Origin: Marinobacter sp. es.048
Lineage (GTDB): Bacteria; Pseudomonadota; Gammaproteobacteria; Pseudomonadales; Oleiphilaceae
Assembly (NCBI RefSeq): GCF_900188435.1
Contig: NZ_FYFA01000002.1
Coordinates: 1,550,001-1,614,000, forward strand
Reading direction: 5' to 3'
DNA: 64,000 nucleotides
A program made the translations under genes and the position numbers. The notes below the pieces were generated by a model, which ran no database searches, was not told where the DNA came from, and saw only the letters and a program-made list of their open reading frames with translations. Of the stretch, positions 1 through 64,000 are shown piece by piece (within the stretch, counting starts at the first letter, position 1; each line of letters begins with the position of its first letter).

Positions 1-1
1 T

Positions 2-250
2 GGAAAAACGAAAACATATGCGTCTTCATCAGATCCTCATGAAAACCTAAGAATAAAAGCTTCTGACCCAGTTTTTAGCCTATTTTTCACAACAGGGGAG
101 ATCAGCAGAAACGCAAAGGCCTTGATGGAACGTGCGGGAGTCATTTGGATGGATGGAAAAATGCTTTCTGCATTCATAGCAGACAGAAGCCCAATTGATA
201 TTACAAAGCTAACCAAAAAGAAAGAGTTTATTGATTGGATACAATCGTAG
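2..250 (+). CDS. Mrr-like restriction endonuclease, C-terminal part only
   Basis: An open frame runs from the left edge to TAG at 248-250 (82 residues, no start inside the window). The part around FFTTGEISRNAKALMERAG followed by a VIWMDGKML stretch resembles the end of the Mrr-type catalytic domain, where a TTxxF/I-S..A segment precedes an aliphatic-x-DG strand. Enzymes of this family cut modified or foreign DNA. The base composition is AT-rich and the neighbours are accessory genes, fitting a defence gene on an island. The call rests on motif resemblance over a short stretch; the catalytic residues themselves lie outside the window. Confidence 0.5.
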   Translation, partial: GKTKTYASSSDPHENLRIKASDPVFSLFFTTGEISRNAKALMERAGVIWMDGKMLSAFIADRSPIDITKLTKKKEFIDWIQS

Positions 251-266
251 GATTTCGTAAATTTAA

Positions 267-392
267 TCTGAAAAGAACAGATTCATTTTAAAAGAAGACG
301 GCCGCATTAATTTTAAGGGCGACGTAAATGCCTTCAACGTAGAGTTAGGAGACGTAGTTATGCCTGAGGGGGATCATAGCGGTCAGGTCTGA
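267..392 (+). other. short protein-like open frame without a clear start
   Basis: After TAA at 264-266 a frame of 41 codons runs to TGA at 390-392. It reads like protein (contains LKEDGRINFKGDVNAFNVEL) but has no ATG, GTG or TTG near its beginning. It overlaps the 3' end of the minus-strand NYN gene by 35 bases. It may be the tail of a decayed gene or chance. No function can be assigned. Confidence 0.2.
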
Positions 393-972
393 CAATTTTC
401 TTCCCACCGTTTAAAGTTATCTCTTTAGGGAGGAGGTTACGATTTACCTTCCCTTTCGGGATTTCATACGCAGCTTGTAAAGCTCGAGCGCGCCCCATCC
501 GCTTGGGCGGAGCAACCACAAAAATGTTTTTACCGGGAACACATGATCGGATGGTTCTAACTGGGGGCAGCAAGTCACTATCGGCGCTTATGAGAATGGC
601 CTTATCAAACTTGTCTTGAAAAGCATCCGCCACCATTCGTACTGCAAGGTGAACATCGGTTTCCTTCTCCTCCCAAGCTGGTGAAGTGTTCTTACAACCT
701 TGGCAGTAAACGGTTTTCCGTTTAAAAATTCCCAAATGGACAGTAACACCCTGAGCTTCTAAGGCCGCCACATACCTCTCGTGCCGACGATGCCGCTTTG
801 GGTTGGCCGTGTAGTACGCCGAGAAATAATTGACAGCCTCTAGGGTGTCGCCATCCTTGAGAAGATCTTTGCAGAGAGACCAAAGATCCAGCCATTTGAG
901 ATGCGGACTGCCCAAATCGTCAATGGCATGGTAGAGATTAAATCCATCTATATAGGCGACAACCCTGGCCAT
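358..972 (-). CDS. NYN-domain (PIN-like) ribonuclease, LabA/DUF88 family
   Basis: The 204-residue protein is a single NYN domain, a PIN-like metal-dependent RNase fold. Visible features are the first strand YIDGFNLY (residues 7-14, acidic D9), KETDVHLAV (acidic residues near 103-106) and ISADSDLLP (D131, D133), which together give the usual acidic metal site. A C-x2-C pair (C90, C93) sits in the insertion before the second acidic motif, a likely half zinc ribbon. The start ATG at 972 follows GCAGGAAGAGAG at good spacing. Directly upstream are a Rho-independent terminator and a structured leader (985-1120), so expression needs read-through. RNase activity is inferred from the family; a role in defence or as a toxin is inferred only from context. 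Confidence 0.85.
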   Translation of the reverse strand: MARVVAYIDGFNLYHAIDDLGSPHLKWLDLWSLCKDLLKDGDTLEAVNYFSAYYTANPKRHRRHERYVAALEAQGVTVHLGIFKRKTVYCQGCKNTSPAWEEKETDVHLAVRMVADAFQDKFDKAILISADSDLLPPVRTIRSCVPGKNIFVVAPPKRMGRARALQAAYEIPKGKVNRNLLPKEITLNGGKKIVRPDRYDPPQA

Positions 973-990
973 AAGCTCTCTTCCTGCAAT

Positions 991-1016
991 AAAAAAGCCG
1001 CGACAAGCGCGGCTTT
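991..1016 (-). terminator. intrinsic terminator of leader unit 2, just before the NYN gene
   Basis: On the minus strand a 9-bp stem AAAGCCGCG/CGCGGCTTT with a 5-base loop runs into TTTATT. It lies between the leader and the NYN ribosome site, so it would end most transcripts before the ORF. Confidence 0.75.
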
Positions 1017-1048
1017 GTCTGCTTGGGCGAACCCAAACAGGGGGATAT

Positions 1049-1068
1049 AAAAAAGGCTTTTCAGCCTT
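1049..1068 (-). terminator. intrinsic terminator of leader unit 1
   Basis: On the minus strand the stem AAGGCT/AGCCTT with a GAAA loop is followed by TTTTATAT. It is short (6 bp) but has the U run of a Rho-independent terminator, and lies inside the leader RNA of the NYN gene. Confidence 0.55.
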
Positions 1069-1126
1069 ATCTAACGGGCGAACCCGTTAGGGGGAAACGC
1101 CTCCGCATTGCTGCGGGGATGTGTGT

Positions 1127-1154
1127 ATCTTAGTCTTACTGACAGTATTGTCAA
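1127..1154 (-). promoter_or_regulatory. sigma-70 promoter for the leader RNA and NYN gene
   Basis: On the minus strand a perfect -35 TTGACA (1149-1154) is followed after 16 bases by TAAGAT (1127-1132). A start about 7 bases further, near 1120, falls right before the first hairpin. The -35 is embedded in alternating TGACA/TGTCA half-sites (1140-1162). Confidence 0.65.
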
Positions 1155-1162
1155 TAGTGACA
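1140..1162. promoter_or_regulatory. three 5-bp half-sites overlapping the -35 box, probable operator
   Basis: TGACA (1140-1144), TGTCA (1149-1153) and TGACA (1158-1162) alternate orientation with a 9-base period, giving two overlapping palindromes. Placement over the -35 box suggests a repressor site. The protein that binds is unknown. Confidence 0.5.
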
Positions 1163-1229
1163 ACAAGCAAAAAAACAAAGATCTGGCCAGGCACCATTGC
1201 GCTTCGAACCTGCCAAGAAGGCAACTGAG

Positions 1230-1251
1230 GCGAATAGTATATACTATTCGC
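1230..1251. promoter_or_regulatory. perfect 22-bp palindrome, probable operator
   Basis: The palindrome is centred on AGTATATACT (1236-1245) with arms extending to GCG/CGC. A partial further copy (ATATATACTA) follows at about 1262-1272. Such sites usually bind a dimeric HTH regulator. No intact regulator gene is next to it; the IS21 element inserted about 65 bp downstream may have cut the gene it controlled. Confidence 0.45.
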
Positions 1252-1312
1252 GAAACTCAAAAATATATACTAAAGGGCCGTAAAATCAGTATATTGGACA
1301 ACATCTCTAATA

Positions 1313-1317
1313 CAACG
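1313..1317 (+). repeat. IS21 target-site duplication, left copy
   Basis: CAACG directly before the TG of the left terminus; the matching copy is at 3955-3959. Confidence 0.8.
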
Positions 1318-1563
1318 TGCATATTCCGGCCCATCGTGAACATCCATTCCGGACGAACGTGAACACCTATTCTGGTTTAACGTGAACAGTCATTCCGGTC
1401 GAAGATGAACACTTTCCGGTGGTTTTCCGGAATCAGTGTTCACCATGCCGGAATCGGCGTTCACGTTCCCGGAATTGGTGTTCACGTTCAACCAGAATCC
1501 TTCTTAACGCATTGTTTATTCAACCGTTTGCTACTCTGGTTCCTTTTTTTGGGGACCAGGGTC

Positions 1564-3105
1564 ATGGCAGCAAAGAGAATTCCAATGCGCAAAATCAGAG
1601 AATTGCTTCGCCTGAGGCTGGAAGCCGGACTCTCGATCCGGCAGATCAGCGCCAGCACCAAGACCAGTGTCGGAGCCATCCAGAAACTCTTAGCCCGGGC
1701 CGATACCCTGGAGATCACCTGGCCATTGCCAGAGGACCTGGACGATGGCCGCCTGGCAGCCATGTTCTATCCCGGCTCCGATCCCACCTCGTCCGCCCGC
1801 TATCAGGTACCGGACTGGGCGACCGTCCATCAGGAACTCAAACGCAAAGGCGTGACCAAGCAGTTGCTGTGGGAGGAATACACCGCACAGTATCCCAACC
1901 GGTGTTACAGCTACTCTCAATACTGTGACCGCTTCCGGCACTGGCAAAAGCAGCAAAAGCGCTCCATGCGCCAGATCCACAAGGCCGGTGAAAAGTGCTT
2001 CATTGATTACTGTGGTCCCACCGTACCGATCATTAATCCGCAAACCGGTGAAATCCGCACGGCTCAGGTGTTTGTTGCCGTTCTGGGTGCCTCCAATTAC
2101 ACCTACGCCGAAGCCACCTGGAGCCAGGGGTTGCAGGACTGGCTGCTGAGTCACGTGCGCACCTTCGAGTACTTCGGCGGTGTTCCGGAAATGGTAGTGC
2201 CGGACAATCTGCGCAGCGGTGTCAGCAAAGCCTGTCGGTACGATCCGGACCTGAACCCCAGTTACCAGCAACTGGCGGCGCACTATCAGGTCGCGGTGCT
2301 ACCAGCACGGCCCTACAAGCCCAAGGATAAATCCAAAGCGGAGGTGGGGGTGCAGATCGTTGAACGCTGGATCCTGGCCCGGTTGCGCCACCACACCTTC
2401 TTCACCCTGGCCGACCTGAATCAGTGCATCCGGTCCCTGCTGGAAGACCTGAACAGCCGGCCGTTCCGGCGGCTGCCGGGCAACCGGCAGGAGGCCTTCA
2501 AGACGCTCGACCAGCCAGCCCTGAGGGCACTACCCAAGCACCCCTATGAGTACATCGAGATCCGGCGTTGCCGGGTCAACATCGATTACCACATTGAGTT
2601 TAGTCAGCATCACTACTCGGTGCCGCACCAGTACGTTGGAGAGCAAGTGGACATCCACGCCAGTGAGCGACTGGTACAGATCTACTTCCGGCAGCGACAG
2701 ATCGCCAGCCACCCACGCAGCCATCAGTACGGCATCACTACCGAATCAGGACACATGCCCACCCGCCATCAAAAACAACAACAGTGGTCGCCCGGACGGC
2801 TTAAGAACTGGGCCCGGGACATCGGGCCAGACACCCTCGTCTGGGTCCGTGATCGGCTGGAGGAGCGGGAGCATCCGGAACAGGCTTACCGGGTCTGTCT
2901 CGGGTTGCTCAACCTGAGCAAGGAGTACCCCAGTGAGCGCCTGAATGCCAGTTGCCGTATTGCCAACCGCGAAGGCCTGGACCGACTGAAACACATCAAG
3001 GCCATTCTCCGGAGCAACCGCGACAAGCTGCCAGAACAACTGCCCTTGCACACAGAACTGCCCCAGCACCACGAGAACATCCGTGGCCCGAAGAGCTTCC
3101 ACTAG
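1564..3105 (+). CDS. istA: IS21-family transposase IstA
   Basis: The protein catalyses strand transfer of the element. From ATG 1564 it has 513 residues. An N-terminal helix-turn-helix (residues about 8-45, LSIRQISASTKTSVGAIQKL) is followed by an rve-type DDE domain with D148 (FIDYCGP), D214 (VVPDNLR) and E260 (KSKAEVGV), all present. The frame is open from 1405, but the extra residues are encoded by the terminal repeats, so MAAKRIPM is preferred. istB follows after 9 bases, the normal family order. Confidence 0.93.
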   Translation: MAAKRIPMRKIRELLRLRLEAGLSIRQISASTKTSVGAIQKLLARADTLEITWPLPEDLDDGRLAAMFYPGSDPTSSARYQVPDWATVHQELKRKGVTKQLLWEEYTAQYPNRCYSYSQYCDRFRHWQKQQKRSMRQIHKAGEKCFIDYCGPTVPIINPQTGEIRTAQVFVAVLGASNYTYAEATWSQGLQDWLLSHVRTFEYFGGVPEMVVPDNLRSGVSKACRYDPDLNPSYQQLAAHYQVAVLPARPYKPKDKSKAEVGVQIVERWILARLRHHTFFTLADLNQCIRSLLEDLNSRPFRRLPGNRQEAFKTLDQPALRALPKHPYEYIEIRRCRVNIDYHIEFSQHHYSVPHQYVGEQVDIHASERLVQIYFRQRQIASHPRSHQYGITTESGHMPTRHQKQQQWSPGRLKNWARDIGPDTLVWVRDRLEEREHPEQAYRVCLGLLNLSKEYPSERLNASCRIANREGLDRLKHIKAILRSNRDKLPEQLPLHTELPQHHENIRGPKSFH

Positions 3106-3114
3106 GACACCACT

Positions 3115-3855
3115 ATGAGCACCATCCAGACCCTGACGCGACTGAGAGACCTGAAGCTGGGCGGCATGGCCGCCGCCCTTGAACATCAACAAAACCAGCC
3201 GGGCACCTATGACGAGCTGTCGTTCACCGAACGCCTGGAATTATTACTCGAAAGAGAGTTCCAGACCCGGGAACACCGGAAACAGGATCGCCTGGTTCGC
3301 CAGGCCCGCTTCAAACTCCGGGCCTCGGTCCAGGACATCGACTACCAGCACCCGCGCAACCTCAAGAAAGCGCAGGTGGCCCAGTTGGTTCAGACAGACT
3401 GGCTGGAACGTGGCCAGAACCTGCTGATCACCGGCCCCTGTGGCAGTGGCAAAACTTACCTGGGCTGTGCAGTGGGGCACCAAGCCTGTCTGAACGGCTT
3501 CAGTGCCCGGTATTACCGGATCTCCCGATTACTGCTGGAACTGACCCAGGCCAAGGCCGATGGCACCTACCAGAAAAACCTCAGCCAACTAGCCAAAGTA
3601 AAGCTGCTGATCCTGGACGACTGGGGGCTGGAAGCTCTGAAACCTGCACACCGGAACGACCTGATGGAGATCATGGATGACCGTCACGGCACTCACTCGA
3701 CCATGATCATCAGCCAGCTACCCACCGATCAGTGGTACGCCGCCATCGGCGATAACACTCTGGCGGACGCCATTCTGGATCGGCTGATGCACAACGCTCA
3801 CCGCTGGACTCTGAAAGGGGAATCGATGAGAAAGCGACTTCAGGAAATTGACTGA
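3115..3855 (+). CDS. istB: IS21-family helper ATPase IstB
   Basis: The 246-residue AAA+ ATPase, related to DnaC, assists IstA in target capture. Walker A GPCGSGKT is at residues 107-114 and Walker B LLILDDWG at about 164-171. Length is normal for the family. It forms an operon with istA and ends about 100 bp before the right terminus. Confidence 0.95.
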   Translation: MSTIQTLTRLRDLKLGGMAAALEHQQNQPGTYDELSFTERLELLLEREFQTREHRKQDRLVRQARFKLRASVQDIDYQHPRNLKKAQVAQLVQTDWLERGQNLLITGPCGSGKTYLGCAVGHQACLNGFSARYYRISRLLLELTQAKADGTYQKNLSQLAKVKLLILDDWGLEALKPAHRNDLMEIMDDRHGTHSTMIISQLPTDQWYAAIGDNTLADAILDRLMHNAHRWTLKGESMRKRLQEID

Positions 3856-3954
3856 ACGTGAACACCCGGGGTACAAACTCCGGTGGGTGATGCGTTAAGA
3901 AAAAAGGTGTTCACGTTCAGCCGGAATGGGCGTTCACGTTCGCCGGAATACGCA

Positions 3955-3959
3955 CAACG
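3955..3959 (+). repeat. IS21 target-site duplication, right copy
   Basis: CAACG directly after the CA of the right terminus, matching 1313-1317. Confidence 0.8.
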
Positions 3960-4148
3960 ATTCTGGCAACAGGAAGAGCCCACGCGTAACGAGGGTTGAG
4001 AGCTTTAGGACCAGAGAACAGAGGAAATCTTGAATTCGTGTAACTATTACGAAAAAAAGATGTCACTACGATGCCAACAGAGATAACCCCTATAGAGTTG
4101 AGCGCTTTAATAATTATAACTAACTGTTTTTAAAGGACTTTTAAATTA

Positions 4149-4174
4149 ATTGAGGTTATATATTTAACCTCAAT
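4149..4174. repeat. inverted repeat in an AT-rich gene-free stretch
   Basis: Arms ATTGAGGTTA and TAACCTCAAT (10 bp, perfect) surround 6 bases. There is no U run after it, so it is not a standard terminator. The stretch 3960-4379 holds no recognisable gene; apart from this repeat and the direct repeats at 4225-4266 I see nothing in it. Confidence 0.45.
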
Positions 4175-4224
4175 GCCCTCAATCAATACTCGCAAAAGCT
4201 AGCTTGCAGACACAAAACCCCTTA

Positions 4225-4266
4225 TTAGATCTATTTTTAGGTCTTTATTTAGATCTTATTTCAGGT
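4225..4266 (+). repeat. two direct repeats upstream of the toxin-antitoxin pair
   Basis: TTAGATCTATTTTTAGGT (4225-4242) and TTAGATCTTATTTCAGGT (4249-4266) are direct copies 24 bp apart. Placed about 115-155 bp before the antitoxin ATG, they could be binding sites for its regulator; this is inference. Confidence 0.4.
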
Positions 4267-4379
4267 TATAGTTTGAGAGCTGTTTACCTATGTGTTGAAG
4301 AGCCGCCAAGAACGGCCAGAAAGCGCCCCTTTCAAAAGAGGGACCTTCAAACAGCCACCTTAACGCCCTGAAGGACAAT

Positions 4380-4673
4380 ATGATGAAAAGCCTTTTCGCG
4401 AGGCTTGCGGCCACCATTTCGGAGCTGAAAGCTAATCCGAACGAGGTGCTCAACCAGGCTAACGGCGAACCGATTGTGATACTGAGTCACAACAAGCCCA
4501 GAGCCTACATGGTGCCTGTCGAGACATTCGAACAGATGCAAGAGCAACTCGAGGATTACCGGCTTCTGCAGGAGGCTCGCAAGCGTATGGATGACGAATC
4601 AGTACCGGTGAGCATCAATGAGCTACGAGCTGCAATTCAAGAAAAAAGCTCTGAAGGAATGGAACAAGCTTAG
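4380..4673 (+). CDS. StbD/Phd-YefM-family antitoxin
   Basis: The 97-residue protein has the N-terminal Phd/YefM DNA-binding fold: TISELKANPNEVLNQANGEP followed by VILSHNKPRAYMVPVETFEQM, the pattern of StbD-type antitoxins. The C-terminal part, charged and probably flexible, would bind and neutralise the downstream RelE-like toxin; such antitoxins repress their own promoter. Two adjacent ATGs (4380, 4383) follow GAAGGAC. Its 3' end overlaps the toxin frame by 56 bases. Confidence 0.9.
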   Translation: MMKSLFARLAATISELKANPNEVLNQANGEPIVILSHNKPRAYMVPVETFEQMQEQLEDYRLLQEARKRMDDESVPVSINELRAAIQEKSSEGMEQA

Positions 4674-4881
4674 CCCGTCTATCCGGGCGGAGTTCCTGGC
4701 CATCCTGGAGCGACGCCTGGAAAACCCCAGAATCCCGAAGCACAGCCTTCGCGGCGATCCCGACCTATACAAGATAAAGCTTAGATCCGCTGGTTACCGG
4801 CTGGTATATCACGTCGATGATGGCGTGGTTGTGGTAACAGTGATTGCTGTTGGTCGTAGAGATACGATATACAAGGCTTAG
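4618..4881 (+). CDS. RelE/StbE-family toxin (mRNA interferase)
   Basis: The 87-residue protein matches the RelE/ParE fold: YELQFKKKALKEWNKLSPSI at the N-terminus, then a conserved L.G.....YKIKLRSAGYRLVYHV segment and a C-terminal VIAVGRRDTIYK strand carrying basic residues. RelE toxins cut mRNA in the ribosome. The start ATG lies within the antitoxin gene, coupling translation of the two. Length and residues look complete, so it is probably functional. Confidence 0.92.
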   Translation: MSYELQFKKKALKEWNKLSPSIRAEFLAILERRLENPRIPKHSLRGDPDLYKIKLRSAGYRLVYHVDDGVVVVTVIAVGRRDTIYKA

Positions 4882-4905
4882 CTGGGGTAGGAAAGGAGTT
4901 AGTCG

Positions 4906-5178
4906 ATGGACGATTTCAAGGAAAGAACGATTATTGAGCAAGGCAGGATGTCATTCCACGAAAACGATGGGAAGCTCATTAATCCATTCGAGCCAAACAC
5001 CAAAGAATATAACTGGTTTGAGAGAGGATGGACCCAGGCGTTAAAGCGCCACAGAGGGCCGATGCCGGGAGAGCCAGGTAGTCAGCCATTTACCAGTTCC
5101 GGCACCTCGTTTCATGGTAGCAGCATGGCGGAAAAGTATAAGAACATGCGTGACTGGTCACGATCTGACGACGACTGA
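4906..5178 (+). CDS. small hydrophilic protein of unknown function
   Basis: A 90-residue ORF with a good ribosome site (AAAGGAG) 25 bases after the toxin gene, so possibly in its operon. The segment NPFEPNTKEYNWFERGWTQA resembles the NPY...W..GW pattern of the small Rmf/CrpP-like proteins found on mobile elements, but the match is short and I do not claim the function. The rest is polar, with a Gly/Ser/Pro-rich middle and an acidic end (RSDDD). Confidence 0.7.
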   Translation: MDDFKERTIIEQGRMSFHENDGKLINPFEPNTKEYNWFERGWTQALKRHRGPMPGEPGSQPFTSSGTSFHGSSMAEKYKNMRDWSRSDDD

Positions 5179-5306
5179 TCGGTGTCAACCAACTGACAAC
5201 AGGGCAGCGGTTTTATGTGGTGCGCTGCGGTTTTGAATTTCTGTAACTCGCTGTTTTTCCGTTTATTGTGGTTTTCTGTGGTGCTACGAAAACCCGCCAC
5301 AAGGCC

Positions 5307-5351
5307 CTCATAATCCCTTGGTCGCTGGTTCGAGTCCAGCTGGGCCCACCA
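5307..5351 (+). other. 3' half of a CAU-anticodon tRNA, island attachment site
   Basis: The sequence starts at a CTCATAA anticodon loop, continues with TTGGTC, a perfect T-arm (GCTGG-TTCGAGT-CCAGC), the acceptor strand TGGGCCC and ACCA. No D-arm or matching 5' acceptor strand lies upstream, and the bases before the loop do not pair with the anticodon stem. This is what an integrase using a tRNA 3' end leaves at the far end of an island. The source is probably tRNA-Met or tRNA-Ile2 (CAU). The rest of 5179-5623 carries no gene. Confidence 0.75.
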
Positions 5352-5493
5352 ATTCATTGCAAAACGCGAAGCACAGCAAACAATCAACGAACTCTGTATC
5401 CTTTCGCGCAACCCCTCCCAATACATGTCCAATATTTTTACATTATTTTTTTCAACTAAAAAATATCTGCTATTTTTCAACAATTTGGAGTTG

Positions 5494-5508
5494 TGGCCCT
5501 TTATTTGC
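5494..5508 (+). promoter_or_regulatory. sigma-54 promoter of the PEP-CTERM gene
   Basis: TGGCCCTTTATTTGC matches the -24/-12 consensus with the exact GG-N10-GC spacing. A start near 5520 would give a leader of about 100 nt before the ATG at 5624. PEP-CTERM genes are commonly controlled by the RpoN-dependent PrsK/PrsR pair, so the match fits the gene family. Confidence 0.65.
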
Positions 5509-5623
5509 CTATATGGTGTAGTAGCCGTAAGAACTAACGACTCGAAGTTGAATGGATCGGTAATGGAGCGCGCATTACTTGGAGTTATCGCCAGCAATAC
5601 CTGGCTCTAAGGAGCAAGTTGAC

Positions 5624-6181
5624 ATGAGAATCAGCCACCTAATACTACCAGCCTTATTTGTTTTCGGAGTCAGCGGGCACGCCAATGCTTACCTCATAGA
5701 CGATGGTTCAAGTCCCGACCTAATTGATGTCGGCGGTCTTGACACTTTTGTAGGACAAACAACGACGCTGAGCAACTCTGGCCAAGGAACGGAAACCACT
5801 TGGGCATCCATGATTACCAATACAACACTAACATTTGCTGATAAGACCGAAGACGCAGCATTTTTCATCGCAGAGGGTGCCGGTAATGAGAGCATCGTTG
5901 CATTTAAACTCAATACCTCGCCCTCTTATTTTCTTGTAAAAGATGGAAACGCCGGTGATGGGAAGCATGTGCTATTTAAAAACGAACTCAACATGGACTG
6001 GGGTGTTTTCAATTTGTTAGATTACTTCGATGAAAGCAAACTGAACGAATTGACACTTAGCCACTTGACCGAATTCGAAGGTGACTCGGTCAAAGTTCCA
6101 GAACCAGGCAGTCTTGGCCTATTTAGCTTGGGAATTCTCGGTCTGATCGCAGCTCGTAAAAAACTGATCCATCGCACCTGA
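5624..6181 (+). CDS. PEP-CTERM sorting-domain protein
   Basis: A 185-residue exported protein. The start MRISHLILPAL follows AAGGAGC; an upstream in-frame start at 5579 lacks a ribosome site. The signal peptide ends near HANA-YLIDD. The C-terminus has the full tripartite PEP-CTERM signal: VPEPGSLGL, a hydrophobic helix (FSLGILGLIA) and a basic tail (ARKK). This signal is handled by exosortase EpsH-type systems and such proteins are linked to exopolysaccharide or floc matrix. The middle is acidic and Thr/Ser-rich with no recognised domain. No exosortase gene is in the window. Confidence 0.9.
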   Translation: MRISHLILPALFVFGVSGHANAYLIDDGSSPDLIDVGGLDTFVGQTTTLSNSGQGTETTWASMITNTTLTFADKTEDAAFFIAEGAGNESIVAFKLNTSPSYFLVKDGNAGDGKHVLFKNELNMDWGVFNLLDYFDESKLNELTLSHLTEFEGDSVKVPEPGSLGLFSLGILGLIAARKKLIHRT

Positions 6182-6206
6182 CTGTCAGTCTTTTTTACAT
6201 AGCTCC

Positions 6207-6236
6207 GAAGCTCCCCACTAGGGGAGCTTCTATTTT
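6207..6236 (+). terminator. intrinsic terminator after the PEP-CTERM gene
   Basis: A 10-bp perfect stem GAAGCTCCCC/GGGGAGCTTC with an ACTA loop followed by TATTTTA. Confidence 0.85.
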
Positions 6237-6248
6237 ATGGCTACAACT

Positions 6249-6467
6249 CTAAAATCGTTCCATCCAAGAATTAGGTAGGACGTCTAAACTGCCGCCATCC
6301 GTTAAAATTACTATGGATAAAAGCGTCCTGAAGCCATCGAGCAGGTCTGAACTCCACTCAGCGCCATCACCTCCGGCTAAGAATTCAAGAATCTTATCAA
6401 TGCACCTTCCAGTAAAAAAGCGGCCAGACCCTCTCCGAAGAATCTCCTCCTCAGTTTTTTCTTTTAT
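6249..6467 (-). pseudogene. possible broken small gene on the minus strand
   Basis: A 72-codon open frame ends at TAG (6249-6251) and encodes a protein-like stretch (ILRRGSGRFFTG, then a hydrophobic LLSIVILTDGG) but has no start. Immediately upstream another frame (KIKGGRTTFGVNKRK) would join it if one base were changed in an A-rich run near 6455-6462, and that frame has AGGAG at its head. It may be a frameshifted gene; no family is recognised. The rest of 6240-6620 shows nothing else. Confidence 0.3.
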
Positions 6468-6624
6468 TCACTCCAAATGTGGTTCTCCCGCCCTTAATTT
6501 TTGTCAAAAAAGCCAACGCTCCTAAAAGACAAGCCGAATACACTACCTCCTGAACAAAAATACCAGCCGTACTCACCACCCGTGCGGGCCGAGTATAAAA
6601 ACAACGAAGTAATGGAGTGTATCA

Positions 6625-7962
6625 ATGGCTTTTTCCTCCCGTTCCCGGTCAAGGGCACTGTCTCTTGCCATCGCCACCGCCTCGGTCGGTTTCTCTGTTT
6701 CGGTCAGTGCCAGCATGGGCAACCTGGGCACCACCTATGGCGTTATGCCGGTGGACGTGGCGACCGCCCAGTCCCTGTCCATGTTCAATGACCAGGTGTC
6801 AGCCACCTATTACAACCCTGCCTATCTCACCAAGGATGAGCGCGGGGAACTTACGGCGGGCATTCTGCACGCCGAGCAGGAGTTGCGTTCTGCCAACCCG
6901 AATGCCAACGGCGACATCCTCGCCAACTCGCCGAGCCAGCATGTGCTGATTGGCATGAAAACCAATCTGGGTTCGCTGACTCGCTTCAAGCATCCGATTT
7001 ATCTGGGCTTTATTGCTGGTGTCGAGAAATACGGCAAGGAAATGCTGGCGTTCGATTCGCAGACCACGGAGAACGGCCAGTTCCTGCAGTACGGGAAGGA
7101 GCCCCTGTTCCTGAACATCGGTGGCGCTACTCCGATCTGGCGCGGCATTTCCGCCGGTGCGTCGGTGCGCGTCACCCTGGATGCCCAGGCAAACCTCGAT
7201 GCGGTCTCTACCCTGGGTGGCGAGACCAGCCGCGAGCGCCTTTCGGTCAATGCTGAGCCCTCCCTTAAAACCATTCTGGGCACCACCATTGATCTGGGCA
7301 GTACGTTCTGCCCAGACAGCAGCTGCTTCCTGAACGACTGGGAAACCGCGTTCACCTATCGCACCAAATCAGCAGCCTCCACATCGGTGGACTCGAACAT
7401 CATTGTCACCCAGACCATTCCGGACCCCGGCCTGAGCCTGGCGGTATCAACCATTGATTCCTTCCAGCCGGAAACCTTCGGCTTTGGTGCTCAATACAAG
7501 GGCGAAAACTGGCGGATTGGTGGCAGCGTGGAGCAGCAGAACTGGTCAGAGCTGGAGAACGAATTTTCCTCCGACACCATCAAGGATCAGCAATCCGTGG
7601 CGCCCGGCAGCCGGATTCAGTTCGACGACGTGCTGATTCCACGGATCGGCGCCGAGTATGCCCTGAACAAGAACTTTTCTGTGCGTGGCGGCGTTGCCTA
7701 TGAAGAGTCACCGCTCAAGTCTACCCGCAATCCGGAGATCAATTATCTCGATACTGACAAGTTTGTCGTCGGCCTGGGCCTGAGCGCTACCTACGACCGT
7801 ACCCGTCTGCTGGCCTATCCCGTCCGTCTGGACATTGGTTATCAATACCAGCAACTGCAGGATCGGGATTTCATACTGGTGGATTTTGACGACAACGAAA
7901 CGCCCGTTACCGCAGACGGCGACGTTCACGTTGTCAGCGGCTCCATCACCCTGAAGTTTTAA
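6625..7962 (+). CDS. outer-membrane beta-barrel protein, FadL/OmpP1-like
   Basis: The 445-residue protein has a signal peptide (cleavage near VSVSA-SMG) and a barrel-like alternation through to a final aromatic residue (GSITLKF). The N-terminal DVATAQSLSMFNDQVSATYYNPAYLTKDERGELT resembles the FadL family's N..A..YNPA region, which takes up hydrophobic compounds. The ATG follows AATGGAG. The large lipoprotein gene follows after 12 bases, suggesting one transcript and a joint envelope function. The substrate is unknown; family membership is less clear than for the FadL at 33874. Confidence 0.75.
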   Translation: MAFSSRSRSRALSLAIATASVGFSVSVSASMGNLGTTYGVMPVDVATAQSLSMFNDQVSATYYNPAYLTKDERGELTAGILHAEQELRSANPNANGDILANSPSQHVLIGMKTNLGSLTRFKHPIYLGFIAGVEKYGKEMLAFDSQTTENGQFLQYGKEPLFLNIGGATPIWRGISAGASVRVTLDAQANLDAVSTLGGETSRERLSVNAEPSLKTILGTTIDLGSTFCPDSSCFLNDWETAFTYRTKSAASTSVDSNIIVTQTIPDPGLSLAVSTIDSFQPETFGFGAQYKGENWRIGGSVEQQNWSELENEFSSDTIKDQQSVAPGSRIQFDDVLIPRIGAEYALNKNFSVRGGVAYEESPLKSTRNPEINYLDTDKFVVGLGLSATYDRTRLLAYPVRLDIGYQYQQLQDRDFILVDFDDNETPVTADGDVHVVSGSITLKF

Positions 7963-7974
7963 GGAGGGCACGCC

Positions 7975-10900
7975 ATGAAATACAATAAAACACTGGCACT
8001 GATACCTGCCCTGTTACTGGCCGCCTGTGGCGGCGACGAACAGACCATGAATGAAAAAGTCTCCCCCGGCTCGGTGGTCTATTCCTACCCGGCCGACGGC
8101 CAGGCCGGTGTCAGCCCGAAAGCCGATATCATTCTGCGCTTCAGCCATGCTGTGACCGATGAGGATGCAGATCTGCAAAACAAGATCCAGGTGCAATCAC
8201 AGGGCCAGCCCCTGCCCTTCTCAATCAGGCGGGTAGACGGAGGCCAGAGCCTGACACTTTCACCCTCCTCGGAACTGAAGAAACTCGGTTCCTACACGCT
8301 GAGGTTCAGTGAGCCACTGATTGCCGAAGGCGGTCGGCAGATAAACACGCCCAACGCGGTAGGTGACGCCGGGATTCAGTTCGAGACCCGGGGCAGTATC
8401 TCCGGGCCAGCGAGCACAACCAACTCGACCGAGGCTTTTGGTGTTGCGTGGCAGGTGCCGGCAAACAACAGTCCCTTCGAGGCTATGAACTTTTCCACCT
8501 TCCGGCTGGCCATGACCCATCCCGTCCACCCCGATTGGAAGGCCCTTGGCGGGTCGATCCAGCTTCTGGATGGCAACGGCGAATCAGTCCCTGCGACGGT
8601 TCTGATAAAAGGCAACCGGATAACCGTGGACCCCTGTATGGTCGAGGATACAAGGGAATGTGGCAGCAAGGACGACGTTCTGGACACCAGCCAGACTTAC
8701 ACGCTTCGACTTGAAAACCTGGCCAGTCTGACCTCCCCACAAGCCAGCCGATTCAGCGAGGATATTGCGTTTACGCCCCGCGAAACAGGACCCACGGTTG
8801 TCCTTCAGCAGTCCGCTGTTGATTCTGGTCTGGCTGCTGGAACTTCGCAAGAAGAGGTAACCCGATCGGTTCTGAACGGCCAGATCATTAATGGCGTCAC
8901 GCTCAACTCGGTGCTCCAGGGAGAAGCAGGCCCCTCTCAACAGACTGGCGATCTGTTTGCCGAGTTGGCCTATGCGCCCGCATTCGACGCTGATGAAGCA
9001 CTTCCGTTGCGCATAGCCCGGGGCAGCGTGCTGAACAGCACCAGCCTGGATGTTCTGGTGGGTGGCGAAGTTCCCGTACTGGATGCCGCCACCGGCCAAC
9101 TCCAGACCACCGGCAACATCAAGGTCACCATGTTGTCAGACGCCTCCGGCTATCTGAGCCCCAACCCCTACACCGACGACCTCAATGCGCCCAGGCATAT
9201 CACTCTGTTTATGGATGTCTCCATGAACACCGAAAATGCCCAGCCCAATGCGGCGCTCTCGCAGGATCTGATGGGGGTAGAGTTGCGTGGCATCGCCCTG
9301 GTGCAGGATGGCGTACTGACCATCGACGCCATAGGTATGGTGGAGCCGAACCTACTGGGCCAGGAATACACTAGCTCCACGATAGCCTTCCATCTTCAGG
9401 CGGCTACCGATGCCGATTCGGCACTGGATGCCGAACTGCTCCGCGAGCTGGACAGCACTGCGCCCAGCCTGGTCAGCTGGATGCCCGGCCCGGACAACGC
9501 CATTCCGGATACGCGCCAATCGATGCAGCGGCCCGGGGATCCGGTCATTCTGTTCTTCGATGAGCCTCTGGCCCCGGATTCCGTGAATGGAGGCATCACC
9601 CTCTTTGCGGACAATCAGGAGGTGGCCGATATTCGCACGCAGTTAGACGGCACCACTTTGGCGGTTCAACCTGATGGCGGCCTGAAGCACGGTGTTGAAT
9701 ATTTACTTCAGATCGACGGGCTTGCAGACATTTCGGGAAACGAAGCGATGGTTGAGTCGCTGGCCTTCTCCCTCCCAGAAATCGATGACGGTAGTGGTAC
9801 AGTCCCAGAACAGTCCCCAATTGCCCTGACAACTTACCCGGGTTATCCATGCGTCACTCAGGATCTTGATCTGACCAATGATCTTCACGGCTTCTGCAAA
9901 GACGCCGCCGGGGAAAACCTTCCAAAAGACAAAGACGGCAACGCTCAAAGTCGGGACATTTTGCCGGTGACCACGTTACCTGCTGATCGTCCGATTGTGG
10001 TGGTTTTTTCGCAGTCCATGGATCTGACGTCCATTCGGCACAACGAAACATTCTTCGTAGAGAGAGTAAGCGAAACCGGCACTGTCGAATCGGTTATCAA
10101 GGGACGACTGGAAAAAAACCATCAGCGCATCCGGTTTTATCCTGACTCGCCCTGGGCGCCGGGTGAACTGTATCGCTACCGGATGATTTCCGCGGTAAAT
10201 GGTAATTGCCAGGAAGTAATCTGCGGCGAAAACGGAATGGCACTTCAGACCGATTTGCTATTCGATCCTGAGGATAACGGCGGCGAGCCACTTGAAATAT
10301 ACTTCCGAGGACAGCAAAGCATTGCTTCTGTTTTCACACCGCTTAGAAATCTCCCGATACGAGACGCCAATTCGAATTATTATATCGATGGCTTCGAAAC
10401 TTTCGAGTTCACCAATGCCACCGACGACAGTGGTCAGACTCAGGAATATTTCGAGACGCCACCCAACGCAGCACGCCTCGCGATGAATGGAAACGCAATT
10501 GTGCTCGGAAACGATGGAAATGACGAGGCGAATGCAAGGGTCGGTTGCTCTTATGAGGAACCGGAGGAATGTTGGGACAAGAAGTACATCTACCAGACCT
10601 ATGGGCTGAACACCGAAGTCATCGGACCTGAAAAAGATCCGGAAACCGGTGAAGATACTGGCAATATCAGGGTCCTGCTCTATCCAACCATGCTCGTTAC
10701 TACCCCGGCCAAGGTCTGGTACAACCTGCTAGGCCCTTCTGAATCAGATACCGGTCCTCAGATTCTCAGAATGAGGTACCAGGAGCCAACCGCGGGCAAC
10801 CCTCAGGGTCTGATCGAAGGACGAATCGTAACGAGTGCGGATGGCGGCCCAAGATTTGAGGTCAACGCCGACCTGCTTCTTGACGCTCCCAATCTGCATC

Positions 10901-11247
10901 TCCCGATCGAAGGACTGCTTGCGCACAATCTCTTCAGTTACCCGTTCACGCTGGAGCTCGGGGGCGCAATCACTTTCTTCGATGATGGCCGCATGCAAAT
11001 CGAACAGCGTAACGCTAACACGCCTCTGATTACTGTTGATGTGGCAGGCTCCAGTGATGCGACATCCGGCCTTCTTGGGTTTGTAAGCTGTCTGGGTAGC
11101 ATTTTTACCGGAGGGGGATTCGGAGCCTGTGAGGAATTGGCCAACGGAACCGGGAAAGCCGTCCAGCTCCCCCTGAAAATTCCGCCTGAGGGCGTCTACC
11201 TCAACTTCATCTCCAATCCGGTCAAAGAGATCCCGGCCGAGCAGTAA
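7975..11247 (+). CDS. giant lipoprotein with Ig-like (SbsA/Big_5) domains
   Basis: The 1090-residue protein starts with a lipoprotein signal, lipobox LLAAC with the lipidated Cys at about residue 18, followed by GGDE. Residues about 31-135 form an Ig-like domain of the SbsA/Big_5 type (YSYPADGQAGVSPKADIILRF); similar units occur at about 495-600 (PGDPVILFFDEPLAPDSV) and 660-745 (RPIVVVFSQSMDLTSI). Several Cys pairs (for example CMVEDTRECGS) suggest disulfides. The asymmetry with the small barrel upstream suggests a surface or periplasmic partner. Function unknown. A clear terminator follows. Confidence 0.8.
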   Translation: MKYNKTLALIPALLLAACGGDEQTMNEKVSPGSVVYSYPADGQAGVSPKADIILRFSHAVTDEDADLQNKIQVQSQGQPLPFSIRRVDGGQSLTLSPSSELKKLGSYTLRFSEPLIAEGGRQINTPNAVGDAGIQFETRGSISGPASTTNSTEAFGVAWQVPANNSPFEAMNFSTFRLAMTHPVHPDWKALGGSIQLLDGNGESVPATVLIKGNRITVDPCMVEDTRECGSKDDVLDTSQTYTLRLENLASLTSPQASRFSEDIAFTPRETGPTVVLQQSAVDSGLAAGTSQEEVTRSVLNGQIINGVTLNSVLQGEAGPSQQTGDLFAELAYAPAFDADEALPLRIARGSVLNSTSLDVLVGGEVPVLDAATGQLQTTGNIKVTMLSDASGYLSPNPYTDDLNAPRHITLFMDVSMNTENAQPNAALSQDLMGVELRGIALVQDGVLTIDAIGMVEPNLLGQEYTSSTIAFHLQAATDADSALDAELLRELDSTAPSLVSWMPGPDNAIPDTRQSMQRPGDPVILFFDEPLAPDSVNGGITLFADNQEVADIRTQLDGTTLAVQPDGGLKHGVEYLLQIDGLADISGNEAMVESLAFSLPEIDDGSGTVPEQSPIALTTYPGYPCVTQDLDLTNDLHGFCKDAAGENLPKDKDGNAQSRDILPVTTLPADRPIVVVFSQSMDLTSIRHNETFFVERVSETGTVESVIKGRLEKNHQRIRFYPDSPWAPGELYRYRMISAVNGNCQEVICGENGMALQTDLLFDPEDNGGEPLEIYFRGQQSIASVFTPLRNLPIRDANSNYYIDGFETFEFTNATDDSGQTQEYFETPPNAARLAMNGNAIVLGNDGNDEANARVGCSYEEPEECWDKKYIYQTYGLNTEVIGPEKDPETGEDTGNIRVLLYPTMLVTTPAKVWYNLLGPSESDTGPQILRMRYQEPTAGNPQGLIEGRIVTSADGGPRFEVNADLLLDAPNLHLPIEGLLAHNLFSYPFTLELGGAITFFDDGRMQIEQRNANTPLITVDVAGSSDATSGLLGFVSCLGSIFTGGGFGACEELANGTGKAVQLPLKIPPEGVYLNFISNPVKEIPAEQ

Positions 11248-11265
11248 AAGCTCTGAAGCCTCTGC

Positions 11266-11295
11266 AAAGGGCCAGCCTTCGGGTTGGCCCTTTTT
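11266..11295 (+). terminator. intrinsic terminator after the lipoprotein gene
   Basis: Stem AAGGGCCAGCC/GGTTGGCCCTT with a TTCG loop, followed by TTT. Confidence 0.9.
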
Positions 11296-11404
11296 GCAAC
11301 GTGGACAACCGCTGGTTATTTCCCCCTCCAGGTCATTTACTGCTAATCTGGTTGCACATTGAAACCGCTATAGTAAAACAACAATCCTTCAGGAGAGCCC
11401 CTTC

Positions 11405-13699
11405 ATGGAAAACGGCACCCACTATCGTACCTGTCACCTTTGCGAGGCCATGTGCGGTGTCGCAATCGAAATGAAGGACGGCCGGATTGCATCCATCAAG
11501 GGTGATGAGAATGATCCACTGAGTCGGGGACATATCTGCCCAAAGGCAGTTGCGCTGCAGGATCTGCACGAAGATCCGGACCGCCTGAAGAAGCCCGTCC
11601 GTAAAACCGAAACCGGCTGGCATGAAATGGAATGGGACGAGGCGTTTGACCTGGTCGCGGAAAAACTCCATCAGACCCGTCAGGACCACGGCCGCAACAG
11701 TATCGGCGTGTACCTCGGCAATCCGAACGTCCATAACCATGGATCTCTGGTTGCCACCATGCCACTGCTGCGGGCCATCGGTACCCAGAACCGGTTTTCA
11801 GCAACGTCCAACGATCAGTTGCCTCACATGCTCGCCAGTTTTGAGATGTTCGGGCACCAGGTTCTGTTTCCCATTCCCGATATCGATCACACGGATCTGT
11901 TTCTCTGCATCGGTGCCAATCCCATGGCTTCCAATGGCAGCCTGATGACGGTTCCGGACTTCCGCGGACGACTCAAGGCCCTGAAACAACGCGGCGGCAA
12001 GATGGTCGTGGTGGACCCGCGCCGCACCGAGACCGCGAAGCTGGCCGACGAATTCCACTTCATCCGGCCAGGCAGCGATGCCCTGCTCATGATGGCCATG
12101 CTGCATACGTTATTTGAAGAGGGTCTGGTGGATCTTGGCCCCGCCGAAAGGCTGGTGAAAGACGTAGACCTTCTGCGTCTGGCCGCCCTCAGTTTCGCCC
12201 CCGAAGCGGTCAGCGTGCACACCGGTATTTCTGCAGAGGACATTCGGGCCCTCACTCGACAGCTCGCCACCACTAGAAAGGCGGCACTCTATACCCGCAT
12301 GGGCACCAGCACCCAGACGTTTGGCGGTGTTGCAACATGGCTGGCCTACTGCCTCAACATCCTGACCGGCAAACTGGACCTGCCGGGCGGCGTGCTGTTT
12401 TCGCAGCCGGCGATTGATCTGGTGGAACTGGGCGCCATGGCCGGGCAAAAAGGCCACTTCGGCAAGCGCCACAGCCGCGTGAAGGGATTACCCGAATTCG
12501 GCGGAGAATACCCGGCCAGCACCATGGCCGATGAGATGTTAACGCCTGGCGAAGGGCAGATCCGGGCGTTTGTTACCGTTGCCGGCAACCCGGTGCTCTC
12601 CAGCCCCAACGGGCGGCGCCTGGAAGAGGCTCTGGGCGGCCTCGACTTCATGGTTTCGGTGGACTACTACCTGAACGAAACCACCCGTCACGCGGATATC
12701 ATTCTGCCGCCGACAGCGGCTCTGGAACGCAGCCATTACGATCTGATTTTCAGCATGTTTGCGGTGCGTAACTTTGCCAAGTACAGCGAAGCACTGTTCG
12801 ATGCCGGCCCGGATACCCGCCATGACTGGCAGATCTTACTGGAACTGGCCCACCGGCTGGAAAAGATTCAGAAAGGCGGGCGACTGCCCCTGCGCGCAGA
12901 GCTCGGCTGGCGCGCCTTCAAGCAGATTGGCCCGGACCCGATCCTCGACCTGCTGTTGCGCTCCGGCCCCTATGGCGCCGATGCCGGCCGTGCGCGGGGT
13001 TTGCTGCAGCCTGCGGTCGATCTGGTGATCGACATCCTGCCGAAACGACATCCGCTTCGTGGACTGGCCAAGCTCAGCCCTTTGAATCGCCACTGGCAGG
13101 AGCTTCCGAAAGGGCTGTCACTGAGCGCTCTCCAGGATAACCCCAATGGCGTCGATCTCGGGCCGCTGCAGCCCTCATTGCCAGAGCGCCTGTTTACACG
13201 CGATGGCAAGATTAACCTTGCCCCGAGGCGCTATCTGGACGATCTTGGCAGGCTGCATGAAGCCCTGGCTGCGCCGGCCGGCGACTCCTTGCAACTGATT
13301 GGCCGGCGCCATGTCCGGAGCAATAACTCCTGGATGCACAACAGTCAGCGGCTGGTTAAGGGAAAGGATCGTTGCACACTGATGATTCATCCGAAAGATG
13401 CCAGCCGGCTGGGTTTGCAGGCCGCCGACTCCGCAGAGATAACGTCGGAATCGAGACAGATCGTTTTACCGGTAGAGATTACCGAAGATGTCATGCCTGG
13501 CGTGGTATCCATTCCCCACGGCTGGGGCCACGACCGGGACGGCACCAGCCAATCAGTCGCAGCTGCCCATGCCGGTGCCAGCATCAACGACGTGCTCAGC
13601 GACTGTCGCATTGATCCGCTCTCCGGCACTTCCGTATTGAATGGACAGCCTGTTGCTGTCAAAGTCTGGCGCCCGGAGCACCAACGCAAACGGGCCTGA
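11405..13699 (+). CDS. molybdopterin oxidoreductase, DMSO reductase superfamily
   Basis: The 764-residue protein begins with a 4Fe-4S site C10-x2-C13-x3-C17-x27-C45, followed by the molybdopterin domains (GxYLGNPNVHNHG; VVVDPRRTETAKLAD) and a C-terminal molydopterin dinucleotide-binding domain (residues about 640-755, SNNSWMHNSQRLV). It has no Tat signal, so it should act in the cytoplasm. No obvious Cys or Sec ligand is seen in the active-site segment (SATSNDQLPHM). No electron-transfer or chaperone subunit is adjacent. The substrate cannot be told from sequence; formate-dehydrogenase-like or other oxidoreductase activity is possible. Start ATG follows CAGGAGAG. Confidence 0.88.
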   Translation: MENGTHYRTCHLCEAMCGVAIEMKDGRIASIKGDENDPLSRGHICPKAVALQDLHEDPDRLKKPVRKTETGWHEMEWDEAFDLVAEKLHQTRQDHGRNSIGVYLGNPNVHNHGSLVATMPLLRAIGTQNRFSATSNDQLPHMLASFEMFGHQVLFPIPDIDHTDLFLCIGANPMASNGSLMTVPDFRGRLKALKQRGGKMVVVDPRRTETAKLADEFHFIRPGSDALLMMAMLHTLFEEGLVDLGPAERLVKDVDLLRLAALSFAPEAVSVHTGISAEDIRALTRQLATTRKAALYTRMGTSTQTFGGVATWLAYCLNILTGKLDLPGGVLFSQPAIDLVELGAMAGQKGHFGKRHSRVKGLPEFGGEYPASTMADEMLTPGEGQIRAFVTVAGNPVLSSPNGRRLEEALGGLDFMVSVDYYLNETTRHADIILPPTAALERSHYDLIFSMFAVRNFAKYSEALFDAGPDTRHDWQILLELAHRLEKIQKGGRLPLRAELGWRAFKQIGPDPILDLLLRSGPYGADAGRARGLLQPAVDLVIDILPKRHPLRGLAKLSPLNRHWQELPKGLSLSALQDNPNGVDLGPLQPSLPERLFTRDGKINLAPRRYLDDLGRLHEALAAPAGDSLQLIGRRHVRSNNSWMHNSQRLVKGKDRCTLMIHPKDASRLGLQAADSAEITSESRQIVLPVEITEDVMPGVVSIPHGWGHDRDGTSQSVAAAHAGASINDVLSDCRIDPLSGTSVLNGQPVAVKVWRPEHQRKRA

Positions 13700-13718
13700 T
13701 TCAGAGAAGGAGCCGAAA

Positions 13719-14174
13719 ATGCCCCAGTGGCTGCAGTGGAGTCTGATTATTGCCGGTCTTATGGCCATCATTCTGCTGGTGATGTTCATCCGGCGGCAGA
13801 TGGGATTGCTTTCGGAAAATCGCAAGCGGCAGGCCAAAACCGAGGAGTTCCAGACCAACCGCAGAAAAGACATGATCCGCAGTGTTCATGTCATTGCCAT
13901 GGCGGTTGAAGAGGATCAGATCGAATACTCGGAAGCCTGCCTGAGACTCAAGGGCCTGCTGGACCACATTGCTCCCGAGCTGCTTGAGCAGTCACCTTTC
14001 AGGGTATTCCAGGAGGTGCATGACCAGTTGCAGCACATGCCAACCCATCGGGCCCGGCAGGCAACGGAAACGAAGTTCGTGGATAAAATGGATAAGGAAC
14101 GGTTTGAGGTGGAACAGAAGCATGCCGACGAGATTCGCCGAGCGGCAACGGCCGTCCGACACCATTCCTTTTAG
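13719..14174 (+). CDS. DUF2489 family single-pass membrane protein
   Basis: A 151-residue protein from ATG 13719, which follows AGAAGGAG; the frame is open further upstream but overlaps the preceding gene. One N-terminal transmembrane segment (WLQWSLIIAGLMAIILLVMF) is followed by a charged cytoplasmic part with the RSVHVIAMAVEEDQIEYSEACLRLK motif typical of DUF2489. Its role is unknown. It lies 19 bases after the oxidoreductase gene and may be cotranscribed. Confidence 0.82.
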   Translation: MPQWLQWSLIIAGLMAIILLVMFIRRQMGLLSENRKRQAKTEEFQTNRRKDMIRSVHVIAMAVEEDQIEYSEACLRLKGLLDHIAPELLEQSPFRVFQEVHDQLQHMPTHRARQATETKFVDKMDKERFEVEQKHADEIRRAATAVRHHSF

Positions 14175-14372
14175 ACTTGGTACCGACGATTCGGTGCACA
14201 ACGCAGCTGGTCAGACCTCATTTTTGTAACATTTTGTAACGGGTGTAGCAGTAAAACAGATATTTTATCTCGTCTAATCAAAAGGTTCTGTCGACGTAAA
14301 AAAACTGACACGCTGCTCATTGCTTCCCGGCTACACCTGTTGACTTTTCTTTTTCCTATCACGGTCTAAATT

Positions 14373-14493
14373 GAAAACAGGGGCGCACCTATCATCTGCG
14401 GAAGGTGCCACCTAACGTTGTTTTCTCCTGATAAGTTTGGACGACACTGCAATAAAGCGGGTAAGCTTGCCGGCCTCGGGGCCGGCTTTTTTT
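14373..14493 (+). ncRNA. candidate small RNA ending in a strong terminator
   Basis: The 348-base gap 14175-14522 has no gene. Within it an outer stem GAAAACA/TGTTTTC (14373-14379/14419-14425) encloses GGCGCACCT/AGGTGCC (14382-14390/14403-14409), and about 45 bases later comes an intrinsic terminator (14469-14493). A TTGACT (14340-14345) and TCTAAA (14365-14370) could be a promoter, but the 19-base spacer is long. The terminator is too far from the DUF2489 gene (295 bases) to belong to it obviously. Confidence 0.4.
14469..14493 (+). terminator. intrinsic terminator
   Basis: Stem GCCGGCC/GGCCGGC with a TCGG loop followed by eight T-rich bases. Confidence 0.9.
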
Positions 14494-14522
14494 GAGGGGG
14501 ATTTCCCAGGAAAGGCCGTCTG

Positions 14523-15887
14523 CTACTGGCTCATCATACCGGCCATGGCCATGATGCTGTCCTTGCTGTTAACCAGTTCGTCAAACTGTTCCTCAACCTG
14601 CTCCCGATTCAGCCCCAGTTCGTCGTATATAGCCTGGCTGATTTCCTCGCCGGCTCCCAGAGCCACGCCCCGGGCGGTTAACAGCTGGCGGCCCAGCCAT
14701 AGCAATCGGGCATAGACGCTGTGGGCGCCATCGTATGATGGATTTTTCTGATAGCGGATGGCCAGAGTCACCTCGTCCGGCATGCCCCAATTCTCCATCA
14801 ACTGGGCAGCAATCTGTTCCCGGGTAATGCCAAGCAGATAGTGCTCGGTGACCGAAGAATCGATATCCGGATTCACTTCCAGGGACCGACAAACCAGCTT
14901 GAAATGGGGTGGGAAAACCTGCGCCAGAACCAGATGACCAAAGTTGTGGAGCAGGCCGCCAAGATAAGCCAGACCGAACACCGGCCGCTCGCCCCGGGGC
15001 ATCATGCTGGCAAGAATGCCCGCTGACTGGGCCTGCCAGATGGCCTGTTGCCAGTAATCGACGTAGCCGTCCGGGTGATCCTGGGGCTGCTTGAGCGCCC
15101 GCCCGAGTGAAAGCCCCATGGCCAGGTTCATGACCAGATCGAATCCGAGCACCCGGGAAACCGCGTCGTGCACAGACTTTATCTGACCGGCTGCCGCATA
15201 GAACGAGGACGAAGCCCAGCTTACAACCTGCGCTGCGAGGCTCGGGTCGCTCTCGACAATATCCACGAGGTCACCCATGACCGCGTTGGGGTTGACCCGA
15301 AGATGAATAATCCGCTGGGCGGTTTCCGGCAGCGGCGGCAACTCCAGAGTGTCTTCCAGTCGTTGCTGTATTCTCAGGCCAGTGAACTTCTTGATGGCGG
15401 TATGGAACTGGTCCCGATCCCTGCCGTGGTCGTCAAGGTTCACGTTGATAGATTCCGGAGCAACGGCAAAGGAGCGTCGATCAGCCTTGGCGGTCAGGGA
15501 CCGGAAATCCTCTGCTGGCATGACCATCGCAAGGTTCTGCTCGCCCAATTCAAGTGCCACGGCGGGCAGGTCATCCACGCGCTCATCTACCACGGTTGGC
15601 CAGCCTGTCAGTGATGGCAATGCAGGGAGTGACTTGAGGCCAGCTCTTTCCCGAACGCGCAACTGTTCGCGGCGCTTCATCAGGCGCAAGTCACGGCCCA
15701 GCTGCTTGTTCAGCTGTTCCAGGTCAATCAGATCGTCGCGGCGGCAGATTACCTGAAGATTCCCTTGCTCATCACTGAGTAGAACCATTCGTAACAGTTC
15801 TTTCTGGCTCGCCTGGCCCGCATCCCTCAGGGATACGCCCGCTGCGGTCTCGCCCAGAGCCTGCTGAACTGCGACAGGTAATTCCAT
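14523..15887 (-). CDS. HDOD-domain protein with N-terminal YbaK-like domain
   Basis: A 454-residue cytoplasmic protein. Residues about 1-155 resemble the YbaK/EbsC (aminoacyl-tRNA deacylase-like) fold seen fused to HDOD in marine gammaproteobacteria (LLSDEQGNLQVICRRDDLIDLEQL). Residues about 190-395 are an HDOD domain (LPPLPETAQRIIHLRVNPNA; SDPSLAAQVVSWASSSFYA; LGGLLHNFGHLVLAQ), an HD-like fold without the full metal site, used in signalling output. Exact role unknown. It stands alone, 151 bases from recG on the same strand. Confidence 0.85.
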   Translation of the reverse strand: MELPVAVQQALGETAAGVSLRDAGQASQKELLRMVLLSDEQGNLQVICRRDDLIDLEQLNKQLGRDLRLMKRREQLRVRERAGLKSLPALPSLTGWPTVVDERVDDLPAVALELGEQNLAMVMPAEDFRSLTAKADRRSFAVAPESINVNLDDHGRDRDQFHTAIKKFTGLRIQQRLEDTLELPPLPETAQRIIHLRVNPNAVMGDLVDIVESDPSLAAQVVSWASSSFYAAAGQIKSVHDAVSRVLGFDLVMNLAMGLSLGRALKQPQDHPDGYVDYWQQAIWQAQSAGILASMMPRGERPVFGLAYLGGLLHNFGHLVLAQVFPPHFKLVCRSLEVNPDIDSSVTEHYLLGITREQIAAQLMENWGMPDEVTLAIRYQKNPSYDGAHSVYARLLWLGRQLLTARGVALGAGEEISQAIYDELGLNREQVEEQFDELVNSKDSIMAMAGMMSQ

Positions 15888-16038
15888 AAATTTCTCCCGA
15901 ATATTGCTGTTTTCCGTCGGATAACCCGAATCTGAAAATCACACTGAGTTCAGTATAGGGCAAAGAAATAACCCTGACGTTGACCGAACTCTATTTCCAA
16001 AGCGCTTTCTTACGCGCTCAGAGACCGAATGGACGTCT

Positions 16039-18114
16039 TTACACGTCGCCATAGCGGGTTTTCTCACCAAGCCATCGTCGAACCAGCGCCCGAACAATCT
16101 CCGGATGAGCCATCAGGCCCGGCGCCATTTTTCGAAGTGGCTCAATCCAACCCTTGTCGCGCTCAAAGTCCGCCAACCGAAACTGCATCATACCGGTTTG
16201 CCGGGTGCCCAACACCTCGCCCGGGCCGCGAATCTCCAGGTCTTTCTCGGCAATAAAGAAGCCATCCTGGCTGTCCCTGAGGGCCTGCAGCCGGGCCTTG
16301 CCATTGGCAGACAGCGGCGGGTGATACATCAACACGCAAAAACTGGCCTGCTCGCCCCGCCCGACACGGCCGCGAAGCTGGTGCAACTGGGCCAGCCCCA
16401 GGCGTTCCGGGTTTTCAATAATGATCAGCGACGCGTTGGGCACATCCACCCCAACCTCAATGACCGTGGTCGCCACCAGCAGATCCAATTCGCCGACTTT
16501 GAACTGCTCCATCACCGCCGCCTTTTCCTGGGCCTTCAGCCGGCCGTGCACAAGGCCCACTTTGAGATCCGGTAATCGCTCGGCCAACTCCTCGGCGGTA
16601 ACCTCTGCTGCCTGGCACTGCAGGGCCTCGGATTCCTCGATCAGGGTACAGACCCAGTAGGCCTGACGCCCCTCGCGGCAGGCGCTCCGAACCCGCTCGA
16701 TCACATCTTCCCTCCGGCTGTCGGGAATTACGATGGTTTCAATCGGCTTTCTTCCCGGCGGGAGCTCATCAATAACCGAGGTGTCCAGGTCGGCATAGGC
16801 ACTCATGGCCAGCGTACGGGGAATCGGCGTTGCCGTCATGATCAATTGGTGAGGTGCCAACGAGCCACCCACACCCTTTTCCCGCAAGGCGAGCCTCTGG
16901 TGAACGCCGAAACGATGCTGTTCGTCCACAATCACCAGGGCCAGGCGGTGAAACTCCACATCATCCTGGAACAACGCATGAGTGCCTATCACCACTCCGG
17001 CATCACCGGAATGGACCGCTTCCAGCGCCTCAGCCCGGGCTTTGCCTTTTACCTTCCCGGATAGCCACGCAAGGCGAATGCCCAGAGGCTCGAGCCATGT
17101 CCGGAAATTCTGAAAGTGCTGTTCGGCAAGGATTTCAGTGGGCGCCATCAGGGCTACCTGGGCGCCGGCACCAATGGCCTGCAAAGCCGCTAACGCCGCC
17201 ACCACCGTCTTGCCGGAGCCGACATCGCCCTGGACAAGCCGGAGCATCGGCAACGGCTGGCTCAGATCCTGACGGATGTCGGCAAGTACATGACGCTGGG
17301 CACCCGTGAGCGCAAACGGCAGTGAATCCAGGAAACGCTCGGACAAATCCCCCGTGGGCAGGAGCGGGAGCGCTTTACGGGCCTGAATCTGCTCACGTAC
17401 CTGAAGCAAACTCAGCTGGTGCGCCAACAGCTCTTCCATCACCAGGCGCTGTTGCGCGGGGTGACGCCCTTCCATCAGCAGGTTTACCGGCGCGTTGGCA
17501 GGAGGAGAATGCACCAGCTGGACAGCTTCTGTGATTCCGGGCAACTGGTATTCGGCCAACAGATTTTCGGGCAGCCAGTCACGGATCGGGAACCGCTGGA
17601 GATAGCCCAGGGCCTGCTGGCAAAGCGAGCGCACGCGAGGCTGCTGGATGCCCTCTGTCAGTGGGTAAACCGGCGTCAGGGTTGCCTCACCCTCTGCTGG
17701 CATTGGCGGCGGATTGACCTGGTACTCCGGATGATAAAACTCGTACCCGGCGCGACCGGGGCGCACCTCGCCGAAGCAGCGAACCCGGGCACCTTCGCTC
17801 AGCTGGTTTTTCTGGGCCGCGTTGAAATGAAAAAATCGCATCACCAGAAAGCCGCTGCTATCCCGGAGTGTCACCTGCAGGCTGCGTCTGCGGCCCATGA
17901 TCAGATCCGCTTTCATAACGTCCCCTTCCACCACCGCCACGTCACCAATGCGAAGACTTCCCATGGGTATAACCCGGGTTCTGTCTTCGTATCGGTGAGG
18001 CAGGTGAAAGAGCAGGTCCTGCAGGGAGGTGATACCCAGCTTGGCGAGCTTTTCCGCCAGGGCGTTTCCTACGCCCTTGAGCTGGGTGACCGGTATGTCA
18101 TCCAGTGACGTCAT
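16039..18114 (-). CDS. recG: ATP-dependent DNA helicase RecG
   Basis: The helicase remodels stalled forks and branched DNA. From MTSLDDIPVT at 18114 it has 691 residues, close to the usual length; the longer frame to 18180 would overlap oxyR. It has an N-terminal wedge/OB domain (KGVGNALAEKLAKLGI), Walker A GDVGSGKTVVA, the RecG-type DEQHRFG box, TATPIPRTLAM and the motif VI QLRGRVGRG. It starts 8 bases after oxyR stops, so the two probably share a transcript. Confidence 0.97.
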   Translation of the reverse strand: MTSLDDIPVTQLKGVGNALAEKLAKLGITSLQDLLFHLPHRYEDRTRVIPMGSLRIGDVAVVEGDVMKADLIMGRRRSLQVTLRDSSGFLVMRFFHFNAAQKNQLSEGARVRCFGEVRPGRAGYEFYHPEYQVNPPPMPAEGEATLTPVYPLTEGIQQPRVRSLCQQALGYLQRFPIRDWLPENLLAEYQLPGITEAVQLVHSPPANAPVNLLMEGRHPAQQRLVMEELLAHQLSLLQVREQIQARKALPLLPTGDLSERFLDSLPFALTGAQRHVLADIRQDLSQPLPMLRLVQGDVGSGKTVVAALAALQAIGAGAQVALMAPTEILAEQHFQNFRTWLEPLGIRLAWLSGKVKGKARAEALEAVHSGDAGVVIGTHALFQDDVEFHRLALVIVDEQHRFGVHQRLALREKGVGGSLAPHQLIMTATPIPRTLAMSAYADLDTSVIDELPPGRKPIETIVIPDSRREDVIERVRSACREGRQAYWVCTLIEESEALQCQAAEVTAEELAERLPDLKVGLVHGRLKAQEKAAVMEQFKVGELDLLVATTVIEVGVDVPNASLIIIENPERLGLAQLHQLRGRVGRGEQASFCVLMYHPPLSANGKARLQALRDSQDGFFIAEKDLEIRGPGEVLGTRQTGMMQFRLADFERDKGWIEPLRKMAPGLMAHPEIVRALVRRWLGEKTRYGDV

Positions 18115-18122
18115 AGTCAGAC

Positions 18123-19082
18123 TCAGGCGCTTTCGGCCACAACCGGTGTATCCGTTTTCGCCTTCTCGATTACCCGGCACTGGCTTGCTGCCAGGGAGAG
18201 CACATCAATAGCCTTGGGCCGCGGGAAAGTGACCCGCCAGGCCAGAGCCACCGTGCGGAACGGCACCGGGGCCGCAAACGGCCGAACGGCCAGGATGTCC
18301 TCATGGTACTGCATCGCCGTGGCCGCCGAGAGCGGCAATACCGTGATGCCCAGGCCCGAAGCCACCATATGTCGAATGGTTTCAAGGGAGCTGCCTTCGG
18401 TGACCAGAGCCGGTGAACCGTTATTGGCCGTGTGTGTCACCGCCTCCACCAGAGGCGGACAGGACTCCAGTACCTGATCCCGGAAACAGTGACCCGGCCC
18501 GAGCAACAGCAATTGCTCCCTGGCCAGTTCGTCAGCGGTCAACTGTTCCTTTTGGGCGAGAGGGTGTCCGGCCGGCAGCAGGACGACAAACGGCTCATCG
18601 TACAGCGGCAGGGTAACGACTTCCGGCTCCTCGAACGGCAGGGCAATAATAATGGCGTCCAGCTCGGACTGGCGGAGTTTCTGCCGCAGATTGGCGGTGT
18701 AGTTCTCTTCGATGTAAAGAGGCATCTCGGGGGCGCCACGTCTGAGTTCCGGAAGCAAATGTGGGAACAGGTAGGGGCCAATGGTGTAGATGGCACCGAC
18801 CTTAAGAGGCGAGTTGAGCTGGTTCTTGCCATCCTGGGCCATATCCTTGATCAGGCCGACCTGGTCAAGCACACGCTGGGCCTGTTCGATAATGCGCAGC
18901 CCGGTTTCGGTTACGCGGATGCTGCTTTTGCTTCGCTCGAACAAAGGGATACCGAGCTCGTCTTCCAGCTTTTTAACGGCAACACTGAGCGTTGGCTGAC
19001 TGACATGGCAACGCTCTGCGGCCCGGCCAAAATGCCTTTCGCGGGCCAGCGTAACGACGTATCGTAACTCGGTGAGAGTCAT
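18123..19082 (-). CDS. oxyR: hydrogen-peroxide sensor OxyR (LysR family)
   Basis: A 319-residue LysR-type regulator with the N-terminal HTH (HFGRAAERCHVSQPTLSVAV) and the redox pair C199 and C208 in GHCFRDQVLESC, at the same positions as in E. coli OxyR. Oxidation to a disulfide activates catalase and peroxidase genes. recG follows closely; an oxyR-recG pairing is common in related genomes. Confidence 0.97.
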   Translation of the reverse strand: MTLTELRYVVTLARERHFGRAAERCHVSQPTLSVAVKKLEDELGIPLFERSKSSIRVTETGLRIIEQAQRVLDQVGLIKDMAQDGKNQLNSPLKVGAIYTIGPYLFPHLLPELRRGAPEMPLYIEENYTANLRQKLRQSELDAIIIALPFEEPEVVTLPLYDEPFVVLLPAGHPLAQKEQLTADELAREQLLLLGPGHCFRDQVLESCPPLVEAVTHTANNGSPALVTEGSSLETIRHMVASGLGITVLPLSAATAMQYHEDILAVRPFAAPVPFRTVALAWRVTFPRPKAIDVLSLAASQCRVIEKAKTDTPVVAESA

Positions 19083-19158
19083 GGTGAGCTCCGGTCAGAA
19101 AGATGCGGGTCGAAGTTTCACGAATTTATGAGGTAAAGCATAAGGATTGAAATTGTCT

Positions 19159-20019
19159 ATGGCAATCACTGAAAGTAGTAAGGCACCTCGAATTCTGGTG
19201 GCCGGTTGCGGAAAACTCGGTGGCGCCATTGCCAGCCGGCTGAAAGCCTCGGCCAACGTGTTCGGCCTGCGCCGGAACCCGGACCGTGTTCCCGAGGGCA
19301 TTCACGGCATCGGCGCCGACCTTACTCGGCCGGAAACCCTAACCAGTGAGTTGCCGGACGGACTCGACATCGTGATCTATTGCCTCACGCCCACCAGCTA
19401 CGATCATCAGGGATATCGGGATGCCTACGTGACGGGCCTGAGAAACTTGTTGGAGGCCCTCGGTGGTCAATCCCTGAAACACTTGTTCTTTATAAGCAGC
19501 AGCAGTGTCTATTCACAGGATGACGACAGCTGGGTGGATGAATCCAGCCCCACCAGGCCGGGCCGATTCAGCGGCGAACAGGTTCTGGCCGGTGAACAGA
19601 CCGCACTGGACAGCGGCCATCCGGCCACGATTATTCGATACAGCGGCATTTATGGGCCTTCGCGGCGGCGCTTTCTTGAGGAGGTTCAAGAGGGGCGCAT
19701 GAATCCGGCGAAGCCAGCACCATTCAGCAACCGGATTCATGAAGAGGATGCAGCAGACGCGGCAGCCCATCTGGTTAAGCTGGCACTTTCGGGAGCGACA
19801 CTGGAAACCTGCTACCTTGCCAGCGACTGCGAACCGGTCAGGCTTGATGAGGTGGTGGACTGGGTGCGGCAGCAAACACCTTGTGCCGAGCCGCTGCCAG
19901 ATGCCCGGAAAGGCGGTCGGGGCGGCAGTAAACGCTGCAGTAACAAGCGTCTGTTGGGCACCGGCTTCCAGTTCCGCTATCCGGATTTCCGGGCTGGCTA
20001 CCGCGCCATGATTGACTAG
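19159..20019 (+). CDS. NAD(P)-binding atypical SDR, YeeZ-like
   Basis: A 286-residue Rossmann protein with the nucleotide loop VAGCGKLGGAIASRL, an SSSSVYSQDD strand and FSGEQVLAGEQ. This is the pattern of YeeZ-type extended/atypical SDR proteins related to sugar epimerases. The classic YxxxK pair is not clear, so enzymatic activity is uncertain. ATG 19159 is chosen; an in-frame TTG at 19147 touches the AAGGA and is too close to it. It is divergent from oxyR. Confidence 0.8.
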   Translation: MAITESSKAPRILVAGCGKLGGAIASRLKASANVFGLRRNPDRVPEGIHGIGADLTRPETLTSELPDGLDIVIYCLTPTSYDHQGYRDAYVTGLRNLLEALGGQSLKHLFFISSSSVYSQDDDSWVDESSPTRPGRFSGEQVLAGEQTALDSGHPATIIRYSGIYGPSRRRFLEEVQEGRMNPAKPAPFSNRIHEEDAADAAAHLVKLALSGATLETCYLASDCEPVRLDEVVDWVRQQTPCAEPLPDARKGGRGGSKRCSNKRLLGTGFQFRYPDFRAGYRAMID

Positions 20020-20037
20020 GGCTGAGCCTTCGGCATT

Positions 20038-20064
20038 AAAAAAGGCGGCCAAGGCCGCCTTTTC
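20038..20064. terminator. bidirectional intrinsic terminator
   Basis: AAAGGCGGCC/GGCCGCCTTT with a 2-base spacer between convergent genes; A and T runs on both sides serve both strands. Confidence 0.88.
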
Positions 20065-20086
20065 TGAATCCTGGTGTCATCAGCTC

Positions 20087-20473
20087 TTAGCTGAGCACCA
20101 TAACCGCTTCCATTTCAATGGGCACACCCTTGGGCAGCGCCGCGACACCTACCGCCGCTCGGGCCGGATACGGCTCCTGGAAATAGGTGGCCATGATCTC
20201 GTTGACCGTGGCGAAATTCGCCAGATCGGTCATGTAGATATTCAGCTTCACAATATCCTTCAGCTCGCCACCCGCCGCCTCGCACACCGCCTTGAGATTA
20301 TCGAATACCTGCCGGGTCTTGGCAGCAAAATCGCCGGCGACCACTTCCATGGTTTCCGGTACCAGCGGAATCTGGCCAGACAGGTACACGGTATCCCCCG
20401 CCTTTACCGCCTGGGAGTATGTGCCGATCGCTTGGGGCGCATTCTCGGTCTGAATTACGGATTTGTTGGTCAT
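20087..20473 (-). CDS. ridA: RidA family reactive-imine deaminase
   Basis: The 128-residue protein hydrolyses reactive enamine/imine products of PLP enzymes. It shows the family's [43 protein letters not shown] and [14 protein letters not shown] with the conserved substrate Arg. The start MTNKSVIQ at 20473 follows AGGAAACC; an upstream start adds 8 poor residues. It lies downstream of spoT, the order seen in many gammaproteobacteria, and probably in the same operon. Confidence 0.95.
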
Positions 20474-20551
20474 GACCCTTGGTTTCCTCTCTTCCAAAAC
20501 GCCAATCGTCGCTTTTGCGTAGCTCGCCTGTCAACCGGGCTTTGGTCGGGT

Positions 20552-22693
20552 TCAGTGCCGGACGCGGCTGATGTGGGTAATCGCACGGATATTGCGGATC
20601 CGGCGCATTACTCGGGCCAGATGCCGGCGACCATTAACGTGCACCACAAGACTGACAACACCAAAGCGAGCATTCTGCTCCTCTACGTTGATCCGCTCGA
20701 TGTTGCCGTCAGCCATGGCCACGGCGTTAGCCATCTCGGCAATCACACCGCGCTGTCGCTCCAGCTCTACCCGCAACTCCACGGAAAACTCATCGGTAAT
20801 GTCCTTGGCCCACTTCAGGTGAGTCAGACGCGCTCGGTCCTCGTCATCTTCGGGTAGACGGGAGCAGGTATCGGAGTGAATCACCATACCTTTGCCGGAA
20901 TCCATCACCCCGACGACCGGGTCCCCCGGAATTGGCTTGCAACAGCTGGCGAACCTTACCAGAAGCCCTTCGGTGCCACGGATGGTCACCGGGCTATGAT
21001 TGCCACCCTCAATATCTCTTGGTGCCTTAATGGCCTCGGTAACCTCTGAGCCGCTCGCGAGCTGTCGGGCGACCAGATAGGCCATCCTATTGCCCAGGCC
21101 GATGTCGCTGATCAGGTCATCAAAACTGTTGACCTGATTGTGGTTCACCACCGCCTGCTTCTGGGCGTCGCTGATCTCGGACAGTTTCGCACCAAAGCCC
21201 TTCAGGGATTTCTTCAACAGTGTCCGACCCAGCTCCAGCGATTCCGCACGCTTCTGGCTCTTGAGCACGTGACGGATACTGCTCCGGGCTTTTCCGGTAA
21301 CCACGAAACTGAGCCAGACCGGATTGGGCCGGGCGCCTGGCGCAGTAATGATTTCCACTGTCTGGCCACTCTGCAGCGGCTGACTGAGGGACCCCAGGTT
21401 GCGGTTGATGCGGCAGGCAACGGTGGCATTGCCGATGTCCGTATGGATCGCATAAGCAAAATCTACCGGCGTTGCACCGCTGGGCAACTCCATAATGCGG
21501 CCCTTCGGCGTGAATACATATATCTCGTCCGGGAACAGGTCTACCTTCACATGCTCGATAAACTCCATGGAGTCATCTGCCCGTTCCCGCATTTCCATCA
21601 GCCCTTTCACCCAGCGGTCGACCCGGGCCTGATTGGCGCTGGTCACGCTGCTCGGTTCATTCTTGTACATCCAGTGCGCCGCAATACCGTTATTGGCGAT
21701 ATGCTCCATCTCCTCGGTACGGATCTGGATCTCGATGTTCACGTGCATCCCGAACAGAGTGGTGTGAATGGACTGGTAGCCATTAGCCTTGGGCATGGCA
21801 ATGTAGTCCTTGAATCGGCCCGGGAGGGGTTTGTAGAGGCTGTGTACGGCGCCCAGGATACGGTAGCAGTCGTCTTCGGTGTCGGTGATGATCCGGAAGG
21901 CATACACATCCATGATTTCATGGAAGGATTTCTGCTTGAACTTCATCTTGTTGTAGATGCTGTTCAAGTGTTTCTCCCGGCCCAGGATCCGGCCCGGCAA
22001 GCCTCGCTCTTCCAGTTTCTCCTGCAATTTGCCGCGAATGTCCTCGATGATTTCCCGATGGCTGCCACGAAGCTTGTCCACCGCCTTGGAAATGTACTTG
22101 GAGCGCATCGGATACAGGGAGGTAAAGCCCAGATCTTCGAGTTCGGTACAGATGGAATGCATGCCCAGGCGGTTTGCGATGGGGGCGTAGATATCGAGAG
22201 TTTCGGTAGCAATGCGCTGGCGTTTTTCATAAGGCATGGGGCCGAGGGTGCGCATGTTATGCAGGCGGTCCGCCAGCTTCACAAGAATCACCCGGATGTC
22301 CCGCGCCATGGCCAGGGTCATTTTCTGGAAGTTTTCAGCCTGGGCTTCCGCCCTGGAGCGAAATTCAATCTGGGTCAGTTTGCTGACCCCGTCTACCAGC
22401 TCCGCGACGTCCTCACCAAACTGTTCGGCCAGCGCATCCTTGGGAATTCCGGTATCTTCGATCACATCATGGAGCATGGCCGCCATCAGGCTCTGATGGT
22501 CCAGCCGGAGGTCGGCGAGAATATGGGCAACGGCAAGGGGGTGGGTGATATACCGGTCGCCGCTTTTGCGCATCTGGCCCTCATGGGCCTGCTCGGCATA
22601 ATAATAGGCCCGTCGCACCTGATTGATGCGATTGGTATCAAGATAGGAACTGAGCTCTTGAGCCAGTCCTTCAACCGTAGCCTCTGCCGACAC
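20552..22693 (-). CDS. spoT: bifunctional (p)ppGpp synthetase/hydrolase SpoT
   Basis: A 713-residue stringent-response enzyme. The HD hydrolase domain (AEQAHEGQMRKSGDRYITHP; LHDVIEDT; ADRLHNMRTL) is followed by the synthetase domain (GRFKDYIAMPKANGYQSIHT, with the RFKD signature of bifunctional enzymes), TGS (VFTPKGRIMELPSGATPVDFAY) and C-terminal ACT. The start is GTG at 22693, preceded by GGAGG four bases away. A minus-strand terminator sits about 30 bp upstream, between rpoZ and this gene. Confidence 0.97.
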   Translation of the reverse strand: MSAEATVEGLAQELSSYLDTNRINQVRRAYYYAEQAHEGQMRKSGDRYITHPLAVAHILADLRLDHQSLMAAMLHDVIEDTGIPKDALAEQFGEDVAELVDGVSKLTQIEFRSRAEAQAENFQKMTLAMARDIRVILVKLADRLHNMRTLGPMPYEKRQRIATETLDIYAPIANRLGMHSICTELEDLGFTSLYPMRSKYISKAVDKLRGSHREIIEDIRGKLQEKLEERGLPGRILGREKHLNSIYNKMKFKQKSFHEIMDVYAFRIITDTEDDCYRILGAVHSLYKPLPGRFKDYIAMPKANGYQSIHTTLFGMHVNIEIQIRTEEMEHIANNGIAAHWMYKNEPSSVTSANQARVDRWVKGLMEMRERADDSMEFIEHVKVDLFPDEIYVFTPKGRIMELPSGATPVDFAYAIHTDIGNATVACRINRNLGSLSQPLQSGQTVEIITAPGARPNPVWLSFVVTGKARSSIRHVLKSQKRAESLELGRTLLKKSLKGFGAKLSEISDAQKQAVVNHNQVNSFDDLISDIGLGNRMAYLVARQLASGSEVTEAIKAPRDIEGGNHSPVTIRGTEGLLVRFASCCKPIPGDPVVGVMDSGKGMVIHSDTCSRLPEDDEDRARLTHLKWAKDITDEFSVELRVELERQRGVIAEMANAVAMADGNIERINVEEQNARFGVVSLVVHVNGRRHLARVMRRIRNIRAITHISRVRH

Positions 22694-22723
22694 CGCGCCT
22701 CCACAGCTTAATGAAATTCAGGG

Positions 22724-22753
22724 ACAAAAAAACCCGAATGCACGCATCCGGGT
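22724..22753 (-). terminator. intrinsic terminator between rpoZ and spoT
   Basis: On the minus strand ACCCGGATG/CATTCGGGT (one G-T pair) is followed by seven T. It would end most gmk-rpoZ transcripts just before the spoT ribosome site, leaving spoT on read-through or a very close promoter. Confidence 0.75.
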
Positions 22754-22874
22754 CCTTCCAGAGTCCTTCCAGCAACGCTCTACAGCTACACTATAAAACC
22801 GCGGGGACAGATTTCAATGCTTCTCACTTGCGAACAGGTACTTATATCGTCTAGCACCCATATCCGCAGATGCT

Positions 22875-23087
22875 TTACTCGTCGTCTTCTTCCTTGAGCA
22901 GATCCCGAGTAATCTTGCCTTCGGCAATTTCGCGCAGGGCAATTACCGTGGGCTTATCATTTTCTTCAGCCACCATCGGCTCGGCACCCTTGGTAGCCAG
23001 CTGACGGGCACGCTTGGTAGCCAGCATTACCAGCTGGAAGCGGTTATCAACGTTTTCCAGACAATCTTCAACGGTAACTCGTGCCAT
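22875..23087 (-). CDS. rpoZ: RNA polymerase omega subunit
   Basis: A 70-residue subunit that assists RNA polymerase assembly and forms part of a ppGpp site. It has [20 protein letters not shown] and ATKRARQL with [14 protein letters not shown], as in E. coli. The start at 23087 follows GGGGAAG; the longer frame to 23129 is not needed. It sits between gmk and spoT, the usual order. Confidence 0.97.
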
Positions 23088-23173
23088 AACTTCCCCGACT
23101 CGTAAAATGACTGTTTTAGCAGACCGCACAGTTTACTGTGGCCGGTTCAATTTGTATACAGGAAAACCCCGTA

Positions 23174-23866
<693 letters not shown>

Positions 23867-23955
23867 TTATACGGACTTTGGCAAAACACCGCACCCTGGA
23901 AGGGCGCCAGCTGATACCATTTGGCTATCCATCTGTTCAGTGACTGCAAGATTCC

Positions 23956-24777
23956 ATGCGAACCACCATCGATATCACCCTGAAGCAAGCCAGCAAAGCC
24001 ATAGATGCCCTGAGCGAGGCGTCGCCGGGGCTCTCCCGCCAGAAAATCAAGGACGCCATGGCGAAGGGTGCCTGCTGGTGGACTCACAAGGGCAAGCGCC
24101 TTCGACTGCGCCGCGCAACCAAGCAACTCAAGCCGGGCGTCCGGCTGCAGCTTTTCTACGATGAGAAGGTGTTGGCGAGAAAACCGGAGAATCCGGTTCT
24201 GCTGGCGGATCTTGAACGCTATACGGTCTGGTTCAAGCCTCATGGCATGCTGGCCCAGGGCTCACAGTGGGGTGACCATTGCAGCCTGCTCCGCCTGGCG
24301 GAAGTCCGGGTCGGACGGCCGTGCCATCTGGTCCACCGGCTCGACGCCGATGCCGCCGGTCTGATGCTGATTGCCCACGACCCGAAAGCAGCCGGCGCCC
24401 TCTCCCAGCTCTTCTCGGGCCGGACGATGACCAAACACTATAAGGCTCGAGTGACCGGCTTGATGGACGCGCAGAACCAGCTTGTTGATGCGCCTGTTGA
24501 GGGTAAACCGGCTGTCAGCCGTGTCTCGACACTTGAGAAGAACGCACTGGAGCAGACCTCCCTGGTTCAGGTCAGCATCGAAACCGGCCGAAAACACCAG
24601 ATCCGTCGCCACCTGGCTGCTCTGGGGCATCCGATCATCGGTGATCGTCTGTATGGCCGGGCCGCCGGAGTACCCCTGAAGCTTTTAGCCTTTCATCTCG
24701 AATTCGATTGCCCTATGAACAATCGCAAGATGGTGTTCGAGCTGCCAACGGAACTGAACACCCTGAGGCAGAACTGA
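23956..24777 (+). CDS. RluA-family RNA pseudouridine synthase
   Basis: The 273-residue enzyme isomerises uridine in RNA. The catalytic motif HRLDADAAGL is present (Asp), with the downstream TGRKHQIRRHLAALGHPIIGD segment. The N-terminal 70 residues (SKAIDALSEASPGLSRQKIKDAM) form an S4-like domain. RNA target unknown. It is divergent from gmk. Confidence 0.9.
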   Translation: MRTTIDITLKQASKAIDALSEASPGLSRQKIKDAMAKGACWWTHKGKRLRLRRATKQLKPGVRLQLFYDEKVLARKPENPVLLADLERYTVWFKPHGMLAQGSQWGDHCSLLRLAEVRVGRPCHLVHRLDADAAGLMLIAHDPKAAGALSQLFSGRTMTKHYKARVTGLMDAQNQLVDAPVEGKPAVSRVSTLEKNALEQTSLVQVSIETGRKHQIRRHLAALGHPIIGDRLYGRAAGVPLKLLAFHLEFDCPMNNRKMVFELPTELNTLRQN

Positions 24778-24798
24778 CCACGGTGGCAGGAGTCCGGC

Positions 24799-25665
24799 TT
24801 ATTCCAGGTTCTGCACCTGCTCCCGCATCTGCTCAATCAGAACTTTCAGGTCCACAGCAATGCGTGTGACGCCGGCATCGATGCTCTTGTTGCTCAGGGT
24901 GTTGGCCTCTCGATTCAGCTCCTGCATGAGAAAATCCAGCCGCCGACCAATGGCATCTTCGCTTTTCAGGGTATCGGACACCTCACCGATATGGGCATCC
25001 AGCCGGTCCAGCTCCTCGGCCACATCGCTCTTCTGGGCCAGCATGACCATCTCCTGGGCCACCCGATCGGCATCCAGCTCAACTTTCGCGTTTTCGAACC
25101 GTTCCCGAAGTGTTTTTTCCTGGGCCTCGAGCAATTCCGGCATACGTTTACGAACCTCGGCGACGAGATTGCCCATGGTGCTAAGGCGATCCTCGAACAG
25201 TGGCCGCAGGCGCTCACCCTCACGCTCACGTACCGATGCGAGTTCGGCCACGGTCTGCTCGAACAGGCCGACAGCGGCGTCCTTGGCAGGACCGTAGTCC
25301 TGCTCAGGCACTGACAGCACCCCCGGCCATCGGAGGATGTCCAAAGCGTTGATGTGGGCCGGGTTGTCCAGCATCCGATTGACGTGGTTGGCCGCCTCGT
25401 TCACCGCCTGGGCCATGTCTTCGCTGATCTCGAAGCTTTGAGATCCCTTCTCGGCTGACTGCAGGCGCATGGACACATCCACCTTGCCCCGTTTCAGCTG
25501 CCTTCTCAACTCTTCCCGAAACCGGTTCTCCAGCTCCCGGAACGCGTCCGGCAGCCGGAATGAAGGCTCGAGGTACCGGTGATTCACGGTCCGGATTTCA
25601 CAGGTCAGCGTTCCCCAGTCTCCCTGGACGTCCTTGCGGGCAAATGCGGTCATACTTCGGATCAT
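24799..25665 (-). CDS. yicC: YicC family endoribonuclease
   Basis: A 288-residue protein, the usual length. It has the MIRSMTAFAR start, EIRTVNHRYLEPSFRLPD and the C-terminal DFLMQELNREANTLSNKS segment of the family; E. coli YicC is an RNase acting on small RNAs. The start MIRSM at 25665 follows GGAG. It is divergent from rph, the widespread arrangement. Confidence 0.95.
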   Translation of the reverse strand: MIRSMTAFARKDVQGDWGTLTCEIRTVNHRYLEPSFRLPDAFRELENRFREELRRQLKRGKVDVSMRLQSAEKGSQSFEISEDMAQAVNEAANHVNRMLDNPAHINALDILRWPGVLSVPEQDYGPAKDAAVGLFEQTVAELASVREREGERLRPLFEDRLSTMGNLVAEVRKRMPELLEAQEKTLRERFENAKVELDADRVAQEMVMLAQKSDVAEELDRLDAHIGEVSDTLKSEDAIGRRLDFLMQELNREANTLSNKSIDAGVTRIAVDLKVLIEQMREQVQNLE

Positions 25666-25833
25666 GTCAGCTCCGCTTCGATAGATATGGATCACTCAAG
25701 TTTAACAGGCTCTTAACAGCGACGGCGAACCGGACAAAAGGCCAACCCCAACGTGTTATACTGACCGACCTTTTCGACAAACGTTCGACCGGGACACGCG
25801 CCCGGACATTCAATACTGACTTCAGGAAACACT

Positions 25834-26550
25834 ATGCGTCCAAGCGGCAGAACGCCCGAGCAACCCAGAGATGTTCGAATTACCCGCAACTACACCCGTC
25901 ACGCCGAAGGTTCGGTGCTGGTGGAATTCGGTGACACCAAAGTCATTTGTACTGCCTCCGTCGAAAACAAGGTCCCCCCGTTTCTGAGGGGTGAAGGCAA
26001 GGGCTGGATTACCGCCGAGTACGGCATGCTGCCCCGCTCAACCGGCAGCCGCATGGGCCGGGAAGCCGCCCGCGGCAAACAGGGTGGCCGCACCGTCGAA
26101 ATCCAGCGCCTGATCGGTCGTTCCCTGCGCGCCGCCGTCGATCTGTCAGCCCTCGGGGAACACTCCATCACCATCGATTGCGACGTCATCCAGGCCGATG
26201 GCGGCACGCGAACCGCAGCCATCACCGGCGGCTGCGTGGCACTGGTTGATGCCCTGAACCACCTGGTCGCCGACAAGCGCCTGAAGAAATCACCGCTCAA
26301 GCAGATGGTCGCTGCACTGTCCGTTGGTGTTTACAAAGGCACCCCGGTAGTGGATCTGGATTACCCGGAAGATTCCGAGGCCGAGACAGACATGAACGTG
26401 ATCATGACCGACCAGGGCGGCTTCATCGAAATTCAGGGAACGGCGGAAGGTGCGCCGTTTGTTCAGGGAGAACTGGACAGCATGCTGACTCTCGCCAAAC
26501 AGGGTATTGAGCAGTTGTTTGAGATTCAGAAAGCGGCGCTGGCGGATTAA
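25834..26550 (+). CDS. rph: ribonuclease PH
   Basis: The 238-residue phosphorolytic 3' exonuclease trims tRNA precursors. Complete motifs [42 protein letters not shown] and [18 protein letters not shown] are present. The length is normal and no frameshift is seen, unlike the E. coli K-12 pseudogene. Confidence 0.97.
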
Positions 26551-26569
26551 GACCGTCGCCCGCGGTCCC

Positions 26570-26668
26570 GGAGAGGTAAGCCTTTCCGGGACCCGCTTCG
26601 AGCACATCCATGTGCGCTCGGCTCCGGCCTTCCCTGGCCGGAGACGGTCCCGGAAAGGCTTACCCCTC
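26570..26668. repeat. nested-palindrome repeat, copy 1
   Basis: An 18-bp perfect outer arm (26575-26592 with 26647-26664) encloses a core with a CACATCCATGTG palindrome (26602-26613) and a second stem CTCCGGCC/GGCCGGAG. The same design recurs at 36649-36748 with different outer arms. It resembles large REP-type elements of Marinobacter and relatives, and may double as the rph terminator. Confidence 0.8.
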
Positions 26669-26700
26669 CGCGCCCGCTACTTTTCTATTACTCCTCAGCC

Positions 26701-27507
26701 TTAGAAGCCGATTTCGATATCGTAATCCATGATCACCGGGGCGTGATCGGAGAACCGGGTTGCGTCGTCAATCCAGCCATCTTCGATGGTCTTGCGAATT
26801 CCCGGTGTCAGCAGCTGGTAATCCACCCGGATGCCGGCATTCTTTCGGGACCCTTCGGCCTGCTCGGGCCACCAGGTGAACTGGTTGCTTTGCTTGTTGA
26901 TCTCGCGGAAACCGTCAACGCAGCCCATTTCATCGAACAGCCGATCCAGCCAGGCACGCTCGTGGGGCAGGAAACCGGAGAAGTCCAGCTTGTGATATAG
27001 AGGGCTGGCGTCGGTTACGTGATGGGCGGTCTGCAGGTTGGCGCAGAAAATGAACTGACGGCGCTTGCGCAGGGTTTTTTGCATGTGCAGACCGAAGGAC
27101 TCCATGAATTCGTCCTTGTGGTCCAGAACTGTCAGGTCGTCCTCGCCAATCAGTTCTTCTTCACGACCAAGAGCACAGGGCGCCAGCACACAGGCAACGG
27201 AGACCTTGTCAAAATCGGCCTGAATGAACCGGCCTTCCCGATCCGCCTGCTCGTTGGCAAATCCGTACATGATGGCTTTCGGGAAATGGCGCGTGTAAAT
27301 ACCAACACCGCCGTCCTCGTTTTTCTCGCCATCAATGAAATAGGCTTCGTACCCCTCCGGAATCAGGTTGTAGTCCTCAATCTCGTAGGCCCGCATGCGG
27401 TGATCCTGGACACAGACCACGTCAGCGTCCTGCTCCGCCAGCCAGTCGAAAAAGCCTTTTTCAACGGCCTGGGCGAGGCCATTGACGCTGATTGATACTA
27501 CCCGCAT
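26701..27507 (-). CDS. crc: Crc-like protein (catabolite repression control, ExoIII fold)
   Basis: A 268-residue protein of the exonuclease III/EEP fold. Sequence and the divergent position next to pyrE match Pseudomonas Crc, which acts with Hfq to block translation of catabolic mRNAs and is not a nuclease. The active-site positions have changed: the ExoIII Glu is replaced in CVQDHRM (D35), and the GDxN element is FCANLQTAH with Ala for the catalytic Asp (A156), though N9 and the terminal D254-H255 remain. These losses favour Crc over a working nuclease. Confidence 0.85.
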   Translation of the reverse strand: MRVVSISVNGLAQAVEKGFFDWLAEQDADVVCVQDHRMRAYEIEDYNLIPEGYEAYFIDGEKNEDGGVGIYTRHFPKAIMYGFANEQADREGRFIQADFDKVSVACVLAPCALGREEELIGEDDLTVLDHKDEFMESFGLHMQKTLRKRRQFIFCANLQTAHHVTDASPLYHKLDFSGFLPHERAWLDRLFDEMGCVDGFREINKQSNQFTWWPEQAEGSRKNAGIRVDYQLLTPGIRKTIEDGWIDDATRFSDHAPVIMDYDIEIGF

Positions 27508-27588
27508 ACGTGTTCCCTGATTCGGTTTGTGTGTATGATACCGGTTTTACGAGCTAATTAAAGATCAACACCCGCCAGAAGCCTTGTC

Positions 27589-28227
27589 ATGCACGACTAT
27601 CAGCAGAAATTTATCGAATTTGCCATCCGCCGAAATGTACTACGCTTTGGTGAGTTCACGCTCAAGTCGGGCCGAACCAGCCCCTACTTCTTTAACGCTG
27701 GCCTGTTCAATACCGGGGACGACCTGCTTCAGTTAAGCAAGGCCTATGCCGCCGCGATCGCACGCAGCGGGCTGGATTATGACATTATTTTTGGCCCTGC
27801 CTATAAGGGCATTCCGTTGGCCACCGTCACTGCAATGGCGCTGGCTACAGACGGTAACAGCAAACCCTTTGCGTTTAACCGCAAGGAAAAGAAAGATCAT
27901 GGTGAGGGCGGCAACATTGTTGGCGCACCGTTGCAGGGCAAAGTACTGATTGTCGATGATGTGATTACCGCCGGTACCGCGATCCGGGAATCCATCGATA
28001 TCATCCGGGCAGCCGGAGCGGAGCCGGCAGGCGTGCTTATTGCGCTGGATCGTCAGGAAAAGGGCAATGGCGAACTGTCCGCCATCCAGGAAGTGGAGAA
28101 GGAATTCGCCATCCCTGTGGTGAGTATCATTCGTCTTGAGCAGGTGCTGGACTACCTTAAAGCCAACCCGGACTTTGCCGGGCATGCTGAAAAGGTAGCC
28201 AGTTATCGGGATCGTTACGGAGTCTGA
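27589..28227 (+). CDS. pyrE: orotate phosphoribosyltransferase
   Basis: The 212-residue enzyme converts orotate and PRPP to OMP in pyrimidine synthesis. The PRPP motif [13 protein letters not shown] is complete, as are [15 protein letters not shown] and [10 protein letters not shown]. Divergent from crc. The DUF4124 gene begins 3 bases after the stop. Confidence 0.97.
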
Positions 28228-28230
28228 TTG

Positions 28231-28884
28231 ATGACCAATCGTCTGACCGCACTCTCTGTCAAAGCAACGGCATTTGCGCTGGCTCTGGGTTTTTCTGCCC
28301 AGGCCGCAGCGAATATGTACCGTTACACGGATGAAAACGGCCAGATCGTCATCAGCAGCACCATTCCCCAGGAGGCCACCAAACGGGGCTATGACATTCT
28401 GAACGACAACGGCCGCGTGATTGACACCATTCCACCAGCACCAACCGAAGAAGAGATTGCCGCCCGGGAAGCGGAAAAACAGCGCCAGAAGGAACTCGCT
28501 GAACAGCGCGAGAAAGACCGGGCGCTGCTTAAGCGCTTCAGCCACCCGGATCAGGCCGTGAAAGCCATGCACCGGAAAATCCGCGAGCTTGAGGGTCTTA
28601 TTCAGCTTAAACGGGGCAACATATCGGTTATATCCAGCCAACTGGATAACGAACAGAGCCGTGCCGCCAACATGGAGCGAGCCGGTCGCGAAATTCCCGA
28701 GGCCACGCTGGAAAAAATCCGGCGGCTGGAATCCCAGATACGCGACATTGAGCGGGAAATCACCTCACAAACCCAGGAAATCGAAGAACTGCGCAAAGCC
28801 TTCGAGGCCGACGTAGAACGCCTGGAAGAGGTCACCGGCGAGTCGCGGACCTTACCGCTTGATCACACCGAAATGGAAAACTGA
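28231..28884 (+). CDS. DUF4124 domain exported coiled-coil protein
   Basis: A 217-residue protein: signal peptide to about AQAAA-NMY, then the DUF4124 motif MYRYTDENGQIVISSTIPQE (residues about 30-50), followed by a long charged coiled coil (residues about 75-205, IRRLESQIRDIEREI). Predicted periplasmic; function unknown. It starts right after pyrE and shares its transcript. Confidence 0.88.
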   Translation: MTNRLTALSVKATAFALALGFSAQAAANMYRYTDENGQIVISSTIPQEATKRGYDILNDNGRVIDTIPPAPTEEEIAAREAEKQRQKELAEQREKDRALLKRFSHPDQAVKAMHRKIRELEGLIQLKRGNISVISSQLDNEQSRAANMERAGREIPEATLEKIRRLESQIRDIEREITSQTQEIEELRKAFEADVERLEEVTGESRTLPLDHTEMEN

Positions 28885-28908
28885 TTTTTCGCCGGGTCAC
28901 TGCACAAT

Positions 28909-28942
28909 AAAAAGGCCGTCGGTTTTACCCGGCGGCCTTTTC
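28909..28942. terminator. bidirectional intrinsic terminator
   Basis: AAAAGGCCG/CGGCCTTTT between the convergent DUF4124 and phasin-like genes, with the better T run on the minus strand. Confidence 0.85.
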
Positions 28943-28978
28943 ATGTCACTCACCTATCGGTGAGGCGCTAACCGCGAT

Positions 28979-29401
28979 TCAGGCGGAAGCGGTGCTCTTC
29001 TTGGCAGTAGAAGTGGTCTTGCGCGCAGTGGTCTTGCGTGCGGCCGGCTTCTTCGGCTCAACCGACTTCTTGGCATCCTGCGCAGCGTCAGACACGTCTT
29101 CCGCGGCTTCAGCTACTGCATCAGCACCTTCTGCTGCTTCTTTTTCCAGCTTGGCGACCAGATCACCAGCGAAGCTGCCGAAACGGCTGTTCAGGCTGCG
29201 CAGCTGCTCGAACAGGCTGTCGCTGTAACCGTTATAACGCTTACGCAGAGTCTTCACGCTGTATTCGCGTGCTTCAGACTCAAGCTTCTCGGCATAATCG
29301 AACGGCTTGGAAGCCAGCTTCTTCTGCTGCTCTTCAGCGGCGTTGATGCCCTTGTCCACAATTTCCTGGAGCTGTTCCTGATAAGATTTGAGTTTACCCA
29401 T
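28979..29401 (-). CDS. phasin-like protein with histone H1-like tail
   Basis: A 140-residue helical protein. Residues about 1-95 resemble phasins of polyhydroxyalkanoate granules (SYQEQLQEIVDKGINAAEEQ). Residues about 96-115 are Ala/Glu-rich, and the end (about 116-140) is a Lys/Thr/Ala-rich KPAARKTTARKTTSTAKKS tail like histone H1 and PhaF-type proteins, able to bind DNA. Start at 29401 follows AAGGAGA; upstream residues in frame are not needed. No pha synthesis genes are nearby, so a granule role is inferred. Confidence 0.75.
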   Translation of the reverse strand: MGKLKSYQEQLQEIVDKGINAAEEQQKKLASKPFDYAEKLESEAREYSVKTLRKRYNGYSDSLFEQLRSLNSRFGSFAGDLVAKLEKEAAEGADAVAEAAEDVSDAAQDAKKSVEPKKPAARKTTARKTTSTAKKSTASA

Positions 29402-29668
29402 GATAAATCTCCTTGGTTTCCTGAAAGTTCCAAGACCCTGTCGGAACCAGTGCAACAAGGGCCTTTCTTTAATCTCACGGTCCAAGTTACGCCCTAAAAT
29501 TAGAATGTTCATACTAAAAGCAGAAAGTGCGAACATAAGGGGTTTTACGGATTATTCACTTGAACCTGAAAACCCGACTGGCATAATGCCGGGCTTTCAA
29601 AGAAGCCCGTCTCCCCGTTTTATTCAGGCTCCATACGCTTAACCAATAAAGGCCTCGATCAGGCCCGT

Positions 29669-30064
29669 ATGCGAGCAACCATGAGCACCAGTAAAGCCGG
29701 ACATCCCTATTTATTTCTGTTTCTTCTGCCTTTGATCGCCTCTTCATTCCTCCTTGCGGCTTGTCAGGAGGATTCCCGCGAATACGGATATACAGCGACT
29801 CAGTCCAGGGAACTGAATTGGACCGCCCCGCTGACGCGTGAAGATGGCTCCTCACTGAAACCAGGAGAGATTGCGGAATTCAGGGTTTACTACCGTCTCA
29901 GACACCAGGAAAGCTTCAAGGTTATCCGCATTGAGAGCTCCTCGACCACAAGGCTATCTCTGGAAGGGATGGCACCGGGCGCTTACGAGTTCGCCATCAC
30001 CACCGTAGATATCGAGGGGCTGGAGAGCCGGCGTTCAACGCCGGCCACCGTCGATCTGATCTGA
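29669..30064 (+). CDS. lipoprotein with fibronectin type III-like domain
   Basis: The 131-residue protein has a lipoprotein signal with lipobox LLAAC at about residue 28. The rest (about 45-131) looks like one FN3/beta-sandwich domain (LNWTAPLTREDGSS; AEFRVYYRL; APGAYEFAITTVDIEGLES). Probable outer-membrane or periplasmic attachment; function unknown. ATG 29681 is an alternative start. Confidence 0.75.
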   Translation: MRATMSTSKAGHPYLFLFLLPLIASSFLLAACQEDSREYGYTATQSRELNWTAPLTREDGSSLKPGEIAEFRVYYRLRHQESFKVIRIESSSTTRLSLEGMAPGAYEFAITTVDIEGLESRRSTPATVDLI

Positions 30065-30071
30065 TTGAGGT

Positions 30072-30410
30072 TCACCAGCGGAAAATCACCCAGCTGGGCA
30101 CCAGCATGTCGGACTCGGTTTCCCGGATCCAGCCGCCGCCATCTGCCGGCACCAGGTAATACTCCGGTCCGACCTCCGGCACTACCTTGATTTCCATGAG
30201 CTGGCCATTGACCCGGTATTCGTAGAACACTTCCTGCTCGCCAGGGCGGATAACAATCTCCGGCCCCTGACTGGCAGGCTGGTAATCCGAGATCACCACA
30301 GGCTCTTCGGGGGTTGCCACCGGCGTCTCATCCAGCGCGCCCTCTTCCTGGGCCAGAGCGGCCAGCGGCAAACAGGCGAGCAACAAAGCCGGGCAGGCGA
30401 TTCGTTTCAT
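30072..30410 (-). CDS. DUF2782 family exported protein
   Basis: A 112-residue protein with a signal peptide (cleaved near ALA-QEEG) and the PEIVIRPGEQEVFYEYRVNGQLMEIKV core of DUF2782, a small periplasmic family usually found next to polA. Start MKRIACPALLL at 30410 is chosen; the frame runs further upstream. It converges on the FN3 lipoprotein gene and is divergent from polA. Function unknown. Confidence 0.88.
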   Translation of the reverse strand: MKRIACPALLLACLPLAALAQEEGALDETPVATPEEPVVISDYQPASQGPEIVIRPGEQEVFYEYRVNGQLMEIKVVPEVGPEYYLVPADGGGWIRETESDMLVPSWVIFRW

Positions 30411-30497
30411 TTTCGTGATACCCTTTCGTCCATCGATTTCAGTACAGAGTTGCATAAGCCAACCCACGCTTCAATCAGATTCCGGACCTGTTTTGAC

Positions 30498-33230
30498 ATG
30501 ACCAGCAAAAACACACCACCCGTGGTTCTTGTGGACGGATCGTCCTATCTTTTCCGCGCTTATCATGCACTTCCTCCACTGACCACCAGCAAGAACCATC
30601 CTACCGGAGCCATCAAGGGCGTCATCAGTATGATCCGGCGCCTGGAGCAGGATTTTCCTGGATCAAAAATGGTGGTGATCTTCGACGCCAAGGGCAAAAC
30701 CTTCCGACATGACCTGTATGAAGAGTACAAGGCTAACCGGCCGCCGATGCCTGACGACCTGGCCTGCCAGATCGAGCCGATTCACGAGATCGTGAAGGCC
30801 ATGGGGCTGCCGCTGCTGACGGTGACAGGCGTTGAGGCTGACGATGTCATCGGCACCCTCGCCAACGAAGCGACCAGCAAGGGCATCGATGTGGTGGTTT
30901 CCACCGGTGACAAGGACATGACGCAGCTGGTCAGCGATCACGTCACCCTGATCAACACCATGACCGAGACCCGGATGGATCGGGACGGTGTGGTGGAAAA
31001 ATTCGGTGTCACTCCGGAGCAGATCGTGGATTACCTCGCCCTGGTGGGCGACAAGGTCGACAACATCCCCGGCGTGAACAAGTGCGGCCCGAAAACCGCG
31101 GTAAAATGGCTGCAAAGCTACGAGAACCTGGACAACGTCATCGAACACGCCGATGAAATCAAAGGCAAGATCGGTGAATACCTGCGCGAGGCCACCGAGA
31201 CCCTGCCCCTGAGTCGCGAACTGGCCACCATCCGCACCGACGTGGAACTGGATTTTGGCCTGGAGGACCTGAAGCTCAGGGAACAGGATGATCAGCAGCT
31301 GATTGAGCTGTTCAAGGAATATGAATTCCGCAGCTGGATTGCCGAACTGGAGGAGGGAGAAACCTCATCCTCCGGCAATGCTCAAGCCAGCGATGATAAA
31401 CCCGCCCCGGAAACTGGCAAAAAAGACTACAGGGTCATCACCGACCAGAAAGAACTGGATCAGTGGCTGGAACGCCTGAAAGCTGCCGAGCTGCTTGCCT
31501 TCGATACCGAAACCACCAGCCTACGGTACATGGATGCCGAGATCGTCGGTGTTTCCTTCGCGATCAAACCGGGCGAAGCCGCCTATGTCCCCCTGGGGCA
31601 CGACTATATGGGAGCACCCGAGCAGCTGGATCGTGACGAAGTCCTGGATCAGCTCAAGCCGCTGCTGGAGGATCCCGACCTGGCCAAAGTCGGACAGAAC
31701 CTGAAATACGACAAGAACGTATTGGCCAATCACGGCATTAGCCTTGAGGGCATTGCCGAGGACACCATGCTGGAATCCTACGTTCTGAATTCTGTCGCTA
31801 CCCGCCACGATATGGACAGCCTCGCCATGCACTACCTGGGCGAGAAGACCATCAGCTTCGAGTCCATTGCCGGTAAAGGCGCAAAACAGCTCACCTTCAA
31901 CCAGATAGAACTGGAAAAAGCCGCGCCCTACGCCGCCGAGGATGCGGACATTACCCTGCGCCTGCACCAGACCCTCAGGCCAAAACTGAAAGAAACCGGG
32001 AAACTGGCGTCGGTCTATGAAGACATCGATCTGCCGCTGGTGCCGGTGCTTTCACGTATGGAGCAGCGCGGCACGCTGATCAGCGCCAGCATCCTGCGCC
32101 AGCACAGCCAGGAGCTGGCAGAACGCATGGCCGAGCTTGAGAAGGAAGCACACGAGGTCGCCGGCGAGACCTTCAACCTGGGTTCCACCAAGCAGCTACA
32201 GGCGATCTTCTACGACAAGATGGGCCTGCCGGTCATCAAGAAAACCCCCAAGGGCGCGCCATCAACGGCGGAACCGGTGCTGCAGGAGCTGGCCCACGAA
32301 CACGAACTGCCGCGCCTGATTCTGGAGCACCGCAGCCTGAGCAAGCTGAAGTCAACCTACACCGACACGCTGCCGGAGCTGATTAACCACCGCACCGGCC
32401 GCGTTCACACCTCCTACCATCAGGCAGTCACCGCCACCGGCCGATTGTCGTCTTCCGAGCCAAACCTGCAGAATATCCCCATTCGCAGCGAGCAGGGGCG
32501 GCGTATACGGCAGGCCTTTATCGCGCCAGAGGGCTACAAGCTGGTGGCTGCCGACTACTCCCAGATTGAGCTGCGGATCATGGCTCACCTCTCCGGGGAC
32601 AAGGGGCTGCTGAAAGCCTTTGAACAGGGCGAAGACATCCACAAGGCAACGGCATCGGAAGTCTTCGGCGTCAGCCTGGAGGAGGTGTCGTCAGACCAGA
32701 GGCGCAGTGCAAAGGCCATCAACTTCGGCCTGATCTACGGTATGTCTGCCTTTGGGCTGTCTCGGCAACTGGACGTTGAGCGCAAACTCGCCCAGGAATA
32801 CATTGATCGTTATTTCGAACGCTATCCCGGTGTCCTGAAATACATGGACAACATCCGCAAACAGGCCCATGACGACGGTTTCGTAGAGACACTCTTTGGC
32901 CGGCGCCTGTACCTGCCGGAAATAAACGCCCGCAACAAGCAGCTGCAGCAGGCTGCCGAGCGAACCGCTATCAACGCCCCCATGCAGGGTACTGCCGCGG
33001 ACATCATCAAGCTGGCCATGGTGGATGTGGAGAACTGGCTGCTGAAAGAACACGCCGATGAAGCCCGCATGACCATGCAGGTGCACGATGAACTGATCCT
33101 GGAAGTGAAGGAGTCAGCCCTCGACAAGATCCGGTCAGGACTGGAGAAGCGCATGTCGGCAGCAGCCGAACTGAATGTTCCCCTGCTGGTGGAAGCCGGT
33201 GCCGGTGACAACTGGGACGAAGCGCACTGA
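30498..33230 (+). CDS. polA: DNA polymerase I
   Basis: The 910-residue enzyme does repair and Okazaki fragment maturation. It has all three domains: 5'-3' exonuclease (VVLVDGSSYLFRAYHALPPL; ADDVIGTLA), 3'-5' proofreading with intact LLAFDTETTSL (residues about 330), and polymerase (VAADYSQIELRIMAHLSGD; VHDELILEV). The start MTSKNTPP at 30498 is preferred over the upstream frame. Confidence 0.97.
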   Translation: MTSKNTPPVVLVDGSSYLFRAYHALPPLTTSKNHPTGAIKGVISMIRRLEQDFPGSKMVVIFDAKGKTFRHDLYEEYKANRPPMPDDLACQIEPIHEIVKAMGLPLLTVTGVEADDVIGTLANEATSKGIDVVVSTGDKDMTQLVSDHVTLINTMTETRMDRDGVVEKFGVTPEQIVDYLALVGDKVDNIPGVNKCGPKTAVKWLQSYENLDNVIEHADEIKGKIGEYLREATETLPLSRELATIRTDVELDFGLEDLKLREQDDQQLIELFKEYEFRSWIAELEEGETSSSGNAQASDDKPAPETGKKDYRVITDQKELDQWLERLKAAELLAFDTETTSLRYMDAEIVGVSFAIKPGEAAYVPLGHDYMGAPEQLDRDEVLDQLKPLLEDPDLAKVGQNLKYDKNVLANHGISLEGIAEDTMLESYVLNSVATRHDMDSLAMHYLGEKTISFESIAGKGAKQLTFNQIELEKAAPYAAEDADITLRLHQTLRPKLKETGKLASVYEDIDLPLVPVLSRMEQRGTLISASILRQHSQELAERMAELEKEAHEVAGETFNLGSTKQLQAIFYDKMGLPVIKKTPKGAPSTAEPVLQELAHEHELPRLILEHRSLSKLKSTYTDTLPELINHRTGRVHTSYHQAVTATGRLSSSEPNLQNIPIRSEQGRRIRQAFIAPEGYKLVAADYSQIELRIMAHLSGDKGLLKAFEQGEDIHKATASEVFGVSLEEVSSDQRRSAKAINFGLIYGMSAFGLSRQLDVERKLAQEYIDRYFERYPGVLKYMDNIRKQAHDDGFVETLFGRRLYLPEINARNKQLQQAAERTAINAPMQGTAADIIKLAMVDVENWLLKEHADEARMTMQVHDELILEVKESALDKIRSGLEKRMSAAAELNVPLLVEAGAGDNWDEAH

Positions 33231-33462
33231 TTCGACCCAGAAAAAGGCATGGAAGCTCGAAAACGCACCGAAATCGACCGCAATATCTGCCGCCGAGCCT
33301 GCTTTCAAATCCCGTGATTCAACGGCAGGCGGCAAGCCCCCTCTCTCAGAGAAACAGCACCGTCACGGCACGATATTCGCTACACAATCAGAGTCGGCGT
33401 CCTGTCCCACCACGCATTTCAGGCAGCGCCACGTTGTGACATCCATCTCTGAGGCTCATACC

Positions 33463-33837
33463 ATGACTTCTCTGGCATCTGAACGTAGCTGGCTGCTGGA
33501 CCCCAGCGTGCTGAAACTGGTTCACCAGTGCCGCCGCCTGATCCACACCGAATTCGGCGTCAAACTGCACCTCACGGAAGAGCATCTGGAACAACAACTG
33601 GCTGATTACGTGCGAAAAACCCGCTCCAGCCAGCTGACTCGTGTCTGGGAGACCCTGAAGGAACGGGTTCCACAACTCAATATCGAGCCCGAGGAAGAAG
33701 ATGACGGTTTGAAGCGCAACTATCGGGGTCAGGTCATTGCGGATGCACCCACGGCATCAGCAGAGGGCCACAAGGCAGGAGAGATAGACTCGCCACGGAA
33801 GAAGAAGGTCATCTACCGTGGCCAGGTGGTTGGCTGA
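33463..33837 (+). CDS. small protein with two YRGQV repeats, unknown function
   Basis: A 124-residue soluble, charged protein from ATG 33463. The N-terminal part is helical (LASERSWLLDPSVLKLVHQC); the C-terminal part carries the repeat NYRGQVIAD and IYRGQVVG, separated by an acidic, basic linker. I do not recognise the family. The gap 33231-33462 between polA and this gene shows no gene or clear site. Confidence 0.7.
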   Translation: MTSLASERSWLLDPSVLKLVHQCRRLIHTEFGVKLHLTEEHLEQQLADYVRKTRSSQLTRVWETLKERVPQLNIEPEEEDDGLKRNYRGQVIADAPTASAEGHKAGEIDSPRKKKVIYRGQVVG

Positions 33838-33873
33838 CCAGCCTGATGGCTGGGCAATCCGACTCACAATGGG

Positions 33874-35370
33874 TTAGAAGGACTTGCTTACCTCAATGGA
33901 CGCACTCCAGGCGCTAAGCTCGTATTGACCTTTGTAGTTTGATGCTCCAGAGGAAGGATCCTCTTCGGCAGGTGCGTCATGCAAATAGACTACCTCATCC
34001 ACTCTCGGATCTTCTGTGAATAAAAGCGTTCCGATGGCGGCGTCAACTGCCCAACCACTGTCAGCGCTTTTCCACTGAGAGCCCAGTGTCAACCAATGAC
34101 GGTCGCTTGATGGAATTCGTGCAGTGAGGTAGTTATCCACAGGCGACTCATCCCAGGCGTAGCCAGCCTTGAAAGCCCACTCAGGAGTAGCTTGCCAGAT
34201 GCTACCGATATTGAGCTGCCAGGTATTTTTCCATTTTTCAGTGATGTGACTAATCACCTCGTCACCACTCACGCTAGATACCGGACCTGAGCCGCCCTCT
34301 CGGCTAACAATATCGAGTTCTTCAAATCGGCTCCACCTTGCGTAAGTGGCGCCGGCCAGAAGAGTGACGCTTGATGTCAGCTTGTGCCTTGCACCAACTG
34401 TGACGCTCTCAGGAATTGCAAGCGGTACCCGGACGGCTTCGCTAACACCGCTCTGGCCACCTGTCGGAAAAGCCTGCACTCCCTGACCGATCGCCGAAAG
34501 ATCTATAGCTGTCGTTTCGGGGAATCTTGAAATCTCCGCATCTCCATCTAGCTGAAACTCCGTGCCGGTCTGGGCAGTAAGACCAAATTGGGTTCTATCA
34601 GATAGCTGGTAAAGAAAACCAATACGGAAATTCACCGCGATGTCATCACCTTCGATGTCTGCGTAGCCTTGTTCAAATTCCGCTGAAGGTGTTGGGACTT
34701 CCAAAGTATCGAGAGTCGAAGATCCAGCTGTCGATTCCAGATTTGCATACCCTTGCTGCCATCTACCATAGATTCCCGAATAATCCTGGAACTTAGTCAG
34801 ACGTCCTTCCGCATACATGATGTTGATGCCAGCGCCCATGGACAGCCCTTGACCATTACTGACCGAGACAGCCGGAGAGAAAGAAATGACCGTCAGCTCA
34901 GTCTCATCCGCAAAATAACGACCCACGAAATCATCGCCGTAGTCAGCCGCCAGACCGTAGGGCGCATGAATCCCGAACCCCACGTCTATCGAGTCATTGA
35001 TTTCGTGGGTGAGATAGATATTAGGAAGAATAGCTGGATCGGCAATATCACCGCCCGCGCTACCACTGACCGGGCGTCCCAGGGTATCTGTCGCGCTGAC
35101 CGTGTCTGACTTGGCTTCGGCATCAATATCCAGAACCGCCGCACCAAAGGAAATATTCGTGCCGGACAGCTGGCTCATCCCGGCGGGATTGAACAGAACC
35201 GTGGTAGCGTTCTCGGGGTTGGCGGCAGCACCGGCGTTGGCGGTGCCCATCGCACTGGCGCTCTGCTCATTGAGGGAAAAACCGCCTGCCAGTGTACTGG
35301 CAGGTGCGGTGAGCGCCGCGAGGGTGGTAAAACGTACAGCTGGTGCAAGCAGTGAAGATCGGTGGTGCAT
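33874..35370 (-). CDS. fadL: FadL-family outer-membrane fatty-acid transporter
   Basis: A 498-residue barrel with a signal peptide ending near LAGGFSLNE. The N-terminal GFSLNEQSASAMGTANAG followed by ENATTVLFNPAGMSQL is the FadL signature (N-terminal plug and NPA). It should take up long-chain fatty acids or hydrocarbons. A second, more divergent FadL-like barrel is at 6625. Ends in a terminal aromatic residue (SKSF), normal for barrel proteins. Confidence 0.93.
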   Translation of the reverse strand: MHHRSSLLAPAVRFTTLAALTAPASTLAGGFSLNEQSASAMGTANAGAAANPENATTVLFNPAGMSQLSGTNISFGAAVLDIDAEAKSDTVSATDTLGRPVSGSAGGDIADPAILPNIYLTHEINDSIDVGFGIHAPYGLAADYGDDFVGRYFADETELTVISFSPAVSVSNGQGLSMGAGINIMYAEGRLTKFQDYSGIYGRWQQGYANLESTAGSSTLDTLEVPTPSAEFEQGYADIEGDDIAVNFRIGFLYQLSDRTQFGLTAQTGTEFQLDGDAEISRFPETTAIDLSAIGQGVQAFPTGGQSGVSEAVRVPLAIPESVTVGARHKLTSSVTLLAGATYARWSRFEELDIVSREGGSGPVSSVSGDEVISHITEKWKNTWQLNIGSIWQATPEWAFKAGYAWDESPVDNYLTARIPSSDRHWLTLGSQWKSADSGWAVDAAIGTLLFTEDPRVDEVVYLHDAPAEEDPSSGASNYKGQYELSAWSASIEVSKSF

Positions 35371-35490
35371 GGTATCTCCTTATTGAATCGCGCGGAGTAT
35401 ACGCACCACCCCTTACTGGCCTCAAATGCCATTACTAACGGTTCAGGGGTCTACCTTTATACAACTAAAGTCTAATGCTTGCAGCTCGTA

Positions 35491-36612
35491 TCAGTCGTCC
35501 TGGATTGAAAGCTTGTCCACAGAGGAAGACAGCTTATCCGCCCCCTGGGCGTCGGCACCAAGCTTGATCATCAGGCGCAAGTCGTTGGCAGAGTCGGCAT
35601 GGGCAAGAGCATCCTCGTACGTAATGGACCCTTCTGAATACAATTGATAGAGCGCCTGGTCAAAGGTCTGCATGCCGGACTCATTGGATTTGGACATCAG
35701 TTCCTTCAGACGATGCACTTCGCCCTTCCGGATCAGGTCTGCCACCAGCGGAGTGTTGATCAGGACCTCGATAACCGCCTTGCGTCCCTTGCCATCTGGC
35801 GTTGGAATCAGCTGCTGAGCCACGATGGCCTTCAAGTTCAGGGACAGATCCATCCAGATCTGGTTGTGCTGTTCCGGCGGGAAGAACTGGATGATCCGGT
35901 CCAGCGCCTGGTTGGCGTTGTTGGCGTGCAACGTGGCCAGACACAGGTGACCGGTCTCGGCGAACTGGACCGAATATTCCATGGTCTGGCGGGTTCGCAC
36001 CTCACCAATCAGTATAACGTCGGGCGCCTGACGCAGAGTGTTCTTCAGCGCCACTTCGAAACTCTCGGTGTCGATGCCCACTTCACGCTGGGTGACGATA
36101 CAGCCCTGATGCTGGTGCACGAATTCGATCGGGTCTTCAATGGAAATGATATGGCCACGGCTGTTGCGGTTCCGGTGCCCCAGCATGGCCGCCAGCGATG
36201 TGGACTTACCGGTACCGGTGGCGCCCACGAACATGATCAGGCCACGCTTGGTCATGGCCAGTTCCTTGATCACCTCCGGCAACGACAGATCATCGATTTG
36301 CGGGATCTTCACTTCGATCCGACGCAGCACCATGCCGCACAGATTGCGCTGAAAGAACGCGGACACCCGGAACCGGCCAATGCCCCGGGCACTGATCGCA
36401 AAGTTACACTCGTGGGTTTCCTCAAACTCGGCGCGCTGCTTGTCGTTCATGGAGCCGTAGACAAACTCCCTCGTCTGCTCCGGCGTCAACGCGTTCTTGG
36501 TGACCGGGAGAACTTTCCCGTTCACCTTCATGCTCGGTGGTACACCCGCTGTTATGAACAGGTCCGAACCGCCTTTCTCCACCATCAGCCGTAACAGTTT
36601 TTCGAATTCCAT
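35491..36612 (-). CDS. pilU: twitching-motility ATPase PilU
   Basis: A 373-residue GspE-family hexameric ATPase for type IV pilus retraction, assisting PilT. Walker A GATGTGKSTSLAAML and Walker B-type VILIGEVRTRQTMEYS are present. The start MEFEKLLRLM at 36612 is chosen because the longer frame is encoded by the repeat at 36649-36748. It follows pilT on the same strand with the repeat in between. Confidence 0.95.
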   Translation of the reverse strand: MEFEKLLRLMVEKGGSDLFITAGVPPSMKVNGKVLPVTKNALTPEQTREFVYGSMNDKQRAEFEETHECNFAISARGIGRFRVSAFFQRNLCGMVLRRIEVKIPQIDDLSLPEVIKELAMTKRGLIMFVGATGTGKSTSLAAMLGHRNRNSRGHIISIEDPIEFVHQHQGCIVTQREVGIDTESFEVALKNTLRQAPDVILIGEVRTRQTMEYSVQFAETGHLCLATLHANNANQALDRIIQFFPPEQHNQIWMDLSLNLKAIVAQQLIPTPDGKGRKAVIEVLINTPLVADLIRKGEVHRLKELMSKSNESGMQTFDQALYQLYSEGSITYEDALAHADSANDLRLMIKLGADAQGADKLSSSVDKLSIQDD

Positions 36613-36648
36613 TTTTTGTACCCAATCTTCATCGTTTGGTGCCTGGAT

Positions 36649-36748
36649 GGGGCGGGTGCAGCTTCCCGGGACACGCTGTGAATACGTCCATGTACGCTTG
36701 ACTGCAGCATCCATGCTGCAGACAGTCCCGGGTAGCTGCACCCGCCCC
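36649..36748. repeat. nested-palindrome repeat, copy 2
   Basis: Outer arms of 24 bp with one mismatch (36649-36672 with 36725-36748) enclose a core with TACGTCCATGTA (36683-36694) and CTGCAGCATCCATGCTGCAG. The core aligns with copy 1 at 26570-26668, but the outer arms differ in sequence while staying complementary. It separates pilT from pilU. Confidence 0.85.
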
Positions 36749-36830
36749 ACCCGTCAAACCACATTCGGGGAGTCTGACTGATTCCCCTTTGCTCCCGTCG
36801 TCGATGATCGAGTTTCAGGAGCAAACTAGA

Positions 36831-37865
36831 TTAAAAGTTATCAGGCATCTTGGCCTTCGCACGCGCAGCTTCGCGGGAAATGAGCCCTTTCTGCAGCAGC
36901 CGTTCCAGGCACTGGTCCAGGGTCTGCATGCCCAGGGAGCCACCGGTCTGGATCGACGAATACATCTGCGCGATCTTGTCTTCACGAATAAGGTTCCGGA
37001 TCGCAGACGTACCGATCATGATCTCGTGTGCCGCGATTCGGCCGCCGCCCATCTTCTTCATCAGGGTCTGGGAAATAACCGCCTGCAGGGATTCCGACAG
37101 CATCGACCGAACCATGGACTTTTCTTCCGCCGGGAACACGTCGACAACCCGGTCAATGGTCTTGGCGGCGGAGGTGGTGTGCAGGGTGCCAAATACAAGG
37201 TGGCCGGTCTCAGCCGCTGTCAGTGCCAGGCGGATGGTTTCCAGGTCCCGGAGCTCACCTACCAGGATGATGTCGGGGTCTTCCCGAAGGGCTGAACGCA
37301 ACGCTTCGTTAAAGCCCAGGGTGTCCCGGTGCACTTCCCGCTGGTTCACCAGACATTTCTTGGAGTCGTGTACGAATTCGATCGGATCTTCAATGGTAAG
37401 CACATGCTCGTAGCGGGTGTCGTTGATGTAATCGATCATCGCCGCCAGGGTGGTGGACTTACCGGAGCCGGTCGGGCCGGTCACCAGCACCAGTCCACGG
37501 GGCACCGAGGATACGTCCTTGAACACCTGCCCCATGCCCAGGTCTTCCATGGTCAGAACCTTGGAGGGGATTGTCCGGAACACGGCGCCTGCGCCACGGT
37601 TCTGGTTGAAGGCGTTTACACGGAAACGGGCGACACCCGGAACTTCGAAGGAGAAGTCGGTTTCCAGGAATTCCTCGTAGTCCTTACGCTGCTTGTCGTT
37701 CATGATGTCGTAGATCAGCCCGTGGACCTCTTTATGCTCCATGGGCGGCAGGTTGATGCGGCGTACATCACCATCAACACGAATCATCGGGGGCAGACCG
37801 GCAGAGAGGTGCAAGTCAGACGCACCCTGTTTCGCCGAAAAGGCAAGCAGTTCAGTAATATCCAT
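36831..37865 (-). CDS. pilT: twitching-motility retraction ATPase PilT
   Basis: A 344-residue ATPase of the pilus retraction motor, with Walker A GPTGSGKSTTLAAMI, VGELRDLETIRLALTAAETG and the C-terminal AIRNLIRE motif that marks PilT. Start MDITELLAFS at 37865 follows the family's normal N-terminus; the frame extends upstream without support. Divergent from yggS, the common arrangement with yggS-proC-yggT. Confidence 0.97.
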   Translation of the reverse strand: MDITELLAFSAKQGASDLHLSAGLPPMIRVDGDVRRINLPPMEHKEVHGLIYDIMNDKQRKDYEEFLETDFSFEVPGVARFRVNAFNQNRGAGAVFRTIPSKVLTMEDLGMGQVFKDVSSVPRGLVLVTGPTGSGKSTTLAAMIDYINDTRYEHVLTIEDPIEFVHDSKKCLVNQREVHRDTLGFNEALRSALREDPDIILVGELRDLETIRLALTAAETGHLVFGTLHTTSAAKTIDRVVDVFPAEEKSMVRSMLSESLQAVISQTLMKKMGGGRIAAHEIMIGTSAIRNLIREDKIAQMYSSIQTGGSLGMQTLDQCLERLLQKGLISREAARAKAKMPDNF

Positions 37866-38005
37866 AGGAATCCTCGGAAGGCTTTTTCTTTTATCCCGGT
37901 AGCTTCCGCCCGGCAGGGCCCCGGCGCGGTTCACTTGGCATTTCAGTGACCTGCGGGTAACGTGTCACCGTACAAGTGACAGACCGAGCGTGGCAATTTC
38001 ACACT

Positions 38006-38710
38006 ATGAGCAGCATAGCAGACAACATCGGGAGCGTAACCCGAAGCATACAAAAAGCAACATTGCAGGCGGGGCGCGAGCCAGCGGCTGTGCATCTGCT
38101 CGCCGTCAGCAAAACCCGACCGCCGGAAGATCTGCGGGAAGCCTTCGCGGCCGGTCAGCGGGCCTTCGGTGAGAACTACCTTCAGGAAGCACTCGAAAAG
38201 ATCGAAGTGCTTAAAGATCTCGAGGGCGTCGAGTGGCACTTCATCGGGCCAATCCAGTCCAACAAGACCCGACAGATGGCTTCCGCCTTCATCTGGGTGC
38301 ATAGCGTCGACCGCCTCAAGATTGCCCGTCGCCTCAGCGAACAGCGGGATCCTGCGCTGCCGCCATTGAATATCTGCCTCCAGGTCAATATTAATGAGGA
38401 AGAGAGCAAATCCGGCTGCACTCTCGGAGAATTGCCGGATCTGGTGGCCGAAATCGGCGAACTGCCAAACCTCAAGCTGAGAGGCTTGATGGCCATTCCG
38501 GATCCAGATCAGCCCGAAGCAGGGTTAAGAGCCAGTTTTCGAAAGCTGGCCAATACCCTTAAGCAACTGAAGGCAGATCACCCCGACGCCGGCCCGCTCG
38601 ATACGCTGTCCATGGGCATGTCCGGCGACCTGGAAATAGCAATAGCGGAAGGTGCCACCTGGGTAAGGGTGGGCACCGCAATTTTTGGCGAACGCCCAGT
38701 AAAGAGCTGA
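38006..38710 (+). CDS. yggS: PLP-binding homeostasis protein YggS
   Basis: A 234-residue PLP-binding protein (PLPBP) that keeps vitamin B6 and amino-acid pools in balance. The PLP lysine lies in LLAVSKTRPPE, and the FGENYLQEALEKI and SMGMSGDLEIAI motifs are complete. Start MSSIADN at 38006 is preferred. It heads the yggS-proC-yggT group. Confidence 0.95.
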   Translation: MSSIADNIGSVTRSIQKATLQAGREPAAVHLLAVSKTRPPEDLREAFAAGQRAFGENYLQEALEKIEVLKDLEGVEWHFIGPIQSNKTRQMASAFIWVHSVDRLKIARRLSEQRDPALPPLNICLQVNINEEESKSGCTLGELPDLVAEIGELPNLKLRGLMAIPDPDQPEAGLRASFRKLANTLKQLKADHPDAGPLDTLSMGMSGDLEIAIAEGATWVRVGTAIFGERPVKS

Positions 38711-38771
38711 ACCGGCCGGTTCCTGCTATGATCAGGGCCGGACGTTTAAACGATCAACCGGGGAGTTAACC

Positions 38772-39605
38772 TTGAGCACATCACCAACCATTTCTTTTAT
38801 TGGCGCCGGCAACATGGCCAGCGCCATCATTGGCGGTATGCTGGATAACGGCTATAAGGCCGGCAATATCTGGGTCAGCGCGCCGGATGACGCGCACCTG
38901 CAAACGATCCGCAAGCGTTTCGGCGTGAGCGTCACTACAGATAACCGCTACTGCGCCCAGCAAGCAGACATGGTGGTTCTCGCAGTGAAACCCCAGGTGA
39001 TGGCAGATGTCTGTCGCGACATCGCACCGGTGGTTCAGAATACCCGCCCTCTGATGGTATCCATTGCAGCCGGCCTGACAGCCGATACCCTCGATGGCTG
39101 GCTCGGCGGCGGCTTGCCGATGGTCCGGGTGATGCCCAACACACCGTCCTTGGTCGGCAAAGGGGCTGCAGGCCTTTTCGCCAACAAAGAGGTGAAAGAC
39201 AAACAAAAGAAGATGGTGGAATCGGTGTTCGAAAGCATCGGCTCAGCGCTCTGGGTTGAGGACGAAAACCTGCTGCACGCGGTTACCGCCCTCTCCGGCA
39301 GCGGGCCCGCCTATTTCTTCCTGATGCTTGAGGCGCTCGAGGAAGCGGCTACCGAGGCCGGCATTGCCGCCGGAACCGCCAGGGAACTGGCTATCCAGAC
39401 CATGGCGGGAGCGGCGGAAATGGCCGGTCGAAGCGAGCACGATCCTGGCCAGCTCAAGCGCAACGTGATGTCTCCTGGCGGAACCACCGAACAGGCCATC
39501 AACACCTTCGAGGAAGGTGGTATGCGCGACCTGGTGGCCAAAGCCTACAAGGCCGCCTTCAAGCGTTCGGAAGAAATGGCCAAAGAACTGGCAGGCAAAC
39601 AGTAA
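38772..39605 (+). CDS. proC: pyrroline-5-carboxylate reductase
   Basis: The 277-residue enzyme does the last step of proline synthesis. NAD(P) loop FIGAGNMASAIIGG, ALSGSGPAYFF and the MSPGGTTEQA motif are present. Start is TTG at 38772, supported by GGGGAG seven bases upstream. Cotranscribed with yggS and the YggT gene. Confidence 0.96.
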   Translation: MSTSPTISFIGAGNMASAIIGGMLDNGYKAGNIWVSAPDDAHLQTIRKRFGVSVTTDNRYCAQQADMVVLAVKPQVMADVCRDIAPVVQNTRPLMVSIAAGLTADTLDGWLGGGLPMVRVMPNTPSLVGKGAAGLFANKEVKDKQKKMVESVFESIGSALWVEDENLLHAVTALSGSGPAYFFLMLEALEEAATEAGIAAGTARELAIQTMAGAAEMAGRSEHDPGQLKRNVMSPGGTTEQAINTFEEGGMRDLVAKAYKAAFKRSEEMAKELAGKQ

Positions 39606-39627
39606 CCGATAACGGAGACACGGCTTC

Positions 39628-40212
39628 ATGCTGGCAGACATTCTGATTACCATCCTGCTCATCGCATCCACCTTTTACCTGACCATTGTGCTGCTTCGGT
39701 TCCTGCTTCAACTGGCCAGGGCAGACTTCTACAATCCCATCACTCAGTTCGTGGTCAAGGCCACCAATCCACCGCTACGCCCGCTACAGCGTGTTATTCC
39801 TGGCCTGGGCGGTTTCGATGGAGCTTCTCTGGTTCTTGCAGTCATCATTCAGGGCATCACCTTCTTTTTGATCCTGGTGGCGCTGAGCGGCGGCATTCCC
39901 GCGGTAAATCCGATCACACTGCTGGTCTGGGCCGTGCTAAACGTGCTGGATCTGATTGTGAAGATCTATTTTTGGTCGGTTATTGCGGTCGTGGTCGTCA
40001 GCTGGATCGCCCCGGGCAGCGGTCATCCCGCAATCCAGTTGGTCGCCCAGATCACCGAGCCGGTAATGCGCCCGGTGCGCAATATCATGCCCTCCATGGG
40101 CGGCCTGGACCTGTCACCCATCATTGTTTTCCTGCTTCTGAACGTGATCTCGGTGGTGATTGAGCACATGAAAATGGCCGCTGGCCTCGGCTCCATCGGT
40201 CTGGGTATGTAG
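39628..40212 (+). CDS. YggT family integral membrane protein
   Basis: A 194-residue protein with two repeats of the YggT domain: residues about 1-95 and 98-190, each with a hydrophobic helix pair and a P(L/V)R motif (NPPLRPLQRVIP; VMRPVRNIMP). Role in the cell envelope or osmotic response is suggested from the family; not proven. End of the yggS operon. Confidence 0.9.
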   Translation: MLADILITILLIASTFYLTIVLLRFLLQLARADFYNPITQFVVKATNPPLRPLQRVIPGLGGFDGASLVLAVIIQGITFFLILVALSGGIPAVNPITLLVWAVLNVLDLIVKIYFWSVIAVVVVSWIAPGSGHPAIQLVAQITEPVMRPVRNIMPSMGGLDLSPIIVFLLLNVISVVIEHMKMAAGLGSIGLGM

Positions 40213-40268
40213 ACCCTGTCGCAAATATACACTTTGTAACACTTAGCCACGAAATCCATAATTCCCGG

Positions 40269-40304
40269 GCTGCAAAGTCATACTACTGATTTTGCAGCTT
40301 TTTT
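40269..40304 (+). terminator. intrinsic terminator after the YggT gene
   Basis: Stem GCTGCAAA/TTTGCAGC followed by six T. The surrounding gap 40213-40455 holds nothing else obvious. Confidence 0.88.
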
Positions 40305-40455
40305 ATTGAATTACCGGCAAGCTTGGTCAATTCTTCCGCTCCGGCCCCGCCACAAACCTGGAAATAACAGGATAGTATTAACGGTAATTAATCCGTCACC
40401 CGTGAGCACCCCGTTCTGACCGGGATACCAGGAAGTCGCGCAGAAGGAAAATCCG

Positions 40456-42420
40456 ATGAACCAACAGGGAACTCTGTCGCAGCAGGTAGAGGCTTATCAC
40501 AACTGGAAAAAAGAGCTGATCCGCCAGATCGGCCGGTACCGGCTGTGGTTGCAGGATAACAATCTGTTCTCCGACGATGTCAGCACCCGCATCCGCCACG
40601 GGCTGGAGCTGCTGATTGAGGATGAGCTGACCATTGCGTTTGTCGGCGAATACTCCCGCGGTAAAACCGAACTGATCAACGCCCTGTTCTTCTCCGAGTA
40701 CGGCCAGCGCATGCTGCCTTCCCAGGCCGGTCGCACCACCATGTGCCCCACCGAGCTGTTCTTTGATCGCAACGCCAACGAAAATTATCTGCTTCTTTTG
40801 CCCATTGAAACCCGAAACGGCGAACTGTCCCTGCAGCAGTTGCGCAAACAGCCGGAACGGTGGGTCAAACATGAGCTGGACGAACGCGATCCTGAAATCA
40901 TGCGGGAAGTCCTTGCCGAAGTTGCCCGGGTCAAAAGTGTGCCGCCGGAAGAGGCCCGGGGACTTGGTTTCGACGAAGGCATGCTGGAGCACGACCGCAA
41001 CAACCCGGGCAACGTGCTCGTGCCCGCCTGGCGTAACGCCCAGATCAGCATCCGCCACCCGTTGTTCGAGCGCGGCCTGCGAATCCTTGACACTCCGGGG
41101 CTGAATGCTCTGGGCTCCGAGCCGGAGCTGACTATCAGCATGCTGCCCCGAGCCCATGCGGTGATCTTTGTGCTGAGCGCCGACACCGGCGTTACCGCCA
41201 GTGACATGACCATCTGGAAGGAACATATTGACACACAGCACGCGGACCACCGCGCCGGGCGCTTTGCCGTGCTGAACAAGATCGACGTGCTCTGGGATGA
41301 CCTCCAGAGCGAGCGCCATACCAACGAGGCGATTGAGCGGGTGCGCGGCTACACGGCCGACCACCTGGGCATGCGCCAGCACGATGTTATCCCGGTTTCT
41401 GCCAAGCAGGGATTGGTTGCAAGAGTGAAGAAAGACAACGACCTGTTTGACCGTTCCAATATCAATCAGCTTGAGCAGCTGATTATCCAGCGCATCCTCA
41501 TGCACAAGGAACAGCTGATCACCCAGAGCCTGATCAACGACCTTCTTGGCATGCTCCAGAACAGCCAGGCGGCAATGCAGTATCGACTCGAGTCGCTCGA
41601 AGAAGAGCTCCAAGCCTGCGCCGGCGTCACCATGGACAAGGCCGCACTGGGCCGACTGGCCGAGCGCGCCCAGAAAGACTACGACTTCTACTACAAGAAG
41701 CTGATCACCCTGCGCTCGAGCCGGCGTCTGATGGACTCCCAGGGCGAACTGCTGAAAAAACTGGTGAGCGAAGACCGGTTCGAAGCCCACGCAGAGCGGG
41801 TGCGCACCAGCATGTCGAAGAGCTGGACCACCGCCGGCATGAACCGCGCCATGGATCAGTTCTTCGAACTGCTGGAGAGCGACCTGACCAACCTGCTGAG
41901 CGAAGGACACCTGGCCGAAAAAATGGTCGGGGCCATTTACCGGCGCTATAATGAAGACAATCGGGCCCGTCACCTTGAACCCATCCCGCTTCGGGCAGGG
42001 CGCCATGTAATCGCCATCCGGGAGTTGCGCAAAAAAGCCAGACGCTTCCGCATCAGTCCAAAGAACCTGCTCACCGAGCAGTCGGTTCTGGTTCGCCGTT
42101 TTTTCAATGTCATGGTCGGCGAAGCCCGCACACTCCATGCCCGAGTGCGCCACGATGTTGAACGCTGGCCATCCGAAGCCCTGCTGCCGATCATGCAGTA
42201 CTCCATGGAACAGAAGCAGCTGCTTGAGCACCAGATCCGGCGCCTTCGCGACATGGTCCGCAACGACAAGGACAGCCGCACCGAGCGCCTGCGCCTGACC
42301 AACACCATTGCCGACCTGCGCAGGCAACTGGAACTGGCGGACGCGATGCAGCGCCAGATCCGCAAACCGGCCCCTACCCTGATCCAGCAAAAAGTGGTGA
42401 ACATCTCCGGCGCAGTGTAA
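40456..42420 (+). CDS. dynamin-like GTPase
   Basis: A 654-residue large GTPase. G1 GEYSRGKT (64-71), G3 DTPG (212-215) and G4 NKID (274-277) are present, with helical regions before and after (about 320-645, [34 protein letters not shown]) forming the stalk. Bacterial dynamin-like proteins remodel membranes and some take part in phage resistance. It is a single gene, not in the usual tandem pair. The cell role is unknown. Divergent and antisense frames over it are shadows. Confidence 0.88.
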
Positions 42421-42547
42421 GCGCCGCGAGAGCGACCATTCAGGCGGTTGCAGCCATCACGCCCCGGCTTTAAACTGCTGGGCTGGCGATGCCTTTGTCA
42501 TTGCTTTTCCAGACACTTACGGATCAAACCAGGAACCATTCGCGCCG

Positions 42548-43696
42548 ATGTCTGATACCCTGCCTGCGGATTCTGTCGGGATTGTTACCCCGCAGACCTA
42601 TCATTTCGACGCTCCCATCGACCTGGCCTGCGGCCAGTCCCTGGAAAACTATGACCTGGTGGTGGAAACCTACGGCACCCTGAATGCCGACGCCAGCAAC
42701 GCCGTTCTTATCTGCCACGCCTTGAGCGGTCACCACCACGCGGCCGGTTACCATTCTGCCGAAGACCGCAAGCCCGGCTGGTGGGATAGCTGTATCGGCC
42801 CAGGAAAGCCCATTGATACCAACCGGTTCTTCGTTGTCAGCCTGAACAATCTAGGCGGCTGCCACGGCAGTACCGGCCCCAACAGCGTCAACCCCGAAAC
42901 CGGAAAACCCTTCGGCCCGGAGTTCCCGGTCATCACCGTCGGCGACTGGGTCAAGAGTCAGGCGCTGCTGGCAGACCGGCTCGGCATTCAATGCTGGGCA
43001 GCCGTTGTTGGCGGCTCCCTGGGCGGCATGCAGGCCCTGCAGTGGAGCCTCGACTACCCCGATCGCCTGCGACATGCGGTGGTGATTGCGTCCACTCCCC
43101 GATTGACCGCCCAGAACATTGCCTTCAATGAAGTAGCACGCCAGGCCATCACCTCCGATCGGGAGTTTTACGACGGTCGCTATTACGACTTTGAAACCGT
43201 TCCCAGGCGTGGCCTTATGCTGGCACGGATGGTCGGCCACATCACGTATCTGTCGGATGCCTCCATGGGTGAGAAGTTTGGCCGCGAACTCCGTGACCAG
43301 GCCTACAAGTTTGGTTATGACGCGGAATTCCAGGTTGAGAGCTACCTTCGTTACCAGGGCGAGCGCTTTTCAGAGTCTTTCGACGCCAATACCTATCTGC
43401 TGATGACCCGCGCCCTGGACTACTTTGATCCGGCCTACGAGTTTGGCGGTGACCTTTCCAAAGCACTGGCGGCAGCCAGTTGCGAATACCTCGTGCTGTC
43501 GTTCAGCACCGACTGGCGCTTCACGCCAGCCCGTTCCGAAGAAATGGTCAACGCCATGATTGGCGCGCGGAGGAAGGTCAGCTACGCAGAGGTGGACGCG
43601 CCCTGGGGACACGACGCATTTCTGATTCCGACCCCGCGATACACTGACATCTTTAACGCCTACATGGACCGGGTAGCACGGGAGGTCGGCGCATGA
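42548..43696 (+). CDS. metX: homoserine O-acyltransferase MetX
   Basis: A 382-residue alpha/beta-hydrolase enzyme of methionine synthesis. The nucleophile serine is in [14 protein letters not shown], with D and H in the C-terminal half ([17 protein letters not shown]). MetX enzymes use acetyl- or succinyl-CoA and sequence alone does not settle which here. It overlaps metW by ATGA, so translation is coupled. Confidence 0.95.
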
Positions 43697-44292
43697 GACC
43701 GGATCTCGAAATCATCCAGCAGTGGGTTCAGCCCGGCCACCATGTTCTGGACCTGGGCTGTGGCGATGGCACTCTTCTTGATTTCCTCCATCGGGAACGG
43801 GGTGCCAGTGGCTTCGGCCTGGAGATTAACCCGGACCACATCACCACCTGCATGGGCCGTGGGGTGGCGGTTATCGAACAGAACCTGGACACTCAGGGGC
43901 TGGGGAACTTTGAGGACGGCAGTTTCGATATTGTTCTGATGACCCAGGCGCTTCAAGCGGTCCGGCGCCCCGACAAGGTACTCGATGAAATGCTGCGGGT
44001 TGGCAACGAAGGCATCGTGACTTTCCCGAACTTTGCCCACTGGCGGTTGCGCTGGGGACTGACTTTGAGCGGTCGTATGCCCGAATCCGAGGCACTGCCG
44101 TATAAATGGTATAACACGCCTAACATAAGGTTGTGCACCTTCAAGGATTTTGAGGCACTGTGCCGCCAGAAAGGCATCAGAATCAAAAGCCGTCGGGTGG
44201 TGGACGGCCAGCACCAGAACAGTTGGCTGGCCCGTCTGTGGCCGAATTTGTTGGGTGAAATTGCCATTTACCGAATCACACGGGAGACCTAG
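43693..44292 (+). CDS. metW: methionine biosynthesis protein MetW
   Basis: A 199-residue SAM-dependent methyltransferase-like protein ([31 protein letters not shown]) that works with MetX in methionine synthesis in many proteobacteria. It overlaps metX by 4 bases. Confidence 0.95.
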
Positions 44293-44294
44293 CA

Positions 44295-44750
44295 ATGATC
44301 ACGAAAACCTTTTCCACATTCCGCAACCTGCTGGTCATCGCGCTGATCGGTCTGTTCAGCCTACAGGCACAGGCCGGCTCGCAGGACTTCGGCGATTACA
44401 AGGTACTCTGGAGCGTTCTGCCCAGCACCTTCCTGGCACCGGAAGTAGCCAAAGCCAATAATCTTCAGCGGAGCAAGGGCATCGGCATCGTCAATATTTC
44501 CATCATGGAGGAAAACGAAGACGGCTCCATGTCTCCGGTGAGTGGCCAGGTGGAAGGCAAGGTCTCCAACGATGTCCAACAGGTGCGCTTTCTGGCGTTT
44601 CGCCGGATTCAGGAAGGTGACTCCGTGTACTTTATTGCCGAGTATCAGTATTCCTCTGGAGAGCTGATGACCTTCAATATTACCGCACGCCCTACCGGAC
44701 ACCAGCAGGACCTGGCGGTACGGTTTGCTCATACACTGTTCAGCGATTAA
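44295..44750 (+). CDS. DUF4426 family exported protein
   Basis: A 151-residue protein with a signal peptide (ALIGLFSLQAQAG) and the DUF4426 body (YKVLWSVLPSTFLAPEVAKA; RFLAFRRIQEGDSVYF). Predicted periplasmic, function unknown. Two bases after metW and in the same operon. Confidence 0.88.
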   Translation: MITKTFSTFRNLLVIALIGLFSLQAQAGSQDFGDYKVLWSVLPSTFLAPEVAKANNLQRSKGIGIVNISIMEENEDGSMSPVSGQVEGKVSNDVQQVRFLAFRRIQEGDSVYFIAEYQYSSGELMTFNITARPTGHQQDLAVRFAHTLFSD

Positions 44751-44756
44751 GCCTAT

Positions 44757-45356
44757 ATGACCAACCGACTTGTCATCGCCAGCAATAACAAAGGGAAAAT
44801 CGGGGAGTTGACCGAACTGCTCTCGCCTCTGGGGATGACCCCGGTTGCCCAAGGAGATCTGGGCGTCGGTGAAGCCGAGGAGCCGGCGGTTACCTTTGTC
44901 GAGAACGCGATTCTCAAGGCTCGCCATGCCGCTCGGGAAACCGGGCTTTCAGCCCTGGCCGACGACAGCGGTCTGGCCGTGGATGCCTTGGGCGGGCGCC
45001 CCGGCGTCCGCTCCGCCCGCTTTGCCGGCGCGGATGCAACCGACCAGGACAACGTGAACGCACTGCTCGACGCCATGGCCGATGTTCCGGACGGGCAACG
45101 GGGAGCCCAGTTTCACTGTGTACTGGTATACCTGCGCCATGCCGACGACCCGACCCCGATCATCTGCCATGGCCGCTGGCCCGGCTCGATCCTCAGATCA
45201 CCCAAGGGCGATGGTGGATTCGGCTATGACCCGGTATTCCTCGTACCCGAGCATGGCTGCAGCGCGGCTGAACTGTCCCGCTCCGAGAAGGGAGACATCA
45301 GCCACCGCGGAAGGGCCCTGAAAATTCTGCTGGATCAACTGAAGGCCGAGGCCTGA
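44757..45356 (+). CDS. rdgB: XTP/dITP pyrophosphatase
   Basis: The 199-residue HAM1-family enzyme removes non-canonical purine NTPs. It has [34 protein letters not shown] and [11 protein letters not shown], all family motifs. Placed between the DUF4426 gene and hemW, as in relatives. Confidence 0.96.
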
Positions 45357-45361
45357 GACAG

Positions 45362-46528
45362 TTGAGTGATACCAGGCCCGGGGAACGTCAGCGGCCAACG
45401 ACGGTTCGACCGCCGCTAAGCCTATACATCCACGTGCCATGGTGCGTGCGAAAGTGCCCCTACTGTGATTTCAACTCTCACGCTTTCACCGGTACTATCC
45501 CCGAATCCGCCTATCTGCGGGCTCTACTCGAAGATCTCGACCAGGATCTGACCTTTGCCGCCGACCGACCGATAGAAACCGTGTTCATCGGAGGTGGCAC
45601 CCCTTCCCTGATGAGCGGCGAATTCTACCATCGGCTATTCCGGGAATTACGGGCAAGGCTCACCTTTGCGCCGGATGCCGAGATCACCCTGGAAGCCAAC
45701 CCGGGCACGCTTGAGGCCGGCCGTTTCGAGGCCTTCCGGAAGGCAGGCATCAACCGCCTGTCCATCGGTGTGCAGAGCTTCAATCCCGACCACCTGAAAG
45801 CACTGGGCCGAATTCATGACTCGGATGCCGCCCACAGGGCCATCCAGGCCGCTCGCCATGCCGGCTTCGACAACCTCAATATCGACCTGATGCACGGCCT
45901 GCCAGGCCAGACTCCGCAGCAGGCTTGCGAGGACATCCAGACTGCCCTGGACTATGAACCGCCCCATCTGTCCTGGTATCAATTGACCCTGGAACCCAAT
46001 ACCGAGTTTTACAGCCGACCTCCAGACCTGCCAGACGACGATCATCTCTGGGACATCTATCGCCGGGGGTCTGAATTACTGCATCATCGGGACTACCAGG
46101 ATTACGAAGTCTCGGCCTGGAGCCTTGACGGAAAGGCCTCCCGCCATAATCTGAACTACTGGACTTTCGGGGACTATCTGGCACTGGGGGCTGGCGCGCA
46201 TGGCAAGATCAGTCTGGCCGACGGCAGCATCAGACGATACTGGAAGACCCGGCAGCCCGAAGCTTACCTGAACCGTATCGGGAGCCGGACGGCCGGCTCT
46301 GATGTGATCGCGGCGGAAGACCTGCCTCTGGAGTTCCTGATGAACGCCCTCAGACTTAAGGAAGGAGTGGATGAAAGCCTTTTTTCTGAACGAACGGGTT
46401 TACCCCTGACAACAGTTGGGGTAAAACTTGAACAACTGCGGAATGAAAAGCTGCTGGTAAGTGATCGACTCCAGGCAACCGACCTGGGCCAGAGATACCT
46501 TAACAGCCTGTTGGAGCGTTTTCTGTAA
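45362..46528 (+). CDS. hemW: HemW radical-SAM family protein
   Basis: A 388-residue radical-SAM protein that carries heme; once called oxygen-independent coproporphyrinogen oxidase-like. The cluster motif CVRKCPYC and GGGTPSL are present, plus the C-terminal HemN domain (RLKEGVDESLFSERTG). Start is TTG at 45362, right after rdgB; no in-frame ATG competes. Confidence 0.94.
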   Translation: MSDTRPGERQRPTTVRPPLSLYIHVPWCVRKCPYCDFNSHAFTGTIPESAYLRALLEDLDQDLTFAADRPIETVFIGGGTPSLMSGEFYHRLFRELRARLTFAPDAEITLEANPGTLEAGRFEAFRKAGINRLSIGVQSFNPDHLKALGRIHDSDAAHRAIQAARHAGFDNLNIDLMHGLPGQTPQQACEDIQTALDYEPPHLSWYQLTLEPNTEFYSRPPDLPDDDHLWDIYRRGSELLHHRDYQDYEVSAWSLDGKASRHNLNYWTFGDYLALGAGAHGKISLADGSIRRYWKTRQPEAYLNRIGSRTAGSDVIAAEDLPLEFLMNALRLKEGVDESLFSERTGLPLTTVGVKLEQLRNEKLLVSDRLQATDLGQRYLNSLLERFL

Positions 46529-47061
46529 TGGACCCTGCACACGGAATGGCAGCATTTCCAAAAAGCCTGAAAGCCAGCCTGGTGGTAGCTGCCGTGCTGC
46601 TGTTCGCGCTGCTAATGGTCAACCAGCCGCTGCAGACGGCGTCAGCGCCCCAGGGTATCGTGAGCTATCAGTTGGCCGGTACCGCCGAACAGGCCCACGC
46701 CATTTTTCGCAGTTGGGGACGCGAAGGAGTTGCCTGGGCGAAGGTTTCACTTTGGCTGGACTTCCTGTTCATTCCCGCCTACATGCTTGCCCTGATTCAC
46801 CTTACCCGACATTTCACTCGCGATCGCCCCGGTATTCGGGAGCGGGTTGGAGCCCGCTGGGTGCGGGCCCTGTTTGCAACTGCCGGCCTGAGCGATGGTG
46901 CTGAGAACATTCTGTTGCTGAACAATTTCAACCCACCCACCGATGAAGTGAGCCTGTCTGCAACCCTGTGCGCGCTGATCAAGTTCACGGCGCTCACGCT
47001 CGGCATCGCCGGACTGGTCATCATCCGGGCCTCACGGCGCCACCCGCTGGCTCATCACTGA
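46528..47061 (+). CDS. membrane protein of unknown function
   Basis: A 177-residue protein with about four hydrophobic helices (residues about 17-35, 70-95, 105-125, 145-165). Features are an N-terminal GMAAFPKSLKASLVVAAVLL and the ATAGLSDGAENILLLNNFN segment. Its ATG shares a base with the hemW stop, so it is translationally coupled. No family recognised with confidence. Confidence 0.8.
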   Translation: MDPAHGMAAFPKSLKASLVVAAVLLFALLMVNQPLQTASAPQGIVSYQLAGTAEQAHAIFRSWGREGVAWAKVSLWLDFLFIPAYMLALIHLTRHFTRDRPGIRERVGARWVRALFATAGLSDGAENILLLNNFNPPTDEVSLSATLCALIKFTALTLGIAGLVIIRASRRHPLAHH

Positions 47062-47078
47062 CGCCGAATCAACAGCTG

Positions 47079-47810
47079 TCAGTTGGTGCGGTAAAACAAC
47101 AGGTCCCAGACACCGTGACCAAGGGTTTCACCGCGCTTTTCGAACTTGGTAATGGGACGGTCCTCAGGGCGCGGTGAATAGCCTCCGGATTCCTGGGTGT
47201 TGGCAAAACCCTCTGACTCGCTCATAACCTCAAGCATGTGCTCGGCGTAGTTCTCCCAGTCCGTCGCCAGGTGCAGGATTCCACCCACTCTGAGCTTGTG
47301 ACGAACCCGCTGGACAAACTCATGCTGGATCAACCGGCGCTTGTGATGCTTTTTCTTGTGCCAGGGATCCGGGAAAAACACCATCATGCGATCCAGACAG
47401 GCGTCCGGCAGGCAGAGATCAATCACATCGTTGGCATCGATACTGTAAATCCGGACGTTTTCCAGACCACGATCCTCGATTTCCTTGAGCAGTGCACCAA
47501 CACCGGGCTGATGAACTTCAACCCCGATAAAATCCTGCTCGGGAGCCGCCTCGGCCATTTCGGCCAGGGACCGGCCCATGCCGAAACCGATTTCCAGGTT
47601 AAGCATGTTGTCGCGGCCAAAGACCTCCCGTGGATCAATCATTCCGTCCTCACGGGTCAGGCCGTACTTCGGCCAGCTCCGCTCGAACGCCTTTTTCTGG
47701 CCCTCCGTCATCCGGCCCTGGCGTAGAACGAAGCTACGCACACCACGACGGGTGGTGACCGGCGAATCAGCGGCGTCTTTGGGATCTTGCGGTTCTTTCT
47801 GGTCTGTCAT
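47079..47810 (-). CDS. trmB: tRNA (guanine-N7)-methyltransferase
   Basis: The 243-residue enzyme methylates G46 of tRNAs. It has [15 protein letters not shown] and [18 protein letters not shown], both diagnostic. ATG 47810 follows AAGGAT; a TTG two codons upstream is less likely. It converges on the membrane protein gene. Confidence 0.96.
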
Positions 47811-47882
47811 CTGCAATCCTTAACCGCAGGCAGCGGGTTATGTTTAACGGGATTTGCCACTAGTTTACCAGAGTGTTCCGGC

Positions 47883-49415
47883 TCAGGCGGAGACCACCGA
47901 GTTGCGACCCTGTTGTCGGTCCAGTTGCCGATAGCCCAGCGCTTCAACCAGATGGCTTTGCCGCAGCTTCTCGCAGCCTTCCAGATCCGCCAGCGTTCTG
48001 GCCACCCGAAGAATACGATGCAACGCCCTGGCCGAAAGCCCCAGCTTCTCCATGGCACCGGTAAGCAGTCGCTCACCCTGTTGGTCCAGTCGGCATGCAG
48101 CCTGCAATTCACACCCGGACAGCGCGGCATTCAGGTAACCCCGCTCTGATTGACGGGATCTGGCAGCCCGAACACGCTCCCGGACCGTGGCGCTGGTCTC
48201 GCCATCCCCACCCTGGCGCATCAGTATGTCGCCGCCCTGCACCGGCACCTCAACGTGCAGATCAAACCTGTCGAGCAACGGCCCGGAGATCTTCGACCGG
48301 TAGCGGGTAACCTGTTGCGGCGTGCACTGGCACTCGATGGTGGGATGACCACTGTAGCCACAGGGGCACGGGTTCATTGCGCCAACGACCTGAAAACGCG
48401 CCGGAAAATTCACCTGCCGCGCCGCCCGGCTGATCGAGATTTCCCCGGTTTCCATCGGTTCCCGGAGCACTTCCAGCACCCGCCGCTCAAACTCCGGCAA
48501 CTCGTCGAGGAAAAGTACGCCCCGGTGCGCCAGGGAGATCTCCCCCGGCCTCGGGCTGCTGCCACCGCCGACCAGCGCAACTGCTGACGCGGTATGATGA
48601 GGCGCTCGAAAAGGCGGCTGGCGCCAGCCCCCGGCCCGAACCGGCAGCCCGGCCACTGAATGCACGCTCGCCACTTCCATGGCTGCAGCATCATCAAGCC
48701 CGGGCAGGATTCCGGGCAGGCGACTGGCGAGCATGCTCTTCCCGGTTCCCGGGGGACCGAAGAACAAAAGATTGTGACCGCCCGCTGCAGCCACCTCCAG
48801 CGTTCGGCGCGGCACCTGCTGGCCGCGGACATCCGACAGATCGGGCACGTCACGGTTGCCGTCCGGCGCTTCCTCCAGGGGAGACCCTGGCACCGGCACA
48901 AGACGGGCACGGTCACTCAGATGTTCGCACACGGTCAGCAGGTGACCGGCGGCCAGAAGATCACCCTGGCTTGCCAGTGCCGCTTCCTCGGAGTTGGCGT
49001 GGGGAGCCAGCAAGGCCCGACCATCCTCCCGTGCGGCCAACACGGCCGGCAGAACACCTTTCAGAGGGCGCAGTGCACCATCAAGGGACAATTCGCCGAC
49101 GAATTCGCAATCGGAAAGGCTGTCGACCGGGATCTGCCCAGACGCTGCCAGAATGCCCAGAGCGATGGGCAGATCGAACCGACCACCCTCTTTTGGCAGA
49201 TCAGCGGGGGCGAGATTGATGGTAATTCTTCGGGCGGGAAATTCGAAACCGGCATTAAGAAGCGCGCTTCGGACGCGCTCTTTGCTCTCCCTTACACCGG
49301 TTTCCGGCAAGCCCACGATCGAGAGCGCGGGCAAGCCGCCCGAGAGATGGACTTCAACGGTAACGGCAGGCGCTGACACGCCAATGGCGGCGCGAGAATG
49401 AACAATAGCAAGCAT
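47883..49415 (-). CDS. comM: YifB/ComM family Mg-chelatase-like AAA ATPase
   Basis: A 510-residue hexameric branch-migration helicase for natural transformation (ComM). Domain order is ChlI-like N-terminus (LPALSIVGLPETGVRESKERV), AAA+ with Walker A GPPGTGKSMLASRLPG, and a C-terminal lid (SARALHRILRVARTLADLEG). MLAIVHSR at 49415 is the family start. ubiK lies upstream on the same strand. Confidence 0.94.
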   Translation of the reverse strand: MLAIVHSRAAIGVSAPAVTVEVHLSGGLPALSIVGLPETGVRESKERVRSALLNAGFEFPARRITINLAPADLPKEGGRFDLPIALGILAASGQIPVDSLSDCEFVGELSLDGALRPLKGVLPAVLAAREDGRALLAPHANSEEAALASQGDLLAAGHLLTVCEHLSDRARLVPVPGSPLEEAPDGNRDVPDLSDVRGQQVPRRTLEVAAAGGHNLLFFGPPGTGKSMLASRLPGILPGLDDAAAMEVASVHSVAGLPVRAGGWRQPPFRAPHHTASAVALVGGGSSPRPGEISLAHRGVLFLDELPEFERRVLEVLREPMETGEISISRAARQVNFPARFQVVGAMNPCPCGYSGHPTIECQCTPQQVTRYRSKISGPLLDRFDLHVEVPVQGGDILMRQGGDGETSATVRERVRAARSRQSERGYLNAALSGCELQAACRLDQQGERLLTGAMEKLGLSARALHRILRVARTLADLEGCEKLRQSHLVEALGYRQLDRQQGRNSVVSA

Positions 49416-49478
49416 GACAACCATCCATGGTAATAACCGAATATGTTTGCCCGGCATCCTGCCAGGCGTGTCCGGGAT

Positions 49479-49733
49479 TTATTGTTTCTGCAGGGAATTT
49501 TCCAGTTCGGCCACCCGCTTCTCGAGGGCATCCACCTTTTCACGGGTCTTTAGCAGGACGGCCTGCTGGGCGTCAAACTCCTCCCGGGTTACCAACTCCA
49601 GGCGAGACAAAACGGCCATCACGGTGGCCCGGGCCTGGGTTTCAAAATCTTCCCGTGCAGCGCGGGCCATGTCTGGAACAAACTGGCCGAACTGGCCCTG
49701 CAGCTGAGAAAAAATATCCTGTGGACCTTTCAC
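49479..49733 (-). CDS. ubiK: ubiquinone biosynthesis accessory factor UbiK (BMFP family)
   Basis: An 84-residue helical protein: amphipathic N-terminal half (DIFSQLQGQFGQFVPDMAR) and a C-terminal coiled coil (LEKRVAELENSLQKQ) that trimerises. It helps assemble the aerobic ubiquinone complex. Located between comM and the divergent glnK, as in other gammaproteobacteria. Confidence 0.9.
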   Translation of the reverse strand: MKGPQDIFSQLQGQFGQFVPDMARAAREDFETQARATVMAVLSRLELVTREEFDAQQAVLLKTREKVDALEKRVAELENSLQKQ

Positions 49734-49847
49734 ACGTCACCTCACAAATTCCTGAAATATCCGGCTTCGACTAAAAGACAGGGCCGGTTGCCGGTTAGCG
49801 GGAGTGTATCACACCGCAGCCCCTGCCATACTGTAGGTGGTCGACCC

Positions 49848-50002
49848 TATAATAAGTGGCGAAGGGTCAGGGAGCCCGCTCCAAATTGGCTCACTGGCCG
49901 GCTACCCGCTCTATTTTGGTGCACAAGTTTGCGCCATTCTGGTACGCGGATATCGTAGCCTACTGTTTTTTAACTATTTTTTTGCGTTGGCATACACGAT
50001 GC
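49848..50002 (+). promoter_or_regulatory. glnK-amtB control region: NtrC-like sites and sigma-54 promoter
   Basis: The gap 49734-50114 carries several signals. TGGCATACACGATGC (49988-50002) has the exact GG-N10-GC spacing of a sigma-54 promoter. Upstream, CGCTCT-N5-GGTGCA (49907-49923) and TGCGCC-N5-GGTACG (49930-49946) resemble the NtrC dyad TGCAC-N-GGTGCA, 23 bp apart. A perfect TATAAT (49848-49853) could give a second, sigma-70 start. Nitrogen control of glnK-amtB by NtrC is known in proteobacteria; the sites here are inferred. Confidence 0.6.
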
Positions 50003-50090
50003 TAAAGCTCTCGTACGCAATCCGCACAATTGGTGTGCGAGGTGGCAGCATCCCGAGCTCAACAACCGGCCGACGGGCTCTCACTGTTGA

Positions 50091-50453
<363 letters not shown>

Positions 50454-50526
50454 ACCAGCTCTGATTTTTCGAACAGCCAACGCAAAAAAATTTATAACCT
50501 GAAAAGCCTCGTGCGGAGGGCTTCAT

Positions 50527-51810
50527 ATGGAAAGCAATCTTAATCACATTTTTGAACTCCAGTATGCGCTGGATACCTTTTACTTCCTGATTTGCGGTGC
50601 CCTGGTCATGTGGATGGCCGCTGGCTTTGCCATGCTGGAAGCCGGCCTGGTGCGTGCCAAGAACACCACCGAGATCCTGACCAAGAACGTGGCCCTGTTT
50701 GCGGTCGCCTGTACCATGTACCTGATTGTCGGCTACGACATCATGTACGACGGCGGTATCTTCCTGAGCGGTGTAACGACTGTTGCCGAGATGGACGACG
50801 CAGCGATTGCGGGCGTTATTGCAGCCTCCACTGAAGCCGGCTTCGGCGACATGGGCGAATACAGCGGCGCTTCTGACTTCTTCTTCCAGGTTGTCTTCGT
50901 TGCAACTGCCATGTCCATCGTCTCCGGTGCTGTGGCTGAGCGTATGAAGCTCTGGGCCTTCCTGGGCTTCGCCGTTGTTATGTGTGGTTTCATCTACCCG
51001 ATGCAGGGTTCCTGGACCTGGAACGGCGACGCGGTATTCGGCATGTACGAGCTGAGCTACAGCGACTACGCCGGTTCCGGTATTGTTCACATGGCCGGTG
51101 CAGCAGCAGCCCTGGCAGGTGTGATCCTGCTCGGTGCCCGTAAAGGTAAATACGGCGCCAAAGGTGAAATCCGCGCGTTCCCGGGCGCCAACCTGCCCCT
51201 GGCAACTCTTGGTACCTTCATCCTGTGGATGGGCTGGTTCGGCTTCAACGGTGGCTCTACCCTGAAGCTGGGTGGTATCGGTGTCGCCAACGAAGTTGCC
51301 AACGTGTTCCTGAACACCAACGCAGCCGCAGCTGGTGGCCTGATTGCTGCCCTGATCGTGGCGCGCCTGATGTTCGGCAAGGCCGACCTGACCATGGCCC
51401 TGAACGGTGCCCTGGCCGGCCTGGTTGCGATCACGGCTGAGCCGGCGGATCCTTCACCTCTGCTGGCCGTCATCATTGGCGCTATCGGTGGCACCCTGGT
51501 GGTCTTCTCCATCGTTACCATGGACAAGCTGCGCATTGACGATCCGGTCGGTGCCATCTCTGTACACGGTGTTGTGGGCATCTGGGGTATCTTCGCGGTC
51601 CTCCTGTCCGACGCAGACGCCACCTTTATGGGTCAGCTGGTCGGCATGCTCACCATCTTCATCTGGGTGTTCGTAACCAGCCTCATCGTCTGGGGTATTC
51701 TGAAAGCCGTCATGGGTATCAGGGTCTCGGAAGAAGACGAGTACGAAGGTGTGGATCTGTCCGAGTGTGGTATGGAAGCCTATCCGGAGTTCGTCAGCGG
51801 CAAGCAGTAA
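50527..51810 (+). CDS. amtB: ammonium transporter AmtB
   Basis: A 427-residue membrane channel of 11 helices for NH4+/NH3 uptake. The twin-His pore residues are in GIVHMAGA and VHGVVGIWG; FRNTA/NTT segment EAGLVRAKNTTEI is normal. Paired with glnK, which regulates it. Confidence 0.96.
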   Translation: MESNLNHIFELQYALDTFYFLICGALVMWMAAGFAMLEAGLVRAKNTTEILTKNVALFAVACTMYLIVGYDIMYDGGIFLSGVTTVAEMDDAAIAGVIAASTEAGFGDMGEYSGASDFFFQVVFVATAMSIVSGAVAERMKLWAFLGFAVVMCGFIYPMQGSWTWNGDAVFGMYELSYSDYAGSGIVHMAGAAAALAGVILLGARKGKYGAKGEIRAFPGANLPLATLGTFILWMGWFGFNGGSTLKLGGIGVANEVANVFLNTNAAAAGGLIAALIVARLMFGKADLTMALNGALAGLVAITAEPADPSPLLAVIIGAIGGTLVVFSIVTMDKLRIDDPVGAISVHGVVGIWGIFAVLLSDADATFMGQLVGMLTIFIWVFVTSLIVWGILKAVMGIRVSEEDEYEGVDLSECGMEAYPEFVSGKQ

Positions 51811-51828
51811 ACGCTGAAACTGCAAATG

Positions 51829-51859
51829 AAAAAGGGGCGCCAATTGGCGCCCCTTTTTT
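51829..51859. terminator. bidirectional intrinsic terminator between amtB and speE
   Basis: A near-perfect palindrome AAAAAGGGGCGCCAA/TTGGCGCCCCTTTTTT works on both strands for the convergent genes. Confidence 0.92.
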
Positions 51860-51876
51860 GTCTCTCAGAGTTTCCC

Positions 51877-52758
51877 CTAACCTTCTTCCGGACGAACCTC
51901 GTCCTCAAGGGCATCAACCATGAACTGCGGCATCGCCAGCGCACCACGATGCACACCGGCATTGTAGTAGCGGGTTACGAACGGGCGATTGTTGGCATCT
52001 TCCTCTCGGAAGTACTTGATCGGATTCTCCTTGCTCGCCATGGTGCAACTCCACCAGCCCGTCGGATAAACCGGCTGCGGGAATGGCAGGGTTTGCACAT
52101 GCTCGAACCCGGCCTTGCGCATGTCCTCGTGAATACCCTTGATGATGCTCTCGGTGTGCAGCAGCGGCGATTCACTCTGCTGGACAATAATGCCACCCTC
52201 GCGCAACGCCAGCATGGCATCCCGGTAAAAATCCAGGGCAAACAGGCCTTCGGCCGGGCCAACCGGGTCTGTGCTGTCGATGATGATGAGGTCGACACTG
52301 TTTGGCTCAATGTCCCGCATCCACTGAATGCCGTCCCCGAAGAAGAAGTTGGCGCGTGGGTCACTGTTGGCCTCGCACAGCTCCGGGAAATACTTTTCTG
52401 ACATTCGGGTTACCCGCTCGTCGATTTCCACCTGCCAGGCTTCCTCAACGCCAGGGTGTTTAAGTACCTCTTTCAAGGTGCCACAGTCACCGCCGCCAAT
52501 AATCACCACCTTTTTGGGGTCCCGGTGAGTAAACAGAGCCGGATGAGTCATCATCTCGTGGTACAGGAAGTTGTCGCGGGTGGTCAGCATCACGCAGCCA
52601 TCCAGAACCATCAGGTTGCCAAAGGTCTCGGTCTGGTAAATTTCCAGTTTCTGGAACGGTGTCTGCTCCTCGTGGAGCTTCTTTTTCACCTGCAGGGAGA
52701 ACGCGGTCCCCTGATCCTGGAATACCTCGGTAAACCAGCCGTCATTGAGTGCTGTCAT
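51877..52758 (-). CDS. speE: spermidine synthase
   Basis: The 293-residue aminopropyltransferase makes spermidine from putrescine. It shows the family's VVIIGGGDCGTLKEVLKH and DLIIIDSTDPVGPAEGLF and QSESPLLH. Start MTALNDGWF at 52758 follows GGGAGG; the longer frame is not supported. Divergent from speA, so polyamine genes sit together. Confidence 0.95.
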   Translation of the reverse strand: MTALNDGWFTEVFQDQGTAFSLQVKKKLHEEQTPFQKLEIYQTETFGNLMVLDGCVMLTTRDNFLYHEMMTHPALFTHRDPKKVVIIGGGDCGTLKEVLKHPGVEEAWQVEIDERVTRMSEKYFPELCEANSDPRANFFFGDGIQWMRDIEPNSVDLIIIDSTDPVGPAEGLFALDFYRDAMLALREGGIIVQQSESPLLHTESIIKGIHEDMRKAGFEHVQTLPFPQPVYPTGWWSCTMASKENPIKYFREEDANNRPFVTRYYNAGVHRGALAMPQFMVDALEDEVRPEEG

Positions 52759-52935
52759 GTCTTGCCTCCCGCTGTGGGCCATGGGCTGAATCAAAGAGGC
52801 GTATTGTAGGGACGCCCCATCGTGAGCTAAAGCGATAATCGCGGTAATGGCCACGTATTTTCCGCACCCGGTGCTTTTAGCCCGGGGTGGGAATCCATAC
52901 AATGGCGGCCAGTGTTTCCTGACAGGATAGCAAGC

Positions 52936-54846
<1,911 letters not shown>

Positions 54847-54852
54847 GCCGAA

Positions 54853-55890
54853 TCAGTACTTCTGGTGCTCCCGACGCCAAGCGCTGGGAGCCACCCCTTC
54901 CCATTTTCGGAAAGCCCGGCCAAAGTTGGAGGGGTCGCTATAGCCCAGAGCGTCGGCAATCTCATCAATGGTCAGCTCATTGCGGCGCAGCAATTCAAGG
55001 GCTCGGCGGTGGCGAATGGAATCTTGCAGTTGCTGGAATCGCACCCCTTCGGATGCCAATTGCCTGCGTAACGTCCTGGCGGACATTTTCAGGCGTTCCG
55101 CCATATCCTCCAGCGACGGTAACCGCTGACTTCGCCTGGTCTCCAGCAGGCGCACCACCCGATCTGAAACCGACGCAGAACCCTCGATGAATCGCATTTC
55201 CTCCTGGCACTGGGCCTCCGCAATGCGGCGGGTCACCGGATTCGACAATGACATGGGGGAGTCGAGAAAAACCCGCTTGAACCGCAGCTGGTTCACACCG
55301 CTGTCAAACGAAATCTGGCTTCCAAACAGCTGTCGATAGGCCAAGACATCGTCAGGCTCCGGAAAATCCAGCAGGCATCGCCCGCCATCCAGCAGCCGAT
55401 GGCCCAAAAGCAGGAGATTCACATCCATCAGTGAAGCCATCACCACATCAACATTGAACCGGTACAGGTCCTCAATGCTGTGCGCCAGATCCAGCTGGAT
55501 CACGGCCTCATGATCCTCCACGAAAAACGACAGGCTCATGTAGGCAAAACGGATCTGGAAATATTTGATCAACACCGTGAGCGCCTGCTCAAGTGTGTCG
55601 CAGCTGATGGCAGCCTGGGCCAGAGAACCATGGGTGGTGAATTTCAGCCGCTTTCCGAATTCGAGCCCAAGGGCAGGATCACCACTCTGGACAAGAGTTT
55701 CGCGGCACAGCGCACTGAACTGTTCGACGGTAATGAAATTGTCCGGATGACCAAGCATGGATGGACGGATACCGGAAGCCGACAATAGCCGGAACCGCTG
55801 CAGGCCACGATCCTCCGCCAACTGGCAGAGGATATCCGCATAGTGCGCCCGGATAACGGGCAGGTTTCCGGTAAAGCCGGGAGCATTCAT
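54853..55890 (-). CDS. AraC-family transcriptional regulator
   Basis: A 345-residue regulator with an N-terminal Arabinose_bd domain (residues about 15-190, DRGLQRFRLLSASGI; PALGLEFGKRLKFTTHGSLAQ) and a C-terminal double HTH (about 250-340, MAERLKMSARTLRRQLASEG; IADALGYSDPSNFGRAFRKW). The target is unknown. It converges on speA, 6 bases away. Confidence 0.9.
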   Translation of the reverse strand: MNAPGFTGNLPVIRAHYADILCQLAEDRGLQRFRLLSASGIRPSMLGHPDNFITVEQFSALCRETLVQSGDPALGLEFGKRLKFTTHGSLAQAAISCDTLEQALTVLIKYFQIRFAYMSLSFFVEDHEAVIQLDLAHSIEDLYRFNVDVVMASLMDVNLLLLGHRLLDGGRCLLDFPEPDDVLAYRQLFGSQISFDSGVNQLRFKRVFLDSPMSLSNPVTRRIAEAQCQEEMRFIEGSASVSDRVVRLLETRRSQRLPSLEDMAERLKMSARTLRRQLASEGVRFQQLQDSIRHRRALELLRRNELTIDEIADALGYSDPSNFGRAFRKWEGVAPSAWRREHQKY

Positions 55891-56019
55891 GAAGGTGGTT
55901 GTCGTCCGGAGTCGATTTATTGCTCAGACTAGACCGCTCTGCCGATTCCGGCAATCACCTGCGAGACGATCAAAAACCGTCGCTGATGCCAGCTTTCTGC
56001 GTTTTCTTTCCACACAGGC

Positions 56020-56048
56020 TGATCCACCTGATTCAACGATCCGTAAAA
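56020..56048 (+). promoter_or_regulatory. RpoE/ChrR-type ECF promoter of the sigma gene
   Basis: TGATCC (56020-56025), an 18-base spacer, then TAAAA (56044-56048). This matches the known Rhodobacter RpoE promoter form TGATCC-N18-TAAGA and fits autoregulation of the downstream sigma factor. Confidence 0.65.
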
Positions 56049-56130
56049 CTAGGCACTGACAAACCCGGGACGAGTGCATAGAATGATGACCAGAACAAGC
56101 TCAAATCATGCGACTGTCAAGGAGCGTCCG

Positions 56131-56730
56131 GTGACCACACTGGATCAAAAGCCAGCAAGTTCCGAGGGCCGGAAAGACCCCTGGAGCCAGATGCTGCAGA
56201 AGGTGGGCAAGCACCAGGATCGTGAAGCGTATCACGCGCTGTTCGAGCATTTTGGCCCGCAAATCAAGTACTACGCCATGGCCAACGGCCTGGCAAGCCA
56301 CGCGGAAGAGCTCGTGCAGGAAGTTTTCGTGTCGATCTGGAGGCGTTCCTGTCTCTATGACTGGCGCAAGGCAGCCGCATCCACCTGGATTTTTACGATC
56401 GCCCGGAACCAGCGCATCGATATGCTGAGAAAGATGCAGCGTACCAGTGCTGAAATGCCGATTGAGACAGAAGATCTTTGGCAGATCCCGGGTGAAAATG
56501 AAAACGAACCGGTCACCTCGCTGCACCGTCTGATGTCCGAGAGGCGGATCAGGGAATCCCTGAGTCATCTTCCGGAAGAACAGATCACGGTTATTGCCAA
56601 GGTCTACATGGAGAACAAGTCCCACCAGATGGTTGCGGACGAGTTAGACATCCCGCTTGGCACCGTGAAAAGCCGGGTTCGCCTGGCATTGAATAAACTG
56701 AAAGTGATTTTGCAGGACCAGAACGTATGA
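56131..56730 (+). CDS. rpoE: ECF sigma factor, RpoE/ChrR-paired type
   Basis: A 199-residue sigma-70 family factor from GTG 56131, which has AAGGAG six bases upstream; ATG 56083 is an alternative. Region 2 (EELVQEVFVSIWRRSCLYDW; TWIFTIARNQRIDMLRK) and region 4 (LSHLPEEQITVIAKVYMEN; IPLGTVKSRVRLALNKLK) are complete. With the ChrR-type anti-sigma gene overlapping by ATGA it forms the singlet-oxygen response pair known from Rhodobacter. Confidence 0.93.
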   Translation: MTTLDQKPASSEGRKDPWSQMLQKVGKHQDREAYHALFEHFGPQIKYYAMANGLASHAEELVQEVFVSIWRRSCLYDWRKAAASTWIFTIARNQRIDMLRKMQRTSAEMPIETEDLWQIPGENENEPVTSLHRLMSERRIRESLSHLPEEQITVIAKVYMENKSHQMVADELDIPLGTVKSRVRLALNKLKVILQDQNV

Positions 56731-57365
56731 CACGGCATCATCCCGACAGTTTGAGCCTGATGGAGTACAGCGCAGGTAACCTGAGCGAGCCCCATGCTCT
56801 GTGCATCAAGCTCCACCTGGACAAATGTTCCCACTGCCGTAGCCGTGTGGACACGCTTGATAGTCTTGGTGCTGTGATGATGGAGCAGCAGCCAAAGGTA
56901 ACTGTTTCTGAAAGCATGTTTGACAGCATCCTTTCAAGAATCGATAGCGAACCATCAGCTGAATCGGCGGCCCCGGCGGTTCCCAGGGTTAGCGCCCTTC
57001 AAAGACTGCTGGGCGAGGATTTGAACAGCCTGCCCTGGAAGCGCCAACTGGGTGACGTGAGCGTCCTGGACATTACTGACCGGTTCCCCGGACAGAAAGA
57101 GCAGGTTGTGCTGCAGAAGCTGGCCGCAGGCGGTAAGGCACCTGCCCACACTCACCGTGGTGAAGAAACAACGATAGTCCTTCAGGGCGCCTTTGCCGAC
57201 CAGAAAGGGGTGTTCAATCAATGGGATTTTGTAGTCCTGAACGACGAGGATGAGCACAAGCCTGTGGCGGTTGGTTGTGAAGACTGCATCACGCTATCCG
57301 TGCTGAGTGCCCCAGTGAAGCTCACCGGCACCTTTACCCGGATGCTCAACCCGTTTCTTCGATAA
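56727..57365 (+). CDS. chrR: ChrR-type zinc anti-sigma factor with cupin
   Basis: The 212-residue protein holds the sigma factor inactive until singlet oxygen appears. The N-terminal zinc site H5, H30, C34, C37 has the same spacing as ChrR. The C-terminal cupin (about 105-200) carries H-x-H and E ligands in APAHTHRGEETTIVLQG. Overlaps the sigma gene by 4 bases. Confidence 0.92.
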   Translation: MTRHHPDSLSLMEYSAGNLSEPHALCIKLHLDKCSHCRSRVDTLDSLGAVMMEQQPKVTVSESMFDSILSRIDSEPSAESAAPAVPRVSALQRLLGEDLNSLPWKRQLGDVSVLDITDRFPGQKEQVVLQKLAAGGKAPAHTHRGEETTIVLQGAFADQKGVFNQWDFVVLNDEDEHKPVAVGCEDCITLSVLSAPVKLTGTFTRMLNPFLR

Positions 57366-57385
57366 CAAGTTCAGCTGAATAACGG

Positions 57386-57425
57386 CTATAGAAAGGGGGC
57401 GATCACGATCGCCCCCTTTCTATAG
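57386..57425. terminator. bidirectional intrinsic terminator
   Basis: An 18-bp perfect stem around a 4-base loop (centre 57404-57407) between the convergent chrR and SDR genes. Confidence 0.9.
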
Positions 57426-57446
57426 CAGAGTTGAAAAGCGTTCACA

Positions 57447-58190
57447 CTACCAGGGCAATTCAGAACCATCCCAGCTGAGGAATCGTCCGTTGTCGCCCTG
57501 CCCCAGTCCATCGACCACTTTCAGAAGATTGGCGGCGGTTTCCGCCGGAGTATGCACTTTCAGCTTGGCAAGGGATTGACTGAATGGTTCGCTCAACGCC
57601 GATTCGGTCGTGCCCGGATGCAGGGACACGCAGGCAATCGGTTTGCAGCGGCGCGGCAACTCAATGGACATATTGCGCACCAGCATATTCAGAGCCGCCT
57701 TCGAGCTGCGATAGGCGTACCAGCCACCAAATCCGTTATCGGTGATCGATCCGACCTTGGCGGAGATGGCCACTACCCGCTTGAACTCCCGATGCCGCAG
57801 CCATGGTAATAACGCCTGAGCCAGCAATCCGAAACCGGTTGCATTGACAGCAAACGCACGCGCCATACTCTGCGGATCGAGGTCTTCAAGCCGCTTCTCC
57901 GGGAACATATCCGGCCCATGAAGCAGCCCGGCGGCATAGATAAAGCTATCAATGCCCTCCTCCCTGTTTAGCAGCGATTCCAGTGCCTCGGCAATCGCAC
58001 CGGGCGCGGCACTGCTTTCCGCATCCCAGGGCAGCATGGTGCTGCGCTGATGGCTGCGCAAGGCGTCCGGCGCATTCTCCGGGTCGCGGCACAACCCGAT
58101 CACCCTGGTTTGCGAATCACGCTCAAGCAACCGACTCGCCAAAGCGCCACCGATCGCGCCGGAAACTCCGGCTATCACCACTTGTTTCAT
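57447..58190 (-). CDS. short-chain dehydrogenase/reductase
   Basis: A 247-residue SDR with cofactor loop GVSGAIGGALASRL, NNAG-like IYAAGLLHG, and the active-site YAYRSSKAALN. Similar to CsgA/C-factor-like SDR proteins that sit next to ECF sigma/ChrR genes in marine gammaproteobacteria. Substrate unknown. Confidence 0.85.
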   Translation of the reverse strand: MKQVVIAGVSGAIGGALASRLLERDSQTRVIGLCRDPENAPDALRSHQRSTMLPWDAESSAAPGAIAEALESLLNREEGIDSFIYAAGLLHGPDMFPEKRLEDLDPQSMARAFAVNATGFGLLAQALLPWLRHREFKRVVAISAKVGSITDNGFGGWYAYRSSKAALNMLVRNMSIELPRRCKPIACVSLHPGTTESALSEPFSQSLAKLKVHTPAETAANLLKVVDGLGQGDNGRFLSWDGSELPW

Positions 58191-58359
58191 TTAAGACCTC
58201 CTTAATTCAGAGGACATACGAAAATTCTATCGTCCAGACTGCTGAAACGGTGAACCAGCCTATTAAAACGGGCGTATGAATCCAGTATTCAAACCATCTT
58301 CGGAGCTCTGCCGAGTTTCGCAGAGCTCCAGTTAAAACGGCGCACCTAGGAGAGTATCG

Positions 58360-60135
58360 ATGCAATACCAGGCTCCGGCGAATGACCTTCGCTTTCTGTT
58401 GTTTGATGTATTGGGCGCAGATCGGCTGCATGAGCTGGAAAAATACGCCGATGCCACCCCGGACCTCATTTCTGCGGTTATCGACGAGGCTGGAAAGCTC
58501 GCTGCGGAAGTCATCCAGCCCACCAATCAGGCCGGCGATCGTGAGGGCTGTACCTACGACCCTGAAACCCGCTCGGTGAAAACCCCCGACTGTTTCAAGG
58601 ACGCCTACAAGAAATTCGTTGAGGGCGGCTGGACCGCGCTGGACGCGCCACTTGAATACGGCGGTCAGGGTCTGCCCCACACACTGAAGTTTGTGGTGGA
58701 TGAAATGGTGTGCTCCACCAACTTGTCCCTGGGCATGTACCCGGGCCTGACCCACGGCGCCATCAGCGCCCTGCACGCCCACGGTTCTGACGAACTGAAA
58801 AAGACCTATCTGGAGAAGCTGATTTCCGGCGAGTGGACGGGCACCATGTGCCTCACAGAGCCACAGTGCGGCACTGACCTGGGCCTGATTCGCACCCGCG
58901 CGACGCCGAACGATGACGGCAGCTACGCCCTCGAAGGCACCAAGATCTGGATAACCGGCGGCGAACACGACCTGGTGGACAACATCCTGCACCTGGTTCT
59001 GGCCAAACTGCCCGGGGCACCGGACACCACCAAGGGCATTTCGCTGTTTGTGGTTCCCAAGTTCCTGCCGGATTCCGGGGAGCGCAACCCGGCCTTCTGT
59101 GGCGGTCTCGAGCACAAGATGGGCATCAAGGGCTCTGCCACCTGTGTCATGAACTTCGAAGGTGCCAAGGGCTGGCTTGTCGGCGACCCGAATGATGGCA
59201 TGCGTGCCATGTTCACCATGATGAACGAGGCACGCCTGATGGTTGGCATGCAGGGCCTGGGCCTGGCAGAAATGGCCTACCAGGAAAGCCTCGGCTTTGC
59301 CCGTGAGCGCCTGCAGAGCCGTTCACTGAGCGGCCCGAAAAACCCTGATGGCCCTGCTGATCCGATCATCGTGCACCCGGATGTGCGCCGGATGCTGATG
59401 CGCCAGAAAGTCCTGAACGAAGGCATGCGTGCCCTGGCCCTGTTTGCCGGCCACCAGCTGGATCTTTCGGTCGCCCATCCGGATGAAACCGTACAGGAAT
59501 CCGCGGACGATCTGGTTCAACTGCTCACCCCGGTGGTGAAGTCGTTCCTGACGGACGAAGGCTTCAACAACGCCAACACCGGGCTGCAGGTACTGGGTGG
59601 TTCCGGCTTCACTACCGACTGGCCGCTGGAGCAACTGGTGCGGGACGGCCGGATTGCCCGGATCTACGAGGGCACCAACGGTATTCAGGCCATGGATCTT
59701 GTGGGCCGTAAGCTGAGCCTGAAAGGCGGTCAGCTGGTACGCACTCTGTTTGGCACCCTGAGCGGATACCTGAAAGACAACCCGGAAGCGCCGCACCGCG
59801 AAGAGCTGAAGAACGCGATGAAGGCACTTGAGAGCGCCACCATGTGGCTGGCCAGCAATGCACCGAAAGATCCGGAGCAGGCGGGCGCTGCCGCAACTCC
59901 GTATCTGCGCTTGATGGCGCTGACGGTCATCGGTTACCTCTGGTCCCGGATGGCCAACGTGGCCAATGAGCAACTTGCCGCCGGCGAAGGCAACAAGCCA
60001 CTACTGGAAAGCAAAGTTGTATCTGCGCGCTTCTTTTTCGAAAAACTGCTGCCCGAAACAGACTGGCTGCTCAGTGACATTCAGAGCGGCAAGGACAGCC
60101 TGATGGCGTTCTCGGACGACCACTGGGCATCATGA
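58360..60135 (+). CDS. acyl-CoA dehydrogenase, DmdC-like long form
   Basis: A 591-residue FAD enzyme of fatty-acid or organosulfur degradation. Motifs TMCLTEPQCGTDLGLIRT and KIWITGGEHDL, and the active-site region IYEGTNGIQAMDLVGRKL are present. The C-terminal extension (about 480-591) matches the length of DmdC (methylmercaptopropionyl-CoA dehydrogenase) and related long-form enzymes. Whether it acts on fatty acyl-CoA or a DMSP product cannot be told; a single gene, no dmd partners nearby. Confidence 0.88.
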   Translation: MQYQAPANDLRFLLFDVLGADRLHELEKYADATPDLISAVIDEAGKLAAEVIQPTNQAGDREGCTYDPETRSVKTPDCFKDAYKKFVEGGWTALDAPLEYGGQGLPHTLKFVVDEMVCSTNLSLGMYPGLTHGAISALHAHGSDELKKTYLEKLISGEWTGTMCLTEPQCGTDLGLIRTRATPNDDGSYALEGTKIWITGGEHDLVDNILHLVLAKLPGAPDTTKGISLFVVPKFLPDSGERNPAFCGGLEHKMGIKGSATCVMNFEGAKGWLVGDPNDGMRAMFTMMNEARLMVGMQGLGLAEMAYQESLGFARERLQSRSLSGPKNPDGPADPIIVHPDVRRMLMRQKVLNEGMRALALFAGHQLDLSVAHPDETVQESADDLVQLLTPVVKSFLTDEGFNNANTGLQVLGGSGFTTDWPLEQLVRDGRIARIYEGTNGIQAMDLVGRKLSLKGGQLVRTLFGTLSGYLKDNPEAPHREELKNAMKALESATMWLASNAPKDPEQAGAAATPYLRLMALTVIGYLWSRMANVANEQLAAGEGNKPLLESKVVSARFFFEKLLPETDWLLSDIQSGKDSLMAFSDDHWAS

Positions 60136-60183
60136 TCCGGGCTCCGGCCAGGGTCCAGACGACCTGGCCGGAAATGACCGATC

Positions 60184-60243
60184 AATGACAGCTTGGGACC
60201 TTCAGGATGACACCATGAAAATCGATAATGCTTACGTTGACTA
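60184..60243 (+). other. possible short ORF before a terminator
   Basis: A 19-codon ORF (start MTAWDLQDDT, end NAYVD) with a second in-frame ATG at 60214 preceded by AGGA. It is followed by a CCAGTCC/GGACTGG hairpin (60255-60284) and the terminator at 60297-60320. Could be a leader or chance; no family recognised. Confidence 0.25.
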
Positions 60244-60296
60244 GTGTCTCTGAACCAGTCCTGCCCAGATCCCCGTCGGACTGGGTACTTTTGAAC

Positions 60297-60320
60297 GCCA
60301 CGCTCTGCGTGGCTTTTTTT
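60297..60320 (+). terminator. intrinsic terminator before tcdA
   Basis: Stem GCCACGC/GCGTGGC with a TCT loop, then seven T. Confidence 0.9.
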
Positions 60321-60409
60321 ATGGCCGTTTTTCTGTCTGTGCGGTCACTGGGTTACAATTGCGCTCTTTGATTTTGTACGGCTTTTGAAAGGACCAACAC
60401 GGGGACACC

Positions 60410-61201
60410 ATGAACGCCGACGATTACGCTTTCCGCTTTGGCGGCATCGAACGACTCTACGGGCGCCGGGCCCTGGAAGCCTTTCGTCACGCCAATATTG
60501 CCGTGGTCGGTCTTGGCGGGGTCGGGTCCTGGGCCGCTGAAGCCCTGGCCCGAAGCGGCGTTGGTACCATCACCCTGATCGACATGGACGATGTCTGTGT
60601 GTCCAACACCAACCGGCAGCTCCATGCTCTCGAAGGTCAGTACGGGCGCACTAAAACCGACGCCATGGCTGATCGGCTGCGGGCCATCAACCCGGACGCA
60701 GACATTCGGGTACATTTCGGTTTTCTGACCACCAAAAATGTCAGCGAACTTATCAACGACGGCATGACCGGCGTCATCGACGCCATCGACAGCGTCAAGG
60801 CCAAGGCCGCACTGATTGCCCACTGCCAGCGCCGGAAAATTCCGCTGGTGTCTGCCGGTGGCGCGGGGGGACAGATCGATCCTACCCAGATCCAGGTGGC
60901 CGACCTCAGCAAGACCACCCAGGACCCACTATTGGCCAAGGTTCGAAACCTGCTGCGGCGGGAATACAGCTTTTCAAGGAATCCAAAGCGTCGCTTTGGC
61001 ATTGAGGCCGTATACTCCCTCGAGCAGCTGACGTATCCTGCCGGAGACGGGGAAGTGTGCCATCAAAAACCTGCCACCGACGGCCCGGTGCGCCTGGATT
61101 GCGCCTCCGGATTTGGCGCCGCCAGCCCGGTGACCGCCAGCTTCGGTTTATTTGCGGCTTCCCGAGTCCTGAACCGGATTGCCCGGCGCGCCAACCAATA
61201 G
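60410..61201 (+). CDS. tcdA: tRNA threonylcarbamoyladenosine dehydratase TcdA
   Basis: The 263-residue E1-like enzyme forms cyclic t6A in tRNA. It has the ATP site VVGLGGVGSWAAEALARSGVG, NRQLHALE and DAIDSVKAKAALI. Normal length. Upstream of the antiporter gene by 21 bases. Confidence 0.95.
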   Translation: MNADDYAFRFGGIERLYGRRALEAFRHANIAVVGLGGVGSWAAEALARSGVGTITLIDMDDVCVSNTNRQLHALEGQYGRTKTDAMADRLRAINPDADIRVHFGFLTTKNVSELINDGMTGVIDAIDSVKAKAALIAHCQRRKIPLVSAGGAGGQIDPTQIQVADLSKTTQDPLLAKVRNLLRREYSFSRNPKRRFGIEAVYSLEQLTYPAGDGEVCHQKPATDGPVRLDCASGFGAASPVTASFGLFAASRVLNRIARRANQ

Positions 61202-61222
61202 ATCAACGGACCTGAGACCATT

Positions 61223-63100
61223 ATGCCTGTCAGCACTGTCCTGCTTCTTGCCAGCATTGGCGTTTTATCACTGTTCTGTCAGTGGCTTGCCTGGCGCGTG
61301 CGTATGCCAGCCATCCTGTTCCTGTTGGCGGGTGGTATTGCAGCCGGGCCTGTCCTGGGTTTTCTGGCCCCGGAAGTGGTGTTTGGTGACCTGTTATTTC
61401 CGGTCATATCCCTGGCCGTTGCCATTATACTGTTTGAAGGCAGCTTGACCCTGCGTTATGAGGAAATCCGCGGCCACGGCAAGATGGTCCGCAACCTCAT
61501 TCCAGTGGGGTCCATTGTCACCTGCATCATCGGCACCCTGGCTGCCCGATGGCTTCTGGACGTCTCCTGGGCAGTCGCCCTGCTGTTCGGCGCTATTTCC
61601 ATAGTCACCGGCCCGACTGTGATCGCACCGCTGCTACGCTCCGTGCGACCGGATTCAAAACTGGCCAACATACTGCGCTGGGAAGGCATCATCATTGACC
61701 CGGTCGGCGCTCTGCTGGCGGTTCTGGTATTCGAAGGGATCGTGTCCTGGGGCCAGGGCAACGTGTTTGGCCACTCGTTGTATATCTTTGGAAAAACCCT
61801 GGCCGTGGGTTTTGTGATCGGCGCCGTTGCCGGATATCTCAACGGCATAGTGTTACGCAAGCACTGGATTCCGCAGTACCTGCATAACGCCGGCACACTC
61901 ACCTTCATGCTCGGCGTCTACGCCATTTCGAACGAACTGGCCCATGAATCCGGCTTGCTAACCGTGACCGTCATGGGGATCTGGATGGCCAACATGAAGC
62001 AGGTGCCTATCGAAAGTATTCTGGAGTTCAAGGAATCCCTGAGTGTTCTGCTGATTTCCGCCCTGTTCATCATCCTGGCGGCACGGGTTGAGTTTGCCGC
62101 GATTGCGGAACTGGGCTGGGGCCTGGCAGCAGTGCTGGCCCTGCTGATGCTGGTTGCCCGCCCGCTGAGTATTATCCTGTCTGCCATCGGCACTAATCTG
62201 AACTGGCGTGAGAAACTCTTCCTGAGCTGGATCGCCCCTCGGGGCATTGTTGCCGCTGCTGTGTCAGCGCTGTTTGCCTTCCAGCTTCAAAAACTGGGCT
62301 ATGAGAGTGCCGGCGCCCTGGTACCTCTGGTGTTCATGCTCATCATTGCCACGGTTACCCTGCAAAGCCTCACCGCACGGCCGGTCGCGCGCCTGCTGAA
62401 GGTCGCGGAACCCGCCGAATACGGCTTCCTGATTCTGGGTGCCAATCCGGTCGCGCGAATGATCGGCAAGGCACTGAAAAAGTACGAGGTTCCGGTTACG
62501 CTGGCCGATACCAACTGGGAAAACGTCCGGCAGGCGCGCATGGAGAATCTGCAGGTTTACTTCGGCAACCCGGTATCCGAGCATGCCTCGACCCACCTCG
62601 ATCTCACAGGCATCGGCAAGCTGCTGGTCATCTCGCCATACAAGCACATGAATTCCCTGGCCACGTACCATTTCCTGGACTGGTTCGGAAACAAGTGTGT
62701 GTTCAGCCTGGCAGAGGGTGATCAGGACCAGAAGGCCCGGCACCAGACGGCCGAAAAAATCCAGATGACCCGGGGTCTGTTTGATGGCGTCAGCTACGCC
62801 AAGCTGGCCAGCCTGGTGAGCCAGGGCTACACCGTGAAGACCACCCAGTTGAGCGAGGAATTCGGTTACGAGGAGTTCCTTAACAAATACCAGAACCAGG
62901 CCCTGGTGCTGTTCACGTTCGACAGCAAGGAGCATGTCGCTCCGGTTTGCAGCATGAAAGACCTGAAACCGGAAGACGACTGGATCCTGGTCAGCCTGGT
63001 ACCGCCCCAGGCGAGAAAGGAGCGCAAGGAGAAAGAGGGTGGGGAACCATCGGCCAGCCAGGATCAACCGGCCGACCTGGAACCTTCATCGACAATCTAG
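61223..63100 (+). CDS. cation/proton antiporter with TrkA-N domain
   Basis: A 625-residue protein: N-terminal Na+/H+ exchanger domain with about 12-13 helices (residues about 1-385), then a TrkA-N/RCK Rossmann domain (about 395-510, FLILGANPVARMIGKAL) that binds NAD(H), then a C-terminal TrkA-C-like part. Probable Na+ or K+/H+ exchange at the inner membrane. Its last 15 bases overlap the 3' end of the convergent MDR gene. Confidence 0.9.
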   Translation: MPVSTVLLLASIGVLSLFCQWLAWRVRMPAILFLLAGGIAAGPVLGFLAPEVVFGDLLFPVISLAVAIILFEGSLTLRYEEIRGHGKMVRNLIPVGSIVTCIIGTLAARWLLDVSWAVALLFGAISIVTGPTVIAPLLRSVRPDSKLANILRWEGIIIDPVGALLAVLVFEGIVSWGQGNVFGHSLYIFGKTLAVGFVIGAVAGYLNGIVLRKHWIPQYLHNAGTLTFMLGVYAISNELAHESGLLTVTVMGIWMANMKQVPIESILEFKESLSVLLISALFIILAARVEFAAIAELGWGLAAVLALLMLVARPLSIILSAIGTNLNWREKLFLSWIAPRGIVAAAVSALFAFQLQKLGYESAGALVPLVFMLIIATVTLQSLTARPVARLLKVAEPAEYGFLILGANPVARMIGKALKKYEVPVTLADTNWENVRQARMENLQVYFGNPVSEHASTHLDLTGIGKLLVISPYKHMNSLATYHFLDWFGNKCVFSLAEGDQDQKARHQTAEKIQMTRGLFDGVSYAKLASLVSQGYTVKTTQLSEEFGYEEFLNKYQNQALVLFTFDSKEHVAPVCSMKDLKPEDDWILVSLVPPQARKERKEKEGGEPSASQDQPADLEPSSTI

Positions 63101-64000
63101 CACCAGCTTGCCGCGCACGTGCCCGCCTTCCAGCAGTTCGTGGGCCTGCGAGACATCGTCCAGCGCGAACGCCTTTTCGATGTGCACCTTGACGTCGCCG
63201 TCCTCAATCAACTCGGCAATCTCATCCAGGTGAAATACATCGGGGCGGACGGTCATGCCATGGGCGCGTAAACCCATTTCCTCGGCGGCACTGATGATTT
63301 CGTCAGCGGTAACCGTGGGGATGGTCACAAGGACGCCCTGCTCGCCCAGAGTGTGCAAGGAGCGTTTGCCGGTATCACCGCCAACAAGATCCAGCACCAC
63401 GTCCAGGCCATAGCACTCTTCGCCGATATCCGTGTTGTGGTAGTCAATCACTTCGTGGACCCCGAGTTCCGCCAGGAAATCCCGGTTACTGGCCGAGGCC
63501 GTTGCAATCACATGGGCACCGCGCTCCAGTGCAAACTGCACCGCAAAATGGCCGACGCCACCGGCGCCAGCGTGGATCAGGATTTTCTGCCCCGACTCCA
63601 GTTTCGCCATCTCGAACAGGGCCTGCCAGGCAGTCAGCGCCGCCAGGGGCAAAGCACCTGCAGAGACCAGGTTCAGCTCTTCCGGCACAATGGCCAGTTC
63701 ATCCGCCGCCGCCAGGGCATACTGCGCATAACCGCCACCGCCGGCCGGGAATCCGACCATACCCATGACCCGGTCGCCGGGCGCCAGGGTGGTCACATTG
63801 GCGCCAACTCCGACGACCTCTCCGGCCACATCGTAACCCGGCGTCCAGGGCAATGAATTCTCGATCTGCCGGGCCGCGAAACCAAGCCCTTTCCGGGTTT
63901 TCCAGTCGATCGGATTGAGCCCGGCACCGTGCACCCTGACCAGCACCTGATCGTCTCCCGGGACGGGTACATCAGCTGTGACCACCTGCAGGACATCACG
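63086..64000 (-). CDS. MDR-family NADP-dependent oxidoreductase, start beyond window
   Basis: Zinc-free quinone oxidoreductase type. Frame is open to the right edge (RDVLQVVTADVPVPGDDQVLV), so the first residues lie beyond 64000. It has GYDVAGEVVGVG, the NADPH loop HAGAGGVGHFAVQFALE and LVGGDTGKRSL. Substrate unknown. It converges with the antiporter and overlaps its 3' end by 15 bases. Confidence 0.88.
   Translation of the reverse strand, partial: RDVLQVVTADVPVPGDDQVLVRVHGAGLNPIDWKTRKGLGFAARQIENSLPWTPGYDVAGEVVGVGANVTTLAPGDRVMGMVGFPAGGGGYAQYALAAADELAIVPEELNLVSAGALPLAALTAWQALFEMAKLESGQKILIHAGAGGVGHFAVQFALERGAHVIATASASNRDFLAELGVHEVIDYHNTDIGEECYGLDVVLDLVGGDTGKRSLHTLGEQGVLVTIPTVTADEIISAAEEMGLRAHGMTVRPDVFHLDEIAELIEDGDVKVHIEKAFALDDVSQAHELLEGGHVRGKLVLDCR

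Follow-up and report, generated by a model that had tools for sequence, protein, structure and literature searches.

Comparison of a 64,000-nucleotide stretch of DNA from Marinobacter sp. es.048 (the window) with related loci indicates that the HEC-09 nuclease, a protein with an NYN domain, has in most cases a small RNA of two hairpins as its partner. We consider it reasonably likely that the two form a mobile two-component module, in which a HEC-09 NYN/PIN-like ribonuclease is accompanied by its own short structured RNA acting as a type III-like antitoxin. The computations support an independent and conserved RNA gene with fixed geometry and covarying stems, linked to HEC-09 and not to the other NYN genes tested, and they further support the conservation of the catalytic residues, a location on mobile elements and the existence of phage copies of the RNA without an NYN gene nearby. 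Among the roles that an earlier sequence-only reading of the locus had offered for the RNA, namely antitoxin, substrate or attenuator, the putative antitoxin fits best, and the RNA is probably an off-switch of the nuclease.

In the window the whole locus lies on the minus strand, and the sequence and coordinates bear out what had been described, namely two units of the same design behind a promoter, with the NYN start after the second terminator. The sigma-70-type promoter TTGACA-16-TAAGAT (1127..1154; TTGACA at 1154-1149, TAAGAT at 1132-1127; 10/12 matches) contains the perfect TTGACA reported. The first hairpin of the transcript, CCGCA-GCAA-UGCGG at ~1100..1118 (fold, by eye), is preceded by a C-rich tail; the description of the leader, right for the two units, had left it unmentioned, and it is perhaps an incomplete first unit whose terminator hairpin is absent. 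RNA unit 1 (1051..1100) consists of a CCCCC tail, a UUCG-capped first hairpin (1071-1090), an AU linker and a terminator hairpin with U run (1053-1068), and unit 2 (993..1049) repeats this order with a CCCCC tail, a UUCG-capped hairpin at 1019-1040, an AC linker and a terminator hairpin with U run at 994-1016. The nuclease gene follows at 358..972 with its ATG at 972, encoding a NYN (PIN-like) protein of 204 aa that PADLOC places in the HEC-09 family. As had been claimed, the stems differ and still pair: counted from the fold, 5/8 comparable pairs of the two first hairpins differ with pairing kept. The RNA of positions 973-1120 folds at -62.8 kcal/mol, compared with -43.4 +/- 3.7 kcal/mol for 200 dinucleotide shuffles (z -5.2), of which 0/200 were as low in energy. 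Covariance model R2, built without window unit 1 and with window unit 2, matched unit 1 at 23.7 bits, outside its training set, and unit 2 at 50.4 bits, inside it. In the whole 4.06-Mb genome only these two units scored above 21 bits, two further weak matches reaching 20.1 and 17.7 bits, and the 299 genomes of the phylum gave no R2 match beyond the window's own genome. At the gathering score Rfam gave no match in the window; across 20 related loci the families RNAI and PAGEV alone passed it, both away from the NYN-linked RNA, and any other matches were sub-threshold.

The window protein matched Pfam NYN (PF01936) at 3.5e-12 and the PADLOC profile HEC-09 (PDLC04163) at E 3.6e-61, its residues 1-199 covering positions 1-202 of 203, while PHROGs returned a family of unknown function. 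Its AlphaFold2 model (pLDDT 94.9) has as best solved relative in the PDB the uncharacterised protein 2qip, beyond which the best 50 matches listed held only unrelated enzymes and no ToxN entry. It keeps D9, N12, D106, D131 and D133; the set D9, N12, E102, K103, D106, D131 and D133 is kept in 86/88 homologue representatives, and the two that do not keep it in full (L010 and L115) are broken genes. The same genome encodes a second NYN protein (G000:C1:1444074-1444478) with a better PF01936 match. Of 7998 candidates scored in a profile search, at least 7168 protein clusters matched the family at E <= 1e-10. For HEC-09, which we infer from its name to be a one-gene candidate, PADLOC gave neither a description nor a partner RNA. 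The sequence-only reading had known of no described system with this family and layout; we likewise found no described NYN/RNA equivalent in the papers searched, but the protein family is already listed as the defence candidate HEC-09. The accessible part of one paper names "Hma-embedded candidates", several of which, including HEC-06, are antiviral, and leaves HEC-09 unnamed (PMC12988326). The only paper found to name HEC-09 counts it, in the text available, among the systems that correlate with phage susceptibility, not resistance, in Pseudomonas, and gives no RNA for it there (PMC12447246).

The association of the RNA with HEC-09 was evaluated on 136 loci, drawn from collections of genomes, viruses and plasmids, in which the start of NYN could be read; they were reduced to 88 representatives at 70% identity. 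A strict detector, which required a hairpin, a gap of at most 10 nt, a second hairpin and a T run on either strand of the 250 nt upstream, with a cut of -18 kcal/mol, was positive in 57/88 representatives; its rate was 1.8% among 3520 shuffles and 8.8% among 387 other ORFs of the same loci. Among 30 NYN genes from relatives (LabA/DUF88-like and others), placed outside HEC-09 by their sequence starts, it found two units at <= -18 kcal/mol and none at <= -20 kcal/mol. The spacer between the hairpins measured 2-3 nt in 41/58 units, while its distribution in shuffles was flat. A relaxed RNAfold detector (80/88 positive versus 123/528 shuffles and 136/396 other ORFs) separated poorly; it was rejected as the main test and kept as a complement. 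In 30 more loci from the phylum of the genome that carries locus L014, one of them L014 itself, an upstream unit was present in 22, a count made under a more relaxed rule without control; one of the 30 loci had just 20 nt upstream. The leader is carried by homologues in several phyla, as the check proposed with the original description had asked.

For finer tests we assembled a set of 72 loci covering 70/88 representatives, 51 found automatically and 21 by eye. From 59 automatic units, 8 that were misplaced or doubtful were dropped (L009, L024, L034, L056, L110, L115, L122 and L136), L110 being re-entered by eye; additions by eye numbered 23, and the close relatives L025 and L027 were removed. 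No unit is listed for 18/88 representatives, 13 of these judged by eye only, and a wider scan of L039, L069, L104 and L116 found no unit, yet their conserved NYN residues are kept. In the common design, a single-stranded 5' tail rich in C leads into hairpin 1, and a linker mostly of 2-3 nt connects this to the terminator hairpin 2, giving an RNA of ~50-80 nt per unit, with one to three units per locus and a single one in most. Tandem structural units were recognised by eye in the window, L036, L041, L045, L056, L061, L088 and L136. The three units of L045 differ in stem sequence and share one geometry, with two 8-bp stems, each closed by a 4-nt loop, joined through a 2-nt linker; Tandem Repeats Finder reported no repeat in this locus, and the arrangement of L056 resembles it. 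A scripted tandem-array count of 10/72 was discarded, because several of its "second units" seem to lie inside upstream coding sequence.

The helices of the RNA covary, an outcome that had been made a check of the original proposal, and in three sets 0/500 shuffles reached the covariation score. In hairpin 1 of the window type (16 sequences), 6/7 pairs show changes on both sides and 81% of cells are paired, compared with 63% after shuffling; one of five measures, the number of further pair types, was unremarkable in this set (134/500 shuffles as high). For both helices of a second subtype, represented by 14 sequences of other phyla, 10/16 pairs are doubly changed and 95.5% are paired, with 0/500 shuffles on all five measures. 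The third set, 51 distinct viral orphan RNAs, is 95.8% paired and has a covariation score of 0.194 versus 0.072, in an alignment fitted to the model, which is a bias in favour of covariation; on two other measures 6/500 and 12/500 shuffles were as high. RNAalifold, tried on sets A2 and A4, returned few pairs because MAFFT puts the hairpins out of register.

Several features mark the RNA as a gene separate from NYN. A promoter whose -10 element ends 8-22 nt before hairpin 1 was found in 29/72 loci, compared with 2.1 +/- 1.4 in shuffles. The RNA runs in line with NYN in 61/72 loci and divergently in 11/72; L014-L016 carry a second RNA copy behind the NYN stop codon, and L079 has none upstream and instead a convergent RNA with hairpin 1 from 61 nt behind the stop. 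Since promoters are enriched and the RNA is divergent in 11/72 loci and sometimes downstream, we regard it as a separate RNA gene and not an attenuator, and on grounds of orientation we reject attenuation as its general function. Distances between the RNAs track those of NYN (Mantel r 0.573, permutation maximum 0.093, n=71). An antisense action, in which the 5' tail would pair with the start region of NYN, was rejected: pairing did not exceed permutation over the 72 loci (-5.49 versus permuted -5.55 kcal/mol, p 0.59), nor did it among the 61 in-line loci (p 0.92). The 11 divergent loci did show stronger pairing for matched than for permuted pairs (p 0.008), which we treat as a small-sample result.

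The NYN-RNA module of the window sits in an inovirus-like prophage inserted in tRNA-Met. A 45-bp exact copy of the 3' part of this tRNA on the plus strand (5307..5351) is the likely right attachment site, the tRNA itself lying beyond the window. Between the tRNA and this repeat the prophage encodes, besides the module, an integrase, a Zot-domain protein, a CI/S24 repressor, a ParB-like protein (PADLOC PDC-M38A), a Mrr-type nuclease, an IS21 element and a Phd/ParE pair. The ParB-like protein (PDC-M38A, PD-Lambda-5_A-like) followed by the Mrr-type nuclease forms a second defence-like pair in the prophage (L163:15298-17251), located left of the window start with its end overlapping window positions 1-250. 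A Phd/YefM antitoxin and ParE toxin pair lies near the right prophage end (4380-4881), and the IS21 istA/istB insertion (1405-3855) separates it from the RNA promoter. In the other 144 relative genomes searched the NYN protein was absent at E <= 1e-15. In E. coli, three plasmid versions of NYN occur in 27 records, all of them plasmids (27/27), with no chromosomal place, and 306 plasmid records hold a relative at E <= 1e-10. The main recognisable cargo of six inspected plasmids of 3.5-4.3 kb is the NYN gene. On small enterobacterial plasmids (L131, L133-L135, L140) an HTH gene lies divergently beside NYN, and in L131, L134 and L140, where it was tested, this gene is DnaD_N-like; the RNA region of these plasmids has, by eye, a different and longer build.

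The RNA also occurs in cells where NYN is not intact. Model R1 gave 17 matches in 17 genomes and records, 16 of them at >=44 bits within ~1 kb of an NYN gene; the other, L157 at 26 bits, has no NYN near, resembles an ordinary terminator and was rejected. Across 301 genomes from the phylum to which L014's genome belongs, R1 found 11 matches, of which 5 adjoin NYN, 2 lie 2.3-2.6 kb from it and 4 have no intact NYN within their 1.5-kb flanks, two of these forming a tandem pair. As NYN is present in 69/301 of these genomes, R1 covers one RNA subtype only. In L166:1359-3000 this tandem RNA pair stands beside a HEC-03A/HEC-03B operon and a C-terminal NYN remnant; in L111:600-1320 two tandem RNAs precede an ORF with a NOV_C domain, whose start, MTRVIAYI, resembles that of NYN; and in L010 NYN is broken and the two-hairpin unit complete. 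Retention of the RNA where NYN is broken or replaced (L010, L111, L166) is what an antitoxin outliving its toxin would look like.

Furthermore, viruses (IMG/VR) were searched for the second subtype by means of an exact pattern that covers its tail and the core of hairpin 1. This pattern occurred in 99 viral stretches, of which 80 were read (L234-L313), and 80/80 of these scored with the whole model at 31-67 bits; tail and core are common to them by choice of pattern, while the resemblance in linker and hairpin 2 lies beyond it. No NYN gene lay within 600 nt in the 80 stretches, and 4/80 had a weak NYN match (~20 bits) 1.3 kb off. The viral orphan RNA is mostly present once per stretch, and 16 long viral contigs (55-177 kb) each hold one clear copy, one of them with a weak second match of 27 bits. 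A search of the 16 for NYN came back empty; their records may be fragments, and the search had no positive control among them. The closest ORF upstream shares the strand of the RNA in 74/80 stretches and, in the larger clusters, ends from a few to ~20 nt before it; in 2 stretches an ORF spans the RNA. By protein clusters, the upstream genes are 24 ribonucleotide reductase-like, 11 gp32-like and 7 IMP dehydrogenase-like, these names resting on one representative per cluster via PHROGs or Pfam. That each contig has a single copy, and that the genes before it differ, speaks against a generic terminator. In viruses the window-type core occurred in L027 only, adjoining its NYN gene, and the phage collection, queried with 64 nt of phage RNA, yielded nothing at E 0.01.

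In the favoured antitoxin reading, the RNA would be made in excess from its own promoter and would bind the nuclease by shape, keeping it off. In in-line loci part of transcription would pass the terminator to give the NYN mRNA. Phage infection or plasmid loss would halt the RNA supply, and the freed nuclease would cut cell or phage RNA. The copies carried by phages would be decoys. Several points count against this reading: the four representatives in which no unit was found, the predominance of single units, RNAs without intact NYN near, the differing RNA of the enterobacterial plasmids, the overlap of the relaxed detector with its controls, the one flat covariation measure and the correlation of HEC-09 with phage susceptibility. 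A wider proposal, which we put forward tentatively and hold to be doubtful, is that the loci represent a widespread undescribed defence class of RNA antitoxins and NYN toxins that large phages counter with orphan 3' UTR RNA decoys behind phage genes, for example those for gp32, ribonucleotide reductase and an IMP dehydrogenase-like protein; there, the RNA would have been missed by sequence tools because it is recognised by shape.

The same linkage, covariation and independent RNA gene would be equally expected if the RNA were a cofactor, guide or sensor needed for NYN activity instead of an inhibitor, and the computations do not separate an activating from an inhibiting RNA. We nevertheless judge this to be unlikely: a guide is at odds with stem sequences that vary freely, persistence of the RNA where NYN is lost or broken is easier to reconcile with an antitoxin, and viral copies stand without an NYN gene near. 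The viral copies raise the converse possibility that the element is primarily a conserved 3'-UTR RNA of large phages, the module's copy serving to let competing phage RNA alter the NYN complex as a trigger. The orphan RNAs, with one clear copy per long contig behind differing phage genes, and the linker and second hairpin shared by phage and NYN RNAs beyond the searched core are in keeping with such an origin, but the match concerns one RNA subtype, and the window-type core in viruses stands beside NYN in its one occurrence, L027, which makes this explanation improbable.

A cis-acting leader, in which attenuator and terminator set NYN expression only, is suggested by the in-line RNA of the window and of 61/72 loci and by the terminator-like hairpin at its end; the divergent orientation in 11/72 loci, the downstream copies and the viral copies without NYN near leave it very improbable, and the attenuator that the sequence-only reading had entertained is disfavoured by this divergence and by RNAs placed downstream of NYN elsewhere. 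Ordinary terminators standing before the gene by chance would account for the form of hairpin 2, and a hairpin pair at -18 kcal/mol also occurs with 8.8% of other ORFs; given the fixed spacer, the promoter right before hairpin 1, the covariation of both helices and the rarity of the unit before other NYN genes, we allow them a very slight chance. Extremely improbable, finally, is a type I-like antisense RNA whose 5' tail would base-pair to the ribosome-binding site of NYN: the tail is C-rich, the start region often G-rich and the 11 divergent loci show stronger matched pairs (p 0.008), but neither the 72 loci (p 0.59) nor the 61 in-line loci (p 0.92) show an effect.

HEC-09 is a large family whose listing among the defence candidates includes no RNA, and an overlooked RNA partner could mislead both annotation and tests. 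If the antitoxin reading is true, RNA antitoxins would extend to NYN nucleases. The phage copies would then offer a direct and testable case of RNA-based counter-defence, and the 3.5-5 kb E. coli plasmid versions ease experiments. No such NYN-linked RNA was described in the literature titles and abstracts searched, a search that lay outside bioRxiv and most subscription papers, and "NYN" did not occur in the main text of the RNA-discovery papers compared; a description elsewhere is possible.

Among known systems, PADLOC HEC-09 is the same protein family as the window NYN, listed with no RNA partner. LabA/DUF88-like and other NYN proteins have PF01936 in common with it, and the RNA unit is rare before them (2/30). 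Type I toxin-antitoxin systems differ in that the 5' tail of the NYN-linked RNA shows no excess pairing with the NYN start region (72 loci). The AbiF/RCd22 system of Clostridioides difficile, as far as the accessible part of its description goes, is likewise prophage-borne, with a toxin unrelated to ToxN and two RNA motifs before the gene, and its RNA is reported to neutralise AbiF directly, in cis and in trans (PMC12373285); it differs in its Abi_2/AbiD/F-family protein and its RNA motif, and the effect was measured there while it is inferred for NYN (PMC12373285). The type III systems ToxIN, CptIN and TenpIN, in the text available to us, share the combination of a nuclease gene with a small structured RNA and the plasmid or phage setting, and phages can escape ToxIN via pseudo-ToxI repeats (PMC5086642). 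The window shows the order promoter, RNA, terminator, nuclease; among the 72 NYN loci the RNA is in line in 61 and a promoter was recognised in 29, and some loci have tandem units. In contrast to type III systems, the nuclease here has an NYN/PIN-like fold and not the ToxN fold, the NYN-linked RNA is sometimes divergent or downstream, the unit sequences of L045 are too divergent for Tandem Repeats Finder, and the module has two plain hairpins per unit, mostly in a single unit instead of repeats.
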